A stretch of DNA of 64,000 bases from Guptibacillus hwajinpoensis (lineage in GTDB: Bacteria; Bacillota; Bacilli; Bacillales; Guptibacillaceae), in the NCBI RefSeq assembly GCF_020171785.1, contig NZ_JAIVAE010000004.1, forward strand, positions 62,001 to 126,000, given 5' to 3'. Position numbers and translations under genes: made by a program. Position 1 is the first letter of the stretch; every line of letters begins with the position of its first letter. Below the pieces are notes generated by a model that saw only the letters and a list, made by a program, of their open reading frames with translations, did no database searches and was not told the DNA's origin. This document shows positions 1 to 64,000 of this stretch, piece by piece.

Positions 1-1
1 C

Positions 2-499
2 GGGATGCTGCAAAGTGATGCGACGGTTCGTGGGATTGTGAGTGATCTCCGCAATGCCTGGATGTCACCGGTTAGCGGAATCCCTGCAGGAGAGCTTAGT
101 ATGCTTTCGCAAGTTGGGATCAACACCGGTTCTTATCAGGATGGAGGCAAGCTTTTTATCGATGAAGCCAAATTAAAGAGTGCCTTAGAACAAAAGCCAG
201 ATCAGGTGATGAATCTGTTTACGAGCGGCACAGAAGGCATTGGCGATCGGCTGTATGACTCCGTTAACAAAGGGATTGACCAGCTAGGAAAAAAAGCAGG
301 GACGCCTGGAACGCTTGTTGATAGTAGCTTTCTTTCTACGAGATTAAAAGATTTAGATGAACAAATGGAAAACTGGGAAGATAAGCTCGTGACGATTGAA
401 GATCGATATTGGAAACAGTTCTCTGCACTTGAAACGGCGATGAGTCAGCTCAATCAGCAAAGTGCTTGGGTACAACAAAACTTACTTGGTGGGATGTAA
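2..499 (+). CDS. fliD: Flagellar hook-associated protein 2 (filament cap), 3' part
   Basis: This is the C-terminal 165 residues of FliD, the cap that sits at the tip of the growing filament and folds flagellin subunits into place. The frame is open to the left edge, so the start lies outside the window. The visible part carries the family's C-terminal region (SMLSQVGINTG-type segment, then a helical tail with a predicted coiled coil) and ends in a Gln/Asn-rich helix typical of axial proteins. It is followed with no gap by a FliT-like gene and fliS, the usual fliD neighbours. Identity is secure from the sequence style and context; only the length cannot be judged. Confidence 0.93.
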   Translation, partial: GMLQSDATVRGIVSDLRNAWMSPVSGIPAGELSMLSQVGINTGSYQDGGKLFIDEAKLKSALEQKPDQVMNLFTSGTEGIGDRLYDSVNKGIDQLGKKAGTPGTLVDSSFLSTRLKDLDEQMENWEDKLVTIEDRYWKQFSALETAMSQLNQQSAWVQQNLLGGM

Positions 500-500
500 A

Positions 501-884
501 ATGAGAAGAATTGATGCGTTAAATCAACTGCATGTGGTGACAAACCAAATCGCAAAATCACTTGGTGAAATCAAGCCATCCATGAATGAAGATGGGACAG
601 AAAAGCTTGACGGTATTAATTATATGATCACACGTCGTGAGGAAACAATTAAACTATTAGACGAAGCGATGGAGACAGAAGGCAAAGATTGGACGGAAGA
701 TGAGCAAGGACTATTACAACAGCTAAGCGCTCTTGAAGAGATGATTCAACCGAAGCTGTCGGAGCTTTATTCAGCTTTTTCGGATCAAATGAGACGTTTC
801 CAGCAAGGAAAAGCAGCATCGAATAATTATAAGTCTAAGACAGCCACATATTCGGACGGCGCCTTTTTCGATCAGCGCAAATAG
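501..884 (+). CDS. FliT-like flagellar protein (probable export chaperone)
   Basis: A 127-residue, highly charged, mostly helical protein with no signal peptide or membrane segment, lying between fliD and fliS. It begins one base after the fliD stop; the GGTGGGA at 488-494 supports the ATG at 501 rather than the upstream in-frame start within fliD. Size, helix content, position next to fliD and fliS and the C-terminal DGAFFDQRK tail suggest a FliT-type cytoplasmic chaperone that would hold FliD before export. In B. subtilis fliT follows fliS, so the order here is swapped. I recognise it by context more than by sequence; an unrelated flagellar accessory protein is possible. Confidence 0.6.
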   Translation: MRRIDALNQLHVVTNQIAKSLGEIKPSMNEDGTEKLDGINYMITRREETIKLLDEAMETEGKDWTEDEQGLLQQLSALEEMIQPKLSELYSAFSDQMRRFQQGKAASNNYKSKTATYSDGAFFDQRK

Positions 885-895
885 GAGGAATTTTT

Positions 896-1270
896 ATGGC
901 TATGAAAAATCCATACCAAACGTATCAAACTAATGCAGTCGCAACGTCATCGCCTCAGGAATTAACGTTAATGCTTTATAACGGCTGTATCAAATTTATT
1001 CGTCTGTCCTCTATTGCGATGGAAAAAGGCGATATGGAAGTGAAGAACACGAATATCATTAAAGCGCAAAACATCCTATATGAACTGCGTTCGTCCTTAA
1101 ATATGGAAGTGGATCTCTCCCAAACGATGGATGCGCTCTATGAGTATATGATTTCGCAACTTGTAACGGCGAATATTCAAAACGACGCTAGCATTTTAAA
1201 GGAAGTCGAGAACTTAGCTGAAGAGTTCCGGAATACGTGGAAGCAAGCGATGGAACAGGCCAAGAAGTAA
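896..1270 (+). CDS. fliS: Flagellin export chaperone FliS
   Basis: FliS binds flagellin in the cytoplasm, keeps its C-terminus from polymerising and delivers it to the export gate. The 124-residue product has the family hallmarks near the N-terminus: NPYQTYQTNAV, then SSPQELTLMLYNGCIKFI. The ATG at 896 follows AGGAGG with good spacing; a second ATG two codons later is possible. It sits 11 bases after the FliT-like gene and 23 bases before motA, so the filament chaperones and stator genes probably share a transcript. Confidence 0.95.
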   Translation: MAMKNPYQTYQTNAVATSSPQELTLMLYNGCIKFIRLSSIAMEKGDMEVKNTNIIKAQNILYELRSSLNMEVDLSQTMDALYEYMISQLVTANIQNDASILKEVENLAEEFRNTWKQAMEQAKK

Positions 1271-1293
1271 GTTAAACAAAGAGGGTGAAAGCA

Positions 1294-2112
1294 ATGGAAA
1301 AAACATCTCTGTTCGGTGTGCTCCTCGGTTTTTTCGTCTTAGTTGGCGGATTAATTCTCAAGGGTGCGAATCCGGCTGCTCTATTAAATCCCGCTGCCCT
1401 CGTCATTATTTTTGTTGGGACAGCGGCAGCACTACTTATTGCATTTCCATTTAACGAGATTAAGAAATTCCCAACATTATTAAAAATTATCTTTTCTAAT
1501 CAGAAGCTTCTTAGTGAAAAAGAGCTGATTCCGATGTTTCGCGAGTGGGCGACTGTTGCTCGTCGTGAAGGACTCCTTTCGCTTGAAAATAATCTTGAAG
1601 AAATTGATGATGATTTTCTAAAAGGCGGCTTCCAAATGGTGATCGATGGTCATTCACATGAAGCGATTGAGGAAATTTTAGTCGAAGATATTGAAGCGAT
1701 GAAAGAACGTCACAGGATGGGAGCGGGGATCTTTACTCAGGCTGGTACGTATGCCCCGACGCTCGGCGTTCTTGGCGCGGTCGTTGGGCTTGTCGCAGCG
1801 CTTAGTCACCTTGGGGATATGGAGCTCCTTGGGAAGTCGATTGCGGCGGCGTTTATCGCAACGCTTTTTGGGATTTTCACAGGTTACGTTCTTTGGCATC
1901 CGTTCGCAAATAAGCTGAAGCGTAAATCTAACGCTGAGGCTCGAATTAAAATGATCATGCTTGAAGGGTTACTGGCAGTTCAGTCAGGCGCATCGCCTCG
2001 TATGGTAGAAGACAAGCTTCTCGTCTACTTGCCAAGTAAGGAACGAAACCTTGACGATGAAAAGAAATCAAGTCAATCAGAGATGGGCGAAGGAGTAGGC
2101 GCAGATGCGTAA
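1294..2112 (+). CDS. motA: Flagellar stator protein MotA
   Basis: MotA forms, with MotB, the ion channel that drives rotor movement. The 272-residue protein has four predicted membrane spans (about residues 5-22, 30-50, 150-170, 180-200) and a charged cytoplasmic loop. The segment GAGIFTQAGTYAPTLGVLGAVVGLVAALSH closely matches MotA (the B. subtilis proton-type stator) rather than MotP. The ATG at 1294, preceded by GAGGGTGAAA, is preferred over an upstream GTG at 1285. The 3' end overlaps motB by 8 bases, indicating translational coupling and balanced stator subunits. Ion specificity is inferred from family resemblance only. Confidence 0.95.
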   Translation: MEKTSLFGVLLGFFVLVGGLILKGANPAALLNPAALVIIFVGTAAALLIAFPFNEIKKFPTLLKIIFSNQKLLSEKELIPMFREWATVARREGLLSLENNLEEIDDDFLKGGFQMVIDGHSHEAIEEILVEDIEAMKERHRMGAGIFTQAGTYAPTLGVLGAVVGLVAALSHLGDMELLGKSIAAAFIATLFGIFTGYVLWHPFANKLKRKSNAEARIKMIMLEGLLAVQSGASPRMVEDKLLVYLPSKERNLDDEKKSSQSEMGEGVGADA

Positions 2113-2875
2113 GAAGAGACATGAAGAGCATGAGGATCACGTCGACGAAAGCTGGCTCATTCCATATGCCGATATGTTAACGCTTCTACTAGCGCTTTTT
2201 ATCGTTCTTTTTGCGGCAAGTACGGTTGATGTGAAAAAGTATGAAGCGATGTCTCAATCTTTTCAGGAAGTGTTAAGTGGAGGAACTGGGATTTTAGAAG
2301 GCGAGCCAGCAATGCTCGACCCAGAAGATGGTTCCTTTGTCGGTATGACGGATGAGCCGGAGAAAGAAGAGGCAGACGATCCGGAAGAAAAAGCGGTTGA
2401 ACAGGATCAAAATAAGCTTGAAAAATTACAGGGGCGTATTGATGAGTATATCGCCGATGAGGATCTTGATTCCTACTTAAAAACGAAGCTAACAGAAGAA
2501 GGACTGTTGATTACGATTAAAGAAGCAGCACTCTTTCAAAGCGGGAAAGCGGTGTTAACAGGGGGTGCAAAACCACTGGCCAAGCAAATTTCAGATCTTC
2601 TCGTTACAGATCCACCGCGTCGGATTACGGTAACCGGTCATACGGATGATCGCCCGATTAAAACGTCACAGTATCCCTCGAACTGGCATTTAAGTTCTGA
2701 ACGTGCGCTGAATTTTATGACAGAGTTATTGAATAACAAGAAGCTTAATCCAAAGTTATTTAGTTTTACAGGATACGGAGAATATCGCCCAATCGATTCA
2801 AATAAAACGGAAGAAGGTAGAGCAAAGAACCGAAGAGTTGAAGTGCTCATTCTTCCATACAACGTAGAAAACTAG
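2105..2875 (+). CDS. motB: Flagellar stator protein MotB
   Basis: MotB anchors the stator to peptidoglycan and carries the ion-conducting aspartate. In the 256-residue product the single membrane helix (about residues 20-41) begins WLIPYADMLTLLLALF, with Asp23 as the expected ion-binding residue. An acidic linker follows (residues 60-110), then an OmpA-like peptidoglycan-binding domain (about 135-250) with ITVTGHTDDRPI and the RAKNRRVEVLI motif. Start overlaps the motA stop. MotAB is placed with filament genes and fliL here, not as the separate operon of B. subtilis. Confidence 0.95.
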   Translation: MRKKRHEEHEDHVDESWLIPYADMLTLLLALFIVLFAASTVDVKKYEAMSQSFQEVLSGGTGILEGEPAMLDPEDGSFVGMTDEPEKEEADDPEEKAVEQDQNKLEKLQGRIDEYIADEDLDSYLKTKLTEEGLLITIKEAALFQSGKAVLTGGAKPLAKQISDLLVTDPPRRITVTGHTDDRPIKTSQYPSNWHLSSERALNFMTELLNNKKLNPKLFSFTGYGEYRPIDSNKTEEGRAKNRRVEVLILPYNVEN

Positions 2876-2891
2876 AATAAGAGGTGAAAGA

Positions 2892-3323
2892 ATGAAACGA
2901 ATTCTAATAATCTTCTTAACAGCTCTTGGTATTGTCGGGGCTGGGGCTGCCGCAGCTGTGTTATTTCTCGATATTGATTTAAAAAAAGTGGTGGCGCAGG
3001 AAGAGAAAGAACCAACAGCGGAAGAGCTTGCCGCAAGAAGCTTTACGATGGAACCACTCACAACAAATTTATCATCCGATCATTTTGCGATTGTGCAGCT
3101 GAACTTGCTAGCCGATCATGAGAAAAGCTATAAAGAACTTGAAGTTCGTAATCCCGAATTAAAAGCGATCGTGATCTCAACGTTAGCCGGTCTTACAAAA
3201 GAAGATTTGAAAGGCTCTGAAGGTCTTAAAACGTTTGAAGAATCGATCAAAAACGAAGTGAATCAAGTGCTGCATGACGGAAAGGTCGAACGTGTTCTCG
3301 TCACGGACTTTAAAATTCAGTAA
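2892..3323 (+). CDS. fliL: Flagellar basal body-associated protein FliL
   Basis: FliL is a single-pass membrane protein that surrounds or stabilises the stator. The 143-residue protein has an N-terminal membrane helix (about 5-26) and a periplasm-side domain with the family pattern RSFTMEPLTTNLSSDHFAIVQLNLL and a C-terminal VLVTDFKIQ. GAGGTGAAAGA precedes the ATG. It lies 16 bases after motB; in B. subtilis fliL is in the fla/che operon between flgE/flbD and fliM, so its move next to the stator genes is notable and fits its stator role. Confidence 0.92.
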   Translation: MKRILIIFLTALGIVGAGAAAAVLFLDIDLKKVVAQEEKEPTAEELAARSFTMEPLTTNLSSDHFAIVQLNLLADHEKSYKELEVRNPELKAIVISTLAGLTKEDLKGSEGLKTFEESIKNEVNQVLHDGKVERVLVTDFKIQ

Positions 3324-3328
3324 GCGGT

Positions 3329-3355
3329 TAACTTTTTTCAAGAAATTTCCGATAA
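3329..3355 (+). promoter_or_regulatory. Candidate SigD (sigma-28) promoter for flgM operon
   Basis: TAAC at 3329-3332 and TCCGATAA at 3348-3355 are separated by exactly 15 bases, against the SigD consensus TAAA-N15-GCCGATAT. It lies in the 112-base gap between fliL and flgM. In B. subtilis flgM is also read from a SigD promoter, which closes the feedback loop on the anti-sigma factor. A TATAAT-like string (GTATAAT, 3361-3367) lies just downstream and could be a second start. Confidence 0.65.
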
Positions 3356-3435
3356 TAACGGTATAATCCTCAAATTCGGGTACGAATAATAGAATAGGAG
3401 TAGTATGTTAAACTATCGGAAAGAGGTGACCGGAT

Positions 3436-3696
3436 ATGAATATTAATAAACCATCAGCACCACCAATTGTAAACCCTTACCAGAAGCATAATCCTGTTAC
3501 GAAAGTAGAGCAGGTGAAAAAAGCTCCTCGAGAAGATGAGCTTCAAATTTCAAACAAAGCGAGAGAACTATACGACATGAAGACCGAACAAGAGCGCGAA
3601 GCGAAAGTAACGGCCATCAAGAAGCAGATTGAAGAAGGTACGTATCGTGTCGACAGTCAGAAGACAGCTGAGAAGCTGTTTGATCAGTGGTTTTAA
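3436..3696 (+). CDS. flgM: Anti-sigma-28 factor FlgM
   Basis: FlgM holds SigD inactive until the hook-basal body is finished, delaying late flagellar genes. The 86-residue acidic/basic helical protein shows the family's C-terminal sigma-binding region: EDELQISNKARELYDMK, then AIKKQIEEGTYRVD. GAGGTGACCGG precedes the ATG. It is first in flgM-flgN-flgK-flgL, the same order as in B. subtilis, and its target sigD is in this locus (28,413-29,198). Confidence 0.93.
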   Translation: MNINKPSAPPIVNPYQKHNPVTKVEQVKKAPREDELQISNKARELYDMKTEQEREAKVTAIKKQIEEGTYRVDSQKTAEKLFDQWF

Positions 3697-3710
3697 CAGG
3701 AGGCGGCACG

Positions 3711-4181
3711 ATGGGACAGGAACTTTTAGAGGTTATGGGTGAAATGATTCGTCTTCATGAGAAGTTAATCGTTCTTTCTGAAGAAAAACAAGAAGCGTTA
3801 GTAGAACGAGACGTAAAGCGATTGACAGAAGTCATGAACAAAGAAAAGGAGCTTCTTCAAAAACTTCGTAGTAGTGAAGAGAAGCGGCAGCAGATTACAC
3901 ATAAGCTTGCAGGTCAAACAGACCAAACGCTTAAAGACGTTTTAGGGTTGTTAAGTCCCCCAGTTAAACGAATGGTCGAAAATCGAGCGGCTGATTTAAA
4001 AGAAAAAGCGGAGAAACTTCAGCGTATGAATGACTTAAACGAAGAGTTGTTAAGGGATGGGATGGCCTTTATTCATCATATGATTGGTCATTTAACGACA
4101 TCAAATCAATCGATCACTTACGGCAGGCCCAACCAGAAGCCACTGCAAACACCGCGAGGATATTTTGATACGAAAGCCTGA
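3711..4181 (+). CDS. flgN: FlgN-type chaperone for hook-filament junction proteins
   Basis: FlgN binds the C-termini of FlgK and FlgL before export. The 156-residue product is almost wholly helical with coiled-coil heptads, typical of the family (LLEVMGEMIRLHEKLIVLSEEKQEALVERDV). The ATG at 3711, with AGGAGG at 3699-3704, is chosen; an in-frame GTG at 3687 overlaps flgM and lacks a site. Its clients flgK and flgL follow directly. Confidence 0.88.
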   Translation: MGQELLEVMGEMIRLHEKLIVLSEEKQEALVERDVKRLTEVMNKEKELLQKLRSSEEKRQQITHKLAGQTDQTLKDVLGLLSPPVKRMVENRAADLKEKAEKLQRMNDLNEELLRDGMAFIHHMIGHLTTSNQSITYGRPNQKPLQTPRGYFDTKA

Positions 4182-4211
4182 GGGATCAGGTTGAGAAAGG
4201 AACGGATTTGA

Positions 4212-5492
4212 ATGACGTCTACGTTTCATGGATTAGAAGTCGGTAAGAGAAGTCTCTACACGCAACAAACGGCTCTTACGACAACAGGTAATAATATCTC
4301 AAATGCGAATACTCCCGGATATTCGAGGCAGCGAGTGGATATGCACGCAACGTCTTCCATACCGTATCCTTATCAAACTGGTAGCTCATCCTCACAGCTT
4401 GGGACTGGTGTAAGTGTTGAATCGATCGAACGTGTTCGTTCTGAATATCTGGACAGTCAGTATCGCGAGCGAAATGGTCAATTAGGAGCTGATTCGACGA
4501 AGCTTGAAACGCTTCAACAAATCGAAGAAATGACGAGGGAACCAGGCAACGGACTAAGTGCGTCCCTCGATCGCTTCTTCTCAGCGTGGGAAGATCTTGC
4601 TTCAAACCCAGATAGTCTTGCGGCTCGTGCAGTTCTTGTGGAACGGTCAGACGAACTGCTATCGCAGGGGAAAACGTTAAATGATGGGTTAGCGAGTCTA
4701 TCAGAAAGTTTGAATGACCAAATGACAGCGGTGAATAATCAGATCAATGCCATCTCCTCACAGATTGATAGCTTAAACAAAGAAATTGCGTTAAAACCTG
4801 AAGCGAACGAGTTAAAAGACCGACGTGACCTTTTAATGGATGAAATGTCAGGACTGAACGCACAAAATACAGGGAAACTTGAAGGTCTGAAGCAGTCATT
4901 AAGCGAAGTGAATAACTTTCAAAGTGATTTAAATGAAGTGTTTAATCAACTCATTAATGGATCTGGTATGAATAACGTGATGACGTCTGGTTTTTCACTA
5001 ATCAAAGATGCCAACGGTACGATGCAACAAGGAAAGGCGATGTTTGATACAAGTGGGACTGGCGCTACATTTCTTGAAAAAGTCAGTGTGAATCAAGAAG
5101 TAAAGGCCAATCCAGCTACGATCGCTGCTTCTTCTACTAATCTTGCAGTGAGTAATGGGGATATCGCCACTAAAATAAGCGATTTAAAAAACGAAACACT
5201 TTCGTTTGATGTGGCAGGTTCAAACGTAAAGGCAGAAGCTAGTGTTAGCGACTTTTACGGTATGCTTATTTCAAAAATTGGCGCAAAGTCCCAGGCTACG
5301 GAACGATCTGTGGAAAGTCACCAGGCCGTCTTAAAGTCAATTGATCAAAACCGGATGTCAGTTAGTGGCGTCTCGCTTGATGAAGAGATGTCAAACCTCA
5401 TTCAATTTCAACATGCTTATAATGCAGCAGCTCGCTATGTAAGCACAACTGATGAGCTTCTTGACGTCATTATTAATCGCATGGGCGTTTAG
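4212..5492 (+). CDS. flgK: Flagellar hook-associated protein 1
   Basis: FlgK is the first junction protein between hook and filament. The 426-residue product starts with the axial-protein signature HGLEVGKRSLYTQQTALTTTGNNISNANTPGYSRQRV and ends with SGVSLDEEMSNLIQFQHAYNAAARYVSTTDELLDVIINRMGV, the two regions that pair in a coiled coil. It is about 80 residues shorter than B. subtilis FlgK; the variable middle domain is reduced. Ribosome site AAAGGAA lies 9 bases upstream of the ATG. Confidence 0.95.
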   Translation: MTSTFHGLEVGKRSLYTQQTALTTTGNNISNANTPGYSRQRVDMHATSSIPYPYQTGSSSSQLGTGVSVESIERVRSEYLDSQYRERNGQLGADSTKLETLQQIEEMTREPGNGLSASLDRFFSAWEDLASNPDSLAARAVLVERSDELLSQGKTLNDGLASLSESLNDQMTAVNNQINAISSQIDSLNKEIALKPEANELKDRRDLLMDEMSGLNAQNTGKLEGLKQSLSEVNNFQSDLNEVFNQLINGSGMNNVMTSGFSLIKDANGTMQQGKAMFDTSGTGATFLEKVSVNQEVKANPATIAASSTNLAVSNGDIATKISDLKNETLSFDVAGSNVKAEASVSDFYGMLISKIGAKSQATERSVESHQAVLKSIDQNRMSVSGVSLDEEMSNLIQFQHAYNAAARYVSTTDELLDVIINRMGV

Positions 5493-5510
5493 TAGAAAGG
5501 AGATCATCAT

Positions 5511-6386
5511 ATGAGAATTACACAGCAAATGCTTAGCTCAAACATTACCTCTCAGCTACAGCAGAACCTCTCACGCTATGAAAAAGCGAATGAACAGGTT
5601 TCAACAGGGAAAAGAATCAATACGCCTTCTGATGACCCTATTGGTGTTCAGAAATCTTTGAAACTCGCTTCTCAGCTAGCTGATAACGAGCAGTATGAAC
5701 GTAATACTGATTATGCTCTTTCGTGGATGGAAACAACCGACCAGGCCCTTAACAGTATCTCTAATGCGCTACAGCGGGCAAATGAGCTAGGCTTACAGGC
5801 GTCGAACGGAACGAACTCACCAGAGGATCAGCAAACAATTGCGAAAGAAATTGAACAATTGCGCGCTGAGATTCAGGATATTGCCAATACAAAGTTTGAT
5901 GGAAAGTACATCTTTAATGGACAGAAAACAGATCAACCGATTCAAATTGCAGCGAATGGCGATCTAACGTATAACAACCAGCCACTGATGCAGCGCATGT
6001 CTTCTAGTAATACGATTGAAATGAACGTTACGGGAGAAGTGTTTGATGGGAAGGTGAACCTGTTTAAGACATTTGATCAGCTTTCAGGCGCACTAGCGAG
6101 TGGGGATCAGGAAGGTGTTAGCAGTGCCCTAGAACAGATTGAAACTGGTAAAGAGCAAGTGTTAAACAGCTGGACTACCCTAGGCGCAAAACAGTCGAGA
6201 GTAGAGGGGATGAGTCAACGTTTGAAGGAAGAAAACCTTTCCTTACAAACGCTCGTTTCTAAAAATGATGATGTCGATTTTGCCGAAGCCATCATGAAAC
6301 TTAAAACCGAAGAAAGCGTCTACCAGGCTTCTCTTGCCGCAAGCGCGAAAATCATTCAGCCATCTCTATTAGACTTTCTTAGATAA
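5511..6386 (+). CDS. flgL: Flagellar hook-associated protein 3
   Basis: FlgL is the second junction protein, flagellin-like at both ends. The 291-residue product begins MRITQQMLSSNITSQLQQNLSRYEKANEQVSTGKRINTPSDDP and ends with a D0-type helix (ESVYQASLAASAKIIQPSLLDFLR). AAGGAG precedes the ATG. It closes the flgMNKL unit and is followed at once by a strong terminator. In B. subtilis fliW and csrA follow flgL; they are absent here. Confidence 0.94.
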   Translation: MRITQQMLSSNITSQLQQNLSRYEKANEQVSTGKRINTPSDDPIGVQKSLKLASQLADNEQYERNTDYALSWMETTDQALNSISNALQRANELGLQASNGTNSPEDQQTIAKEIEQLRAEIQDIANTKFDGKYIFNGQKTDQPIQIAANGDLTYNNQPLMQRMSSSNTIEMNVTGEVFDGKVNLFKTFDQLSGALASGDQEGVSSALEQIETGKEQVLNSWTTLGAKQSRVEGMSQRLKEENLSLQTLVSKNDDVDFAEAIMKLKTEESVYQASLAASAKIIQPSLLDFLR

Positions 6387-6418
6387 ACAAAATCCCTCTC
6401 ACGTGAGAGGGATTTTGT
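6387..6418. terminator. Perfect palindromic bidirectional terminator between flgL and flhP
   Basis: Two 16-base arms (6387-6402 and 6403-6418) are exact reverse complements, GC-rich in the centre with A and T runs outside, so the hairpin works as an intrinsic terminator from either side. It separates convergent flgL (+) and flhP (-). Confidence 0.92.
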
Positions 6419-6426
6419 TTGTTGAC

Positions 6427-7227
6427 TTATCTTTTGATCGTATTCGCAAGCCCCATCATTTCATCGGCCATTTTAATCGCCTGGCTCTGGAATTGGAGGA
6501 GTCGCTGGGTAGAGATCATCTCCGTTGTTTCATTCGTTAAATCCACGTTCGACATTTCAAGATAGCCCTGTCTTGTTTTATATTCGTCTCCATCTAGCGC
6601 GACAAGCTCAAGCTCATCATTCTCTTGAAGAGAAAATTCATTTCCCCCGACGTTCACGAGCGACTGCGGGCGATCGATTTTAGCGATGCTGAGTTGAAAC
6701 GTTTGGTTATTGCCGTTCGCATCCGTCGCTACTAGTTCTCCGGCTTCAGTGATGCTGATTTCGGATGGATTACGATCAAACGTAATTGCATTGCCGTTCG
6801 TATCAAGAATCGCATTCCCACGGCTTGTTACAAGTGAAAATGCTCCGTTCTGATTCTGAATTTCAAAAGATCCGTCTCTTGTATAATTGACGTCTGCCCC
6901 ATTTTGAACGCGAAAATAGACATTCTCTCCTTCAAGCATCACATCCAGATCACGACCGGTTTCCTGTGCGGATCCTTGCTCATTTCGTAGAGTCGTTAAA
7001 CCAACTTTTGATCCAAAACCAACACGAAGGTTTTCGGGCGTTTCTCTTCCGGGCTCTGTTGCTTCACCAGTTTGGTTTGCATATGTTTCGGTTAAGAGAT
7101 TCTGGAACGTCGCTTCTCGACTTTTATAACCTGCTGTATTTACATTAGCAATATTAGTTGCGATCGTATCCATTTTCTTTTGTGTCTGACTAAGTGAAGA
7201 AGATGCGGTAGCCATTTGAATATTCAA
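6427..7227 (-). CDS. flhP: Flagellar rod/basal-body protein FlhP (FlgG family)
   Basis: A 266-residue FlgG-type distal rod protein: the rod motif TIATNIANVNTAGYKSREA near the N-terminus and a C-terminal TRQGYLEMSNVDLTNETTEMISTQRLLQFQSQAIKMADEMM. These proteins cross the wall and connect MS ring to hook. Translation starts with TTG at 7227: AGGAGG lies 7 bases upstream, whereas the next ATG (residue 5) would be too far. It is 11 bases downstream of flhO. B. subtilis carries flhO-flhP next to mbl, away from the main flagellar operon. Confidence 0.9.
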   Translation of the reverse strand: MNIQMATASSSLSQTQKKMDTIATNIANVNTAGYKSREATFQNLLTETYANQTGEATEPGRETPENLRVGFGSKVGLTTLRNEQGSAQETGRDLDVMLEGENVYFRVQNGADVNYTRDGSFEIQNQNGAFSLVTSRGNAILDTNGNAITFDRNPSEISITEAGELVATDANGNNQTFQLSIAKIDRPQSLVNVGGNEFSLQENDELELVALDGDEYKTRQGYLEMSNVDLTNETTEMISTQRLLQFQSQAIKMADEMMGLANTIKR

Positions 7228-7238
7228 TCGAAATCCTC

Positions 7239-8057
7239 CTAGTAGACGCGACCGACATCATTGACGGCTTTGTCGATGCTTTGATCGTACGTTTGTAGTA
7301 CTTTTTGGTTTGCTTCATATAAGCGATACGTGTTAAGCATATCCGTCATCGTTGTCGTCATATCCACGTTCGAGCCTTCAAGGTAGCCTTGTTTTACAGC
7401 ATATTCGGTGATATCAGTTGTTTGAATATTGATTGGCGCATCAGCTTCATCGCCTTCCCAGGCAAAAACGCCATTGCCTTGCTGTGTGAGGTTAGTAGGG
7501 TCATCAGTATAGCCAATCCACATCTGTTGTTCATCTCCATTTTCCTCGATAATCGTGCCACTATCTGTCACAGTGAACGAGTCGCTCGTTAGTTGAATGG
7601 GCTGAAGATCTTCGCCAAATACTTGATAACCCTCACTTGTTGAAAGAAAACCCTCCTCATCGACAGAGAAATTTCCATTTCTAGTGTAGCGAATCGCGTT
7701 ATCTTCAAGACGAACACCAAATAGAAGTAGTCCTTTTTTACTAGTTTCTGCTTCGATTGGAAGATTCTCATCGATAAGAGCCAAATCTGTTTGTTTACGA
7801 GTTTCTTTAAGAGATCCGCTTGAAAAATTAGGAATGCCTTCCTGCGTGTAGACGCCAGTTTGGAGGGTGCCAATGGTAGAGTTAGGGGGCGTGTTCGTAT
7901 TTCTTTCTTTCATTAAGTATTCAGGGAAGGAACGGAAAGTTGCTTCATCCTGCTTAAAGCCTGGTGTTTCAGCATTTGAGAGATTATTCGTTAAGAACTG
8001 CTGCTTTCGCTCACTTGCCATCATGCCGGACGTAGCCGTATACATGCCTTTAAACAT
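7239..8057 (-). CDS. flhO: Flagellar rod/basal-body protein FlhO (FlgG family)
   Basis: The first gene of the minus-strand pair, 272 residues, again with the rod pattern (MFKGMYTATSGMMASERKQQFLTNNLSNAETPGFKQ) and the C-terminal KQGYLEGSNVDMTTTMTDMLNTYRLYEANQKVLQTYD. It is a rod protein exported by the flagellar machinery. GGGAGCG precedes the ATG. FlhO and FlhP are paralogues; assignment of which is O and which is P follows gene order in B. subtilis and the N-terminal sequences. Confidence 0.9.
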   Translation of the reverse strand: MFKGMYTATSGMMASERKQQFLTNNLSNAETPGFKQDEATFRSFPEYLMKERNTNTPPNSTIGTLQTGVYTQEGIPNFSSGSLKETRKQTDLALIDENLPIEAETSKKGLLLFGVRLEDNAIRYTRNGNFSVDEEGFLSTSEGYQVFGEDLQPIQLTSDSFTVTDSGTIIEENGDEQQMWIGYTDDPTNLTQQGNGVFAWEGDEADAPINIQTTDITEYAVKQGYLEGSNVDMTTTMTDMLNTYRLYEANQKVLQTYDQSIDKAVNDVGRVY

Positions 8058-8100
8058 TTTTTCGCTCCCATCGTAGTACGATCGTACGTGTACTTAGAAA

Positions 8101-8140
8101 ATTATACCTCTATTATACCGCTTAGATGTGGGAAATTTAA
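8101..8140 (-). promoter_or_regulatory. Tandem -10 boxes, probable promoter of flhO-flhP
   Basis: Read on the minus strand there are two perfect TATAAT hexamers (complement of 8112-8117 and 8101-8106), 11 bases apart. The upstream one has TTAAAT (complement of 8135-8140) 17 bases before it, a weak -35. A 12-base perfect palindrome GTACGATCGTAC (8076-8087) lies in the resulting 5' leader and could be an operator or start-site structure. Confidence 0.5.
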
Positions 8141-8187
8141 GTGAAAAAAGTCGTTTTTTAGGTGAAAACACTCATTTACTATTATTT

Positions 8188-8237
8188 TTGACAATGCTAT
8201 GCTAACAATATCGAAAAAAATGTCGAATGAGTATACT
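8188..8237 (+). promoter_or_regulatory. Probable promoter region of the flgB operon
   Basis: A perfect TTGACA lies at 8188-8193, but no good -10 sits 16-18 bases after it. TAAC at 8203-8206 followed 15 bases later by GTCGAATG (8222-8229) resembles a weak SigD element, and TATACT (8232-8237) could be a -10. The roughly 22-kb flgB operon must start near here because the flanking flhO gene is divergent. The exact start cannot be decided by eye. Confidence 0.4.
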
Positions 8238-8300
8238 TTTGGATTCAAAACCAATATTTACCTCTATAAACACATTTATACAAGGAGTGTGAAAAGCTTC

Positions 8301-8690
8301 GTGAATGTTTTTCAATCGATCAAACCGCTTGAACAAGCATTAAATGCGTCAATGGTTCAACAGCGAACCATTACGTCAAATATATCAAATGTTGACACCC
8401 CTAATTACAAACGACAAACCGTTTCATTTCAAGATAATCTGCAGGAAGCTACGAGGAACCTGCAGAGCTACAAATCAAACCCCAAACATGTCCCATTTAG
8501 TAACGAAAAAAATTCATTAAATCCTGTTGTTAAGACGGATCAACGTACGGTAAATCAATCGAATGGAAACAACGTTGACATGGATGTTGAAATGGCAGAA
8601 CTCGCAAAAAACCAGCTTTGGTACAATGCGATGGTTGAAAAGACAAATAGCCAATTCCGTGATTTACAAACAGCAATTCGAGGGAGCTAA
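8301..8690 (+). CDS. flgB: Flagellar basal-body rod protein FlgB
   Basis: FlgB is a proximal rod subunit. The 129-residue reading from GTG at 8301 (VNVFQSIKPLEQALNASMVQQRTITSNISNVDTPNYKRQ) matches the family's usual length; a longer frame starting at 8199 would add about 34 residues with no homology pattern. AAGGAG lies at 8282-8287, a slightly long 13 bases upstream. The C-terminus carries the rod motif NNVDMDVEMAELAKNQLWYNAMVEKTN. First gene of the long plus-strand flagellar operon. Confidence 0.92.
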   Translation: MNVFQSIKPLEQALNASMVQQRTITSNISNVDTPNYKRQTVSFQDNLQEATRNLQSYKSNPKHVPFSNEKNSLNPVVKTDQRTVNQSNGNNVDMDVEMAELAKNQLWYNAMVEKTNSQFRDLQTAIRGS

Positions 8691-8695
8691 TGAAA

Positions 8696-9136
8696 ATGAA
8701 TTTATTTAATGGATTCAATGCGAGCGCTTCAGCGTTAACAGCAAACCGCCTCCGAATGGACGTCGTTTCCTCCAATATTGCGAATGCCGAAACAACGCGT
8801 TCAGAACTTGTGGATGGTGAATGGCAACCGTACAAGCGAAAAGTAGTAGAGCTAGAGGAAAACTCGTTTGAAAGCAAGCTTCAAGCTGCAATGGGGAATG
8901 AGTCGCCTTCTGGAGTAAAAGTATCGAACATACAAGAAGATAATGCGCCAAATAAGCTCGTTTATAATCCCGCTCATCCCGATGCGAATGAAGAGGGGTA
9001 CGTAGAGATGCCGAATGTCGATATGGTGAAGGAAATGGTTGATCTTATGTCAGCCTCACGTTCATATGAAGCAAACGTAACGGCGTTAAACGCCACAAAA
9101 AGTATGTATATGAAAGCGCTCGAGCTTGGGAAGTAG
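8696..9136 (+). CDS. flgC: Flagellar basal-body rod protein FlgC
   Basis: FlgC is a proximal rod subunit: NGFNASASALTANRLRMDVVSSNIANAETTRSE at the N-terminus and YVEMPNVDMVKEMVDLMSASRSYEANVTALNATKSMYMKALELGK at the C-terminus. Two ATGs are possible: 8690 overlaps the flgB stop with only 3 bases after AGGGAG (8681-8686), while 8696 has the usual 9-base spacing and is preferred. The product is 146 or 148 residues. Confidence 0.94.
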   Translation: MNLFNGFNASASALTANRLRMDVVSSNIANAETTRSELVDGEWQPYKRKVVELEENSFESKLQAAMGNESPSGVKVSNIQEDNAPNKLVYNPAHPDANEEGYVEMPNVDMVKEMVDLMSASRSYEANVTALNATKSMYMKALELGK

Positions 9137-9160
9137 AGATGTCGAGGATAGGAGGATTAT

Positions 9161-9451
9161 ATGAACACAATTAGTGCACTTCAGCAGCTTCCGGCTCAGG
9201 CAAAGTCTCAAGTTTCTTCAGGAGAGGCAACAGCTGATTTTGGTCAAATGCTACAGGATGCGATTAAACAAGTGAATGATAATCAGGTCTCATCAGAAGA
9301 CATGACAAATAAGCTCGTAACTGGAGAAGTTCAGGATGTTCATGGAGTCATGCTTGCAGCACAAAAAGCCTCACTTTCTCTTAATCTAACAGTAGAAGTG
9401 AGAAATAAGGTTATTGAATCATACCAGGAAATCATGCGCATGCAAATGTAG
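9161..9451 (+). CDS. fliE: Flagellar hook-basal body protein FliE
   Basis: FliE joins the MS ring to the rod and is the first exported subunit. The 96-residue product has the family end pattern VHGVMLAAQKASLSLNLTVEVRNKVIESYQEIMRMQM. AGGAGG is placed 7 bases before the ATG. Order flgB-flgC-fliE-fliF is the conserved Firmicute arrangement. Confidence 0.94.
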   Translation: MNTISALQQLPAQAKSQVSSGEATADFGQMLQDAIKQVNDNQVSSEDMTNKLVTGEVQDVHGVMLAAQKASLSLNLTVEVRNKVIESYQEIMRMQM

Positions 9452-9472
9452 CCAATCAGGGATGGATAAAAG

Positions 9473-11107
9473 ATGAACCAACAACTACTGAACTTTAAAA
9501 GTCGCTGGCAGGAAACGTGGGGAAGCTATTCCACAAAAACGAAATGGCTGATTGGAGGAACGTTTCTCGTCACTCTTCTTCTCCTTCTATTCCTTGTTTT
9601 TTGGATGTCTAAACCTAATTTAACACCGATTTATTCTAATTTAACGCCTACCGAAGCTGGTGAAATCAAAGGGGCAATCGAGCAGAAAGGGATTCCCGTG
9701 GAAGTTTCAACTGATGGAACAACGATCAGTGTGCCAAAGGATCAGGCGTCTGATTTAAAAGTAAGTCTAGCGGCTGAAGGTATTCCAAAAAGCGGTAACG
9801 TGAACTACAGCATCTTTAGTGAAAATATGGGAATGGGAATGACAGATCGCCAATTCGATGTTGTAGAACGAGATGCCATGCAAAATGAATTGAGTTATTT
9901 AATTGAGCAAATTGGCGGTATTCAGGAATCAAAAGTGATGATTACGCTACCAGCTGAAAGTGTTTGGCTTGATGAAACAGGTGAGACAGCTTCTGCTTCG
10001 ATCGTCCTGACGAGGGATCCTGGTGCTCAGCTTGACCAGGGTCAAATAACAGGCCTTTATCATCTTATAAGTAAAAGTGTTCCGAATCTCCCTGTTGAGA
10101 ACATTGTCATCATGGACCAGAACGGAACTGCTTTTGATTACGGAGAAAGTGGCGGTGTTGATACAACTTTATCCGCTTACCAGCAGCAAGAAGATATTCG
10201 TAACGGCATTGAAAAAGACATGCAGCAGGAACTCCAACAAATGCTTGGCATGATTCTCGGTCAAGATAAAGTGGTAGTCTCCGTCATGGCTAGCGTTGAT
10301 TTTACAAAAGAAAAACGCACGGAAGATCTTGTTGAACCTGTCGATGAAGAAACAGGTGAAGGCATTGATATTAGCGTTGAGAAAATCATGGAATCGTACT
10401 CTGGCGATCAAGCCGCTGCTCAGGATGGAACGGGCACAGATGAAGGCGAAATTCCAAACTATAACGCAGATGATCCAGATGCCCAGGGTGACGGTTCTTA
10501 TGAAAAAGTAGAAGACCGCATCAACCGTGAAGTGAACCGCATTCATAAAGAGATCGAAGAAAGTCCTTATCTCATTGATGATATTACGATAAACGTTGGT
10601 GTAGAGCCACCTGTGGCTGATGATATCACGACGTTAACTGCAGCTGATATAGAAGATATTCGCACGGTCCTTAAAAATGTTGTCCGTACGTCGTTAAGTG
10701 AAAGTGAAGTTCCACTTGATGATGCGGCTCTTGAAGAGCGGATCTCGGTATTTGCGAATGAATTTAAGGGACGGGCCGACTATGAAGAACCAACAGAAGG
10801 CATATTTTCAACGATGATGGATAGCGTTCCGGCCTGGGTACTTTATACCGTTGCAGGTGGAGTAGGGATTCTCGTTATAGGAGGAATTTTCCTATTATTC
10901 CGACGTCGTGGAGGGAAAGAGGAAGATGACTTTATGGAGTTTGAGGAGTCTTACAGCGCTCCCGAAGACCATTATTTACCGCGTGAAGAGCGTGAAGTCG
11001 ATCTGACGCCAGAGACACTTGTCGGAAAAGACGAGATTGAGAGTCTTGCAAAAAATGATCCAGAAGAATTTGTGAAACTATTAAGACTATGGATGAAAGA
11101 AGAATAG
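9473..11107 (+). CDS. fliF: Flagellar MS-ring protein FliF
   Basis: FliF builds the membrane ring on which rod, C-ring and export gate assemble. The 544-residue product has membrane helices at about 22-42 and 452-472, the ring-building domain repeats between them (YSNLTPTEAGEIKGAIEQKGIPVEVS), and an acidic C-terminal tail ending ESLAKNDPEEFVKLLRLWMKEE that binds FliG. It lies 21 bases after fliE and 10 before fliG. Confidence 0.95.
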   Translation: MNQQLLNFKSRWQETWGSYSTKTKWLIGGTFLVTLLLLLFLVFWMSKPNLTPIYSNLTPTEAGEIKGAIEQKGIPVEVSTDGTTISVPKDQASDLKVSLAAEGIPKSGNVNYSIFSENMGMGMTDRQFDVVERDAMQNELSYLIEQIGGIQESKVMITLPAESVWLDETGETASASIVLTRDPGAQLDQGQITGLYHLISKSVPNLPVENIVIMDQNGTAFDYGESGGVDTTLSAYQQQEDIRNGIEKDMQQELQQMLGMILGQDKVVVSVMASVDFTKEKRTEDLVEPVDEETGEGIDISVEKIMESYSGDQAAAQDGTGTDEGEIPNYNADDPDAQGDGSYEKVEDRINREVNRIHKEIEESPYLIDDITINVGVEPPVADDITTLTAADIEDIRTVLKNVVRTSLSESEVPLDDAALEERISVFANEFKGRADYEEPTEGIFSTMMDSVPAWVLYTVAGGVGILVIGGIFLLFRRRGGKEEDDFMEFEESYSAPEDHYLPREEREVDLTPETLVGKDEIESLAKNDPEEFVKLLRLWMKEE

Positions 11108-11117
11108 GAGGGGTTGG

Positions 11118-12131
11118 ATGGTGAGCACGACAGAAGAATTAACGGGAACTCAGAAAGCGGCAATCCTTCTTACTTCTTTAGGACCAGACTTATCCGTACA
11201 AACCTTTAAACATTTATCGGAAAAAGAAATTGATCAGCTGGCGCTTGGGATCTCAGAACTTCGAAAAGTAGAACCTGATGAGCGTGAAGCCGTTGTAGAC
11301 GAGTTTATTCAAATGGTTAAAGCAAAAGACTACATCGCGGTCGGTGGCATTGAATATGCACGTCATGTTCTTGAACAGGCTCTTGGGCCGAAGAAGGCAG
11401 AAGAGATTTTGACGCGCTTAAAAGCGAACCTAAAAGTAAAACCTTTTGCGTTTGCACGAAAAGCGGATCCCGATCAAATATTAAATATTTTACAGCAGGA
11501 GCATCCGCAGACGATTGCGCTTGTTCTTTCCTATTTGGATGCAAAGCAATCGTCTCAAATTCTTTCCTCGCTCCCGCAAGAAAGTCAGGCGGATGTTGCA
11601 CGCCGCATCGCACTAATGGATAGCACATCACCAGAAGTCATTAGTCAGCTTGAGACAATTATTGAAGGAAAGCTTAACGCAACAGGCTCTCAAGACTATA
11701 CATTCACAGGTGGAGTGGAAGCGATTGTTCAGGTATTGAGCAGCGTTGATCGAAGCACAGAACGAACGATTTTAAGTTCACTTGAAAAAGATGATCCAAC
11801 TCTAGCAGAAGAAATTAAGAAGCGGATGTTTGTGTTCGAAGATATCGTGACGCTTGATGATCGCTCCATTCGCCTTGTGATTAGCGAAGTGAAGGATGAA
11901 GATCTCTCCATTGCGCTGAAAGTCGCAAGTGATGATGTGAAGGATACGATTTTCAGAAATATGTCCAATCGACGGGTCGATACGGTAAAAGAAGAAATCG
12001 AATTAATGGGGCCGCTTCGACTTCGTGAAGTGGAAGAAGCCCAGACGCGCATCGTTTCCGTCATCCGCTACCTTGAAGAAACAGGTGATGTGATGATTGC
12101 GCGCGGTGGAGGAGATGATTTGATTGTCTAA
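11118..12131 (+). CDS. fliG: Flagellar motor switch protein FliG
   Basis: FliG is the rotor protein that touches MotA. The 337-residue product shows the three usual parts: N-terminal FliF-binding domain (TGTQKAAILLTSLGPDLS), a middle EHPQ-type motif (ILQQEHPQTIALVLSYLDAKQSSQILSSLP) and the charged torque helix near the C-terminus (DDRSIRLVISEVKDEDLSIALK). AGGAGGGG precedes ATG 11118; a GTG directly follows. Confidence 0.95.
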   Translation: MVSTTEELTGTQKAAILLTSLGPDLSVQTFKHLSEKEIDQLALGISELRKVEPDEREAVVDEFIQMVKAKDYIAVGGIEYARHVLEQALGPKKAEEILTRLKANLKVKPFAFARKADPDQILNILQQEHPQTIALVLSYLDAKQSSQILSSLPQESQADVARRIALMDSTSPEVISQLETIIEGKLNATGSQDYTFTGGVEAIVQVLSSVDRSTERTILSSLEKDDPTLAEEIKKRMFVFEDIVTLDDRSIRLVISEVKDEDLSIALKVASDDVKDTIFRNMSNRRVDTVKEEIELMGPLRLREVEEAQTRIVSVIRYLEETGDVMIARGGGDDLIV

Positions 12132-12927
12132 TGTCATCCGAAAAACCTCTGGCGAAAAGCGAGCCGTTCCAAAGGTGCTTGAACAGAGAACAGTTAAAGA
12201 ACCAAAACGTAGCCGTATTCTTCCAACGAGGACAATGACGATTGAAGAGAAGAAATCTCAACTTCTTGAAATGATGATTCGTCTTGAAGATCTCTATCAT
12301 ACAATTCGAACGAAGCTTGGAGAAGAAGAAGCGAATGTGCATCATCATTTAGAGAAAAAACAGCAGGAAAAAGAACTCGAGTGGCAGGAAATGACGAAAA
12401 AAACTGTGCGAGAAGCGGAAGAAAGCGGGTATGCGGCAGGATATGAAGCAGGCATGCAGCAAATTCATTTCGAGTTCGATCAGCAAAAGAAAGAGATGGA
12501 ACAAATGGTGAAGGCCGCTTATGACAAGAAAGAAGAGCTCATTCAAAGCGCTGAGCCGTTTCTTCTCTCACTAAGCACGGCCATTGCAAAGAAAATTATT
12601 TTAAAAGAATTGGAACAACATCCTGAAGTGCTGCTTGGCATTGTTCAGGATACGCTGAAAAAAGTGCAGGATCGTGGTGAAGTCGTTTTTCAAGTGTCGA
12701 CAGAAGACTACCAACACGTCTTGCCGATGGTGGACGAGCTAGAAAAACAGCTAGATGTAAACGCAAGTCTTAAACTCGTTCCGATGAATGATTTGGATGT
12801 CGGCTCTGGACTTATTCATACGCCAAGTGGATCGTATGATATTTCGATTCATAGCCAGCTTTCTGAAATGAAAAAGCAGCTACTAGCAATGTTTGAGGAG
12901 CGTACGATCGATGAGCTTGAACGTTGA
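12124..12927 (+). CDS. fliH: Flagellar assembly protein FliH (export ATPase regulator)
   Basis: FliH binds FliI and controls its ATPase during export. The 267-residue protein has a long charged coiled-coil N-terminal half and the FliH/HrpE C-terminal domain (FLLSLSTAIAKKIILKELEQHPEVLLGIVQDTLKKVQDRGEVVFQVSTEDY). The start is TTG at 12124, overlapping the fliG stop by 8 bases, with GGAGGAG 9 bases upstream; the nearby ATG at 12131 is out of frame. A GxxxG-like run (GYAAGYEAG) is visible near residue 100, as in other FliH proteins. Confidence 0.9.
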   Translation: MSNVIRKTSGEKRAVPKVLEQRTVKEPKRSRILPTRTMTIEEKKSQLLEMMIRLEDLYHTIRTKLGEEEANVHHHLEKKQQEKELEWQEMTKKTVREAEESGYAAGYEAGMQQIHFEFDQQKKEMEQMVKAAYDKKEELIQSAEPFLLSLSTAIAKKIILKELEQHPEVLLGIVQDTLKKVQDRGEVVFQVSTEDYQHVLPMVDELEKQLDVNASLKLVPMNDLDVGSGLIHTPSGSYDISIHSQLSEMKKQLLAMFEERTIDELER

Positions 12928-14230
12928 ACCTTATCTGTCACAAATTCAGGCAATCGAAACCGTTCAGAAATATGGAAAAGTAACACAGGTCATTGGACTG
13001 ACAATTGAATCGCTTGGACCAGAAGTGAAGATCGGTGAGCTTTGCTACTTGTACCCAGCACCATTAAAGGAGCCAATCGAGGCGGAAGTAGTTGGCTTTC
13101 GTGAAAATCGTGTTCTCCTTATGCCGATGCATGATTTATCGGAGATTGGTCCTGGGTGCCTTGTTGTGGCAACAGGACAGCCGCTTGAAGTGAAGGTCGG
13201 TTATTCGCTACTAGGTACGATTCTTGATGGACGCGGTAGGCCGCTTGATCAAACAGATCTGCCAGGCGGATTAAAGGCCGTTTCCACAAATCGAAAGCCG
13301 CCTAATCCGATGACGAGACCGCGAATTACGACGCCTTTTCAACTTGGCGTTCGCGCCATTGATGGTCTGCTAACAGTTGGGCAAGGGCAGCGGATCGGTA
13401 TTTTTGCCGGAAGTGGTGTTGGAAAAAGTACGTTAATGGGCATGGCTGCACGAAACTCAGAAGCCGATGTGAACGTGATTGCGCTTATAGGTGAGCGTGG
13501 GCGTGAAGTAAGAGATTTTATTGAACGCGATCTTGGTGAAGAGGGCTTAAAGAAATCCGTTGTTGTTGTAGCAACATCGGATCAGCCGCCGCTACAGCGG
13601 ATTAAGGGTGCATTAACGGCAACGTCAATTGCAGAATTTTTCCGGGATCAAGGAAAAAACGTCATGCTGATGATGGACTCGGTGACCCGATTTGCGATGG
13701 CACAGCGAGAAGTAGGACTTGCGATTGGCGAACCGCCTACGAGTAAAGGCTACACGCCAAGCGTCTTTGCTCTGTTGCCAAAACTATTAGAGCGATCAGG
13801 GACGGCAGAGGCGGGATCGATTACCGCTTTCTACACGGTTCTCGTTGATGGTGATGATATGAATGAGCCAATTGCCGATGCGGTACGAGGTATTTTGGAT
13901 GGGCATATCGTTCTGGATCGAAAACTCGCGCAAAAAGGGCAGTATCCAGCTATTAACGTTCCGCAAAGCGTCAGTCGCGTGATGAAAGAAATCGTAACGC
14001 CCACACATATGAAATCAGCAGAAGAGTTTAAGCGGCTCCTTTCTGTCTATGTGTCATCGGAAGATTTAATTAACATAGGCGCCTATAAAGCTGGTACAAA
14101 CAGCAACATCGATAAAGCAATCTCGATTCATCCAGAGATTGAAAAGTATATAAAGCAGGGCATTGATGATCAAGCTTCATTTGAAGAAAGTAAGGAATGG
14201 CTACTATCTCGATTTGGAAAGGATGACTAA
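12911..14230 (+). CDS. fliI: Flagellum-specific export ATPase FliI
   Basis: FliI is the AAA-type ATPase of the export apparatus, related to F1 beta. The 439-residue product has Walker A GSGVGKST (about residues 168-175), an LMMDSVTRFAMAQREVGLAIGEPPTSKGYTPSVF block and a Walker B LMMDS. The ATG at 12911 (GAGGAG 10 bases upstream) gives the normal length and overlaps the end of fliH; the in-frame TTG at 12893 is less likely. Confidence 0.95.
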   Translation: MSLNVEPYLSQIQAIETVQKYGKVTQVIGLTIESLGPEVKIGELCYLYPAPLKEPIEAEVVGFRENRVLLMPMHDLSEIGPGCLVVATGQPLEVKVGYSLLGTILDGRGRPLDQTDLPGGLKAVSTNRKPPNPMTRPRITTPFQLGVRAIDGLLTVGQGQRIGIFAGSGVGKSTLMGMAARNSEADVNVIALIGERGREVRDFIERDLGEEGLKKSVVVVATSDQPPLQRIKGALTATSIAEFFRDQGKNVMLMMDSVTRFAMAQREVGLAIGEPPTSKGYTPSVFALLPKLLERSGTAEAGSITAFYTVLVDGDDMNEPIADAVRGILDGHIVLDRKLAQKGQYPAINVPQSVSRVMKEIVTPTHMKSAEEFKRLLSVYVSSEDLINIGAYKAGTNSNIDKAISIHPEIEKYIKQGIDDQASFEESKEWLLSRFGKDD

Positions 14231-14232
14231 CC

Positions 14233-14685
14233 ATCGCAGCTTTTCAATTCCCATTTCAACGAATTTTGGATGTGAAAGAAAACGAGAAGTCTCAGGCTCA
14301 GCTCGAGATGGCGGAGTCGCTCAAAGTACAGGTTGATCTCGAGTACGAAACGCACCAACTTGAAGAAAATATTTATGCGATGCGTGAGAGACTTGAACAG
14401 CGACAGTTAGAGGGTCTTCCGATTCTCGAGCTTTTAAAAGTAGAAGAGCATATTGCGTATCTCGAAAAGCAGCTTGAGCGAAAACAACAACAACTGAATC
14501 AGGTCGAACACAAGGTAAGCGAGCAACAGGATACGCTTGCTTCAAAAGTAAGAGAAGAAAAAACGTGGCAATCGATTAAAGAAACGCGAAAAGAAGAGTT
14601 TTATCATGATCAGAAAATGATTGAACAAAACGAACTGGACGATTTAAACACAGTGCGAGCGTATATGCTGACAAGAAACGGCTAA
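14233..14685 (+). CDS. fliJ: Flagellar export protein FliJ, apparent non-canonical ATC start
   Basis: FliJ is a small coiled-coil protein that fits into the FliI ring. The body (DVKENEKSQAQLEMAESLKVQVDLEYE...) is a FliJ-type helical hairpin of roughly 150 residues. The family N-terminus reads like M-x-F-x-F-x-x-Q-x-(I/L)-L; here the in-frame codons upstream of the first standard start give AAFQFPFQRILDVKENEK, so the conserved part begins before TTG 14266. No ATG, GTG or TTG lies between that and the in-frame stop at 14224. ATC at 14233 has AAAGGA (14218-14223) 9 bases upstream. If TTG 14266 were used, about 11 conserved residues would be lost and no ribosome site is seen. Confidence 0.78.
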   Translation: MAAFQFPFQRILDVKENEKSQAQLEMAESLKVQVDLEYETHQLEENIYAMRERLEQRQLEGLPILELLKVEEHIAYLEKQLERKQQQLNQVEHKVSEQQDTLASKVREEKTWQSIKETRKEEFYHDQKMIEQNELDDLNTVRAYMLTRNG

Positions 14686-14699
14686 GAGGAGTGAGAGAG

Positions 14700-15545
14700 A
14701 TGCGAAAGCGACAGAAAAGTTCATGGAAAGAACGGATCATTCACGGTTTTCTTTTGCCGCTTGCCTTTATGGCGACCGTACTGCTCGTCGTTCTGCCGTT
14801 TCTTGGCTATGATCTGTTCGCAGTGGCAACTTCACTCACAAAAAAGCCCATCGCCTATGTTGAGAACAATTTAACGGCTGAAGCTACTGATCAAAATGAA
14901 GAAGAGCTGCTTAAAAAAGAAATCGATGAGAAGGATACCGAAATATCTGGATTAAAAAAGCAGTTGGACGAAAAAGAAATTGAACTAGGGAAGAAGCAGT
15001 CTGAGCTTGAATCGCTATCGGAAGAAATGAAAAGCGAATTAGCTGACAAAGAGGAGCGCGAGAAGAAGCTTCAGCAATTAGCAAATACGTATGAAGGCAT
15101 GTCAGCTTCAAAGTCAGCTTCCATTATGGAAAACCTCACGTTAAATGAAGCTGCTCTCTTACTCGATGCGATGGGAAGTGCAGAGCAAGCGGCTGTGCTC
15201 GGTAAAATGAATGCAGCTGTTGCGGCGGATCTTACTATCGCTTTAAGAGATCTTGAAAAAGCAGACGATCCCGAGATTGCGGCAATGCAAGAAAGAATGA
15301 CGCTTCTCATGAATGCGATTGACCGTGAAGACAGTTCGCTCTCTACATCAGATGTTGCAAAAGACTTATCCGAAATGCCTGAAGAAGAAGCGGCCGGTAT
15401 CCTTTCGAAGATGGCTCAGACTGAAGAAGAGATAGAAGTAGGACTCTCCATTCTTAAAGAACTAGGAGATGACAAGCGGAAGGCTTTACTCGCAGAAATG
15501 GAAGAATCGGTTTCATCTAGTTACGTCGCTAATCTAACGAACTGA
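14700..15545 (+). CDS. ylxF: YlxF-type flagellar operon protein (MotE-like, MgtE-N domain)
   Basis: A 281-residue protein with one N-terminal membrane helix (about 20-42), a long coiled coil (about 65-125) and a C-terminal region with MgtE intracellular-domain-like helical repeats (LDAMGSAEQAAVLGKMNAAVAADLT; LSEMPEEEAAGILSKMA). It takes the place of B. subtilis ylxF between fliJ and fliK. Related MotE proteins act as chaperones or partners of stator MotC in other bacteria; a similar role here is inference. GAGGAG is 8 bases before ATG 14700; the GTG at 14691 is part of that site. Confidence 0.82.
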   Translation: MRKRQKSSWKERIIHGFLLPLAFMATVLLVVLPFLGYDLFAVATSLTKKPIAYVENNLTAEATDQNEEELLKKEIDEKDTEISGLKKQLDEKEIELGKKQSELESLSEEMKSELADKEEREKKLQQLANTYEGMSASKSASIMENLTLNEAALLLDAMGSAEQAAVLGKMNAAVAADLTIALRDLEKADDPEIAAMQERMTLLMNAIDREDSSLSTSDVAKDLSEMPEEEAAGILSKMAQTEEEIEVGLSILKELGDDKRKALLAEMEESVSSSYVANLTN

Positions 15546-15559
15546 GAGGAGGTGAAAAA

Positions 15560-16945
15560 GTGAACGCCATCCAGTCACTTGGAAAAAACGTGATCGTGCA
15601 GCCTAAGCCAACAGCCAATTCAACTAACTTTTCAACTTTGTTAAATGCTTTAGGAGTAAAGGTGGATGAGCAAGAAGCGAGTAGAGAACAAGGAACTGCA
15701 GGCGAGAGTGAATTGGAGCAAGGTGATGGAAAAATTCCATACAGTGAAGTTGAAATACCGCTCAGTCTTCTGATGGTAAATAATGCAGTACATTCGTTAG
15801 ACATTCAAGGTAGCCAAGCGTCCAGTTCGCCTAAGATTCAGGAATCTCGTGAACACGCTGAGACCATACAGGTGAAAAGTGGACGTCAGCAAGGATTCAT
15901 CTTAACGGGTTTTACGAAGCAGGAGTTAGAGACCATGGAGCAGGTTGGAAAGCAAACACCTCTTGAGTCTGTCGCATCTAAGTTTCCTCTAAGTAATGAA
16001 ACAAGTGCGCAGTTACAAGAAAAAGCCTTTTTTCATAAGGGAGTAGAAATCGTCCCTGGAGTTTCGAAGCAAGAATGGTTGAAGATGCAGCAAGTTGCAA
16101 CAAACGTTCTCGATGATCCGTTAGGGGAGAAGGAACTCGAAGCAATGAAGCTAGTTGAAGCTGCGAAGGTCCAAGAGTCAGGCGAGCCACTCGAGATGAT
16201 CAAGCCAATGACAGCTGAACAACCTTCCACACAAAAAGCTCTTGATCTAAAAGTCGACCAAATCCCTCAGCTAGAAGAGCAAGAAGCTATAGTCGAGGGC
16301 GAGCAAAGACCTGTCTTGGAAGAAGGGGAAAAAGCAAGGTACCAAGTTGATCAAACGGAAACTAAACAACTAGAGAATTTGGAGCAACCGTCTGCTGAAC
16401 CATCACTGATCGATGATGTTCAAACGGATGAAAAGCCAGATGGCTTCCCGCTAGTAAAACAAAGTAATGAAGCAGCCGTTAAAGAAGCACCTGTGCAAGC
16501 TCGTTACTTGAACACGGAACTAAGTGAAATGATCACGGAACGCATGCAACTTTCCAAAAATGGTGATGAAACGAACATCAGAATTAAGCTTTCTCCAGAA
16601 AATTTAGGACAGCTTGATATTCGATTAACAACATCGGATGGAAAAGTGACCGCGCATATCGTGACCGCGACTGCAGGCGCAAAAGAATTGATCGAATCAC
16701 AGCTTCATCAGCTTCGTCATACGCTCGTCCAGCAGGGCATTCAGCTTGATAAAGTCGAAGTAGTTCAGCAGTCGCAGGGATCCCAACAATCTTTCATGCA
16801 GGATGGACGGGGAGAACAGGGCCAGCAGTTTCAGCAAGGAAAGCAACGCCAGGGAAGAAAAGGCGAATATGAATTAGAAGACAATCCGCTCGTAACAAAC
16901 GAAAGAGACGAAAGCACGTCCGGTGGAATTAATTACGCCATTTAG
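15560..16945 (+). CDS. fliK: Flagellar hook-length control protein FliK
   Basis: FliK measures the hook and switches export specificity. The 461-residue product has a long, poorly conserved, Glu/Gln-rich N-terminal part and a C-terminal FliK domain (ETNIRIKLSPENLGQLDIRLTTSDGKVTAHIVTATAGAKELIESQLHQLRHTLVQQGIQL) followed by a Gln-rich tail. GTG start at 15560 follows GAGGAGGTG at ideal spacing. The gene sits in its conserved place before flgD. Confidence 0.9.
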   Translation: MNAIQSLGKNVIVQPKPTANSTNFSTLLNALGVKVDEQEASREQGTAGESELEQGDGKIPYSEVEIPLSLLMVNNAVHSLDIQGSQASSSPKIQESREHAETIQVKSGRQQGFILTGFTKQELETMEQVGKQTPLESVASKFPLSNETSAQLQEKAFFHKGVEIVPGVSKQEWLKMQQVATNVLDDPLGEKELEAMKLVEAAKVQESGEPLEMIKPMTAEQPSTQKALDLKVDQIPQLEEQEAIVEGEQRPVLEEGEKARYQVDQTETKQLENLEQPSAEPSLIDDVQTDEKPDGFPLVKQSNEAAVKEAPVQARYLNTELSEMITERMQLSKNGDETNIRIKLSPENLGQLDIRLTTSDGKVTAHIVTATAGAKELIESQLHQLRHTLVQQGIQLDKVEVVQQSQGSQQSFMQDGRGEQGQQFQQGKQRQGRKGEYELEDNPLVTNERDESTSGGINYAI

Positions 16946-16955
16946 GAGGGATAAC

Positions 16956-17372
16956 ATGAATACAAGCTCCGTCACAGCCACACAAGCTGTTCAAACGCAA
17001 AAGACCGAGCTGCCAGGTCAGCTTGGAAAGGATGATTTTTTAAAAATTCTCGTAGCCCAGCTTTCCAATCAAGATCCGATGCAGCCGATGCAGGACGCTG
17101 AATTTATTGGACAGATGGCGCAATTTAGTTCACTCGAGCAAATGACAAACATGAATACGTCGATGAACAAATTTGTTGATCGTCAGTTACAAAGCTCTAT
17201 GACGGATTATGCGGATTTGATTGGAAAAAGCGTTCAGTGGCAAGAGAATAACGAGGTTAGCTCTGGAAAAGTTCAGGCCGTTTTATACAAAGAAGGCACT
17301 GTACTCGCAGAACTTGATAACGGTAAACAAGTAGACGTTTCCCTTTTAGAGCGCATCGAAACGAGGGAATAG
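16956..17372 (+). CDS. flgD: Hook assembly scaffold FlgD
   Basis: FlgD caps the growing hook. This short form (138 residues) retains the conserved N-terminal block LGKDDFLKILVAQLSNQDPMQPMQDAEFIGQMAQFSSLEQMTNMN and a brief C-terminal beta part, as in B. subtilis. ATG 16956 follows TAGGAGGG; the in-frame start at 16923 overlaps fliK and is rejected. Confidence 0.93.
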   Translation: MNTSSVTATQAVQTQKTELPGQLGKDDFLKILVAQLSNQDPMQPMQDAEFIGQMAQFSSLEQMTNMNTSMNKFVDRQLQSSMTDYADLIGKSVQWQENNEVSSGKVQAVLYKEGTVLAELDNGKQVDVSLLERIETRE

Positions 17373-17373
17373 C

Positions 17374-17736
17374 GTGGCAAATATTCAAGTCAATCAGGCA
17401 TATTATCCGAAGCAACCCATTCAATCGGTTAAAAAGCAGGAAGGCAGTTCTTTTGCAGATCAGCTAAAACAAACGATTGAGTCTCAAGTTTCATTCAGTC
17501 ATCACGCACAAGTTCGACTCGAGCAAAACGGGATTTCGCTTTCAGATCAGCAGCTCCAACAGTTAAATAACGGAGTGGAGAAAGCGCGAGAAAAAGGATC
17601 AAAGGAATCGCTCATGCTGATGAAGGATCTCGCTTTTGTCGTTAGCGTTAAAAACAACAAAGTCATCACCGCCATGAAGCAAGACAACATGGAAAATCAA
17701 ATCGTAACGAACATTGATTCAGCACTTATTTTATAA
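17374..17736 (+). CDS. Small flagellar operon protein (flg_new / TIGR02530 type)
   Basis: A 120-residue soluble protein between flgD and flgE. The block SHHAQVRLEQNGISLSDQQLQQLNNGVEKAREKGSKESLMLMKDLAFVVSVKNNKVITAM matches the uncharacterised family found at this place in many Firmicute flagellar operons. GTG start, one base after the flgD stop, with GAGGGA upstream. It may assist hook assembly; no function is proven. Confidence 0.82.
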   Translation: MANIQVNQAYYPKQPIQSVKKQEGSSFADQLKQTIESQVSFSHHAQVRLEQNGISLSDQQLQQLNNGVEKAREKGSKESLMLMKDLAFVVSVKNNKVITAMKQDNMENQIVTNIDSALIL

Positions 17737-17809
17737 TGGCCGGACCGAGCAGGAGGCCGATTCGCTGTGGACCGATTGAAGCAGCGACACAATTAGAGGG
17801 GGAAACAAC

Positions 17810-18565
17810 TTGTTAAATTCAATGTACTCAGGCGTTTCAGGAATGAGAGGCTTTCAAACGAAGCTAGACGTGATTGGGAATAATATTGCGAACGTGAATA
17901 CAGTAGGTTACCAGAAAAGTAGAGTGCTGTTTGAAGATATGCTGAGTCAAAGCGTAGCTGGAAACTCCGTTAACTCGATGCAAGTCGGTCTTGGTTCATC
18001 TGTTTCTGCCATTAATATGGTCGATAGCCCAGGATCACCGATGACGACAGGTGTTCAGACGGATCTTAGCATTCAAGGAGATGGGTATTTTAGAGTGCAG
18101 GCTGAAGGTGGCACTGAATACCTTGCTCGTTCGGGATCTTTTCAGCTAGATCCTGAAGGAAATCTTGTAACAACTCAAGGATACTCTGTGTTAGATAACC
18201 TAGGGAATCCAATTGAAAATATTGGCCAGATTTCTAGTATAAATGCAGCTGGACAGATTACATACACAGATAATAATGGCAATCCTCAGCAAACTATCAA
18301 TTTAGGGATTGGTACAGTTCCAAACCCAGCAGGTCTTAATAAAGTTGGAAATTCCCTCTTTCTTGAAACAGAAAAATCTGGGGTAGCCGCTGAAGGCCTT
18401 CCAGAAGGCTCCCGCGTCGTAGCAGGTCAACTCGAAATGTCCAACGTTGATCTAACCGAAGAATTCACGGAAATGATTGTTGCACAGCGTGGCTTCCAGG
18501 CGAACTCAAGAGTAATTACAACGTCAGATGAAATCCTTCAAGAAATCGTCAATTTAAAACGATAG
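17810..18565 (+). CDS. flgE: Flagellar hook protein FlgE
   Basis: The hook subunit, in the short FlgG-like form of Bacillaceae (251 residues). The N-terminus LNSMYSGVSGMRGFQTKLDVIGNNIANVNTVGYQKSRV and C-terminus EMSNVDLTEEFTEMIVAQRGFQANSRVITTSDEILQEIVNLKR are diagnostic. TTG at 17810 is the likely start (AGAGGGGG 7 bases upstream); ATG at residue 5 would be 19 bases away. The 73-base gap before it has no convincing gene. Confidence 0.93.
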   Translation: MLNSMYSGVSGMRGFQTKLDVIGNNIANVNTVGYQKSRVLFEDMLSQSVAGNSVNSMQVGLGSSVSAINMVDSPGSPMTTGVQTDLSIQGDGYFRVQAEGGTEYLARSGSFQLDPEGNLVTTQGYSVLDNLGNPIENIGQISSINAAGQITYTDNNGNPQQTINLGIGTVPNPAGLNKVGNSLFLETEKSGVAAEGLPEGSRVVAGQLEMSNVDLTEEFTEMIVAQRGFQANSRVITTSDEILQEIVNLKR

Positions 18566-18573
18566 GGGGTAAG

Positions 18574-18594
18574 GGCTGAGGAGTTTCCTCGGCC
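18574..18594 (+). promoter_or_regulatory. Hairpin in the flgE-flbD gap
   Basis: GGCTGAGGA and TCCTCGGCC form a 9-base stem (one G-U pair) around a 3-base loop. There is no following T-run, so it is not a standard terminator. It contains the only GAGGA near flbD, 24 bases before that gene's ATG, and GGGGGT lies just before the hairpin. Confidence 0.55.
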
Positions 18595-18606
18595 TGCTCT
18601 GTTCAT

Positions 18607-18801
18607 ATGATACCGTTAACCAAATTAAATCGAGAAACGATGATGTTAAATGCCATCTATATTGAAACGATCGAATCAACGCCGGATACGATGATTCTAT
18701 TAACGAATGGAAAACGCTATGTGGTGATGGAGTCAATCGATGAAGTGAAACAGCTCGTGACGGAATTTTACCGTAACATTAACGTACTAGAGAAAAAATA
18801 G
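18607..18801 (+). CDS. flbD: FlbD/SwrD family protein
   Basis: A 64-residue protein with the family pattern MIPLTKLNRETMMLNAIYIETIESTPDTMILLTNGKRYVVMES. In B. subtilis SwrD supports high motor torque and swarming. The ATG at 18607 is fixed by homology, yet no ribosome site lies in the 12 bases upstream; a stable hairpin (18574-18594) precedes it. It lies in its usual place between flgE and fliM, but fliL, normally next, is absent here. Confidence 0.88.
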   Translation: MIPLTKLNRETMMLNAIYIETIESTPDTMILLTNGKRYVVMESIDEVKQLVTEFYRNINVLEKK

Positions 18802-18817
18802 ACGAACGGGGGTGACC

Positions 18818-19804
18818 ATGTTGTCTGATATGCTATCGCCAGCAACTGTCGATGCGCTTCTTGCTGCTATTGATGAACCTGGGCAGAAGAAGCCAATGAA
18901 AGAACGTAAAGTACAAACGTATGATTTTAAAAGAGCGCTTCGCTTTTCTCAAGACCATATTCGAATTTTAACGCGTATCCATGAGAATTATGCGCGGCTT
19001 ATGACGACCTACTCATCCGCTCAGCTTCGGACGATCATTCAAGCCTCCGTTCATTCTGTTGATCAGATGCCATTTGAAGAATTTGTGAAGTCGATCACAG
19101 AAAATTCGATTCTTAGCCTCTTTGTTGCTTCCCCATTACAAGGACAGATGGTGCTTGAAGTGGCGCCAGAGCTCGCGTATGCGATGCTTGATCGCATGCT
19201 TGGAGGTCAAGGCGTTCAACCGGATAAGCTCTCTCATTTAACTGAAATTGAGACGATGGTGATTGAGCGGATTTTCAGTAAAATTCTTGAAAGCTTTCAA
19301 GACGCCTGGACATCCGTTCTTAAGCTGAAAACGGAATTAAAAGAGCTTGAAGTGAATCCGCACTTTCTTCAAATTGTATCACCGAACGAAACAGTCGTAA
19401 CCGTTACATTACGTGTAACAGTGGGAGAAGTCAGTGGCAATATTCGCCTTTGTCTTCCGCACGTCGTTCTTGAACCGATCATGCCAAGACTTTCCGCTCA
19501 TCACTGGCTTTCCAATCAAAAAAAGGATCGCGAGCCGCATGAAAGCAAGGAACTTGAGAAGAGACTGAAAAAAACCAATTTAGGCATTGTGGCAGAGCTT
19601 GGTCATTCTGAAATAACTATTGAAGAATTTTTGAATTTAGAAGATGGAGACGTCATTCGCTTAAACCAAACGGTGTCTGATCCGCTCATAGTTAAGGTTG
19701 ATAATCGCGTGAAATTTCACGGACAGCCTGGAACATCAAAAGGCCGAATGGCTGTACAAATCACTGAAGTGAAGGAAGAGGAGGAAATAGGGCATGACGG
19801 ATGA
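18818..19804 (+). CDS. fliM: Flagellar motor switch protein FliM
   Basis: C-ring protein of 328 residues: middle CheC-like scaffold ([51 protein letters not shown]) and a C-terminal SpoA domain ([29 protein letters not shown]). The N-terminal CheY-P-binding peptide, normally LSQxEIDALL, reads [13 protein letters not shown] here and lacks the Gln and Glu. ATG 18818 follows GGGGGTGA. The last bases overlap fliY. Confidence 0.94.
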
Positions 19805-20903
19805 TCGCCTTTCAAAAGAAGAAATCAATGCGTTATTTCATGAAGCAGCCGTAGGGAAGGAGGAAGACGTCGTATCTTTTCATCAGGTTGAAAAGGAAGC
19901 GTTGAGCGAGCTGTTTAGCGTCGCAATCGGCAGTCTGACAACTACACTCTCATCTGTTTTTATGCAAGATGTGTTTGTATCGAATGTTGCGATGGAGATT
20001 CTTCCTGAAGATCGTTTTCAGCAAGAAGTGTCTCTCCCTTATGTAGAAGCATCAATTCGCTATGAGGGAGCAGCGGCTGGAGAAACGATCATGATGGTGA
20101 ACCCTCCTGATGCTCAGGATATGGCTGATATTTGGCAAGTAGCCAAAGGCGATGAAGGCGATGAAAGTGTGGATAAAAGCTTAACCGCTGTGATGACAGG
20201 CATGATGGACAGCATCCATAAGGGGCTGAGCATGGCTTCAGGCTCTTCATTTTCAGGATCGTTTACGAATCTTCAGGTGGTTTCTGAGTATGCAAACTCC
20301 GTCCTTGTCGAAAAAGGCACAGAGCCGATTTATGTCGATCTTACCTTCGAAATTTCAATCGGTTCGATTGTTCACACTGTGGTCCACCACGTGGTACCAG
20401 GAAGCGTAGCAAAGCAAATGAGCGAACTGCTCGTCAGTGCGGAAGATCTTCAAGCAGCAGAGCAGGAAGAGATACAGAAGCCAAAAGAGCAGGAGGCCGA
20501 ATTGCAGCAATCAAAACAGCCTGAACAGGTTAACGAAGAAAAGGAGCCAGCCACTTTTGCCTCACGCGTGAAAGAGCCTGAGCCGAATATCCAAAACGTT
20601 CAGTTCACGAATTTTAGCCAGGAAGATCACCCGTATAGTGAGCAACGAAACCTAAATATGTTATTAGATATTCCGCTTCAGGTGACGGTAGAGCTAGGAC
20701 GAACGAAGCGCATTGTAAAAGACATACTTGAACTTTCTCATGGATCGATTTTAGAGCTAGACAAGCTTGCTGGAGAGCCGGTCGATATTTTGATAAATAG
20801 TAAACTCATCGCTAAAGGTGAAGTGGTCGTGATCGACGAGAACTTTGGGGTCAGAGTAACCGATATTTTAAGCGCAGCCGAGCGTTTGTCAAAGCTGCGT
20901 TAG
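19794..20903 (+). CDS. fliY: Flagellar motor switch protein FliY with degenerate CheC phosphatase sites
   Basis: FliY (369 residues) is a FliN with an N-terminal CheC-like domain that in B. subtilis removes phosphate from CheY-P. The C-terminal SpoA/FliN domain is intact ([46 protein letters not shown]). The N-terminus keeps [10 protein letters not shown], like the CheY-binding peptide. The two expected E-x-x-N catalytic motifs are not: the first reads ELFS (Glu39, Ser42) and the second region ([12 protein letters not shown], about 129-140) lacks both residues. A Gln/Glu-rich linker lies at about 220-255. Next comes fliO, with cheY missing between them. Confidence 0.92.
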
Positions 20904-20921
20904 AAGGAGTGCTTACTACAG

Positions 20922-21503
20922 ATGAGACAGCATGTGATTAGCATCATGACACTTCTTTTTTGCCTTGTTATCTTTCTGCCTGATCCTGTTGTAGCAGCTG
21001 CTAATAACGGTAGCGTGACAGACTGGCTAACGGAAGAGGGAGAGGAGCCTTCTGAACCTCAAAAAGAGCCAGCTGAGGTAGGAGCGAACACGAATATTTT
21101 CTTTCTTCTCCTTAAGCTCGTTTTCTACACGATCGTCGTCGTTGGGCTGATCTATTTACTTATTCGCTTTCTATCAAAGCGACAGAAAAATCTTCAACAT
21201 CATTCGGTTTTTACGCCGATTGGGGGTACGCCGCTCGGTAACAATAAATCGGTTCAACTGGTAAAGGTTGGCGATTCACTCTATATGATTGGCGTAGGCG
21301 ACAACGTGAATTTGCTGAAGGAAATTGAAGATAAGGATGAAGTAGAGCGCATCTTATCACAGGCGGAAGATCAGAAGTCTGGCTTTTCCTTTATGAATCA
21401 AAAGCAAGCGGGCATTCAAGAGATGATTCAGGCAAGTTTAAAGAAACAGCGAAACAAACGGAAAAACGTTTGGGACGATGGCGATGAAGGGGACGATAAG
21501 TAA
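20922..21503 (+). CDS. fliO: Flagellar biosynthetic protein FliO (FliZ in B. subtilis)
   Basis: A 193-residue protein with an N-terminal signal-like helix (about 5-26), a short acidic outer part, a membrane helix (about 62-84) and a cytoplasmic domain ([26 protein letters not shown]), typical of FliO. FliO helps FliP assemble into the export gate. AAGGAG lies 13 bases before the ATG. The stop overlaps the fliP start. Confidence 0.88.
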
Positions 21504-22186
21504 TGGATGTGCTCATAAACTTAACGATTCCAGGCCTTGATTTTGGATCAAACGCCACAGAAGATGTGTCCGTCACCATTCAGCTTGTCCTCCTCTTAAC
21601 CGTTCTTTCGCTTGCCCCGGCCATTCTTGTATTGATGACGTGTTTTACGAGAATCGTTGTCGTTCTTTCGTTCGTACGCTCAGCGCTCGCAACACAATCC
21701 ATGCCACCGAATCAGGTGCTGATTGGTTTGGCGCTGTTTTTAACTTTTTTCGTGATGTCTCCCGTTCTTTCAGAGATTAATAGTGAGGCGCTACAGCCTT
21801 ATTTAAATGAAGAAATTGGACAGGAGGAAGCGCTCGATGCGGCTGAACAGCCGATCAAAGAATTTATGGCGGGGCATACGCGGGAAAAAGACTTGGCGCT
21901 TTTTTATAAGTATGCAGAGCTAGAGAAGCCGGAGTCCGTAGAAGACATTCGCCTAACCGCACTCGTTCCTGCCTTTGCGATTTCAGAGCTGAAAACAGCC
22001 TTTCAAATTGGATTTATTATCTTTATTCCATTTCTCATTATCGATATGGTCGTCGCTTCAACACTTATGGCGATGGGGATGATGATGCTACCTCCGGTTA
22101 TGATTTCACTTCCGTTTAAAATACTATTATTTGTGCTTGTCGATGGCTGGTATTTGGTCGTCGAATCACTTCTATTAAGCTTCTAA
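21503..22186 (+). CDS. fliP: Flagellar export gate protein FliP
   Basis: FliP forms the core pore of the export gate with FliQ and FliR. The 227-residue product has the family blocks [55 protein letters not shown] and [39 protein letters not shown]. The ATG overlaps the fliO stop (TAATG). Confidence 0.96.
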
Positions 22187-22197
22187 GGAGGACGACG

Positions 22198-22467
22198 ATG
22201 ACACCAGATATGGTCATTTCACTTGCAGAAGATGCCGTTTATACCGTGATTATTATTTCAGCTCCGCTTCTGTTAATCGCTCTTGGCGTAGGGTTAATTG
22301 TCAGTGTGTTTCAGGCGATGACGCAAATTCAAGAACAGACGCTAGCGTTTATACCAAAAATCGTTGCCGTACTGTTAACGATTGTTTTGTTTGGACCGTG
22401 GATGCTCACAACGCTACTCGATTACACGACGAACTTATACCAAAATTTATACAGGTTTATCGGCTAA
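22198..22467 (+). CDS. fliQ: Flagellar export gate protein FliQ
   Basis: An 89-residue protein with two membrane helices and the family start MTPDMVISLAEDAVYTVIIISAPLLLIALGVGLIVSVFQAMTQIQEQTLAFIPKI. It packs around the FliP/FliR pore. AAGGAGG is 5 bases upstream of the ATG. Confidence 0.96.
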   Translation: MTPDMVISLAEDAVYTVIIISAPLLLIALGVGLIVSVFQAMTQIQEQTLAFIPKIVAVLLTIVLFGPWMLTTLLDYTTNLYQNLYRFIG

Positions 22468-22469
22468 AG

Positions 22470-23246
22470 ATGGAAAGTGTCGTTAACGCTCTGCCCTTGT
22501 TTTTACTCGTTTTCATGAGGGCAACGTCATTCTTTATTACCGCACCCATTTTCTCTACAAGAAGCGTTCCAAACCGTTTTAAAGTGGGGCTTGGGTTTTT
22601 TATAGCTTTGATTGTAACGGCCGGCTTAGGAGCAGAGACAGATTTAGCACTTGATCTGATGTTTGTTATCTACATTTTAAAAGAGTTATTTATTGGTCTG
22701 GCGCTAGGCTTTATTGCTTCTCTCATCCTTTATACCGTACAAGTTGCAGGGGCCTTCATCGATTTTCAGATGGGCTTTGTGATTGCAAATGTTATCGATC
22801 CTCAGACGAGAACGCAGGTACCGATTATCGGAAACTTTAAATACATGCTTGCCTTACTCTTTCTCGTGTCTGTTGACGGTCATCATATGATGCTTGACGG
22901 ACTTGTCAGAAGCTATGAACTTTTACCGGCTAACGCACTTCTTAGTCAAGCGGATAGTCAGTCACTTGCTCGCTTTATCGCTGAAGTATTTGCTGGGATG
23001 TTTTTCTCTGCTTTTCAGCTGGCGCTTCCGATTGTTGCTTCTCTATTTCTAGTCGACGTGGCGTTAGGACTACTTGCACGTGCTGTCCCGCAGGTGAACA
23101 TTTTTGTTGTCGGATTGCCGTTAAAAATCTTTGTTGGCTTCGTCCTTATTCTTGTCACGATCCCAACTTTTTTCTTTTTACTGCGCGGGGTGTTTCAAGA
23201 GATGCTGGATACGATGGGCCGGCTTATTCAACTATTGGGTGGGTAG
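22470..23246 (+). CDS. fliR: Flagellar export gate protein FliR
   Basis: A 258-residue polytopic membrane protein (about six helices) with family motifs MRATSFFITAPIFSTRSVPNRFKVGLGFFIAL and VQVAGAFIDFQMGFVIANVIDPQT. ATG 22470, 2 bases after the fliQ stop, gives the normal length; the ribosome site is weak, so translation is probably coupled to fliQ. An upstream in-frame start inside fliQ is rejected. Confidence 0.94.
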   Translation: MESVVNALPLFLLVFMRATSFFITAPIFSTRSVPNRFKVGLGFFIALIVTAGLGAETDLALDLMFVIYILKELFIGLALGFIASLILYTVQVAGAFIDFQMGFVIANVIDPQTRTQVPIIGNFKYMLALLFLVSVDGHHMMLDGLVRSYELLPANALLSQADSQSLARFIAEVFAGMFFSAFQLALPIVASLFLVDVALGLLARAVPQVNIFVVGLPLKIFVGFVLILVTIPTFFFLLRGVFQEMLDTMGRLIQLLGG

Positions 23247-23250
23247 TGTG

Positions 23251-24351
23251 ATGCAAACAACTCGTTTCCGGATGGATCTTCAGTTCTTTTCACAAGAAAA
23301 GACAGAGAAAGCAACACCGCAAAAGAAACAAGAATCTCGTAAAAAAGGTCAGGTAGCAAGAAGTGCTGAGATTCCATCCGCATTTATGATGATTGGCGTA
23401 TTTTTATTTATGTCGTTCATTGGCGGATGGATGATTGATAGTCTTCAATCGATGATTCGAGGCAACCTTGTTCAAATCACGAACTGGACGCTCACAGAGC
23501 AAAACGTCGATCGCATGCTAAAAGAAAACGTCTGGCAAGCGGCGCTGATTGCCGCACCACTAATGGGTATCTCCCTTGTCATGGGCGTGCTAGGAAACTA
23601 TATGCAGGTTGGTTTTCTCGTTTCGACTGATCCGCTCCAGGCAAAGCTTGAACGGATTGATCCGATAAAAGGGGCGAAGAGGATTTTCTCAGCTCGAACG
23701 CTCGTAGAACTTTTAAAATCATTAATTAAGATCACCTTTATTTCAGCCGTTACGTTTATTGTCCTTTGGAATAAGCGAGATGAAGTGATGCTTATTTCGC
23801 AAAAGTCGATTGGGGAAGCCACCGCCCTTGTAGGCTCACTCATCGTCCAAACGGGCTTAGCTGTAGGAATTCTACTATTATTCCTCGCCCTCTTAGACTA
23901 TGTTTATCAGAAATATGACTTTGAAAAAAACATCCGTATGTCAAAACAGGACATTAAAGATGAATATAAAAAGAGCGAGGGTGACCCGCTCATCAAATCA
24001 AAGATTAAAGAAAAGCAGCGTGCACTTGGAATGAACCGCATGATCTCAGAAATTCCAAATGCGGACGTCGTCATTACGAACCCTACGCACTTTGCCGTGG
24101 CGCTTCGGTATGATCCGAAAGAAATGGATAAGCCGACAGTCGTCGCAAAAGGGATGGATTACGTGGCGCAAAAGATTAAGGAGAAAGCTAAAGAGCACGA
24201 GATTATTACGACGGAAAATGTCCAGCTTGCGCGTGCGCTTTATCATCAGGTGGACATTGGTGATGGGGTGCCAGAAGAGTTGTTCAAGGCTGTTGCAGAA
24301 ATACTTGCTTACGTTTATAGCATAAAAGGATACCCGGGAGGAGGGAACTGA
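23251..24351 (+). CDS. flhB: Flagellar export switch protein FlhB
   Basis: FlhB controls the change from rod/hook to filament substrates. The 366-residue product begins with the classic RMDLQFFSQEKTEKATPQKKQESRKKGQVARS, has four membrane helices and carries the self-cleaving NPTH motif (about residue 277, DVVITNPTHFAVALRYD). ATG 23251 follows GGGTGGG; an adjacent GTG at 23248 is possible. Confidence 0.95.
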   Translation: MQTTRFRMDLQFFSQEKTEKATPQKKQESRKKGQVARSAEIPSAFMMIGVFLFMSFIGGWMIDSLQSMIRGNLVQITNWTLTEQNVDRMLKENVWQAALIAAPLMGISLVMGVLGNYMQVGFLVSTDPLQAKLERIDPIKGAKRIFSARTLVELLKSLIKITFISAVTFIVLWNKRDEVMLISQKSIGEATALVGSLIVQTGLAVGILLLFLALLDYVYQKYDFEKNIRMSKQDIKDEYKKSEGDPLIKSKIKEKQRALGMNRMISEIPNADVVITNPTHFAVALRYDPKEMDKPTVVAKGMDYVAQKIKEKAKEHEIITTENVQLARALYHQVDIGDGVPEELFKAVAEILAYVYSIKGYPGGGN

Positions 24352-24353
24352 CG

Positions 24354-26387
24354 ATGAAAATAAAAGATTATGCTGTGCTCGTATCCGTCATTATGATTGT
24401 GATCATGATGGTGATCCCGTTCCCTCCGCTCTTACTCGATTTTCTTATTATGATGAACATTAGCCTGGCGCTCACGATCATCCTTGTAGCGATGAATACG
24501 AAAGAAGCGCTTCAGTTTTCCATCTTTCCATCGCTTTTATTATTAACAACGCTGTTTCGCCTTGGTTTAAACGTTTCAACAACTAGGTCGATTCTAACGA
24601 ATAAAACAGGTGGACAGGTGATTGAGACGTTTGGTTCCTTTGTAGTTGGCGGAAGTGTTGTCATCGGACTCCTTGTATTCCTGATTCTTGTGATTATCCA
24701 ATTCATTGTGATTACAAAAGGATCCGAACGAGTGGCTGAAGTAGCCGCTCGATTTACACTCGACGCGATGCCAGGGAAGCAAATGAGCATTGATGCTGAT
24801 TTGAACGCAGGTATGATTTCGGATCGCGAGGCGAAAGTAAGCCGAGAGAAAATTGCGCGCGAAGCTGACTTTTATGGGGCGATGGACGGAGCCAGTAAGT
24901 TTGTAAAAGGCGATGCGATTGCCGGAATAGTGATTACGCTCATTAACATTATCGGCGGGCTTATTATTGGAATGGTTGTTCACGGTATGCCAGTTGGTGA
25001 TGCAGCAACGACGTTTACGCTTCTCTCGATCGGCGATGGGCTTGTCAGTCAAATTCCTGCGCTTCTTATTTCAACAGCGACGGGAATTGTCGTGACGCGA
25101 GCAGCGTCAGATGGCAACCTAGGATCTGATATCACCTCGCAAATCTTTGCTTATCCGAAGCTTCTTTACGTTGTTGGAGCGGTTGTCGCACTCCTAGGCC
25201 TTGCGACACCGATTAATCCGCTTCTCACATTTCCAATCGCAGGGCTCCTCGTCTATGGAGGCTGGACGATGCAAAAGAACCTGGATCAAACGAAAGAAGT
25301 CGAATTAGCCGCAGGCGACGAAGAAGTCGAAGAAATGAAAAAGCCAGAAAGCGTGACGAGTCTTCTACAAGTCGATCCAATTGAGTTTGAGTTTGGCTAC
25401 GGACTTATTCCACTAGCTGATCAAAAACAGGGCGGTGATCTTCTCGATCGCGTCATCATGATTCGCAGGCAAATCGCCCTTGAATTCGGGATTGTCGTGC
25501 CTGTTATTCGCATTCGTGACAACATCCAGCTCGAACCGAACGAGTACGTGATTAAAATAAAAGGAAACCGCGTAGCTGGTGGAGAGGTTCGACTGGATCA
25601 ATACCTTGCGATGAGTAGCGGTTTAGAAGATGAAAGCATAACTGGGATTGAAACGGTAGAACCCGCTTTCGGACTGCCAGCTCTATGGGTAACGGAAGAA
25701 ATGAAAGATCGCGCCGAGCTTTCGGGCTACACGATTGTGGATCCGCCGTCAGTTGTTTCTACGCATTTAACAGAAGTGATCAAACGCCATGCGCATGAGT
25801 TGTTAAGTCGTCAGGAAGTGAAGCACTTGCTCGATAACGTCAGAGAATCCTCTCCAGCTGTTCTAGAAGAACTGATTCCAAATATCCTAACAATCGGTGA
25901 TGTGCAGAAAGTGCTCATGAGGCTGTTGAAAGAGAAAGTCTCGATTCGATCATTGGATATGATTCTTGAATCGTTAGCCGATAACGGCGTGCGTACAAAA
26001 GATACGGATGTATTAGCGGAATATGTGCGTCAGTCATTATCTCGCCAGATCACGTCACAAGTAGCTGTACCTGGTGAGCCTGTGAAAGTCTTAACAGCAG
26101 GCGCGCGACTTGAAAAGCGCTTCGCGGAATCGGTTCAGCAATCTGATCAAGGAAGTTACTTAGCGCTTGATCCTGAAACCTCGCAAACCATTTATCAGGA
26201 AGTGCTGCAGCAGGTAAGCCGCCTTCAGCAGTCAGGCATTCAGCCTATCCTATTAACATCACCTGCGATCCGCATGTATTTACGGCAATTTCTAGAGCGC
26301 TATATGCCTGAGCTCACGATTCTTTCCTATAGCGAGCTAGAGCCTGATGTTGAAGTCCAAAGTGTAGGAGTGATTAATCTACCATGA
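24354..26387 (+). CDS. flhA: Flagellar export platform protein FlhA
   Basis: The 677-residue FlhA has about eight N-terminal membrane helices with the FHIPEP-type loop (FRLGLNVSTTRSILT; RVAEVAARFTLDAMPGKQMSIDADLNAGMISDREA) and a large cytoplasmic domain that docks chaperone-substrate pairs. GGAGGAGGG precedes the ATG. The stop overlaps the flhF start (ATGA). Confidence 0.96.
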   Translation: MKIKDYAVLVSVIMIVIMMVIPFPPLLLDFLIMMNISLALTIILVAMNTKEALQFSIFPSLLLLTTLFRLGLNVSTTRSILTNKTGGQVIETFGSFVVGGSVVIGLLVFLILVIIQFIVITKGSERVAEVAARFTLDAMPGKQMSIDADLNAGMISDREAKVSREKIAREADFYGAMDGASKFVKGDAIAGIVITLINIIGGLIIGMVVHGMPVGDAATTFTLLSIGDGLVSQIPALLISTATGIVVTRAASDGNLGSDITSQIFAYPKLLYVVGAVVALLGLATPINPLLTFPIAGLLVYGGWTMQKNLDQTKEVELAAGDEEVEEMKKPESVTSLLQVDPIEFEFGYGLIPLADQKQGGDLLDRVIMIRRQIALEFGIVVPVIRIRDNIQLEPNEYVIKIKGNRVAGGEVRLDQYLAMSSGLEDESITGIETVEPAFGLPALWVTEEMKDRAELSGYTIVDPPSVVSTHLTEVIKRHAHELLSRQEVKHLLDNVRESSPAVLEELIPNILTIGDVQKVLMRLLKEKVSIRSLDMILESLADNGVRTKDTDVLAEYVRQSLSRQITSQVAVPGEPVKVLTAGARLEKRFAESVQQSDQGSYLALDPETSQTIYQEVLQQVSRLQQSGIQPILLTSPAIRMYLRQFLERYMPELTILSYSELEPDVEVQSVGVINLP

Positions 26388-27517
26388 AAATCAAACGTTA
26401 TGTTGTCACCCACCTTCGTGAAGCCATGCCCCTTATTCGGCAGGAGCTCGGCCAGGATGCTGTTATTTTAAATACGAAAAAAGTAAAAGTAGGCGGGCTC
26501 TTCGGCTTATTTCAAAAACAGCGCCTTGAAGTGCTCGCTGCTCTTGATGAGGAAAAAGTAGCAAAAGAAGAGACAGAGTTTGCCACGCTTTTACAATCAG
26601 AAAAGAAGCGTCGGGAAGAGACGCCTGATCGAGTAGAAAAGCAGGGGCCGGACAAACAGCCAGAAGCTGAGACTCAGGTGCTTGGTGAGCTAAAATCGAT
26701 GAAAGAAATCATGATGCAGATGATGGAGAATGAGCGTTTACCGAAACAGTTAAAGCCAGTACAAGCCTTTTTAGAAGCACAAGAATTCTCGCAGACAATT
26801 CGCTCAGGTGTCATGGCGGAACTACTGATTAAATCAAAATCTTATCCAAGTTATACAAAAGAAGATGCTTTTACATGGATGAGACAGGAATTTGCGAAAC
26901 GAATCAAGAATTATCCTAGTATAAGAAGTGAACCGAAGAAAATACGGTGCTTCGTTGGTCCAACAGGTGTGGGGAAAACAACGACAATTGCGAAGATAGC
27001 CGGGCATTTATTATTGAAAGAGCGTCAATCCGTTGGCCTTATCACGTCAGATACGTACCGGATTGCCGCAGTCGAACAGCTTCGAACGTATGCCGATATT
27101 CTTGGCATCCCAATGGAAGTTGTCCAGTCTCCAGACGATTTAGGGCAGTCACTTAAACGCCTTTCGACTTGCGACGTCATTCTCATGGACACAGCGGGTC
27201 GGAATTACCAACAATATAGCTACATTACTCAGTTAGAAACGCTTTTATCTGGTCAGGAAATGTCAATTACGCTCATGTTAAGCCTGACCCATCGTTATTC
27301 TGATATGAGATTGGTTGCTGATAATTTTCAGTCGCTCGGGGTATCGGAAGTGATGATGACGAAGATGGATGAAACGACAGTTCGGGGACCGATTTTTAAC
27401 TTTATGGAAGATTACAACCTTCCGATTACGATCCTAACCACTGGGCAGAACGTACCCGATGATCTCGTGAGAACGACACCAGAGTCCCTCCTTGATCTGG
27501 TGATGGAGGGACGATGA
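26384..27517 (+). CDS. flhF: Flagellar number/placement GTPase FlhF
   Basis: FlhF is an SRP-type GTPase that sets where flagella form. The 377-residue protein has a short basic N-domain (MKIKRYVVTHLREAMPLIRQELGQDAVILNTKKV), a charged linker and the G domain with GPTGVGKTT (about residues 190-199), DTYRIAAVEQLRTYADIL and DTAGRN. Overlaps flhA by 4 bases and precedes flhG by one base. Confidence 0.95.
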   Translation: MKIKRYVVTHLREAMPLIRQELGQDAVILNTKKVKVGGLFGLFQKQRLEVLAALDEEKVAKEETEFATLLQSEKKRREETPDRVEKQGPDKQPEAETQVLGELKSMKEIMMQMMENERLPKQLKPVQAFLEAQEFSQTIRSGVMAELLIKSKSYPSYTKEDAFTWMRQEFAKRIKNYPSIRSEPKKIRCFVGPTGVGKTTTIAKIAGHLLLKERQSVGLITSDTYRIAAVEQLRTYADILGIPMEVVQSPDDLGQSLKRLSTCDVILMDTAGRNYQQYSYITQLETLLSGQEMSITLMLSLTHRYSDMRLVADNFQSLGVSEVMMTKMDETTVRGPIFNFMEDYNLPITILTTGQNVPDDLVRTTPESLLDLVMEGR

Positions 27518-27518
27518 G

Positions 27519-28382
27519 ATGGCTGATCAAGCGAATCAATTACGTCAAGAAGTGAAACGTCGCCTTCATTCTGATTCAAGTAATCGAAATACAAAAGTGA
27601 TCGCTGTGACAAGTGGAAAAGGCGGCGTTGGAAAGTCGAATGTATCGCTTAATTTTGCCCTTAGTCTTGTTGCGTTAAATAAAAAAGTAGTGATTTTTGA
27701 TTTAGATGTCGGTATGGCAAACCTTGATGTGTTGATGGGGGTTACGCCGAAAGAAACCATTATGACGATGCTTGAGAAGCAGCTATCACTTGAAGCCGTC
27801 GTTGAAACTGGGATAAATGGTCTTCAATATTTATCAGGTGGTCATGGAATCGGAAAAATTCTTACGTTAGACGGCCAGCAATTAAATCATTTTTTTAACG
27901 AAGTGGGTTCGCTTCAAGGCAAAGTGGATTATATTATTCTCGATACAGGCGCGGGGCTCACTTATGAAGGGATGCGGTTTCTTCAAGCGGCTGATGATGT
28001 TTTTCTTGTCATTAATCCTGAGCCGCCTTCGATTACAGATGGATATAGCGTTCTCAAAGCGCTCAATGAAAAAAATAAACAAGCCTCTGTCAAACTGATC
28101 GTGAATCGATCCCTTACGAAGGAAGAGGCTGAACGGACATCCCTTAATTTCCAAAAAGCCTCTGTTCAGTTTTTAAATAAGTCGATTGATTTCCTTGGGG
28201 CCATTCCAGATGATCCTTTTGTGCGTAAAGCGGTTATCGCACAGTCACCCTATTTACTCGAATATCCAAATTCGAAAGCGGCAAGGGCAATAGACGAATT
28301 GGTTCGATCGTATTTAAACCTTCCTTCTGTTTATAAGCTTGGCGTAAAAGGATTTTTGACAAAGATACTGTTTCATAAATAA
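27519..28382 (+). CDS. flhG: MinD-like ATPase FlhG (YlxH)
   Basis: FlhG stimulates FlhF GTPase and limits flagellar number. The 287-residue product has the deviant Walker A SGKGGVGKSNVSLNFA (about 31-46), a switch region DLDVGMANLDVLMG and a C-terminal amphipathic helix for membrane binding. The N-terminus (ADQANQLRQEVKR) resembles the FlhF-activating helix. In B. subtilis cheB, cheA, cheW, cheC and cheD follow; here sigD follows after 30 bases. Confidence 0.93.
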   Translation: MADQANQLRQEVKRRLHSDSSNRNTKVIAVTSGKGGVGKSNVSLNFALSLVALNKKVVIFDLDVGMANLDVLMGVTPKETIMTMLEKQLSLEAVVETGINGLQYLSGGHGIGKILTLDGQQLNHFFNEVGSLQGKVDYIILDTGAGLTYEGMRFLQAADDVFLVINPEPPSITDGYSVLKALNEKNKQASVKLIVNRSLTKEEAERTSLNFQKASVQFLNKSIDFLGAIPDDPFVRKAVIAQSPYLLEYPNSKAARAIDELVRSYLNLPSVYKLGVKGFLTKILFHK

Positions 28383-28412
28383 GCGGGAAGAATTTTTCAG
28401 GTGGTGAACTTC

Positions 28413-29198
28413 ATGAAATCCAAAATGGATAAACAAACAACCGAATATTGGAGAGCGTGGAAAGAGGAGAAGCAGGAAGAGGCGGGCAACCATCTTATTG
28501 CGCTTTATCGTCCGCTTGTAGATTTCGCTGTGCAACGATATGCGGCCGCGCTCCCATCTACCGTCCAGCGTGATGACCTTACGAGTTTCGCTTATCAGGG
28601 GCTTCTTGATGCACTTGAAAAGTTCGAGCCAGAACGTGATTTGAAATTTGAAACATACGCCGGCTGGCGGATTAAAGGCGCAATCATTGATGGGCTTCGT
28701 CACAATGATTGGGTGCCACGCTCCGTTCGTGATAAGGCGCGTAAAATTGAAGAAGCTTATGCGGTTTTAGAACAGCGAAATCAAACATCCAGCTCTGACC
28801 GTGATGTGGCGGAGTTCCTTGGGATGACAGTTGAAGAAGTGCAGCGCGTGATTCAAGATGCATCATTATCAACAATGGTATCAGTTGATGAGCCTGTGCA
28901 AGAGGATGAGCAGCAAAAAATCGAACGGTATAGCGTGATTGAAAACGAGCATGCCGATTTACCAGAAAAGTATCTACACCACCATTTTATTAAAGAACTA
29001 CTAGCTGAAACGATTGACCGCTTACCTGAGAAGGAAAAGCTTGTCGTCTCGCTCGTGTATTTTGAAGAATTGACGCTTACTGAGATTGCAAGAATTCTAG
29101 GATTATCAACCAGTCGAATTTCCCAGCTACACTCGAGAGCGCTCCTTCGGATGAAGGGTGTCCTCCGCGCTAACAAAGAACATGTTCAATCAATGTAA
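28413..29198 (+). CDS. sigD: RNA polymerase sigma factor SigD (sigma-28 / FliA)
   Basis: The flagellar sigma factor, 261 residues, with regions 2 (LIALYRPLVDFAVQRYAAALPSTVQRDDLTSFAYQGLLDALEKFEP, RIKGAIIDGLRHNDWVPRSVR), 3 (DVAEFLGMTVEEVQRVI) and 4 (LPEKEKLVVSLVYFEELTLTEIARILGLSTSRISQLHSRALLRMK). ATG 28413 follows AGGTGGTGA. Its inhibitor flgM and a matching promoter are at the other end of the locus. Placement near the 3' end of the operon, as in B. subtilis, can make SigD level sensitive to operon read-through. Confidence 0.95.
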   Translation: MKSKMDKQTTEYWRAWKEEKQEEAGNHLIALYRPLVDFAVQRYAAALPSTVQRDDLTSFAYQGLLDALEKFEPERDLKFETYAGWRIKGAIIDGLRHNDWVPRSVRDKARKIEEAYAVLEQRNQTSSSDRDVAEFLGMTVEEVQRVIQDASLSTMVSVDEPVQEDEQQKIERYSVIENEHADLPEKYLHHHFIKELLAETIDRLPEKEKLVVSLVYFEELTLTEIARILGLSTSRISQLHSRALLRMKGVLRANKEHVQSM

Positions 29199-29212
29199 TC
29201 GGAGTGATCCTT

Positions 29213-29641
29213 ATGTATCCATTTATTTTTATTAGCATTGCGCTTCATCTTGTGAGCTTTCTATGTATCGTGCTTCTTTTTCTAAAGCAAACGAAGGGAG
29301 CGGGACGAGATGAGATTGCGGCTAGTATGGAAGTCTATATCGAACAGCTTGAGGAAGAGAATGATCGTCTCTTAAACGAAGTGAAATCCTACGTTGATAA
29401 ACGTGAAAACCAGCTGGATACGCGCCTTCGTGTTTTAGAGCAGGCTCGTGCTCCTGAAGTCGAGGAGGCAACGAAACCAGTTATCATTCAGCACCCTTCC
29501 GCTCATAATGAACGAAATCAAAAAGCCGTTCAGCTTCACCAGCAGGGCTTTTCGATAGCAGACATTGCGCGGATATTAAGCTGCGGGATCGGAGAAGTAG
29601 AGCTAATCGTCAATTTACATGGAAGGTCTGAACAGCGATGA
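29213..29641 (+). CDS. SwrB-like membrane protein
   Basis: A 142-residue protein with one N-terminal membrane helix (about 2-24), a coiled coil (about 38-75) and a C-terminal helix-turn-helix-like part (RNQKAVQLHQQGFSIADIARILSCGIGEVELIVNLH). This layout and its place after sigD match SwrB (YlxL), which promotes assembly of the export apparatus. ATG 29213 follows CGGAGTGA. Sequence match to B. subtilis SwrB cannot be judged without alignment. Confidence 0.72.
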   Translation: MYPFIFISIALHLVSFLCIVLLFLKQTKGAGRDEIAASMEVYIEQLEEENDRLLNEVKSYVDKRENQLDTRLRVLEQARAPEVEEATKPVIIQHPSAHNERNQKAVQLHQQGFSIADIARILSCGIGEVELIVNLHGRSEQR

Positions 29642-30075
29642 AAATTCAGCAGCACAGCAAACCATCGGTTGATCCTTTAAAGCTAGATTTGTCAAAAGGA
29701 AACAAGCAGGTTGCGTTTCAGTCTGTGATTCAGGAGGCTTCTAAAGAGTTGAAAGGGGCTGAACTTCAGCGTCTTCTGCATCAAATTGACCATCAGGGTG
29801 AGCTGCTTGGAAAGGAACGAACGTTTCAGAACTTATCTGCCTACAAGAGGATGGTAAAACAGTTTCTTGAAGAAGCGGTTAGCCAGGGCCTTATGCTTTC
29901 CGAGAAAAAGAGCATGGATCACTATGGCAGAAGTCGCACGTACAAGCTTGTAGAAACGGTAGAGAACAAGCTCATTGAAATTCAGGAAGAGATGCGAGAG
30001 AAAGAGAAGAATGGGATGACCTTATTATCGCTAGTCGGTGAAATAAAAGGCTTGCTTGTTGATCTTTCTCTCTAG
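29638..30075 (+). CDS. YaaR-like (DUF327) protein
   Basis: A 145-residue soluble helical protein with family-type segments VAFQSVIQEASKELKGAELQRLLHQIDHQGELLGKERTFQNLSAYKRMVKQFLEEAVSQGLML and KSMDHYGRSRTYKLVETVENKLIEI. YaaR proteins have no firm function; the solitary B. subtilis gene lies near dnaX/holB. Here it overlaps the swrB-like gene by 4 bases and is the last flagellar operon gene, which suggests a link with motility. Confidence 0.75.
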   Translation: MKIQQHSKPSVDPLKLDLSKGNKQVAFQSVIQEASKELKGAELQRLLHQIDHQGELLGKERTFQNLSAYKRMVKQFLEEAVSQGLMLSEKKSMDHYGRSRTYKLVETVENKLIEIQEEMREKEKNGMTLLSLVGEIKGLLVDLSL

Positions 30076-30107
30076 TTCGATCGACCTATGTGAAAAAGGA
30101 AGTTTTG

Positions 30108-30135
30108 ACTCATGGTTATTTGCATGAGTTTTTTC
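30108..30135 (+). terminator. Intrinsic terminator ending the flagellar operon
   Basis: ACTCATG and CATGAGT form a 7-base stem with an 8-base loop, followed by a run of T. It lies 32 bases after the YaaR-like stop and divides the flagellar operon from the sigO operon. Confidence 0.8.
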
Positions 30136-30231
30136 TATAATTAAAATAAGAACATACGTTCGAAATAGTGGTTGTGATTTTTATCTTTCAGCATACTTTC
30201 ATTCCTACAGACAGAGAAAGGAGAGGTGAGG

Positions 30232-30789
30232 ATGAAGAATGAATGGCGTTTCGATAAAGTGATGGAGGAGTTAAAGGAAAATCTCTTGTTTCAGTCGTTT
30301 ATTCAAGAAGAAGCGCATTGGACAAGTTTTATGGAGGCTTATGAAACGCGGGATCGTGAAGCGTTAAACAGACTCAATTCTCTTTTTCATAAGTATTACA
30401 CGGAAATCCGATTTATTGCTTATGTGACGAAGCTCATTCGTTACACGGCCATTAACTTTGATCGAAAGCGTAGACTTGGGCATCTTCGTTTTCCTCTCAC
30501 ACTTGATCAGCTTGTAGGAGCCTCAGATGCTGCCTGGATTGATTTGATTGAAAGTCCGATAAGTGATGGAGAGCGAGCGTTTGAAGAGAGTCTACAGCAG
30601 AAATCCCTTTATCTTGCTTTTAGCAGGTTAACCTCAAAGCAGAAACAGGTGCTAGACCTCTTTTATCGCTTCGAGCTATCTGATACGGAGATTGCTAGAA
30701 CGGCTGGTATTTCACAGCAAGCCGTGAGCAGAAGGCGTAAACGAGCCCTTGAGAAGTTGAGGGCCACAGGAAAGGAGGGGAGTTCATGA
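30232..30789 (+). CDS. sigO: SigO-like sigma factor subunit (sigma-4 bearing)
   Basis: A 185-residue sigma-70-related protein with a clear region 4 helix-turn-helix at the C-terminus (LTSKQKQVLDLFYRFELSDTEIARTAGISQQAVSRRRKRALEKLR) and a shortened, atypical N-terminal half. In B. subtilis SigO (YvrI) works only with a separate small protein, RsoA, that supplies the region-2 function. Both yvrJ-like and rsoA-like genes follow at once, which makes the SigO assignment strong by context. ATG 30232 follows AGGAGAGG; GTG 30226 is possible. Confidence 0.8.
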   Translation: MKNEWRFDKVMEELKENLLFQSFIQEEAHWTSFMEAYETRDREALNRLNSLFHKYYTEIRFIAYVTKLIRYTAINFDRKRRLGHLRFPLTLDQLVGASDAAWIDLIESPISDGERAFEESLQQKSLYLAFSRLTSKQKQVLDLFYRFELSDTEIARTAGISQQAVSRRRKRALEKLRATGKEGSS

Positions 30790-30932
30790 GCATCACAACA
30801 GTGATTAACGCGATTATCGGTGATTTAGGATTTCCGATTGTGGTCTCTCTTTATTTGCTCGTTCGACTTGAAAAGAAAATTGATGATCTCACGAATGCAG
30901 TGGAGGATAAGGAAACAAACAAGAAGGGATGA
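30786..30932 (+). CDS. yvrJ: YvrJ family small membrane protein
   Basis: A 48-residue protein (MSITTVINAIIGDLGFPIVVSLYLLVRLEKKIDDLTN...) with one membrane helix containing GDLGFPIVV-LYLL, as in YvrJ, then a charged tail. GGAGGGG lies 8 bases before the ATG, which overlaps the sigO stop. B. subtilis also has yvrJ beside the sigO-rsoA genes. Function unknown; a holin-like or signalling role is speculation. Confidence 0.82.
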   Translation: MSITTVINAIIGDLGFPIVVSLYLLVRLEKKIDDLTNAVEDKETNKKG

Positions 30933-30934
30933 CT

Positions 30935-31177
30935 ATGGAGAAAAGACTATATACGCTTTTACAGCAGGCTAAGAATGAAGACAAAGAGGGACTGAGTGCA
31001 ATTCTCGATCAGTTTGAGAAAAAAATCGAAGCAGAGCTCAGGCAAACCCCTGCTCAAAATAGGGATGATCTACGGCAGGAATTAGTGATAAAGGTTATGG
31101 AAGCTGTTGAAAAATACCGTGTGGAGGATGTGCCGAACTTTGAACAGTTTATTGAAGCTCAAAAACGGAAGAAATAG
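30935..31177 (+). CDS. rsoA: RsoA-like co-sigma factor (sigma-2 type)
   Basis: An 80-residue protein whose layout is that of sigma region 2: LLQQAKNEDKEGLSAILDQFEKKIEAELRQ, then DDLRQELVIKVMEAVEKYRV, matching the conserved DLRQEL-(I/V)K helix. B. subtilis RsoA (79 residues) provides -10 recognition for SigO. ATG 30935 is preferred over 30929 for ribosome-site spacing (AAGAAGG). The gene ends a compact three-gene operon. Confidence 0.8.
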   Translation: MEKRLYTLLQQAKNEDKEGLSAILDQFEKKIEAELRQTPAQNRDDLRQELVIKVMEAVEKYRVEDVPNFEQFIEAQKRKK

Positions 31178-31180
31178 GAA

Positions 31181-31218
31181 ACCTCTACCCATTTTATCTC
31201 GTATAAAAGGGTAGAGGT
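31181..31218 (+). promoter_or_regulatory. Strong hairpin sequestering the ribosome site of the ABC transporter gene
   Basis: A 10-base outer stem (31181-31190 with 31209-31218) continues with 6 more pairs after a single bulged A; the loop is CTCGT. The 3' arm contains GTAGAGGT, the ribosome binding site for the ATG at 31226. No T-run follows, so translational control is more likely than termination. It starts 3 bases after the rsoA stop. Confidence 0.75.
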
Positions 31219-31225
31219 GAAGGTA

Positions 31226-31930
31226 ATGTTGAAGGTTGCGATTGAGGAAGCAGGTTACGAAAAAAGAGAGAGTAAAATTCGAGAGATTGCATTCGAAGTA
31301 AAGAGTGGGGAGCTGCTTGGGTTACTAGGGTCAAACGGAGCGGGTAAAAGTACAACGATTAAGACGATTCTAGGGTTGTTAAAAGAGTGGAAAGGAAACG
31401 TCACGTTTGAGAATGAGACGCGCTATGCTTACGTCCCAGAGCAGCCCGTGTTCTATGACAGCTTAACGCTCTGGGAGCATTTAGAGCTTGCGGCAGCGGC
31501 TACGTCACTAGCTGATGAGAGTTGGCAGGAGCGTGCCCAGGACTTGATCCGATATTTTCAGCTTGAGAACGTGGTGCATCATCTTCCATCAAGCTTTTCA
31601 AAAGGAATGAGACAAAAGGTGATGCTGATTACCGCTTTTATGCTGCAACCTGACGTCTATATTATTGATGAACCGTTTCTAGGGCTGGACCCGCGCGCGA
31701 CGAAGGATTTTTTAAAGTTGATTGAAAAAGAACGAGCGCGAGGTGCGGCAATCTTAATGTGTACGCACGTGTTAGATACGGCAGAGCGGGTATGTGATCG
31801 CTTTGTTTTACTGTCGAATGGAACGCTTCTTGCAAAAGGGTCGCTTCAGGAAATGCGTGAGCAATCTGGCTTAGAGATCGACAGTTCGCTTCTTGATTGT
31901 GTTGATACGTTAATGGAGCAACGAATATGA
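31226..31930 (+). CDS. ABC transporter ATP-binding protein, EcsA-like
   Basis: A 234-residue ABC ATPase: Walker A GSNGAGKST (about 35-43), Q-loop region YVPEQPVFYDSLTLWEHLEL, signature SFSKGMRQKVM and Walker B VYIIDEPFLGLDP. The FSKGM signature and EHLEL block match EcsA. Ecs in B. subtilis affects secretion, regulated proteolysis and competence. Overlaps the permease gene by 4 bases. ATG 31226 is chosen; GTG 31217 lies within the ribosome site. Confidence 0.82.
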   Translation: MLKVAIEEAGYEKRESKIREIAFEVKSGELLGLLGSNGAGKSTTIKTILGLLKEWKGNVTFENETRYAYVPEQPVFYDSLTLWEHLELAAAATSLADESWQERAQDLIRYFQLENVVHHLPSSFSKGMRQKVMLITAFMLQPDVYIIDEPFLGLDPRATKDFLKLIEKERARGAAILMCTHVLDTAERVCDRFVLLSNGTLLAKGSLQEMREQSGLEIDSSLLDCVDTLMEQRI

Positions 31931-33171
31931 CATCCTTTCAACTTTTACAACAGCGAGTAAGTGACGATCGTCGTTATAAAATTCGTGATTTAAAGGCTGC
32001 GCTTGATTGGACGGTTTGGCTCTATATTCTGATTCCGGCGCTCGTGATTGGTGTTGCTTATTACCGCTCCTGGTGGCTGGTGGTACCAGACTGGCTCGCA
32101 GTCATTCCTGAGCAGGCGGCTGTATTTCCACTGTTTTTAATCGCAACGACCTGGTCATTCCGGATTTATACAGAAGAAGCGGATCAGGTGTATTTGTTGC
32201 AAAGCGCCGTCCTTAGTAAAGGACTGAAGAAGTGGGGGATGGCGCATTCACTTTTGAAAGGAATGCTCGTAACGTTTTTCGGAATTGGTGTTGCTCTTCC
32301 ATTACTCATAACAGGATGGGGCTGGAGTGTGGAGCGAGTGGCTGTTACAGGGCTATTTCTACTTTTGATAAGTTGGAATGCGAAAACGTGTCGGTATTTT
32401 ATTGATCTGTTCGTGCCTTCTATTTGGGTGAAGTGGATCCCGGTTGGATGTGTGAACCTGCTTTCCATTGTCATCCTGGTCGTAGTGAGCCAGGTCGGTT
32501 GGAAGTTCGAATGGGCAGTTGTTTCCGGGAGCGGGAGTTTGCTTCTTCTGTTGTTTGTTCAGCTACGAGCACGTGTGAAAATGAGGGGAACCTTTTTTCA
32601 CGAGGCGGTCATCGAGCGGGGGCATAAGCAGAGTATAACGAAATTTTTGATGGGAAACGTTGGGGTAGCTCCGGCGACTCTGTTTGTTCGAAAACAGCCT
32701 TTTCTTTTTCGAGGCTCCAAGCGCATACGTAAGAAACGTTTTCCACAGACAAGGATGATCGATCTTTATACGAAATGGTTGCTTCGATCGGTTGGAAAAA
32801 TGCACTATTACCTACAAGTGATCGGCTGGGGAACGGCAGCGATCCTTTTATTGCCACTCGTTGTGAAAGTGGTGGTGCTTCTGTTTGCACTTTATGCGCT
32901 GATCGGGCTATCGAGAGCGGACTGGCGTGAGTTCTCAGAAGGTAGCTATTCTCAGTTATTTCAGTGGGAGACGTCGCTACATGAGGAAGCGGAGAAACAA
33001 GCGTTAAAGCTCGTGTCGATGCCGAGTTTTCTCTTGCTCTGTTTCGTAACGGGCTTTTCATTCCCAGGATGGATGGGGCTGTTACTATTTCCGCTAGGCG
33101 GTTGGTTTGTTTTTAAAATGGCGCATCGAGGTATGCAAACAGGTAAGTGGCAAGATTCGAAAGGTATATGA
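31927..33171 (+). CDS. ABC transporter permease, EcsB-like
   Basis: A 414-residue membrane protein with about eight predicted spans in two groups (residues 30-200 and 300-405) and a basic cytoplasmic middle (residues 215-290). The layout and the N-terminal QLLQQRVSDDRRYKIRDLKAALDWTVWLYILIPAL fit EcsB. Start codon overlaps the ATPase stop (ATGA). Whether this is the sole ecsAB pair in the genome cannot be told here; B. subtilis has ecsAB near hit, not near flagellar genes. Confidence 0.75.
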   Translation: MTSFQLLQQRVSDDRRYKIRDLKAALDWTVWLYILIPALVIGVAYYRSWWLVVPDWLAVIPEQAAVFPLFLIATTWSFRIYTEEADQVYLLQSAVLSKGLKKWGMAHSLLKGMLVTFFGIGVALPLLITGWGWSVERVAVTGLFLLLISWNAKTCRYFIDLFVPSIWVKWIPVGCVNLLSIVILVVVSQVGWKFEWAVVSGSGSLLLLLFVQLRARVKMRGTFFHEAVIERGHKQSITKFLMGNVGVAPATLFVRKQPFLFRGSKRIRKKRFPQTRMIDLYTKWLLRSVGKMHYYLQVIGWGTAAILLLPLVVKVVVLLFALYALIGLSRADWREFSEGSYSQLFQWETSLHEEAEKQALKLVSMPSFLLLCFVTGFSFPGWMGLLLFPLGGWFVFKMAHRGMQTGKWQDSKGI

Positions 33172-33187
33172 ACAATTTCAAAATTCG

Positions 33188-33217
33188 TTGCTTCATTCAA
33201 ACGCTTTCCGCTATGAT
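33188..33217 (+). promoter_or_regulatory. Candidate SigA promoter for the DUF423 gene
   Basis: TTGCTT (33188-33193) and TATGAT (33212-33217) with an 18-base spacer lie 36 bases before the ATG of the next gene. Confidence 0.5.
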
Positions 33218-33252
33218 GGGAGAGAAGATTCGGACGAAGGAGCGGATAATAG

Positions 33253-33621
33253 ATGAAGCTATTTTTAATTATTGGTGCGATTAATGCGGCGCTTGCGGTT
33301 GGACTTGGCGCATTCGGTGCACATGGATTAGAAGGACGACTATCAGAGAAAATGCTAGAAACGTTCAAAACAGGTGTTCAATATCACATGTATCACGCGC
33401 TTGGGTTAGTTGGAATAGCTATTGCGGCAGATAAGCTCCAATCTGCAGGATTGATGCAATGGGCCGGCTGGCTGATGTTTGCTGGAATCGTGCTGTTTTC
33501 CGGCAGCTTGTACGTGCTTAGCCTAAGCGGAATTAAGATTCTTGGTGCGATCACGCCGCTTGGTGGCGTCGCGTTTATTACAGCGTGGGTTTTGGTTGTG
33601 GTTGCGGCGTTTAAGGCGTAG
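33253..33621 (+). CDS. ywdK: DUF423 membrane protein (YwdK)
   Basis: A 122-residue protein with four membrane helices and the DUF423 hallmarks GAINAALAVGLGAFGAHGLEGRLS, TGVQYHMYHALGLVGIA and ITPLGGVAFITAWVLVVVAAF. Biochemical role unknown. AAGGAGCGG precedes the ATG. Its position beside gerQ matches the ywdK-ywdL order in B. subtilis. Confidence 0.9.
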   Translation: MKLFLIIGAINAALAVGLGAFGAHGLEGRLSEKMLETFKTGVQYHMYHALGLVGIAIAADKLQSAGLMQWAGWLMFAGIVLFSGSLYVLSLSGIKILGAITPLGGVAFITAWVLVVVAAFKA

Positions 33622-33646
33622 CGTGAGTGTGCAAGTTCGCGGGTTC

Positions 33647-33668
33647 GCGGGTGCCTGTCACCACCCGC
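33647..33668. repeat. Small inverted repeat around GGTGCCTGTCACC
   Basis: GCGGGTG and CACCCGC form a 7-base stem around an 8-base loop; the core GGTGCCTGTCACC is the kind of short motif that recurs between genes in Bacillus genomes. TTCGCGGG is also repeated in tandem just upstream (33637-33651). I see no gene here. Confidence 0.45.
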
Positions 33669-33700
33669 TATATGTCGAAAGTTGGCGGATGGTTGCGGTT

Positions 33701-33730
33701 TATTGGCTAATTTCTCAGGATATTGGCCAA
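33701..33730. repeat. Two-unit 20-bp-phased TATTGGCYAA repeat
   Basis: TATTGGCTAA (33701-33710) and TATTGGCCAA (33721-33730) are separated by exactly 10 bases, giving the same 20-base phase as the five-unit array at 62131-62220. It lies just before the ywdK/gerQ terminator. Confidence 0.75.
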
Positions 33731-33735
33731 AACAG

Positions 33736-33763
33736 AAAGCTGCCGGAATTCCGGCAGCTTTTT
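33736..33763. terminator. Bidirectional terminator between ywdK and gerQ
   Basis: AAAGCTGCCGG and CCGGCAGCTTT pair perfectly around AATT, with A and T runs on the outside. It can stop both convergent transcripts. Confidence 0.9.
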
Positions 33764-33771
33764 CATATCCG

Positions 33772-34212
33772 CTAACGCGGAGTATATTGCGTTGTTTGTT
33801 GAAGAGGGTAATTATACTCGAGCTCTTCATCAAATGTAATATAGTCTAAATAAACCATGAGTAAAATATAACGTTTGCCTGTTTGGGGATCAGAAAGAAT
33901 GATATGATCTCTTCCCGCTGCTTCGACTACCCCTTTAAACACTTTCGAATTCCATTTCTCACTGTTTTCGAACGTCATGTAAACGGTGGCGATTTTCCCT
34001 AAATTCAAGCGCAGGATGTTTTCGATGTAAGATTGCTCTACGGCAAGTTGTGCAGGAAAGCCTACCCCCATGGATGCTCCTTGAACTTGCTGACCTTGAC
34101 CTGGTAAGCCTGAAGGATACTGTGCCATTTGCCCGCCTTGCGGTTGCTGCGGCATTTGACCATAGCCACCCATGTTTTGTGACTGTGGGGTTTTCCAGTA
34201 TTGATTATTCAT
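33772..34212 (-). CDS. gerQ: Spore coat protein GerQ
   Basis: GerQ is a spore inner-coat protein that binds the cortex hydrolase CwlJ and is cross-linked by transglutaminase. The 146-residue product has a Gly/Gln/Pro-rich N-terminal half and the conserved C-terminal block QSYIENILRLNLGKIATVYMTFENSEKWNSKVFKGVVEAAGRDHIILSDPQTGKRYILLMVYLDYITFDEE. The second of two adjacent ATGs (34212) has the better spacing from AAGGAGGG. Expression from a mother-cell sigma factor is expected from the family; I could not identify the promoter. It marks the organism as a spore former. Confidence 0.95.
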   Translation of the reverse strand: MNNQYWKTPQSQNMGGYGQMPQQPQGGQMAQYPSGLPGQGQQVQGASMGVGFPAQLAVEQSYIENILRLNLGKIATVYMTFENSEKWNSKVFKGVVEAAGRDHIILSDPQTGKRYILLMVYLDYITFDEELEYNYPLQQTTQYTPR

Positions 34213-34215
34213 CAT

Positions 34216-34481
34216 AACCCTCCTTAAAGCGTTCTCTTACAAACTGTTGTAAACTTCCGCACATTTGCTTACGGTCGGCTTGGTAAAGCCGTGTGACTTA
34301 AAGCGTCCCTCATTCCACTGGTTAAACCGCTAGGCGCACCAGAGTTAGAGAACCAGAGCGAATAGCTAGCAAATAGATGTTTCTGGCACGCAAATAAGAA
34401 AGGATAATGCCATGGCTCTACGTAACTCATTGTATGTACGAAATGAAAGAATATGCCTATGAGGAAAAACGCTCGGAGAAA
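34216..34481. other. Gap between gerQ and the hemQ terminator, no gene seen
   Basis: About 266 bases that hold the gerQ ribosome site and presumably its promoter, but no reading frame that looks like a protein. The minus-strand frame that crosses it runs into hemQ out of phase and is not a gene. Confidence 0.6.
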
Positions 34482-34525
34482 CAAAAAAGCTCTCCTGAAC
34501 ACAAAAAAATGTGTTAGAAGAGCTT
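34482..34525 (-). terminator. Terminator of hemQ
   Basis: On the minus strand AAGCTCT...AGAGCTT (34519-34525 with 34487-34493) encloses an inner AACAC/GTGTT pair and is followed by a T-run (complement of the A-run ending at 34488). Confidence 0.8.
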
Positions 34526-34530
34526 GAATC

Positions 34531-35277
34531 TTATACGTATAAGAATTGTGGAAGGCGTTCTTTTGGAAGGTGAGTTCCAACGTAGAAGCTACCAAATTCG
34601 CCATAACGAGCACTAACTTCATCGAAGCGCATTTCATAGACAAGCTTTTTAAACTGAAGCACGTCGTCTGCGAAAAGCGTAACGCCCCATTCCCAGTCAT
34701 CAAAGCCAACAGAGCCTGTGATAATCTGCTTTACTTTACCAGCATAGCTACGTCCGATCAGTCCGTGACTACGCATCATTTCACGACGCTCGTCCATTGA
34801 AAGCATATACCAGTTGTCGTTGCCTTCGCGCTTTTTGTTCATTGGATAGAAGCACACGTAAGGAGCTTCTGCTAATTCTGGCTTCAAACGAGCCTGAATG
34901 CGCGGATCATTATCAGGATCGCTATCTTTCCCAGCCATATAGTTACTAAGCTCAACGACAGATACGTAAGAGTATTCTTTCACCGTATATTCAGCTAATG
35001 TCGTTTTGTTAAAAGCATTTTCAATTTCATTTAACTCTTCCATAGTTGGGCGGAGGAGCATTAACATAAAGTCCGCTTTCTGACCAATAATGGAATAAAG
35101 CGTATGACTTCCTTGTTTATGGCCTGCTGTGACTTCCCATTTTTCAAGGAACGTTAGAAATTCATTCATCGCAAGATCACGTTCTTCGCTTGAAAGCTGT
35201 TTCCATGCCGTCCAGTTCATAGTACGGAAGTCATGAAGGCAATACCAGCCATCGAGAGTAACTGCTGCTTGATTCAT
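34531..35277 (-). CDS. hemQ: Coproheme decarboxylase HemQ
   Basis: HemQ converts coproheme III to heme b with peroxide in the Gram-positive heme route. The 248-residue product is a chlorite-dismutase-family protein: the [14 protein letters not shown] block contains the expected catalytic Tyr, and [38 protein letters not shown] has the proximal His and heme-contact residues. AAGGAGTGA precedes the ATG. It lies between gerQ and pta as in B. subtilis (ywfI), divergent from pta. Confidence 0.95.
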
Positions 35278-35709
35278 ATCTGATTCACTCCTTATCTTTT
35301 ATCACACCAATAAGGCAGATTACGTTTATACAGCAACTGCCCCTACTGGTCCGATTGGTTCAACTAACCATCAGCGCAACTTAAATAATGCCCGCTCTGA
35401 TGGAAGTTTTCCTATATCCATTACCTACTATACCAATACTTCTCCCTCTTTAAAAGCGATTGAGAGTGACAATGGGATGAAAAAAGATGCTCAGAAATCG
35501 GATAGAAAATTAGCAACAATGTTTAAATACGGTCGCGTTAGCTTATAGTTAGAAGAGAATCAAGAATGAAAGCTACTGAAAGCACCTTTTGATTCGTCTG
35601 AAAAATAGAACTTTTATATGAAAGAGCTTACAATCAGGGATTTATTTTCGTTTTGTGGGAAAAAGAGTTATCGTAGGAGTTGGATATTAAAAACAATGAG
35701 GTGAAAATA
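35278..35709. other. Long gap between hemQ and pta
   Basis: This 432-base gap must hold the divergent promoters of hemQ and pta. On the plus strand a frame stays open for about 90 codons (35279-35548, ending TAG) but has no usable start codon and matches nothing I recognise; its in-frame ATG at 35477 would give only 23 residues. No terminator or clear promoter could be assigned with confidence. Confidence 0.5.
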
Positions 35710-36684
35710 ATGAGTGATCTTTTTACAAGCATGAAAGACCAGGTAAAAGCAGGCTATCCGACAATCGTTTTTCCAGAAGGAACTGATGAGCGTGTATTAG
35801 TAGCAGCTAACCGTCTTGCAGAGGATGGCATCCTAAAGCCAATCGTTATTGGTGGAGAAAATGCTATTCAAGATAAAGCAACAAGCCTAAATCTTACATT
35901 GCACAGTGATCTAACTGTGATGGATCCAGCAACTTATTCTGAAATGGATGCTCTTGTTGAATCATTTGTTGAGCGTCGTAAAGGCAAAGCAACAGCGGAA
36001 CAGGCGCAGGAAATTCTTCTTAATGTGAACTACTTTGGGACAATGCTCGTTCACACAGGTAAAGCAGACGGCCTTGTAAGTGGCGCTGCTCACTCGACTG
36101 GTGATACGGTTCGTCCGGCACTTCAAATTATCAAGACGAAAGAAGGCGTTAAGAAAACATCTGGCGCATTCGTTATGGTAAAAGGTGATGAGAAGTACGT
36201 TTTTGCTGACTGTGCAATTAACATCTCTCCTGATAGCAATGATTTGGCTGAGATCGGTGTAAGCAGTGCGGAAACAGCGAAAATGTTTGGCATTGAGCCA
36301 AAAGTAGCGATGTTAAGCTTCTCGACAAAAGGATCTGCAAAATCTCCTGAAACAGAGAAGGTTGAAGAAGCAACGCGTCTTGCGAAAGAAATGGCGCCTG
36401 ATCTTATCATTGATGGTGAATTCCAATTTGATGCTGCCTTCGTTCCAGAAGTTGCTCAAAAGAAAGCACCTGAATCGCCACTTAAAGGCGAAGCGAATGT
36501 TTTTGTATTCCCTAGTCTTGAAGCAGGAAACATTGGCTACAAAATGGTTCAGCGCCTTGGTGGCTATGAAGCCGTTGGTCCAGTCCTTCAAGGATTAAAC
36601 AAACCAGTTAACGATCTTTCCCGCGGATGTAGTGAGGAAGACGTGTACAAGCTGGCATTGATTACTGCAATGCAGAGCCTATAA
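35710..36684 (+). CDS. pta: Phosphate acetyltransferase Pta
   Basis: Pta interconverts acetyl-CoA and acetyl phosphate in overflow metabolism. The 324-residue product shows IVFPEGTDERVLVAANRL, ADGLVSGAAHSTGDTVRPALQIIKT and VFVFPSLEAGNIGYKMVQRLGGYEAVGPVLQGLNKPVNDLSRGC. ATG 35710 (GAGGTGA upstream) gives the B. subtilis length; an upstream TTG at 35680 is not supported. In B. subtilis pta is activated by CcpA; a cre site was not clear here. Confidence 0.96.
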   Translation: MSDLFTSMKDQVKAGYPTIVFPEGTDERVLVAANRLAEDGILKPIVIGGENAIQDKATSLNLTLHSDLTVMDPATYSEMDALVESFVERRKGKATAEQAQEILLNVNYFGTMLVHTGKADGLVSGAAHSTGDTVRPALQIIKTKEGVKKTSGAFVMVKGDEKYVFADCAINISPDSNDLAEIGVSSAETAKMFGIEPKVAMLSFSTKGSAKSPETEKVEEATRLAKEMAPDLIIDGEFQFDAAFVPEVAQKKAPESPLKGEANVFVFPSLEAGNIGYKMVQRLGGYEAVGPVLQGLNKPVNDLSRGCSEEDVYKLALITAMQSL

Positions 36685-36690
36685 GATATG

Positions 36691-36723
36691 AAACTCCCCT
36701 GAAGGCATGCCTTCAGGGGAGTT
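36691..36723. terminator. Bidirectional terminator between pta and lipL
   Basis: AAACTCCCCTGAAGG pairs with CCTTCAGGGGAGTTT around CATG and is followed by T; the complementary strand also ends in T. It serves convergent pta and lipL. Confidence 0.92.
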
Positions 36724-36726
36724 TTT

Positions 36727-37563
36727 TTAACCGAGCGCTTTTTCATTACGCGTAAAGACGCGCTGGTAATTGTAGTCATAAAGAGAAAGCTCAGGAATTG
36801 AAAGATGTGCCGTTGTCATTGAGCCGGCATACGTCTTTAGCGTTTTCAGCGTTTTCATCATCAGATCTGAAACGGTTAATTCTTCTCCGATTAATTCACT
36901 TAACGAAGCCATTGTTTCTGGAACAATTTCAGGATAGGTGAATTTCGTTGCTTCTCCGTTCACACCTCGTTTATAAAACTCCTGAATCACAGACGCTCGC
37001 TCTGCTCCACTTCCATCTACGCATAAGTAGACTTGTACGGCAACTCCTCCGCGAAGTCTGCGCTGAGAAATGCCGGCGAATTTCTTTCCATTAATGCTTA
37101 AATCATAGCGACCAGGACAGTAACTACCAACAATTTCACGGTCTTCGATCGTGACACAATACGGTGATAGTATTTCCTGTACAAAATCGACCATCGCTTC
37201 GTACCCTGTATCGATATCAATTTGCTGTTGCTTCTCAGCTAAGACGAGTGAGAGATTTAAGACGCCCGCATCAAGGACAACGGCAAGGCCACCGGAGTTT
37301 CTTACGATGACTCGATACCCTAGAGATTTTAAATAGTGAACAGCCTCTTCAAAATAAGGAAGGCGCGTATCTTGTATGCCAAGGACAATCGTATTGTGAT
37401 GAACCCATGAGCGCAAAATTGGTGGCGATTCGCCGCTTCCAGCGGAATTGCAAAGCGTATCATCCATTGCGAACGATTGGAGGGCATCAAACGACGGGCC
37501 AAGGGTTGATTGATCAATAATCCGCCATTTTGGCTGATAAAGAATTGAATCGTTGTTTCCCAT
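36727..37563 (-). CDS. lipL: Octanoyl-[GcvH]:protein N-octanoyltransferase LipL
   Basis: LipL moves the octanoyl group from GcvH to the E2 subunits of 2-oxo acid dehydrogenases, a key step in Bacillus lipoate synthesis. The 278-residue BPL/LPL-fold protein has [20 protein letters not shown], the catalytic Cys near residue 149 ([11 protein letters not shown]) and the Lys of [11 protein letters not shown]. It lies beside pta as ywfL does in B. subtilis. ATG 37563 follows GGGGTAAG. Confidence 0.93.
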
Positions 37564-37974
37564 TTTCTTACCCCTTTTTCACGTACTAATCGTTCCTATT
37601 ATAGCAGACGAAAGGAGTTTTAAGACATCATCCAACAGTATTTCCCGGGTGATGACAAAATCGCTGATCCTTTTTACCCAATTTAACCCCTTATTTCCCT
37701 ATAAAACTTCGATTTCTAAAGAAAAATGGGCGCTTGCGAAAAAAAGGAAATTGCGAGAATTGTCTAAAATGATATAATGATAATTACGGTAGTTTCAAGT
37801 TAGCGAGCGAGCGGGTATAGATAGAAAAGAAATGGTAATCTATGTAAGAGCTTTCATGTATGACGATGATCATAAGAAAAATCTACATAAAACAGAAATG
37901 AACCAGCATTGTGCGGTCCGTATTATGCACACGATGATGGTATCGAAGTCGATGAGACGAAAGGGGACATGTTT
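37564..37974. other. Long gap with promoter and 5' leader of the symporter gene
   Basis: The 411-base gap contains a promoter (37751-37778) and a leader of about 190 bases. A frame from ATG 37832 to TGA 37978 encodes 48 residues I do not recognise; its stop overlaps the symporter start as ATGA. The upstream ribosome site is weak (GAAAAGAA), so a true leader peptide is uncertain. Confidence 0.5.
37751..37778 (+). promoter_or_regulatory. Candidate SigA promoter of the symporter gene
   Basis: TTGCGA (37751-37756), a 16-base spacer and a perfect TATAAT (37773-37778). It lies about 197 bases before the coding start, leaving a long leader. Confidence 0.65.
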
Positions 37975-39207
37975 ATGAAGCTAACAGTTAAAATTATTGC
38001 AGGTCTTGTTCTAGGTATTCTTGTTGGTGTGATCTTTAATCTATTTGCACCAGATGCCTTTGGACCTGTCGATCAATATTTATTTGGTCCTGTTGGGCAA
38101 ATCTTTCTGAACTTAATTAAGATGCTCGTTGTACCAATCGTATTCTTCTCCATCGTTGTAGGAACAGCCGGAATAAGCGATCCGAAGAAGCTTGGCCGAA
38201 TGGGCGGGAAAACAGTTGCGTTTTTCCTCGTTACAACAACGATTGCCATCTCGATTGCAATGGCACTTGCTTACTTAATTAAACCAGGTGTGGAAGGATC
38301 GTTCTCAGGAAACTCAGACTTTAAAGCTGAAGAAGCACCTCCTGTGTTGGATACAATTATTAATATTATTCCAACTAATCCGATTCAAGCGATGGTTGAA
38401 GGAAACATGCTTCAAATTATCGCATTTGCTATTTTCGTAGGTTTTGCCCTTGCGATTCTTGGAGAACGCACGAAAGCACTACGTGACCTGTTTGAACAAG
38501 GTAACGACGTTATGATGTATCTTGTTAAAATCATTATGGAAACAGCGCCATACGGTGCTTTTGCACTAATCGCTTCTGCCGTTGGTGGTCAGGGGAAAGA
38601 AGCGCTACAATCAATGGGAATGTATTTCCTCGTTGTACTAGGAGCTTTGCTTATTCATTTTCTCTTCACATATGGTAGTGCGATTTACTTCTTATGTAAA
38701 GAGAATCCAATTAAATTCTACAAAGCTTTTGCGCCAGCGATGGCAGTTGCTTTCAGTACATCTTCTAGTAGCGGTACGCTTCCAGTTTCAATGAAAACCG
38801 CTCAGGAAAACTTGAAAGTACCAAAGCAAATCAGTAGTTTTGTCCAACCGCTTGGAGCGACAATTAATATGGACGGAACGGCGATTATGCAAGGTGTTGC
38901 AACGATTTTTATTGCTCAAATTACCGGTGTAGATTTAACCTTTACACAGCTTGTTATTGTTGTAGTTACGGCGACACTCGCTAGTATCGGGACTGCAGGT
39001 GTACCAGGAGTAGGACTCATTATGCTCGCAATGGTTCTAAAGCAAGTAGGTTTACCTGTCGAACCGATCGGCTTAATTCTTGCTGTTGACCGTCTTCTTG
39101 ATATGACGCGTACAGCTGTTAACATTACAGGTGACGCAGCTTGTGCGATGTATATTGCAAAATCAGAAGAAAAACGTGAAGGCAAAAAAGTCGAAACTGT
39201 TCTATAA
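37975..39207 (+). CDS. Dicarboxylate/amino acid:cation symporter (GltP/GltT type)
   Basis: A 410-residue member of the DAACS (SLC1-like) family. Eight membrane helices plus re-entrant loops, with the serine-rich AVAFSTSSSSGTLPVSM, the NMDGTAIMQGVATIFIAQ motif and DRLLDMTRTAVNITGD substrate site. It takes up glutamate/aspartate or C4-dicarboxylates with H+ or Na+. ATG 37975 has AAGGGGA at good spacing; ATG 37969 is too close. No counterpart at this place in B. subtilis, so it is a local insertion or loss. Confidence 0.9.
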   Translation: MKLTVKIIAGLVLGILVGVIFNLFAPDAFGPVDQYLFGPVGQIFLNLIKMLVVPIVFFSIVVGTAGISDPKKLGRMGGKTVAFFLVTTTIAISIAMALAYLIKPGVEGSFSGNSDFKAEEAPPVLDTIINIIPTNPIQAMVEGNMLQIIAFAIFVGFALAILGERTKALRDLFEQGNDVMMYLVKIIMETAPYGAFALIASAVGGQGKEALQSMGMYFLVVLGALLIHFLFTYGSAIYFLCKENPIKFYKAFAPAMAVAFSTSSSSGTLPVSMKTAQENLKVPKQISSFVQPLGATINMDGTAIMQGVATIFIAQITGVDLTFTQLVIVVVTATLASIGTAGVPGVGLIMLAMVLKQVGLPVEPIGLILAVDRLLDMTRTAVNITGDAACAMYIAKSEEKREGKKVETVL

Positions 39208-39216
39208 CATGAATTA

Positions 39217-39236
39217 AGAGGGGCACGTGCCCCTCT
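39217..39236. terminator. Perfect 20-base palindrome after the symporter gene
   Basis: AGAGGGGCAC pairs with GTGCCCCTCT without a loop. The lack of a T-run makes it a weak intrinsic terminator, but it lies 9 bases after the stop. Confidence 0.55.
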
Positions 39237-39306
39237 CTAGATGCAGAATGATTTGACGATCAGCTTTATTCATTTCCATTCTTTTTATCTACCCAAACAA
39301 CATGAG

Positions 39307-39338
39307 CCTTCTCCCATCACGACCCGGGAGAAGGTTTT
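39307..39338 (+). terminator. Second terminator upstream of ywfO
   Basis: CCTTCTCCC pairs with GGGAGAAGG and is followed by TTTTC. It lies between the symporter and ywfO and argues against any ywfO start upstream of it. Confidence 0.78.
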
Positions 39339-39399
39339 CATTTGTTATGGGGTGGTATATAATGAAGGGATGAATTTGACGGAAGGAGCCTGCCGCGGA

Positions 39400-40683
39400 A
39401 TGCTCGAACGATTAAACGAAGAAAAAGTATTTAAAGACCCTGTCCATCGCTATATCCATGTTCGATACCGTTTAATCTGGGATCTGATTGGCACGAAAGA
39501 ATTCCAGCGTTTGCGGAGAGTTCGCCAGCTTGGAACAACGTATCTCACTTTTCACGGGGCAGAACATAGTCGCTTCAGTCACTCACTCGGTGTTTATGAG
39601 ATTGTGAGGCGGATTAACGAGATTTTCTCTCAGTATGAGGGATGGGATGAAAAGAATAGGCTGTTAAGCATGTGCGCAGCCCTATTGCATGACGTTGGGC
39701 ACGGGCCGTTTTCACACTCCTTTGAAAAAGTATTTAACCTTGATCATGAAGATTTCACGCGGATGGTCATCCTAGGTGACACTGAGATCAATAAGGTACT
39801 ACGAAGGGTGAGCGATGATTTCCCGCTTCAAGTTGCGGATGTCATTGCCAAAACGCATGATAATAAACTTGTGGTTAGCTTAATTTCAAGCCAAATCGAT
39901 GCAGATCGGATGGACTATCTCCTTCGCGATGCTTATTTTACTGGGGTCAGCTATGGTCAATTCGATATTGAGCGTATTCTACGCGTCATGCGTCCGGGTG
40001 ACGATCAAATCGTCATCAAGCAAAGTGGTATGCACGCAGTAGAAGACTATATTATGAGTCGCTATCAAATGTACTGGCAAATTTATTTTCATCCTGTGAC
40101 GCGAAGTGCAGAGGTGATTTTAAGTAAAATTCTTCATCGCGCAAAGGTGTTATTTGAGCAGGGCTATCATTTTCAACATGATCCGATTCACTTCTATTCT
40201 CTTTTTAAAGAAAATATTAGTCTTGAAGATTTTTTGAAGTTGGATGATTCTGTAGTAATGTTTTATTTCCAGATCTGGCAGGAGGAGCAGGATCATATCT
40301 TGAGCGATCTATGCGAACGGTTTATGAATCGTAGGCTATTTAAATACATCGAATTTAACCCGATGCAACAAATGAATGCGTGGCGAGAGCTACATGATTC
40401 CTTTCACGAAGCGGGGATTGATCCTGATTATTATTTAGTGGTTGATTCATCTTCCGATTTGCCGTATGATTTCTATCGGCCCGGTGAAGAAGAAGAACGG
40501 TTACCGATACATCTATTAAAACCTGGTGGCGATTTACGTGAGCTTTCGCGTGAATCTGATGTGGTGGAAGCCATCTCAGGTAAAAAGAGAACTGATCATA
40601 AACTGTATTTTCCTGCAGACTTTATTCTTGAAGGAAATACAGATGCTACTCGTCGTATTAAGTCATTGCTTCAAATCGATTAG
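39400..40683 (+). CDS. ywfO: HD-domain phosphohydrolase YwfO
   Basis: A 427-residue dNTPase/HD superfamily protein: VHRYIHVRYRLIWDLIGTKEFQRLRRVRQLGTTYLTFHGAEHSRFSHSLGVYEIVRRI, then the metal-binding LLHDVGHGPFSHSFE (HD motif) and SSQIDADRMDYLLRDAYFTGVSYG. Relatives hydrolyse nucleoside triphosphates; the B. subtilis protein is largely uncharacterised. The start at ATG 39400 (GGAAGGAG upstream) fits homology; a longer frame beginning at 39241 reads through the 39307 terminator. Confidence 0.9.
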   Translation: MLERLNEEKVFKDPVHRYIHVRYRLIWDLIGTKEFQRLRRVRQLGTTYLTFHGAEHSRFSHSLGVYEIVRRINEIFSQYEGWDEKNRLLSMCAALLHDVGHGPFSHSFEKVFNLDHEDFTRMVILGDTEINKVLRRVSDDFPLQVADVIAKTHDNKLVVSLISSQIDADRMDYLLRDAYFTGVSYGQFDIERILRVMRPGDDQIVIKQSGMHAVEDYIMSRYQMYWQIYFHPVTRSAEVILSKILHRAKVLFEQGYHFQHDPIHFYSLFKENISLEDFLKLDDSVVMFYFQIWQEEQDHILSDLCERFMNRRLFKYIEFNPMQQMNAWRELHDSFHEAGIDPDYYLVVDSSSDLPYDFYRPGEEEERLPIHLLKPGGDLRELSRESDVVEAISGKKRTDHKLYFPADFILEGNTDATRRIKSLLQID

Positions 40684-40720
40684 CTGTTCAAAAAGAAAGG
40701 CAGTCCTGGCATGAAGTTCG

Positions 40721-40789
40721 CTTCCGCTACAGGTGATGCTGGTGTGTGTTCAAAAGAAGTGGCGTGGATCGCCTGCAAAGCTTTTGAAC
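40721..40789. repeat. Degraded intergenic repeat between ywfO and ywgA
   Basis: CTTCCGCTACA (40721-40731) is the exact reverse complement of TGTAGCGGAAG in the element at 55083-55093. GTTCAAAAG (40748-40756) and CTTTTGAAC (40781-40789) form a 9-base inverted repeat with a 24-base loop. This looks like a decayed copy of a dispersed palindromic repeat rather than a gene. Confidence 0.5.
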
Positions 40790-40853
40790 CTCATCTGATA
40801 GAGTAAGATTGCTTTTTGGACAACCTGTAAAAAGTACATGGGAGGGGTGCAGG

Positions 40854-41348
40854 TTGCTAGAAGATCACGCGAAAGTGATAGCTGTGTTGAAAGAAGCCGG
40901 AGAAGTCATTGGACGTAAGAAACTACAAAAGATCATCTACATTTGCAAAAAGTTGCAGTTTCCATTTAACGAGAAATATCAGTTTCATTTCTATGGTCCT
41001 TACTCAGAAGAGTTAACACTTAGAGTCGAGGAACTTTGTAACCTTGGTCTTGTCACCGAAGTGAAAGAAAGTAAAGGAAACTATTACCAATATAAATATG
41101 CAGTAACGGAAGAAGGCAATGAATTTCTAGGTCATTATGATTTTGAATTGCCTGATCTTCGTCAGTGTATCAGTGAAATTAATAGCCAGAGCTCCCGTTT
41201 TCTTGAACTCGTTTCAACGATTCTTTTTTTCGATCGCCTGACAAAAGAAGAAGTTGTTGAGAAAGTTCATACGATTAAACGGAAGCAAAATTATTCTGAA
41301 GATGAAATTGAGCAAGCCTATGCTTTTATGGAAAAGCTTGGCTGTTAG
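40854..41348 (+). CDS. ywgA: YwgA family protein
   Basis: A 164-residue soluble protein with LLEDHAKVIAVLKEAGEVIGRKKLQKIIYICKKLQFPFNEKYQFHFYGPYSEELTLRVEELCNLGLV, a winged-helix-like fold seen in YwgA and in antitoxin-like regulators. Start is TTG 40854 with GGAGGGG 6 bases upstream; the longer frame beginning at 40809 is not supported. It follows ywfO as in B. subtilis. Function unknown. Confidence 0.88.
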   Translation: MLEDHAKVIAVLKEAGEVIGRKKLQKIIYICKKLQFPFNEKYQFHFYGPYSEELTLRVEELCNLGLVTEVKESKGNYYQYKYAVTEEGNEFLGHYDFELPDLRQCISEINSQSSRFLELVSTILFFDRLTKEEVVEKVHTIKRKQNYSEDEIEQAYAFMEKLGC

Positions 41349-41375
41349 TGCCTTTTTGGCACAATAGATGAATAG

Positions 41376-41414
41376 ACAACAAAAGGTGCCCTTTCGGGGC
41401 ACCTTTTGTTGTTG
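41376..41414. terminator. Bidirectional terminator after ywgA
   Basis: ACAACAAAAGGTGCCC pairs with GGGCACCTTTTGTTGT around a TTTC-type loop. It serves ywgA (+) and the membrane protein gene (-). Confidence 0.9.
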
Positions 41415-41417
41415 AAA

Positions 41418-41846
41418 TTAACCTTTCATCGTTATTTTCTTCTCTCTCGAAGTCAATTTCGTAAAATCAACTTTTCCGAGAATGAATCCAGCGAAAAGAA
41501 TGATGATCATGATTAGAAAAGAAATAAGGAGTGTACTTAAGTAAGGGAGAAGCAGTTCTGAAATCTCGGGTAATGTACCTGCCATCATAACAACGAGCGT
41601 AAAAGAACTAATAATATGGAACGTGATTCCCGCTCCGAGCGCAATCGTTGTTTTTATTTCAAGAAGGGTAGGCAGCCAGTACGTCGAAAGTAGAAGATAA
41701 GCTACCAGGATGGTGAGAATTGAAAAGAAGCCAGCTAATCCAGTATGATGATAGCCGCCTGCTGCTAGAAAGATCGTATAAATGAAAGAAGCGAGTAATC
41801 CAAGAATAATACTGATCATAATAGGGGAATAAAGGGTTTTTTTCAT
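41418..41846 (-). CDS. Four-helix membrane protein of unknown function
   Basis: A 142-residue protein with four predicted membrane helices (about 8-28, 38-58, 66-90, 98-124) and a basic C-terminal tail (KVDFTKLTSREKKITMKG). AAGGTGG precedes the ATG. It stands alone between a terminator and a divergent oxidoreductase gene. I do not recognise the family. Confidence 0.7.
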   Translation of the reverse strand: MKKTLYSPIMISIILGLLASFIYTIFLAAGGYHHTGLAGFFSILTILVAYLLLSTYWLPTLLEIKTTIALGAGITFHIISSFTLVVMMAGTLPEISELLLPYLSTLLISFLIMIIILFAGFILGKVDFTKLTSREKKITMKG

Positions 41847-42019
41847 AGTAAAGCCACCTTTTTTACAAATGTTTCGGATTCATTACATAAATACCCGTCT
41901 GAACATTAGTATAATCGTTGATTAGTATCAAAATTTGGAAAAAGAAGTCGAGTAATTTGGGGATTCTTGTCGAATTGAAAAAAGGGTTCAAAAGGCTTAT
42001 AACGCGGGAGTGAGAAAAA

Positions 42020-43051
42020 ATGAGAGAAGTGAAAGTAGGTTTAGTTGGCTTTGGATTTTCAGGGGCGACGTTTCATGCCCCTGTCATTGAAGCGGTAGAA
42101 GGATTAACAATTTCAACAGTCGTTTCTTCGAATGCAGACAAGGTCCATCGTTCATTACCAGAGGTGAAGGTTGTGTCGTCTGTGGAGGAGTTGTTAACCG
42201 ATCAGGAAATCGAGCTAGTCATTATCACAACACCAAATGAGTTTCATTTTCCAATGGCCAAACAGGCTCTTGAAGCAGGAAAGCATGTTGTTCTTGAAAA
42301 GCCATTCACTGTTAGTGTAGAAGAAGGGGAGCGTCTCATTGCGGTTGCAGAAGAAAGTCACCGTTTGTTAAGCGTGTACCATAACAGACGATACGATAGT
42401 GATTTTCTCACGATTCAACAGCTTGTAAAGGAAGAGAAGCTTGGATCGGTTATCACTTACGAAGCTCATTACGATCGCTATCGTGCGGAGGTACGTGATC
42501 GTTGGCGAGAGCAAGACAAGAAAGGATCCGGCATCCTATTTGATCTCGGTTCCCATTTAATTGACCAGGCGCTCACCCTTTTTGGAAAACCAGATAGCGT
42601 TTATGCGGATATTATGGCCCAGCGCGTAAAAGGCAAAACGGATGACTACTTTCACCTGATTCTGCATTATGGAAAAAAGAGAGTGATTCTTCATGGTGGC
42701 TCTCTCGTAAAAAAACATGGGCCACGTTATCAAATTCATGGAATAAAGGGTTCGTTCTTAAAATGGGGCATTGATCCTCAAGAGGAAGCGTTGATAGCGG
42801 GAAGAGTTCCAGGGGACGCAGGTTGGGGAGAAGAAGCGCCAGAGCAGTTCGGTGTGCTGACGAATGAAGAAGGTAATCACGTGGTGAAGAGCTTACCTGG
42901 ATCTTATCAAACGTACTACGCGGAAGTTTATCAGGCGCTGATAGAAGATAGCGCGCCAACGGTCACTGCTGAAGAAGCGCTCAATGTTATGAAAGTGATT
43001 GAGCTTGCCTTCAAGAGTAGTGAAGAGAAAAAAGTAATGCATTGGGTATAG
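42020..43051 (+). CDS. Gfo/Idh/MocA oxidoreductase, IolW-like
   Basis: A 343-residue NAD(P)-dependent dehydrogenase: Rossmann motif VGLVGFGFSGATFHAPVI (about 6-23), the EKPFTVSVEEGERL signature, and SVYHNRRYDSDFLTIQQLV, RDRWREQDKKGSGILFDLGSHLIDQAL, YQIHGIKGSFLKWGIDPQE. These segments resemble B. subtilis IolW (YvaA), an NADP-dependent scyllo-inositol dehydrogenase, and E. coli YdgJ/YhhX. Substrate is inferred. GGAGTGAG precedes the ATG. Confidence 0.85.
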   Translation: MREVKVGLVGFGFSGATFHAPVIEAVEGLTISTVVSSNADKVHRSLPEVKVVSSVEELLTDQEIELVIITTPNEFHFPMAKQALEAGKHVVLEKPFTVSVEEGERLIAVAEESHRLLSVYHNRRYDSDFLTIQQLVKEEKLGSVITYEAHYDRYRAEVRDRWREQDKKGSGILFDLGSHLIDQALTLFGKPDSVYADIMAQRVKGKTDDYFHLILHYGKKRVILHGGSLVKKHGPRYQIHGIKGSFLKWGIDPQEEALIAGRVPGDAGWGEEAPEQFGVLTNEEGNHVVKSLPGSYQTYYAEVYQALIEDSAPTVTAEEALNVMKVIELAFKSSEEKKVMHWV

Positions 43052-43102
43052 GTCGTCATTTGGAAGGGCGTTACCTGTATGAATGGATGTTTAGAAGGTA
43101 AA

Positions 43103-43131
43103 AAAAGCTCCGCCCAGTGGGCAGAGCTTTT
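43103..43131. terminator. Bidirectional terminator after the oxidoreductase gene
   Basis: AAAAGCTC and GAGCTTTT plus inner GCCC/GGGC pair around AGT. It lies between convergent genes. Confidence 0.88.
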
Positions 43132-43133
43132 GA

Positions 43134-44450
43134 TTATGCATGAGGCAGAAAAGCAAGTTGATAGAAGAATAGTACGGCGAAAAGGTACAGAAGCGGATGA
43201 ACGTCACGCCATTTTCCTTTCACAACTTTTAAAATAGGGTACGTAATAAAGCCAAGAGCGATTCCTGTTGCAATACTTGCAGTTAGTGGCATTGTGAGAA
43301 TGATTAAGAAAGCTGGGAATGCTTCGTCAAACTCACTCCAATCGATTTTGCCAACGGCGCCAATCATTAAGCTTCCGACGATAATGAGCGTTGGTGCTGT
43401 AATCGCCGCAAGACCTGATAGAGAGCCGACGAGTGGTCCAAAGAACGCAGAGATAATGAACAAGACTGAAACGACGACAGATGTTAGACCAGTTCGACCA
43501 CCAGCTGCAACGCCTGCAGAGGATTCAAGATAAGCACTTGTAGGGCTTGTTCCAAAAATGGCTCCAACTGTTGTACCGATTGAGTCAGCAAGAAGTGCCT
43601 GACGTGCACGCGGCATTTTCTTCCCTTTCATTAAACCAGCTTGTTCAGCAACGCCAACCATCGTACCGGTTGTATCAAATAAAGTAACAAGTAAGAAGGA
43701 GAATACAACGGCGTATAAGCCGTATTCAACCATATCTTTAATTGCCTGAAGTGGGCTTCCGAAAATGAAGAATTCAGGAGCCGAAGGTGTTTGCATGAAG
43801 CCTTCTTTAAATTCAAGCTGTCCTGTGAAGATCGCAATCACCGCAGTCACGATCATGCCGAAGAATAATGCCCCAGGAACGTTACGGGCCATGAGAATAA
43901 GCGTAATGATCAGGCCAACAAGTGCTAAAAGCACTTCAGGAGAATGCAGGTTTCCAAGACCAACAAGGTTTTCTTCATCAGCTACGATAATGCCTGTCAT
44001 GCGAAGGCCGATAAACGCAATGAATAAGCCAATTCCAGCTGTGATACCAAGCTTAAGATTTGTCGGAATGGCTTCAATTAGCTTCTCACGGAATGGGGTT
44101 AGAGAAAGAATAATAAATAATAATCCCGCAATGAAAACAGCGCCAAAGGCGACTTGATAAGATACGCCTGCCTGTCCACCTACGACGGAAAATGCGAAGT
44201 AAGCATTTAGACCCATACCAGGTGCAATTGCAATTGGGTAGTTTGCGAATAAACCCATCCATAGTGTTCCGACAACAGCTGCAATAATCGTTGCGATAAA
44301 GACGGTATCGAACGGAACCCCTGTTGAGGATAGGATAATTGGGTTAACAATTACGATATATACCATTGTCAGGAAAGTAGTTAATCCTGCAAGAAATTCT
44401 GTTTTAACGTTTGTTCCATTTTCTTTCAAGCGGAAAAAGGAGTTAAACAT
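43134..44450 (-). CDS. NCS2 family purine permease (PbuG/PbuO type)
   Basis: A 438-residue transporter with about 12-14 membrane helices. Family blocks: EFLAGLTTFLTMVYIVIVNPIIL, FANYPIAIAPGMGLNAYFAF, LFDTTGTMVGVAEQAGLM and IFGTSPTSAYLESSAGVAAGGRTGLTSV. B. subtilis PbuG and PbuO import hypoxanthine/guanine. GGAGG precedes the ATG. The leader from its promoter is only about 38 bases, so there is no room for a purine riboswitch. Confidence 0.9.
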   Translation of the reverse strand: MFNSFFRLKENGTNVKTEFLAGLTTFLTMVYIVIVNPIILSSTGVPFDTVFIATIIAAVVGTLWMGLFANYPIAIAPGMGLNAYFAFSVVGGQAGVSYQVAFGAVFIAGLLFIILSLTPFREKLIEAIPTNLKLGITAGIGLFIAFIGLRMTGIIVADEENLVGLGNLHSPEVLLALVGLIITLILMARNVPGALFFGMIVTAVIAIFTGQLEFKEGFMQTPSAPEFFIFGSPLQAIKDMVEYGLYAVVFSFLLVTLFDTTGTMVGVAEQAGLMKGKKMPRARQALLADSIGTTVGAIFGTSPTSAYLESSAGVAAGGRTGLTSVVVSVLFIISAFFGPLVGSLSGLAAITAPTLIIVGSLMIGAVGKIDWSEFDEAFPAFLIILTMPLTASIATGIALGFITYPILKVVKGKWRDVHPLLYLFAVLFFYQLAFLPHA

Positions 44451-44495
44451 GGTAAGACCTCCATTAAATACGAACGTTTTTTAAGCACAAATACT

Positions 44496-44524
44496 ATAAT
44501 ATTCGTAATAAACGCATTTGACAA
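44496..44524 (-). promoter_or_regulatory. SigA promoter of the purine permease gene
   Basis: On the minus strand TTGTCA (complement of 44519-44524), a 17-base spacer and TATTAT (complement of 44496-44501). ACGAACGTTT at 44470-44479 and TTCGT at 44502-44506 recall PurR box halves but their spacing is not the usual one. Confidence 0.7.
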
Positions 44525-44635
44525 GGGGTAATCTAAAATCAATTCCGATAAAACGTGAATGGTTGTAACATGAATCCGTTCAGGTAATTGTGATAAAATG
44601 ATAGCGGACATTGCGATTGAAGGAGGTACTAAGAA

Positions 44636-45163
44636 ATGGCAAATGAAGAAAAAAAGAATCCGAAAAAGAAGCCTTCAACAGGTTTTAACATTTTAAGTGG
44701 TGATTCTACTGACGGACACGGAGGTTATGGAGTAGGTACGATTAACCTCGATAACGTTTCACCTGTCATTATCGATCCGACAACGGACGAAATTTATGTA
44801 GATGTAGGTGCGCTTCATGCGCGTAGTGCTCTTGAAAAACGCAAGAAGCTCGTAAAGACGCGTGAAGAAGTGCCGGATGGTCATACAGCGTGGATCGTAT
44901 GGGTGACCCTTCAACGCACGGAAGAAGGACCACACTATCATGGCATCGGCGCATGTGAATTTTTCTTTAATGCAGAAGCGAAGCGCGCATGGAAAAGTAT
45001 GCCAGAGCATGTGAACAATATGGATAAATCCATGAAGGGTAAAGTCGTAGTCGACCATATGGATGCTAAATCAAAACAAATGCTACGTAACTATTTAATT
45101 GAGTTTGATAAAGAAGTCTATGAACGTTCCAGTGACGAAGTGAAAGCAGGACTTCAAGACTAA
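44636..45163 (+). CDS. ywhD: YwhD family protein
   Basis: A 175-residue soluble protein: FNILSGDSTDGHGGYGVGTINLDNVSPVIIDPTTDEIYVDVGALHARSALEKR and TAWIVWVTLQRTEEGPHYHGIGACEFFFNAEAKRAWKSMPEHVN. This is the conserved YwhD family of Bacillaceae, function unknown. GAAGGAGG precedes the ATG. Lies near pbpG, speE and speB as in B. subtilis. Confidence 0.92.
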   Translation: MANEEKKNPKKKPSTGFNILSGDSTDGHGGYGVGTINLDNVSPVIIDPTTDEIYVDVGALHARSALEKRKKLVKTREEVPDGHTAWIVWVTLQRTEEGPHYHGIGACEFFFNAEAKRAWKSMPEHVNNMDKSMKGKVVVDHMDAKSKQMLRNYLIEFDKEVYERSSDEVKAGLQD

Positions 45164-45260
45164 CTTTGAGTTGTTTTCTGACGAATTGATAAAATCCCTT
45201 GAGGTTTCCTGAAACTGAGCGTAAACTTATGGTTACGCAACACATATAGCTAGGACCCAA

Positions 45261-45290
45261 AACAGCCCGGGGAAGTTTCCCCGGGTTGTT
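45261..45290 (+). terminator. Terminator after ywhD
   Basis: CCCGGGGAA pairs with TTCCCCGGG, flanked by AACA and TTGTT. The hairpin is very GC-rich and lies about 100 bases after the ywhD stop. Confidence 0.78.
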
Positions 45291-45340
45291 CTGGTTCTAG
45301 GGAACATTTCGTAAGCGTTTGCTTAGAAAGGGTGAGCTAG

Positions 45341-45592
45341 GTGTATCAAATCTCACGTGCGAAAAAGAAAGAATTAGTTGAGCGCATCCAAGCATTTTTC
45401 TATGAAGAAAGAAATGAAGAAATTGGCGATCTTGCCGCTGAAAACGTGTTGCATTTTGTGATGTCCGAAATCGGTCCAACACTTTACAACGCTGGCATTT
45501 CTGACGCAATTGGTATGACAGAACAAAAGTGGATCAGTATCGAACAAGACCTTGAGGCGTTAAAGAAGCCAGATCCAGAAGTGAATCGCTAA
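45341..45592 (+). CDS. DUF2164 family protein
   Basis: An 83-residue soluble protein with the DUF2164 pattern AKKKELVERIQAFFYEERNEEIGDLAAENVLHFVMSEIGPTLYNAGISDAI. Function unknown. GTG start at 45341 with AAAGGGTGA upstream. It lies convergent to pbpG. Confidence 0.82.
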   Translation: MYQISRAKKKELVERIQAFFYEERNEEIGDLAAENVLHFVMSEIGPTLYNAGISDAIGMTEQKWISIEQDLEALKKPDPEVNR

Positions 45593-45596
45593 GAAA

Positions 45597-45615
45597 GACG
45601 GGTGTAGCACCCGTC
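45597..45615. terminator. Short terminator between the DUF2164 gene and pbpG
   Basis: GACGGGTG pairs with CACCCGTC; CTTT follows on the plus strand and TTTCTT on the minus strand. Confidence 0.65.
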
Positions 45616-45617
45616 CT

Positions 45618-47675
45618 TTATCTAATCCAATTAAAGAACCGATCGAAAATGCCTTTTTTCTGCTTTTCTTTCTCTGAAGAAGGAGTTCCGGGATGATCTT
45701 CACACAGGTGTGAAGGCTCAGTTCCTTCTATATAATAAGTTAACCGCTTCACAGGGCAATTGTCAGTCGCGATCAGCCCTGTTTGAGGGTCAACTTCTAT
45801 CCCAACCACATTATCTGGTTTCTTAAAATCAGTCGCTTTTTCCTCAGCTAGCGCCTCTTCGATAAAATTTGCCCAGATCTTTTTCGTATAAGAGCCATCG
45901 TTACGATGATTCAATTTCTCTCCTTTATCGTATCCAACCCAAACCGCTGCGGTAAGCTGCGGTGTGAATCCTACCATCCAACTATCTGTAGAAGTTGACC
46001 CCGTTTTGGCGGCAGCCGGTCGCGTTAAGAGGTGATCAACGCCAGATCCCGTGACGCGCGTGTAATCATTGAGTGATTCATCGAAGACGCCGGTCATCAT
46101 ACTGGTCGTCACAAAAGCGGCATCAGGATCCAAAACTAGCTCAGATTGTGATGAATGCTCATAAATCACTTTGCCATCGCGATCCTTTACTTTCTCGATG
46201 TAGTAAGGAGAAACGCTATAGCCACCATTTGCTAGCATGCTATATGCTTCTGTCATTTCCATCATCCCAACAGGCTTTGTTCCAAGCGCAAGAGAAGGGA
46301 TGGCCGATAGTTTACTTGTAATTCCAAATGATTTTGCCGTATTAACGAGCGTTTTTTCCTCCAAAAACATATGTGTTTTTACCGCGACAACGTTATCAGA
46401 AAGAGCTAAAGCTTGTGCAAGAGTAATTTCCTCATTTGCATAAACATCTCCATAGTTGTGTGGAGAATAGGTTTTCTTTTCGTTATCATAGTAGAAAGTT
46501 GTTGGCTCACTTCGCACAAGCGTTGAAGGCGTGAAGCCATTTTTGACAGCCGCATAATACAACAGCGGTTTAAACGTGGAACCTGGCGTGCGCTTTGCCA
46601 TCGTGGCACGATTAAATTTACTTTCTGAATAATCACGGCCACCGATCATCACCTTAACGGCTCCTGACGTCGGCTCCATGGCGACGAGCGCTGCCTGAAT
46701 GTCGCTTTTTGGGTCAATGGAGGAGGCTACCCATTTTTCTGCTGCTTTTTGCATCTGAGCATCAAGCGTCGTATAAACGTGGAGCCCGCCTTGCTCAATG
46801 ACACGCTCATCAAGTGAAAGCACCGATCGTAATTCCTTTTTTACTTCCTGAGCAAAATAAGGAGCGATGTCGGACTTCGTTTCTTCCGTGAACGTTTGGA
46901 GCGCCATATTTTCTGTTTCTGCTTCCAGTGCTTCCGCTTCAGATAGCACATCGTTCGACACCATCGCTTGGAGAACGGTGCTTTGTCGTTCCTCTGCCCG
47001 CTCGGCATCGGCATAAGGAGAGTAATAGCCAGGTCCTTTTGGAATACCAGCAAGCATAGCTGCTTCTGCAAGAGAAAGTTCCTCTGCTGTTTTGCCAAAG
47101 TACGTTCTTGCCGCAGACTCAATTCCGTAAGAGCCGTGTCCATAATAAATCGTATTTAAATACCCTTCAAGAATCTCTTCTTTTGAATAATGAACCTCAA
47201 GCCGGTAAGCGTAAAAGGCTTCTGCAATTTTTCGTTTCCACGTTTTATCATGTTCTAAAAAGAGATTCCGCGCATATTGCTGTGTAATGGTACTAGCTCC
47301 TTGAACTTTTGCCATTGCTTTTAAATCAGCTAGAATGGCCCCGCCGATCCGTTTAAAATCAAACCCCATATGATCGTAGAAATGCCTGTCTTCAATGGCG
47401 ATTGTTGCATCAATCACGTTGGGAGAAATATGTTCAAGGTCAACCCAATAGCGGTTCTGACCATCTTGATTTGATTCGCTTATAACCGTTTCATCATGAT
47501 CATAGTAAATCGTTGTTTGTGGAACTTGAAGTTCGGGAGCTCCCATAAACACCGTTAGCAAATAAAGCATCCCGATAGACATCCCGATTAACACGATGCC
47601 AATCATCATTAATTTACTTAGAAGCATGGTCCATCGCTTCCAATAATGGAATCGCTCATCCTTGAGCCATTTCAT
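45618..47675 (-). CDS. pbpG: Class A penicillin-binding protein PbpG (PBP2d)
   Basis: A bifunctional peptidoglycan synthase of 685 residues. After a short cytoplasmic part and a membrane helix (about 20-42), the glycosyltransferase domain shows ATIAIEDRHFYDHMGFDFKRIGGA and QGASTITQQYARNLFL. The transpeptidase domain has SxxK as STFK near residue 366, SDN in ALSDNVVAV and KTGST near residue 557. Size and place next to ywhD match B. subtilis pbpG, which acts in forespore-specific wall synthesis. ATG 47675 (GGGGGTGA upstream) is preferred over GTG 47690. Confidence 0.9.
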   Translation of the reverse strand: MKWLKDERFHYWKRWTMLLSKLMMIGIVLIGMSIGMLYLLTVFMGAPELQVPQTTIYYDHDETVISESNQDGQNRYWVDLEHISPNVIDATIAIEDRHFYDHMGFDFKRIGGAILADLKAMAKVQGASTITQQYARNLFLEHDKTWKRKIAEAFYAYRLEVHYSKEEILEGYLNTIYYGHGSYGIESAARTYFGKTAEELSLAEAAMLAGIPKGPGYYSPYADAERAEERQSTVLQAMVSNDVLSEAEALEAETENMALQTFTEETKSDIAPYFAQEVKKELRSVLSLDERVIEQGGLHVYTTLDAQMQKAAEKWVASSIDPKSDIQAALVAMEPTSGAVKVMIGGRDYSESKFNRATMAKRTPGSTFKPLLYYAAVKNGFTPSTLVRSEPTTFYYDNEKKTYSPHNYGDVYANEEITLAQALALSDNVVAVKTHMFLEEKTLVNTAKSFGITSKLSAIPSLALGTKPVGMMEMTEAYSMLANGGYSVSPYYIEKVKDRDGKVIYEHSSQSELVLDPDAAFVTTSMMTGVFDESLNDYTRVTGSGVDHLLTRPAAAKTGSTSTDSWMVGFTPQLTAAVWVGYDKGEKLNHRNDGSYTKKIWANFIEEALAEEKATDFKKPDNVVGIEVDPQTGLIATDNCPVKRLTYYIEGTEPSHLCEDHPGTPSSEKEKQKKGIFDRFFNWIR

Positions 47676-47863
47676 GTGGTTCACCCCCACATCGTCTTAA
47701 ATCTAGTATGTAACAATCTAGAAACTCTTAAACACGTTTCCCGATGAAAGATACTTGTTTTTTCAAAACGAACGACGGTAGCAATAAGTTTAAAAAATAG
47801 TTGTCCAGTTTTTGAATAAAGTGAACTATACTAAATCTTAATGGAGAGCGGGGAGAGAAACGT

Positions 47864-48643
47864 ATGGAGATTATGATTGCCATCATACTTGGGATTGTAG
47901 AAGGACTAACAGAATTTTTACCAGTTTCATCAACGGGGCATTTGATTTTAACAGGATACTGGCTCGATTTTACTGGAGAGAGGGCAAAGACGTTTGAAAT
48001 CGTCATTCAACTCGGGTCAATTCTTGCGGTGGTTGTCATGTATCGAAAACGATTTGTTTCGTTATTATCACCAAAATCAAGTGAAGGGTTAACCCTTGTT
48101 CATCTCATCCTTGGTATGATTCCAGCTGTAGTAGCAGGCTTCCTTCTTCATGGGTTTATAAAAAGTTATCTGTTCTCGCCATATACCGTTGTCATAGGAC
48201 TGATTGTTGGTGGTGTGTTAATGATTTTCGCTGATCTAAAAAAGCGTGCCCCTGTTAGTTCAAGTTTAGATGACTTAACGCTGAAGCAAGCTTTCTCGAT
48301 TGGTCTCTTTCAATGTTTAGCACTGTGGCCAGGTTTTTCACGGTCAGGCGCCACGATTTCAGGAGGCGTCTTACTAGGAACAAATCATAAAACAGCGGCT
48401 GAATTTTCGTTTATTTTAGCGGTTCCGATGATGGTGGCGGCAAGCGGATATGATTTATTGAAAAGCTATGAGTTTTTATCCGTATCTGATCTTCCGATAT
48501 TTGCGACAGGCTTTTTGGCAGCCTTTGTTGTTGCGCTTTTCGCTATTGTAACATTTATTAAATTCGTGGAACGCGTCCGGTTGATCCCTTTTGCGATCTA
48601 TCGATTTGTACTCGCTCTCTTTGTTTGGATGGTGTTGTTTTAG
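47864..48643 (+). CDS. uppP: Undecaprenyl-diphosphatase UppP (BacA)
   Basis: UppP recycles the lipid carrier for wall synthesis and can raise bacitracin tolerance. The 259-residue, eight-helix membrane protein has the two signature blocks [16 protein letters not shown] and [21 protein letters not shown]. It is divergent from pbpG, another wall gene, with 188 bases between them. GGGGAGAG precedes the ATG. Confidence 0.93.
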
Positions 48644-48706
48644 CGCGAATGGAAGAGGGGCAAATTCATTACTGTTAGAAACAAGAAATGAATGTAGAAA
48701 ATTCTC

Positions 48707-48734
48707 TTGCTTTTTACGCAGAGTCGACTATACT
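48707..48734 (+). promoter_or_regulatory. Candidate SigA promoter of speE-speB
   Basis: TTGCTT (48707-48712), a 16-base spacer and TATACT (48729-48734). Transcription would begin near 48741 and leave a leader of about 175 bases. Confidence 0.6.
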
Positions 48735-48774
48735 TTTCTTGTGCTTTAAGAAACTTTTAAAAAGGGCGAAAGGA

Positions 48775-48892
48775 TAAGGAAAACGATGGCTTCCGTTTGG
48801 TGGCAAGCTTTCCTGATGCTTAGATCCATTTTTTTGCTACATACTAAAGGTGTTTGGACCTATGCGGTTCGGGAACGGTCTTAGTGTAGCAA
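48775..48892 (+). promoter_or_regulatory. Structured 5' leader of speE, possible regulatory RNA
   Basis: An outer stem joins TTGCTACA (48834-48841) plus CTAA (48844-48847) with TTAG-TGTAGCAA (48881-48892), 12 pairs with a TA bulge. It encloses AGGT/ACCT (48848-48851 with 48858-48861) and a competing GACC/GGTC pair (48857-48860 with 48877-48880). Upstream, AGGAAA (48777-48782) can pair with TTTCCT (48809-48814), and a run of seven T ends at 48835. The speE ribosome site follows 10 bases after the outer stem. It matches no riboswitch I can recall. Confidence 0.5.
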
Positions 48893-48915
48893 TTTGACAT
48901 AGAGGAGTGGTTTAC

Positions 48916-49743
48916 ATGGAATTATGGTACACAGAGAAACAGACAGAAAGCTTTGGCATTACGGCGAAAATTAAACAGACGTTGCATACAGAACAAACGG
49001 ACTTTCAGCGTCTGGATATGATTGAAACAGAAGAGTTCGGAAACATGCTTGTTCTTGATGGTATGGTTATGACAACAGAAAAAGATGAGTTCGTCTATCA
49101 TGAAATGGTCGCTCACGTACCGTTATTTACGCATCCGAATCCAAAACACGTTCTTGTTGTTGGCGGTGGAGATGGTGGCGTTATTCGTGAAGTATTGAAG
49201 CACCCATCTGTTGAAAAAGCAACGCTCGTTGAAATCGATGGCAAAGTGATCGAGTACTCGAAGAAATACTTGCCTTCTATCGCAGGAGCATTAGATAACG
49301 AGCGTGTTGAAGTGCTCGTTGATGACGGCTTTATGCATATCGCGAAAAGCGAAGGCGAATACGACGTGATTATGGTCGATTCAACGGAGCCGGTTGGACC
49401 AGCTGCAAAGCTTTTTGAACGTGGCTTTTATGAAGGTATTTCAAAAGCTTTAAAAGAAGACGGTATTTTCGTTGCACAGACGGACAACCCATGGTTTAAA
49501 GCAGACTTAATTACACAAGTATCCAAAGACGTAAGAGAGATTTTCCCGATTACGCGCGTTTACACAGCGAACATTCCTACTTACCCAAGCGGTCTCTGGA
49601 CATTTACGATTGGTTCGAAAAAGAACGATCCGCTTGAAGTACCTGAAAGTCGTTTCCATGAGATTGACACAAAGTACTATACAAAAGAGCTTCACACGGC
49701 TAGCTTTGCACTTCCAAAATTCGTACAGGATCTCATTAAATGA
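48916..49743 (+). CDS. speE: Spermidine synthase SpeE
   Basis: SpeE transfers the aminopropyl group from decarboxylated SAM to putrescine. The 275-residue product has [31 protein letters not shown], the nucleotide-site block [31 protein letters not shown] and catalytic [25 protein letters not shown] 48916 follows AGAGGAGTGG. It overlaps speB by 4 bases, the standard Bacillus pair. Confidence 0.96.
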
Positions 49744-50624
49744 GCATGAAGTTCGATGAAGCTTATTCAGGTAATGTTTTTATCCTAAGCCATCCGTCTT
49801 TTGATGAAAGTAACGTTGTGATCTACGGTATGCCGATGGACTGGACGGTTAGCTTCCGCCCAGGTTCTCGCTTTGGGCCAGGTCGGATTCGTGAGGCTTC
49901 TCTCGGCCTTGAAGAATATAGTCCTTATGCCGATCGTCATCTTGAAGAAATTCGGTACTTTGATGCAGGTGATATTCCACTTCCATTCGGAAATCCACAG
50001 CGAAGCATTGATATGATTGAAGAATACATCGATTCGTTGCTTGAAGCTGGAAAGTTTCCACTTGGTATGGGTGGCGAGCACCTTGTGACGTGGCCAATCC
50101 TTAAAGCATTTCATAAGAAGTACGATGATCTTGCGTTGATTCACATTGACGCCCATGCCGACTTGCGTGAGGAGTACGAAGGCGAACCGCTTTCTCATTC
50201 CACACCTGTTCGTAAAATTTGTGGGTTGATTGGTGCAGAGAACGTGTACTCGTTTGGAATTCGCTCTGGCATGCGTGAAGAGTTTCAATTTGCGAAAGAG
50301 TCAGGCATGCACATGCATAAGTTCGACGTTGCGGAGCCTTTGAAAAAGGTTCTTCCAACGTTAAAAGGACGCAACGTGTACGTTACGATTGATATTGATG
50401 TGCTTGACCCTGCTCATGCGCCTGGAACAGGCACCGCTGAAGCGGGAGGCATTACGTCCAAAGAATTACTTGAAGCGATCGCGGCGATTGCCGGTTCGGA
50501 AATAAACGTGGTCGGAGCCGATCTTGTTGAAGTGGCTCCAGCATATGATCCATCTGAACAAACGCCAATTGCGGCTAGTAAATTTATCCGTGAAATGTTA
50601 CTTGGCTGGACGCATAAGAAATAA
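49740..50624 (+). CDS. speB: Agmatinase SpeB
   Basis: SpeB hydrolyses agmatine to putrescine and urea, feeding SpeE. The 294-residue ureohydrolase has metal ligands in [24 protein letters not shown] and [17 protein letters not shown]. Start overlaps the speE stop; a second ATG at 49746 matches the B. subtilis N-terminus but has poorer ribosome-site spacing. Confidence 0.96.
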
Positions 50625-50631
50625 GACGTAG

Positions 50632-50664
50632 AGGCTGTATTCGATCTGAATACAGTCTTTTCTT
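50632..50664 (+). terminator. Terminator after speB
   Basis: GGCTGTATTC pairs with GAATACAGTC (one G-U) around GATCT, followed by TTTTCTT. Confidence 0.85.
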
Positions 50665-50766
50665 ATTGGAAAGAATGGAAGAACTTTTAGTTATACCATT
50701 TCAGTAAGTCCCCTCTCATTGTGACAAAAAGCGTCACACTGAGATTGGCCTTAAGCTTGTCGGGGG

Positions 50767-50796
50767 TGGACAAGGCCCCTCCGCTTTTCTTATAAT
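50767..50796 (+). promoter_or_regulatory. SigA promoter of ywiB-argS inside an inverted repeat
   Basis: TGGACA (50767-50772), 18-base spacer, TATAAT (50791-50796). The -35 overlaps the right arm of TTGTC-N7-GACAA (50757-50773), flanked by GGCC on both sides (50747-50750 and 50774-50777), which could be an operator. Confidence 0.65.
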
Positions 50797-50830
50797 AAGA
50801 AAGTTAATGATTTAGTGAGGACGTGAAGTG

Positions 50831-51259
50831 ATGAGTGATCATCCGATTGAAATAACGATTGATTCCCGGATTCAGTCAGGGAAAGAGAAAGAGTCTACGA
50901 ATTATTCCGTTCAGGGAAACCTTGTTGAGAAAGGCGAAGTGCTTTATTTGCGTTATGAAGAAAGCCTGGAGATTGGGAAGGTTTCAACAACGGTGAAAAT
51001 AGATCAAGAACAAGTGACCGTGATTCGAAGAGGAGCACTTTCCATGCGTCAGCAGTTTGCGCCAGGACAAGTGTCAGAATCTCTTTATAAAACGCCGTTC
51101 GGAGCGATGCCGATGCAAATTCGAACAGAACGTATTGAGCAGCTGGTGGACAAGGAGAAGTTGAAGGGCCGTTTAACGCTACGCTATTTGCTTTACCTTG
51201 AAGAAGATGAAACGCAGCGACATGAGCTGTCGCTAAGCTGGAAAGGAGCAAGTCAATGA
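50831..51259 (+). CDS. ywiB: DUF1934 beta-barrel protein YwiB
   Basis: A 142-residue protein rich in beta strands ([42 protein letters not shown]...[42 protein letters not shown]), matching the DUF1934 calycin-like barrel family next to argS. Its stop overlaps the argS start, so the two are co-translated. Role unknown. ATG 50831 chosen over GTG 50828. Confidence 0.88.
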
Positions 51260-52917
51260 ACAGTGTGGAACAAAAGAAAGAGCAGTTAAAAGAAGAGATT
51301 AAGCAGGCCGTCATCAAAGCGAACCTTGCATCCGAAAGTGAAATGCCTGAAGTAATTCTGGAATCACCGAAAGATAAAGCGCACGGTGATTATGCAACGA
51401 ATATGGCGATGCAGCTTGCTCGTATTGCAAAGAAAGCACCTCGTGCCATTGCAGAGGATCTAAAAGCAAATCTTGATATGACAAAAGCAGGCATCAAACA
51501 AATTGATATTGCGGGTCCAGGATTTATTAACTTTTTCATGGATACAGCTTATTTAACAGAGCTCATTCCAACGATTCTTGATAAAGGAAATAACTACGGT
51601 CGTTCCGCTGACAAGAATGAAAAAATCCAGGTAGAGTTCGTTTCAGCCAATCCGACTGGAAGCTTGCACCTCGGTCACGCGCGAGGAGCAGCAGTTGGCG
51701 ATACGCTATGTAACGTACTAGACCGTGCTGGTTATGATGTATCACGTGAATATTACATCAATGATGCTGGAAACCAAATTCATAACCTTACTGTATCTCT
51801 TGAAGCGCGCTACATGCAGGCACTTGGAAAAGAAAAAGACATGCCTGAAGATGGCTATCAAGGACAGGATATCGTTCAGTTCGGGAAAGATCTTGTTGAG
51901 AAAGAAGGCGATCGTCTCCTTCAACTTAACGACAAAGAGCGCTATGCTTATTTCCGTGAATATGGACTTGAGCGCGAGCTTGAAAAGCTTAAAAAAGATT
52001 TGAAGGAATTTGGCGTTGAATTTGATGTCTGGTTCTCTGAAACATCTCTTTATCAATCAAACAAGATCGATAACGTTCTTGCGAAGTTAAAAGAGCGTGG
52101 TGAAACGTTTGAGCAGGACGGTGCAACTTGGTTCCGTTCCACCACTTACGGCGACGACAAAGATCGCGTTTTGATCAAAGGTGACGGCTCTTATACGTAC
52201 TTAACGCCGGATATCGCTTACCACCAGGATAAGCTATCACGCGGTTTTGATAAGTTGATCAATATCTGGGGAGCAGACCATCACGGTTACATCCCAAGAA
52301 TGAAAGCAGCCATTGAAGCGCTTGGCTATAAGCGTGAGCAGCTTGAAGTGGAAATCATTCAGATGGTGAATCTCTTTAAAGACGGCGAGAAAATGAAAAT
52401 GAGTAAACGAACAGGGAAAGCCGTTACCCTTCGTGAATTAATGGATGAAGTGGGCATTGATGCAATGCGCTATTTCTTCTCCATGAGAAGCTCGGATTCA
52501 CATCTTGATTTTGATATGGATCTTGCTGTATCTCGTTCGAACGAAAACCCTGTGTACTACGTGCAGTATGCGCATGCTCGCGTATGTAGCATTCTTCGTC
52601 AAGGCGAAGAAATGGGCTTAACAGAAGACGCAGATCTTTCTCTCATTACATCTGAGAAAGAAATGGACCTTCTTAAGAAGCTCGGTGAACTTCCTGAGGC
52701 GATTGCAGAAGCAGCGGAGAAGCGCATGACGCACCGCATCACGAACTATGCATTTGAGCTTGCTCAGGCGCTTCACAGCTTTTATAATGCGGAACGCGTG
52801 TTGGATTCAGAAGATCTTGCGAAAAGCGCAGCACGCTTTAAGCTAATGAAGGCCGTTCGTCAAACGATCCAAAACACGCTAGAGATCATCGGCGTCACAG
52901 CTCCAGAAAAAATGTAA
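51256..52917 (+). CDS. argS: Arginyl-tRNA synthetase
   Basis: ArgS charges tRNA-Arg. The 553-residue class I synthetase has an N-terminal Add-1 domain, the HIGH-type motif HLGHARG (about 138-144, within [22 protein letters not shown]), [11 protein letters not shown] as the KMSKS site (about 379-385) and a C-terminal anticodon-binding DALR domain. AAAGGAG precedes the ATG. No T-box leader is seen upstream. Confidence 0.97.
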
Positions 52918-52922
52918 TAACG

Positions 52923-52956
52923 AAGTCCTGTCGCGTTTGCGACAGGACTTTTTTTC
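52923..52956 (+). terminator. Terminator after argS
   Basis: AAGTCCTGTCGC pairs with GCGACAGGACTT around GTTT, followed by seven T. Confidence 0.95.
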
Positions 52957-53032
52957 TTAATCACGATGCCGTTCCAATCATTTTTTATAATGAATCATTC
53001 ATTCGGTCATACTTTAAAGAAGAGGTGATCGG

Positions 53033-53203
53033 ATGAAGACGGTATTAATCGCAACATTAACGGGATTTTTAGTAGGTCTTATTTTTGCTTTCTTAAAACT
53101 TCCGATTCCAGCTCCGCCTGCTTTTGCAGGAATTGCTGGTATTGTTGGCATTTACCTTGGATTTAAAGCGTACGAGTGGATGGTCGGATTTTTTTCATTA
53201 TAA
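53033..53203 (+). CDS. XapX/DUF1427-type small membrane protein
   Basis: A 56-residue protein (MKTVLIATLTGFLVGLIFAFLKLPIPAPPAFAGIAG...) with two membrane helices joined by the LPIPAPPAFAGIAGIVGIYLG motif that marks XapX domain proteins. GAGGTGATCGG precedes the ATG. A TATAAT at 52986-52991 with an overlapping TGAATCATTCA palindrome (52991-53001) lies upstream. Function unknown; it probably forms an operon with the next gene 18 bases later. Confidence 0.85.
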   Translation: MKTVLIATLTGFLVGLIFAFLKLPIPAPPAFAGIAGIVGIYLGFKAYEWMVGFFSL

Positions 53204-53221
53204 GGAAATGAGGTTAACGGA

Positions 53222-53995
53222 TTGGCGTATGTAAAGGTAGACGATCTTGACTTATTTTATGAAGAGAAAGGGAGCGGGCTGCCGCTAATTTTTCTTCATC
53301 CACCGGGGATGGGGCATGTTGTGTTTCATGAACAGGGGAAGCTTGCGGAGCATTTTCGCATCATTGTTTTTGATATGAGAGGTCACGGGAGAAGCGGTTT
53401 AGGTTCAAAGGAATTTTCGATTGCTCTGTTAGCAAATGATTTAAACCTTCTGATGGAGGCACTCAGCATAAAAGAAGCAGTGCTGATTGGCTATTCCAGC
53501 GGAGGAAGTGTCGCTCAGGAATTTGCCATTCAGCATCAAGAAAAAGTAGCCGGACTCCTTTTATGTGGTGGGTTTTCTGAGGTGAGCGATCCATTTCTTC
53601 AAGCTGAATTTCGGGCGGGGAAGGCGCTTGTTCATAAGATGAAGGTGCTTTTTTGGATTCTTGCGAAAGGACATGCGAGAAGCGAGGCAGAATTTAAAAT
53701 GTTACGTTCGTACATCGTTAGCACGAATCCATACCTGCTTGAGAACTTTTACGAAAAAGGACGTCGCTATGTGTGCACGAACAAACTAAGCGCGCTCCAT
53801 ATACCGTTTCTGCACGTAACGGGAGAGCGCGCCTTTTACTTTCATCATTATCAAAAAAAGTATCGAAACTATGTACCGCACTGTCAGCTCGTGCGCGTCT
53901 CGAATGCGTATCATGAGCTACCAACAAAATCGTGGAGAGAGTTAAATCAGATTATTTATCAGTTTGCTACTTCCATTGAATTGAACCGCCGTTAA
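53222..53995 (+). CDS. Alpha/beta hydrolase
   Basis: A 257-residue alpha/beta-hydrolase: oxyanion region FLHPPGMGHVVF, DMRGHGRSG, nucleophile elbow GYSSGGSV (Ser near 92) and a C-terminal YHELP with the likely catalytic His. The cap region is basic and helical. TTG start at 53222 with GAGG upstream. Its 3' end overlaps uvsE on the other strand by 29 bases. Substrate unknown. Confidence 0.8.
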   Translation: MAYVKVDDLDLFYEEKGSGLPLIFLHPPGMGHVVFHEQGKLAEHFRIIVFDMRGHGRSGLGSKEFSIALLANDLNLLMEALSIKEAVLIGYSSGGSVAQEFAIQHQEKVAGLLLCGGFSEVSDPFLQAEFRAGKALVHKMKVLFWILAKGHARSEAEFKMLRSYIVSTNPYLLENFYEKGRRYVCTNKLSALHIPFLHVTGERAFYFHHYQKKYRNYVPHCQLVRVSNAYHELPTKSWRELNQIIYQFATSIELNRR

Positions 53996-54923
53996 GTCGC
54001 TTTACACCGCGAACGGCTGAAAGATCTTCGACAAGCTGGAGAGCTGCGAGATCTTTTTTCTTTGCTTCAATCATAATGTCTGCATCTTCTCCGTGTTCTT
54101 TCAACATGTTAAGAAACGGAATCGCAAACTCACTGTCCACATAATCAGCATGACTGCGATACGCACTCGTTGATTTGGGGGAAGAAAGGTGGAATTTAGG
54201 TCGAATGCTGTGCGATTCCCACGTCTTATACACTCGCTCAAAGAATTGATCAGGCAGGCCATCGCCTGGATTCGCCATATGATGATGGTAGTCGAAAATA
54301 AACGGCACGCCAGTTTGCTCACATGCTTCTAGTGTTTCTTTTGCAGTATAGGTTTTGTCGTCATTTTCAAGCGTTACGTGCGAGCGGACGGCAGTTGGCA
54401 TTTTATCGAAGTTTTTATAAAACCGTTTCAATGTTTCCACTTTATCTCCATAAGCGCCACCAATATGGATATTGACGATTGAACGTGTGTCAAGACCCAT
54501 TGCCTCTAACATGGCGACATGATAATGCAGATCACCAATTGCATTTTCTGTTACGTGTGATTTGGGACTTGTGAAAAGTGTAAATTGATTTGGGTGGAAG
54601 CTTACGCGAAGCTTGTGCTTCTTTACTAGATTTCCGATTTCTTCAAACAGTTCTCGAAAAGGCGTGATATAATCCCAAGTTGCTTCAGGATGCGTTGCAA
54701 GCGGCACGATGGATGAAGACATGCGATAAAGATCAATTTCATGCGCAATATTATAATGAAGCGCTCGAAGCGTACTTTTTAAATTCGTCTCTGTAATCCT
54801 GTGCAGTTTGGCTTCTCGCTCTTCTTTCGGTAGCTTTGACCACGTTGCAAATGTCATTGTTCGCGCGGGGGAAGCTTCGTATAATGCGAGCGCGTTCGAT
54901 ACATAGCCGAATCGAAGTTGCAT
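53967..54923 (-). CDS. uvsE: UV DNA damage endonuclease UvsE
   Basis: UvsE cuts DNA 5' of UV photoproducts. The 318-residue TIM-barrel enzyme has RFGYVSNALALYEASPARTMTF, VSFHPNQFTLFTSPK, IVNIHIGGAYGDK, LENDDKTYTAKETLEACEQTGVPFIFDYHHH and DIMIEAKKKDLA, including the expected metal-binding His, Glu and Asp residues. AAGGAGTC precedes the ATG. Same neighbour as in B. subtilis (ywjD next to ywjE). Confidence 0.94.
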   Translation of the reverse strand: MQLRFGYVSNALALYEASPARTMTFATWSKLPKEEREAKLHRITETNLKSTLRALHYNIAHEIDLYRMSSSIVPLATHPEATWDYITPFRELFEEIGNLVKKHKLRVSFHPNQFTLFTSPKSHVTENAIGDLHYHVAMLEAMGLDTRSIVNIHIGGAYGDKVETLKRFYKNFDKMPTAVRSHVTLENDDKTYTAKETLEACEQTGVPFIFDYHHHMANPGDGLPDQFFERVYKTWESHSIRPKFHLSSPKSTSAYRSHADYVDSEFAIPFLNMLKEHGEDADIMIEAKKKDLAALQLVEDLSAVRGVKRLNGGSIQWK

Positions 54924-55072
54924 GATGAGGTCGACTCCTTTCTTGAAAGGTCTGATCGTTTCATTCCCTTTGACCTTAAGTTAAAACGGAATGTAGCACA
55001 TTTAAGCTTAAGGCTCTTCTCTAATAAGTTGTAGCTTTTCAATCAATTATTGATATTGAATAAAAAACCACA

Positions 55073-55137
55073 TTTCGCTAATTGTAGCGGAAGGAGGCTC
55101 ACCGCCCTCCCCGCGGAAAGCGGGTAGGAGCGGAAAT
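55073..55137. repeat. Dispersed palindromic intergenic repeat (three stem-loops)
   Basis: Three hairpins in a row: CGCT/AGCG around AATTGT, GGAGG/CCTCC (55093-55097 with 55106-55110) and CCCGC/GCGGG around GGAAA (55110-55124); the outer ends TTTCGCT (55073-55079) and AGCGGAAA (55129-55136) also pair. The type resembles REP-like elements scattered between genes of alkaliphilic and related Bacillus. TGTAGCGGAAG recurs inverted at 40721-40731. Confidence 0.65.
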
Positions 55138-55181
55138 TACCACTTATCTAAAAACAACAATATCTACGAAAAGAGCCAAAC

Positions 55182-56360
55182 TTAAAGAAATGGACTAAAA
55201 AGACGTGCGATTGGAGCAAGCATGCGGTTCCCAATCGTTCGATCTTGAAGTCTTTTCAAATCGAGGCGTTCAGACTGAAGCAGGTCCTTTTTAATAACCT
55301 CCTTGATCTCCGTAACAAAGTCAGGAGAGTGTAAAAGGCAATTGATCTCGCCATTAATGTGAAAACTTCGCTGATCAAAATTCGCCGTACCAATATCACA
55401 AAACGTATCATCAATAACCATCACTTTGGCGTGGTAAAACCCGTTCATATATTGATACACTTCACAACCAGCCTGGATCAGTTCGACGAGATAGGGATAA
55501 GATGCTTCTTTTACGAGGGGATGATCAGCGCGCATTGGTAAAATGATTTGCACAGACACGCCGCATTTTAATGCACGTAAAAGACTCGTCTGGACGGTTT
55601 GTCCTGGAATATAGTAGGGTGTCCCAATTTTGATTGATGTGGTTGCTTTATCAATGTAAGAAGCGAATGATTTTTCGATATCACTTCCATTTGTAATATG
55701 AAATGTAAGTGTTTCGGCCCCTTTTTCCAAATCGGCTGAAACAGCTTCAATAGGAGAGGAATGGTTTTCCATCCAATCTTGAACAAATTGATCTTGTAGT
55801 CCTTTTACAGCTTCACCAGTTAACCTAAGGTGGTAGTCGCGCCAATAGCCGAATTTCGGGTCTTTGCCCGCATATTCGTTGCCCACATTAAACCCACCTA
55901 TATAGCCGATCTTTCCGTCAATAACCGTTATCTTCCGATGGTTGCGTTCATTTAAAGAAGTAAAGAGATTCGGAAAAGAAATTTTTCTAGAATAGGAAAA
56001 GTGGATGCCGCATGAGCGCATCTTGGTAATGGTGGATTTCTTTAAGCCATGACTACCTCCGTAGTCTGTAAGTAGGTAAATGAGAACGCCAGAACCAGCT
56101 TTTTTACAAAGATGATCAATCACCTTTTGACCTGTTTCATCATTACGAAAAATGTAAAACATCATCTGGATCTCTTTGCTCGCGCTGTCGATATCGCTAA
56201 GCAGCTGTCGGAAAAAATCATCTCCATCCCCGATGAAAGTGGCATTACCGGTCGTTTCAATCCACGAAGAAGAAGTCTGCTTTCTTTTTTTACTTCCGAA
56301 ATGAAGATCAATAACGATCCATAATATGAGAACAAGGAGAACGAAAAAAAAATACCTCAT
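55182..56360 (-). CDS. clsB: Cardiolipin synthase-type phospholipase D protein (ClsB/YwjE)
   Basis: A 392-residue membrane-anchored PLD-family enzyme. N-terminal membrane helix (about 1-20), then two HKD motifs: NHRKITVIDGKIGYIGG and YHAKVMVIDDTFCDIGTANFDQRS. It would join two phosphatidylglycerols to cardiolipin. Size and place between uvsE and fadF match ywjE. ATG 56360 (GGTGA upstream) is preferred; GTG 56372 is possible. Confidence 0.9.
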   Translation of the reverse strand: MRYFFFVLLVLILWIVIDLHFGSKKRKQTSSSWIETTGNATFIGDGDDFFRQLLSDIDSASKEIQMMFYIFRNDETGQKVIDHLCKKAGSGVLIYLLTDYGGSHGLKKSTITKMRSCGIHFSYSRKISFPNLFTSLNERNHRKITVIDGKIGYIGGFNVGNEYAGKDPKFGYWRDYHLRLTGEAVKGLQDQFVQDWMENHSSPIEAVSADLEKGAETLTFHITNGSDIEKSFASYIDKATTSIKIGTPYYIPGQTVQTSLLRALKCGVSVQIILPMRADHPLVKEASYPYLVELIQAGCEVYQYMNGFYHAKVMVIDDTFCDIGTANFDQRSFHINGEINCLLHSPDFVTEIKEVIKKDLLQSERLDLKRLQDRTIGNRMLAPIARLFSPFL

Positions 56361-56436
56361 GCGTTTCACCACTTTCCACTGCTGATTTGGACATAGTTTG
56401 TCCTAAACTTGAAAAAAGTAAAAAAAAATCTCTGAC

Positions 56437-56469
56437 TGAATGCTCATTCATTTGTTTTTGTGTTATACT
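56437..56469 (+). promoter_or_regulatory. fadF promoter with fatty-acid-regulator-like palindrome
   Basis: TGAATGCTCATTCA (56437-56450) is a 14-base near-palindrome whose halves equal the half-sites of the B. subtilis FadR operator (TGAATGA...TCATTCA) with a shorter centre. A TATACT -10 (56464-56469) lies 13 bases later, so the site covers the -35 region as a repressor site would. Confidence 0.55.
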
Positions 56470-56601
56470 AAAGTCAGAAAATTACTTTCATTCTGACTTA
56501 AAAGCGTTTTCATAAATGGTTTGGACATTCGGGGAGCACCATCGTTCAAGCAACTTAGAAGCGGATAAGAAGGAATGACTCGAAAGGAGAGGTTTGCCAA
56601 C

Positions 56602-58710
56602 ATGGATGTTTTATTGATCGCTAACTGGATTGCTTTCATTCTTGTAACCGCTTACGCACTATTCTTGTTTGGTTATGTTGTTAAGACGCGATACGAATAC
56701 ATTAAGCTTGGAAAGAAAGCAGAATTTGATCATTCCATGAAAGAACGACTAGAAGCGATTCTAGTTAAAGTATTTGGGCAAAAGAAATTACTAAAAGATA
56801 AGAAGAGTGGAACGATCCATGTGATGATGTTCTACGGTTTCCTTCTCGTTCAATTTGGTGCGATCGATATGATTGTGAAAGGTCTATCGCCGGGGTCACA
56901 CCTTCCTCTTGGACCGCTTTATCCAGCGTTTACGTTTTTCCAGGAGCTCGTGACGCTTATGATTTTAACAGCGGTCGTATGGGCATTCTATCGTCGCTAT
57001 ATTGAAGCCATTGCTCGATTGAAAAAAGGCTTTAAAGCAGGACTTGTCCTCTTATTTATCGGTCTTCTTATGATATCCGTCTTATTTGCCGGCGGTATGG
57101 AAATCATTTGGCATGATGCAGGTTACTCGTGGAGCGCACCAGTAGCTTCAGGGATTGCATTCCTGTTCTCCTGGATCAATGAAACAGCAGCGATTGCGCT
57201 ATTCTTCTTTTTCTGGTGGATCCACCTGCTCGTCCTACTTACGTTCATGGTGTATGTACCGCAATCGAAGCATGCTCACTTAATTGCTGGACCAGTGAAC
57301 GTTTTTCTCGGCCGCACGCACAAAGTTGGTCAGCTTTCATCCATTAACTTCGAAGATGAAAGTCAAGAAACATATGGTGTTAATACGATTGAAGATTTTA
57401 ATCAAAAGCAGCTCGTCGATCTGTACGCTTGTGTAGAATGTGGACGCTGTACAAATATGTGTCCAGCAACCGCAACAGGAAAAATTCTTTCCCCGATGGA
57501 TTTAATTGTGAAGCTACGTGATCATCTAACGGAAAAAGGAGCAGCCGTCACATCAAGAACACCTTGGGTTCCAGCGTATGCTTTCTCAAACACAGTTGGA
57601 AATCAAATCGCTTACCAATCCCGTGAACAGCAAGAAACAGCTGCAGCAGCAGAAGGGCTTGTAAGCGGAGATTTAATTGGAAATGTCATTACCGAAGAAG
57701 AAATTTGGGCTTGTACAACGTGCCGTAACTGTGAAGACCAGTGTCCGGTTGAGAATGAGCACGTTGATAAGATCATCGACATGCGCCGTCACCTTGTCTT
57801 AATGGAAGGAAAGATGGATAGCGATGTTCAGCGCGCGATCACAAACATTGAACGTCAGGGCAACCCATGGGGCATTAGCCGTAAAGAACGTGAAAACTGG
57901 CGCGATTTGCGTGACGATATCGTTGTTCCAACAGTAAAAGAAAAAGAAAAAGCAGGCGAAGAGTTCGAATACCTCTTCTGGGTTGGCTCAATGGGCTCTT
58001 ACGACAACCGTAGCCAGAAGATTGCTGCTTCTTTTGCGAAAATCATGAATGAAGCAGGCATTTCATTCGCTATTCTTGGTAACAAAGAAAAGAATTCTGG
58101 TGATACGCCTCGACGTGTAGGAAACGAGTTCTTATTCCAGGACCTGGCGCAGAAAAATATTGAAACGTTCCAGAAGCATAACATTACAAAAATCGTAACG
58201 ATCGATCCTCATGCTTATAACTCTCTTAAAAATGAGTATCCAGAGTTTGGGCTTGAAGCAGAGGTTTATCACCATACCGAATTATTATATGACTGGATTA
58301 AAGAAGGAAAACTGAAGCCGAAGCACGAAGTAAACGAGAGAATCACCTATCATGATTCCTGTTACCTCGGCCGTTACAACGAAGTGTACGATCCCCCACG
58401 TGAAATTCTTCGCAGTATTCCAGGCGTTGAAGTGATCGAGATGGACCGCAATCGCGAAAACGGCATGTGCTGTGGCGCAGGTGGCGGTTTGATGTGGACA
58501 GAAGAAGACACAGGATCTCGTATTAACGTTACGAGAACCGAGCAGGCATTAAGTGTGAAACCTTCCGTTATCGGAAGCGCATGTCCATATTGCTTAACGA
58601 TGATGAGTGATGGGACGAAAGCGAAAGAAGTAGAAGAAGAAGTAGCAACGCTTGATATCGTCGAGATTTTAGAACGCTCGATTGTTCAAAAGGAAGCCGT
58701 TCTGCAATAG
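56602..58710 (+). CDS. fadF: FadF, membrane iron-sulfur electron-transfer protein of fatty-acid oxidation
   Basis: FadF (YwjF) is thought to move electrons from ETF to menaquinone. The 702-residue product has about five to six N-terminal membrane helices (to about 240), two 4Fe-4S motifs [12 protein letters not shown] (from about 277) and [12 protein letters not shown] (from about 371), and CCG-type cysteine regions ([19 protein letters not shown] near 624; SACPYC). ATG 56602 follows AAAGGAGAGG; an in-frame start at 56575 is less likely. It heads the beta-oxidation cluster. Confidence 0.93.
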
Positions 58711-58784
58711 ACTGTTTGGCAAAGGGTTAGCTTATGCTGTTACGACCGGCATGAGCTCTTTCCTTTGTTACTTTGTCGGTAAGG

Positions 58785-58798
58785 TGAGCGAGCGTTCA
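58785..58798 (+). promoter_or_regulatory. Second regulator-like palindrome before the thiolase gene
   Basis: TGAGCGAGCGTTCA has the same 14-base TGA-N2-G-N2-C-N-TTCA frame as the site at fadF. It lies in the 142-base fadF-thiolase gap, 55 bases before the GTG start. A TetR-type FadR-like regulator is inferred. Confidence 0.4.
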
Positions 58799-58852
58799 GT
58801 CGCATTTTATGCAATAATGATAGCGTTTTCAAAAAAGAGAGGAGAGGTTTTT

Positions 58853-60031
58853 GTGGGCAAAACGGTCATCGTTAGTGGCGTAAGAACGCCATTTGGAAAA
58901 TTTGGAGGGGCTTTAAAATCAGTTGAAGCATCTAAACTTGGGGGAACAGCGATCAAAGAAGCGTTAGTTCGCGCTGGAGTTGAGCCTGGAGATGTTGATG
59001 AAGTGATCATGGGATCGGTGCTTCAAGGTGGGCAGGGTCAAATACCATCACGACAGGCTGCACGCCACGCGGGCATTCCGTGGGAAGTGAAAACAGAAAC
59101 GATTAACAAAGTGTGCGCCTCTGGTCTTCGTAGCGTCACGCTCGCCGATCAGATCATTCGCTCTGGCGATGAAGAAGTAATCGTTGCGGGTGGGATGGAA
59201 TCGATGAGCAATGCGCCATACATCATGAAGGATGCGCGCTGGGGTATGCGAATGGGCGACAAACAAGTGGTTGATCTTATGGTTCATGATGGCTTAACGT
59301 GCTCCTTTGACGGCTGTCATATGGGCGTTTATGGAAATACGACTGCTGAAGAATATGAAATTTCGAGAGAAGAGCAGGATCGCTGGGCGACAAGAAGTCA
59401 GGAGCGAGCAGTAAAGGCGATGGAAGCTGGGATTTTTGCTGAAGAAATTATCCCTGTTGAAGTGCCGCAGCGAAAGGGAGATCCACTTGTCGTTGAACAT
59501 GATGAAGCGCCAAGAAAAGGCACAACGGAAGAGCAGCTCGCGAAACTAAAGCCTGTTTTCGGTGCTGATGGAACAATCACTGCGGGGAATGCACCTGGTG
59601 TAAATGATGGCGCAGGAGCGCTTGTCCTAATGTCGGAAGAACGCGCTTCGAAAGAAGGAAAAGAAGTGATGGCAACGATTCTTGCGCATACGGCCATTGC
59701 AGTTGAAGCAAAGGATTTCCCAAAGACGCCGGGTCTTGTGATCAATGAACTTTTAAAGAAAACAGGGAAGTCACTTGAGGAAATTGACCTATTTGAAATC
59801 AATGAAGCATTCGCGGCGGTTGCATTAACAAGCGGAAAAATTGCTTCTCTTGATGAGGAAAAAGTGAATGTACACGGGGGTGCAGTGGCACTTGGACATC
59901 CAATTGGCGCAAGCGGTGCACGTATTTTAATAACACTCATTCATGAATTGAAGCGACGCGGTGGCGGCATCGGAATAGCAGCGATCTGCAGCGGCGGTGG
60001 TCAAGGCGACGCGATTATGGTTCAGGTATAG
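58853..60031 (+). CDS. mmgA: Acetyl-CoA C-acetyltransferase (MmgA-like thiolase)
   Basis: A 392-residue thiolase: [17 protein letters not shown], nucleophile Cys88 in [57 protein letters not shown] with the His and [11 protein letters not shown] with the second Cys. It catalyses the last step of beta-oxidation or acetoacetyl-CoA formation. GTG 58853 with GGAGAGG upstream is the start. B. subtilis mmgA heads the mother-cell methylcitrate operon; here it is next to fadF. Confidence 0.93.
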
Positions 60032-60045
60032 AAGGGGGCATGACA

Positions 60046-60900
60046 ATGGAAATCAAAACAATTATGGTGATTGGTGCTGGACAAATGGGATCAGGGATTG
60101 CACAGGTGTGTGCAGCGTCAGGCTATATCGTGTACTTAAATGATTTAAAGCAGGAGTTTATCGATAAAGGACTTGCAGGAATTGAGAAAAACCTCTCAAA
60201 GCAAGTTTCCAAAGAGCGGATTACACAGGACGATTTGAACGGAACGATGGAGCGTTTGAAACCAACAACAGATCTGCAGGATGCAAAGCACGTTGACATC
60301 GTCATTGAAGCCGCAGTTGAAAACATGGAAGTAAAGGGAAACCTTTTTGCGCGCCTGGATGAAATTGCCGAGGAACATACAATCCTTGCAACAAATACCT
60401 CTTCCCTTCCAATTACGGAAATTGCGGCAGCGACAAAGCGCCCTGAGAAAGTAATCGGCATGCATTTTATGAACCCGGTACCTGTCATGAAGCTTGTTGA
60501 AATTATTCGGGGCTTAGCGACAACGGATGAAAGCTATCAAGCGGTTGAAAAGCTGGCAGTGGATCTTGGAAAAACAGCGGTGGAAGTAAATGATTTTCCT
60601 GGATTTGTGTCGAATCGAATTTTGATGCCAATGATCAATGAAGCGATCTATACCGTTTATGAAGGTGTGGCGTCTCCTGAAGATATCGATAGCGTCATGA
60701 AGCTCGGCATGAATCATCCGATGGGACCACTAACGCTCGCTGATTTTATTGGGCTTGATACGTGTTTGTACATTATGGAAACGCTTCAAGAAGGATTTGG
60801 CGATGACAAATATCGCCCATGTCCGCTTCTGCGAAAGTATGTAAAAGCCGGCTGGCTCGGACGTAAGACAGGAAGAGGCTTCTACCAATACCAGGTTTAA
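60046..60900 (+). CDS. mmgB: 3-hydroxybutyryl-CoA dehydrogenase (MmgB-like)
   Basis: A 284-residue 3-hydroxyacyl-CoA dehydrogenase: [29 protein letters not shown] (NAD site), [44 protein letters not shown] with catalytic His, and [25 protein letters not shown] 60046 has AAGGGGG at the right distance; ATG 60040 is too close. Confidence 0.94.
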
Positions 60901-60920
60901 CACCACGAGGAGGAACGAGC

Positions 60921-62063
60921 ATGGAGCTTGTATTTACGGAAGAGCAGAAGATGATGCAGAAAATGGTGCGGGACTTTGCGGAAAAAGAAATCGCCCCAAT
61001 CGTTGAGGAAATGGAAGAGACGGATCGCTTTCCACGCGAAGTGATCAAACGAATGGGCGAGCTCGGTTTAATGGGCATCCCGATTCCAGAAGCCTACGGT
61101 GGAGCGGAAATGGACTATTCGTCTTATATTATTGCGATTCATGAGCTCTCAAAAGTAAGCGCCACGGTTGGCGTAATTCTATCGGTTCATACGTCCGTTG
61201 GGACACTACCGATCCTAGCGTTTGGAACAGAAGAACAGAAAAAACGCTACATTCCGAAGCTTGCGACTGGTGAATACCTTGGTGCGTTCGCACTGACGGA
61301 ACCGAGTTCAGGTTCAGACGCAAGCAGCATGAAAACGCGCGCTGTAAGAGACGGAGATCATTACATTTTGAACGGCTCGAAAATCTTCATTACAAATGGT
61401 GGAGAAGCAGATACGTACGTCGCCTTCGCTAGAACGAATCCGGATGAAAAAGGAAGCAAAGGCGTAACCGCATTTATCATTGAGCGCGACATGCCTGGCT
61501 TTAGCGTTGGAAAGAAAGAGAAGAAAATGGGGCTACACGGCTCGAATACAGTGGAAATCATTTTCGAGAACTGCCGTGTACCTGTTGAAAATCGTCTTGG
61601 CGAAGAAGGGCAGGGCTTTAAAATTGCGATGGCGAATCTTGAAAGCGGTCGCATTGGAATTGCGGCTCAGTCACTTGGCATAGCGGAAGCCGCGCTAAAC
61701 TATGCGACAGCTTACGCAAAAGAGCGTCATCAGTTTGGGAAGCCGATTGGGCAGCATCAGGGGCTTGGTTTTAAGCTTGCGGATATGGCAACAGAAGTAG
61801 AGGCGGCAAAACTCCTAACCTATCGTGCAGCTGACCTGAAAAACCACGGAATCCCATGCATGCAGGAAGTCTCGATGGCAAAGCTCTTTGCATCGAAAGC
61901 TGCCGTGAAAGCTTCGATTGAAGCGGTTCAAGTATACGGAGGTTACGGCTACACGAAAGATTATCCAGTAGAACGCCTCTTCCGCGATGCAAAAGTATGC
62001 GAAATCTATGAAGGAACGAGCGAAATCCAGAAAATCGTCATAAGTCGGAACCTGATGAAATAA
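60921..62063 (+). CDS. mmgC: Acyl-CoA dehydrogenase (MmgC-like)
   Basis: A 380-residue FAD enzyme of the short-chain type: [54 protein letters not shown] and the catalytic base Glu in CEIYEGTSEIQKIVISRNLMK. It would oxidise acyl-CoA and pass electrons to ETF and then FadF. AGGAGGAACG precedes the ATG. It is paralogous to the gene at 62245. Confidence 0.93.
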   Translation: MELVFTEEQKMMQKMVRDFAEKEIAPIVEEMEETDRFPREVIKRMGELGLMGIPIPEAYGGAEMDYSSYIIAIHELSKVSATVGVILSVHTSVGTLPILAFGTEEQKKRYIPKLATGEYLGAFALTEPSSGSDASSMKTRAVRDGDHYILNGSKIFITNGGEADTYVAFARTNPDEKGSKGVTAFIIERDMPGFSVGKKEKKMGLHGSNTVEIIFENCRVPVENRLGEEGQGFKIAMANLESGRIGIAAQSLGIAEAALNYATAYAKERHQFGKPIGQHQGLGFKLADMATEVEAAKLLTYRAADLKNHGIPCMQEVSMAKLFASKAAVKASIEAVQVYGGYGYTKDYPVERLFRDAKVCEIYEGTSEIQKIVISRNLMK

Positions 62064-62068
62064 AGAAA

Positions 62069-62102
62069 AGCTGCAGTGACCGAGGGTCTGGTCACTGCAG
62101 CT
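62069..62102 (+). terminator. Stable hairpin between the two acyl-CoA dehydrogenase genes
   Basis: AGCTGCAGTGACC pairs perfectly with GGTCACTGCAGCT around an 8-base loop. No T-run follows (AGATCAG), so it may attenuate, protect or process the mRNA rather than end it. Confidence 0.55.
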
Positions 62103-62130
62103 AGATCAGAAAAGCCGGTGATACCCGTTT

Positions 62131-62220
62131 TATTGGCCAAAAACCAATTATATTGGCCAAACTTCATTTTTATTGGCCAAATTCGAGATATATTGTCCAA
62201 AACCAACTTTTATTGTCCAA
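62131..62220. repeat. Five-unit, 20-bp-phased TATTGGCCAA array
   Basis: Units start at 62131, 62151, 62171, 62191 and 62211: three TATTGGCCAA then two TATTGTCCAA, each followed by 10 unrelated bases. The core TTGGCCAA is a perfect palindrome. The array ends 10 bases before the AAGGAG of the next gene. Phase is exact, about two helical turns. Same phase and unit occur at 33701-33730. Confidence 0.9.
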
Positions 62221-62244
62221 ACCACCAAAAAGGAGAGAAACAGG

Positions 62245-63387
62245 ATGAACTTTCAACTATCAGAAGAACATGAAATGCTACGGAAAATGGTGCGCGACTT
62301 TGCGAGGAAAGAAGTTGAGCCAACTGCAGCAGAGCGTGATGAAGAGGAGCGCTTTGATCGCAAGCTTTTTGATCAAATGGCGGAACTTGGCTTAACGGGG
62401 ATTCCGTGGTCAGAAGAGTACGGCGGTATTGGCTCCGATTATTTAAGCTACGTGATTGCGGTGGAAGAACTTTCGCGCGTATGTGCCTCTACTGGGGTAA
62501 CATTATCCGCTCATACCTCTCTAGCTGGTTGGCCACTTAATGCTTTTGGTACGGAAGAACAGAAGCAAAAGTTCCTACGTCCGATGGCGGAAGGGAAGCT
62601 AATGGGGGCTTACGGCTTAACGGAGCCTGGATCAGGTTCTGACGCTGGTGGAATGAAAACGACTGCGAAGCTTGATGGCGATCACTACATTTTAAATGGA
62701 TCAAAGATTTTCATTACAAACGGTGGTGAAGCGGAGATCTACATCGTGTTTGCTCAAACGGATAAAGAAAAGCGTCACAAAGGAATTACGGCCTTTATCG
62801 TTGAGAAAGGAACGCCAGGTTTCTCTATGGGTAAGAAAGAGAAAAAGCTCGGGATTCGTTCTTCACCTACATTAGAAATTATTTTTGAAGATTGCCGTGT
62901 ACCTGTTGAGAATCGTCTTGGCGACGAAGGGCAAGGCTTTAAGATTGCCATGAAGACGCTTGATGGTGGACGTAACGGGATTGCTGCTCAAGCTGTTGGA
63001 ATCGCGCAGGGGGCACTAGATGCGGCTACGGCGTATGCGAAAGAGCGCAAGCAGTTTGGTAAGCCGATTGGTGAGAATCAAGGCATTGGCTTTAAGCTAG
63101 CCGATATGGCTACAAAGATTGAAGCAGCTCGACTATTAACTTATCAGGCAGCATGGAAAGAAAGTCAGGGTCTGCCGTATGGTAAAGAATCGGCGATGTC
63201 TAAGCTATATGCCGGCGATATTTCAATGGAAGTGACGACAGAAGCGGTGCAAGTCTTTGGTGGCTATGGCTATACGAAGGATTATCCGGTTGAGCGCTAC
63301 ATGCGTGATGCGAAAATTACGCAAATCTATGAAGGTACAAATGAAATTCAGCGTCTTGTTATTTCAAGAATGCTGATGGCTGATTAA
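62245..63387 (+). CDS. acdA: Second acyl-CoA dehydrogenase
   Basis: A 380-residue acyl-CoA dehydrogenase closely like its neighbour: [54 protein letters not shown] and catalytic Glu in [22 protein letters not shown]. The 181-base gap before it holds a hairpin and the phased repeat array. ATG 62245 with AAGGAG upstream is the start; the in-frame ATG at 62173 lies inside the array and is rejected. Chain-length preference unknown. Confidence 0.93.
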
Positions 63388-63395
63388 GAAGCGCC

Positions 63396-64000
63396 ATGCA
63401 TCCACTCGCAGAACGACTTTCACAAAAGGATGAGCGAGCGCTCGCTAAAGCCATTAGTCTTGTCGAAAATGATGCTGAGGATAAATTAGATTTGCTGAAG
63501 GATATTCATCCGATGACAGGGCGGGCCCACTACATTGGCATGACTGGGTCACCTGGTGCCGGAAAAAGTTCTCTTGTAAATCGATTGATTACGTATTTAA
63601 GAAAACAAAACCTTACCGTTGGCGTTGTCGCTGTTGACCCAACGAGTCCGTTCAGCGGTGGGGCTCTTCTTGGCGATCGGGTTCGGATGGCGGAGCATTT
63701 TACAGATCCAGGCGTCTTTATTCGGAGCATGGGAACGAGAGGAAGCCTTGGAGGTCTATCGCGAACGACGAAAGAAACCGTCCGTTTGATGGATGCTTTT
63801 GGTTTTGATGTTATTTTGATTGAAACGGTTGGGGTTGGGCAATCGGAGCTCGACATTATGAAAATCGCAGATACGATTGCGGTTGTTTTAAATCCGGGTA
63901 GCGGAGATGTCGTGCAAGTCTTTAAGGCTGGCATCATGGAAATTGCAGATCTCTTTGTGGTGAATAAAGCGGATTTACCAGGCGTTCCGAAGCTTCTTGC
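63396..64000 (+). CDS. meaB: Methylmalonyl-CoA mutase-associated GTPase MeaB, 5' part
   Basis: The first 201 residues of a MeaB/ArgK-type G3E GTPase, which protects and loads adenosylcobalamin-dependent mutases. Visible motifs: Walker A GSPGAGKSS (about residue 51-59), VDPTSPFSGGALLGDRVRM, FIRSMGTRGSLGGLS, IETVGVGQSE and the start of the NKAD motif. ATG 63396 has only a weak AAGAAG site. The frame runs off the right edge. It suggests a methylmalonyl-CoA mutase gene downstream. Confidence 0.92.
   Translation, partial: MHPLAERLSQKDERALAKAISLVENDAEDKLDLLKDIHPMTGRAHYIGMTGSPGAGKSSLVNRLITYLRKQNLTVGVVAVDPTSPFSGGALLGDRVRMAEHFTDPGVFIRSMGTRGSLGGLSRTTKETVRLMDAFGFDVILIETVGVGQSELDIMKIADTIAVVLNPGSGDVVQVFKAGIMEIADLFVVNKADLPGVPKLL

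Follow-up and report, generated by a model that had tools for sequence, protein, structure and literature searches.

Within the window, i.e. the whole stretch of 64,000 nucleotides that was analysed, an array of short direct repeats occupies the gap between two acyl-CoA dehydrogenase genes. The features of this locus are the following.

60921..62063, + strand: upstream acyl-CoA dehydrogenase gene, 380 aa
62069..62102, + strand: hairpin AGCTGCAGTGACC...GGTCACTGCAGCT without a T run, behind the upstream gene and ahead of the array
62131..62220, + strand: five-unit array with an exact 20-bp period, units starting at 62131, 62151, 62171, 62191 and 62211
62131..62180, + strand: units 1-3, TATTGGCCAA, with the spacers AAACCAATTA and ACTTCATTTT
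62191..62220, + strand: units 4-5, TATTGTCCAA; unit 5 is invariant among the listed orthologues
62231..62235, + strand: AGGAG ribosome-binding site, read from the sequence, 10 nt past the last unit
62245..63387, + strand: downstream acyl-CoA dehydrogenase gene, 380 aa

We confirmed at 62131-62220 the arrangement given in the preliminary description, namely five 10-base units every 20 bases with differing 10-base spacers. The array comprises three copies of TATTGGCCAA and two of TATTGTCCAA, and no two of its four spacers, each 10 bp long, are alike. Tandem Repeats Finder scored a period of 20 at 75 and a period of 40 higher, at 104, thus neighbouring units are not fully equivalent. Orthologues of the array in related species keep the same five unit positions, and the hairpin at 62069..62102 showed no conservation in the G005 orthologue. 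The array ends 24 bp before the start codon (62245) of the downstream gene, which is an acyl-CoA dehydrogenase at class level, its scores lying under the curated equivalog cut-offs.

A second array of the same family lies elsewhere in the window, with a module on either side.

33650..33662, + strand: head module GGTGCCTGTCACC, 5' of the second array and found at other members too
33701..33730, + strand: second family array, two units
33736..33763, + strand: terminator hairpin AAAGCTGCCGGAATTCCGGCAGCTTTTT, immediately 3' of the second array; the same module stands behind other arrays

This array has two units versus five in its G005 orthologue, and the difference in length is exactly 60 bp.

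A scan of the 4.24-Mb assembly that contains the window gave 53 matches to the two-unit 20-bp pattern, with at most two mismatches allowed, and none to the reversed control, so that the counts lie above chance, the opposite of the outcome that the preliminary description had set beforehand as its refutation. Grouped by hand, these matches collapse to approximately 17 arrays. In 433 kb of the host genome the nearest unit spacings were exactly 20 bp in 30 of 31 cases and 21 bp in the remaining one, with all unit pairs on the same strand. Arrays of at least three units did not occur in any of 10 Markov shuffles of 680 kb, and the lone 8-mer TTGGCCAA, counted within the window, was by itself not clearly enriched. 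The strict pattern was present in 13 of the 14 genus genomes searched, with the reversed-pattern control near zero. The records that carry a name are those of Pseudalkalibacillus, Alkalihalobacillus macyae and Bacillus strains without a species name, and looser relatives of the arrays were found in Sutcliffiella, Alkalihalobacterium and Fictibacillus. Plasmid and phage records held no match to the window array. At one site (L143/L144, G000:C15 84-98 kb), the five arrays found inside 14 kb share the minus strand and adjoin consecutive paralogous genes for small lipoproteins.

The anatomy of the family was determined on 84 distinct arrays with at least three units, collected by an array finder that demands one exact unit per array and 8/10 matches in the others, so that some uniformity is built in. 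Exactly five units were found in 66 of these arrays and spacers of exactly 10 bp in 311/313 cases. The unit consensus is TATT[GA][GT]C[CT]AA, and five central 4-mers (GGCC 174, GTCC 86, GGCT 54, AGCC 48, AGCT 22) together account for 384 of the 397 units; T1 is fixed in 396/397 units and C7 in 395/397, which partly follows from the detection rule. The palindromic core to which the preliminary description had drawn attention is present as TTGGCCAA in units 1-3 of the window array and absent from units 4-5, and it does not hold up as the key feature, since the non-palindromic cores GTCC, AGCC and GGCT are common. Moreover, GGAC, the reverse complement of GTCC, occurred only twice among the 397 units, thus the unit has a direction and its palindrome is incidental. 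Both ends of the spacers are A+T-rich and their middle is mixed, thus the base composition switches between A+T and G+C every 10 bp over the whole 90 bp. On the 3' side, hairpins with a stem of at least 8 follow 29/80 arrays compared with 2/80 shuffled ones, and an AGAATnATTCT-like palindrome accompanies 18 arrays; on the 5' side, some members carry the module GGTGCCTGTCACC...TGTCGAA. Given these shared flanking modules at many members, the array may be one portion of a larger element.

Most of the G000 arrays examined, the window array included, have a counterpart at the same locus in G005. Comparison of 52 orthologous pairs at 12 loci revealed a divergence of 5.7% in units and 18.8% in spacers; unit positions 1, 2, 3 and 7 change in 0-0.8% of comparisons and mid-spacer positions in 31-41%. 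This shows that the orthologous copies are under purifying selection. Because the spacers are locus-specific, the conservation of the units does not stem from homogenisation between them. Unit number varies in 20-bp steps. The exception among the 14 genus genomes is G008, which has no such arrays: its acyl-CoA dehydrogenase locus has the same head and tail with a single unit in the middle, the citrate synthase/queC locus one unit and a third locus two. Furthermore, the bshC-mraZ gap is without an array in G008 and contains a composite insert of approximately 210 bp in G000. Strain RAR_GA_16 carries a 123-bp array-plus-terminator twice, 2.9 kb apart, with near-identity that stops abruptly at both borders. 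In the alignment of this pair (L121 2518/5418), neither inverted ends nor a duplicated target could be seen by eye.

Gene context was studied over 680 kb of G000 and 520 kb of G005, plus fetched loci. Using a home-made gene caller, we found a single array that overlaps a gene call, namely that of a small predicted gene. Once loci with similar flanks were merged, 28 remained, of which 12 lie in tandem gaps (6 sense, 6 antisense), 8 between convergent and 5 between divergent genes, and 3 are open-ended. The neighbouring genes, with protein identities read by eye from sequence, are functionally unrelated and include those for acyl-CoA dehydrogenase, citrate synthase/QueC, MFS and RND transporters, BshC/MraZ, aspartase, MprF and 23S rRNA methyltransferase/diacylglycerol kinase. 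Thus the window array does lie in an acyl-CoA dehydrogenase leader, as the preliminary description had it, but this position is incidental, as arrays stand in every type of intergenic gap, in both orientations and beside unrelated genes. In the complete genome G007, with the origin at coordinate 0 and a skew sign change near 2.3 Mb, approximately 21 arrays are present, most of them within 0.3-1.9 Mb and 4.2-4.4 Mb, and the stretch 1.86-3.26 Mb is free of them. Several are clustered, so that these positions are no clean test of origin bias. By hand count, 9 of the G007 arrays are co-oriented with replication and 12 run counter to it, which makes a polar KOPS- or Chi-like signal unlikely.

Intergenic repeats are usually regarded as debris or as hairpin-forming RNAs. 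The present arrays have a fixed geometry, recur throughout the genus, are conserved position by position, are independent of transcription direction, and have occasionally been copied or lost units. We consider it slightly better than an even bet (probability approximately 0.52) that they are a dispersed intergenic DNA element that lines up a putative sequence-specific host protein along one face of approximately 100 bp. Old orthologous copies hold their fixed positions while their spacers change, which argues for a function at the site itself; the indifference to transcription direction argues for an action as DNA, and the two-turn phasing together with the 10-bp rhythm in base composition fits protomers on one face. 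The putative protein would read each unit in double-stranded DNA, approximately five protomers would take adjacent places along one face of approximately 100 bp, and once docked they may form a rigid or wrapped nucleoprotein rod. The most likely role would be that of an architectural or boundary element, providing local bending, wrapping or insulation between genes, rather than an operator of a single pathway. The earlier proposal of selection for binding on one DNA face is thus favoured by the genus-wide counts, the rigid spacing, the position-specific conservation and the A+T/G+C rhythm, with binding itself putative. Against a protein platform weigh that G008 lives without the arrays, that copies have been duplicated with sharp borders, as could happen to a purely selfish element too, and that many members share flanking modules. 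The rigid helical geometry of this intergenic family, its preferred number of units and the clear purifying selection on it at scattered, unrelated loci point towards a DNA function in cis and a candidate DNA-binding protein, and G008 and its array-keeping congeners offer a natural comparison for finding the binder.

A possible, though clearly less probable, explanation is that the arrays are a mosaic interspersed repeat or a non-autonomous mobile one (BIME/MITE-like), in which the units serve a transposase as its recognition part without benefit to the host. The RAR_GA_16 twins, whose flanks are without homology, speak for mobility, as do the composite insert at bshC-mraZ that is missing in G008, the existence of subfamilies with common tails (the terminator, the AGAATnATTCT palindrome) and a patchy occurrence across other genera. 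However, neither terminal inverted repeats nor an associated transposase were noticed, most of the G000 arrays examined sit at the same loci in G005, and a dead selfish copy should decay evenly, whereas same-locus copies in several species hold fixed positions as their spacers drift. In the best-supported model, mobility accounts for the dispersal of the arrays, not for their upkeep.

The readings as regulon, RNA element or Spo0A target are weaker than that of a DNA-binding array. Conserved, spaced sites, some of them in divergent promoter regions or directly 5' of a start codon, could be operator arrays through which a conventional transcription factor runs a regulon, but the neighbours are unrelated, and the orientation is mixed with 8 of the 28 loci between convergent genes; we rejected this unlikely reading on the gene content of the neighbours. 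It is slightly less probable still that the units act in the transcript as sites of protein binding, pairing or processing. This would agree with the excess of hairpins behind the arrays, and in other families the majority of arrays stand 3' of a gene on the same strand. Nevertheless, orientation in tandem gaps is balanced at 6:6, arrays also stand in divergent gaps, and at C8:148402 a terminator stands between the array and the gene upstream of it; RNA folding was not consistently better than in shuffles (z-scores -2.2 to +1.3), and Rfam covariance models gave no usable match, with sub-threshold matches only, all outside the array. The 0A box of Spo0A is TGTCGAA, one base off TGTCCAA. Units with TGTCGAA occur in one other family (G114) and TTTGTCGAA-like words stand beside some members, yet tandem 0A boxes are a very improbable explanation, as the GTCG core of TGTCGAA was found in 0 of the 397 genus units against 86 with GTCC, and the commonest core, GGCC, is even further from the 0A box.

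We found no matching described family. Mosaic interspersed repeats (BIME/bcr-like) and direct-repeat protein platforms (parC-like) come closest. The preliminary description had matched the element to no type, and we found no account of it in the open-access literature, which is weak evidence, the searches having covered Bacillus repeat families and literal unit and module sequences. Nearest in geometry is parC/ParR (PMC9426499) and nearest in genomic behaviour are the BIME/bcr1-type repeats (PMC3733652, PMC2267715). Like REP/BIME elements, some of which are bound by DNA gyrase in E. coli (PMC3733652), the arrays are short, dispersed, extragenic and modular, and often lie beside terminators. 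In contrast to the imperfect-palindrome (hairpin) REP unit, they are direct repeats arranged head to tail, phased rigidly at two turns, and lack a dominant hairpin; GTCC, AGCC and GGCT are not self-complementary and folding is inconsistent. With bcr1, a stem-loop-containing family of approximately 150-170 bp in the Bacillus cereus group (PMC3733652, PMC2267715), and with related MITE-like repeats they share intergenic repeats of approximately 100-200 bp in a Bacillaceae genome and signs of mobility, but they are phased direct repeats without a common fold. The plasmid parC centromeres of R1, pB171 and pSK41 are bound by ParR, and the pSK41 repeats are 20 bp (PMC9426499). ParR assembles along several direct repeats into a higher-order structure, and the geometry of the arrays would fit such an assembly by a putative protein. 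Unlike parC, which lies beside parM/parR on a plasmid, they are many dispersed copies at chromosomal loci beside housekeeping genes, with no adjacent parMR noticed and no plasmid match. Since the arrays fail a tested defining feature of REP units and of parC loci, they are filed under neither. A constant repeat with a varying spacer also recalls CRISPR, which is marked by flanking cas genes and spacers acquired from invaders, but here the units are 10 bp, their number is nearly fixed, and same-locus spacers are conserved between species instead of acquired, with no phage match.

Outside the genus, TGTCCAA units at intervals of 19-21 bp recur in several further families of the Bacillales, where five or six units and a 21-bp period are common and each family has its own flanking consensus; across genera these arrays are patchy. 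Their occurrence counts in favour of the protein-platform reading. We tentatively suggest, as a proposal more doubtful than the reading of the arrays in the genus, a Bacillales-wide, undescribed chromosomal nucleoprotein platform in which approximately five protomers of a putative protein would occupy 20-21-bp-phased TGTCCAA-type units at intergenic architectural or boundary sites, with the unit sequence differing slightly by family. Arrays in G164 look coding, and viral contigs with three TGTCCAA units were set aside, as on inspection they look like coding or unrelated repeats. Viral contigs L288, L290, L291, L304 and L307 carry a different repeat, TGTCCAAGTG(G/C), at 20-21 bp. In G190 the reversed control AACCTGT N12-14 AACCTGT matched 37 times, which suggests an unrelated phased array family; arrays of similar geometry but no relation thus also exist. 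The order-level search gave 62 pattern matches in G037, and approximately 46 TGTCCAA-type units with a 19-21 bp period stand in one array (L056, L043) of another Bacillales genus, probably G037.
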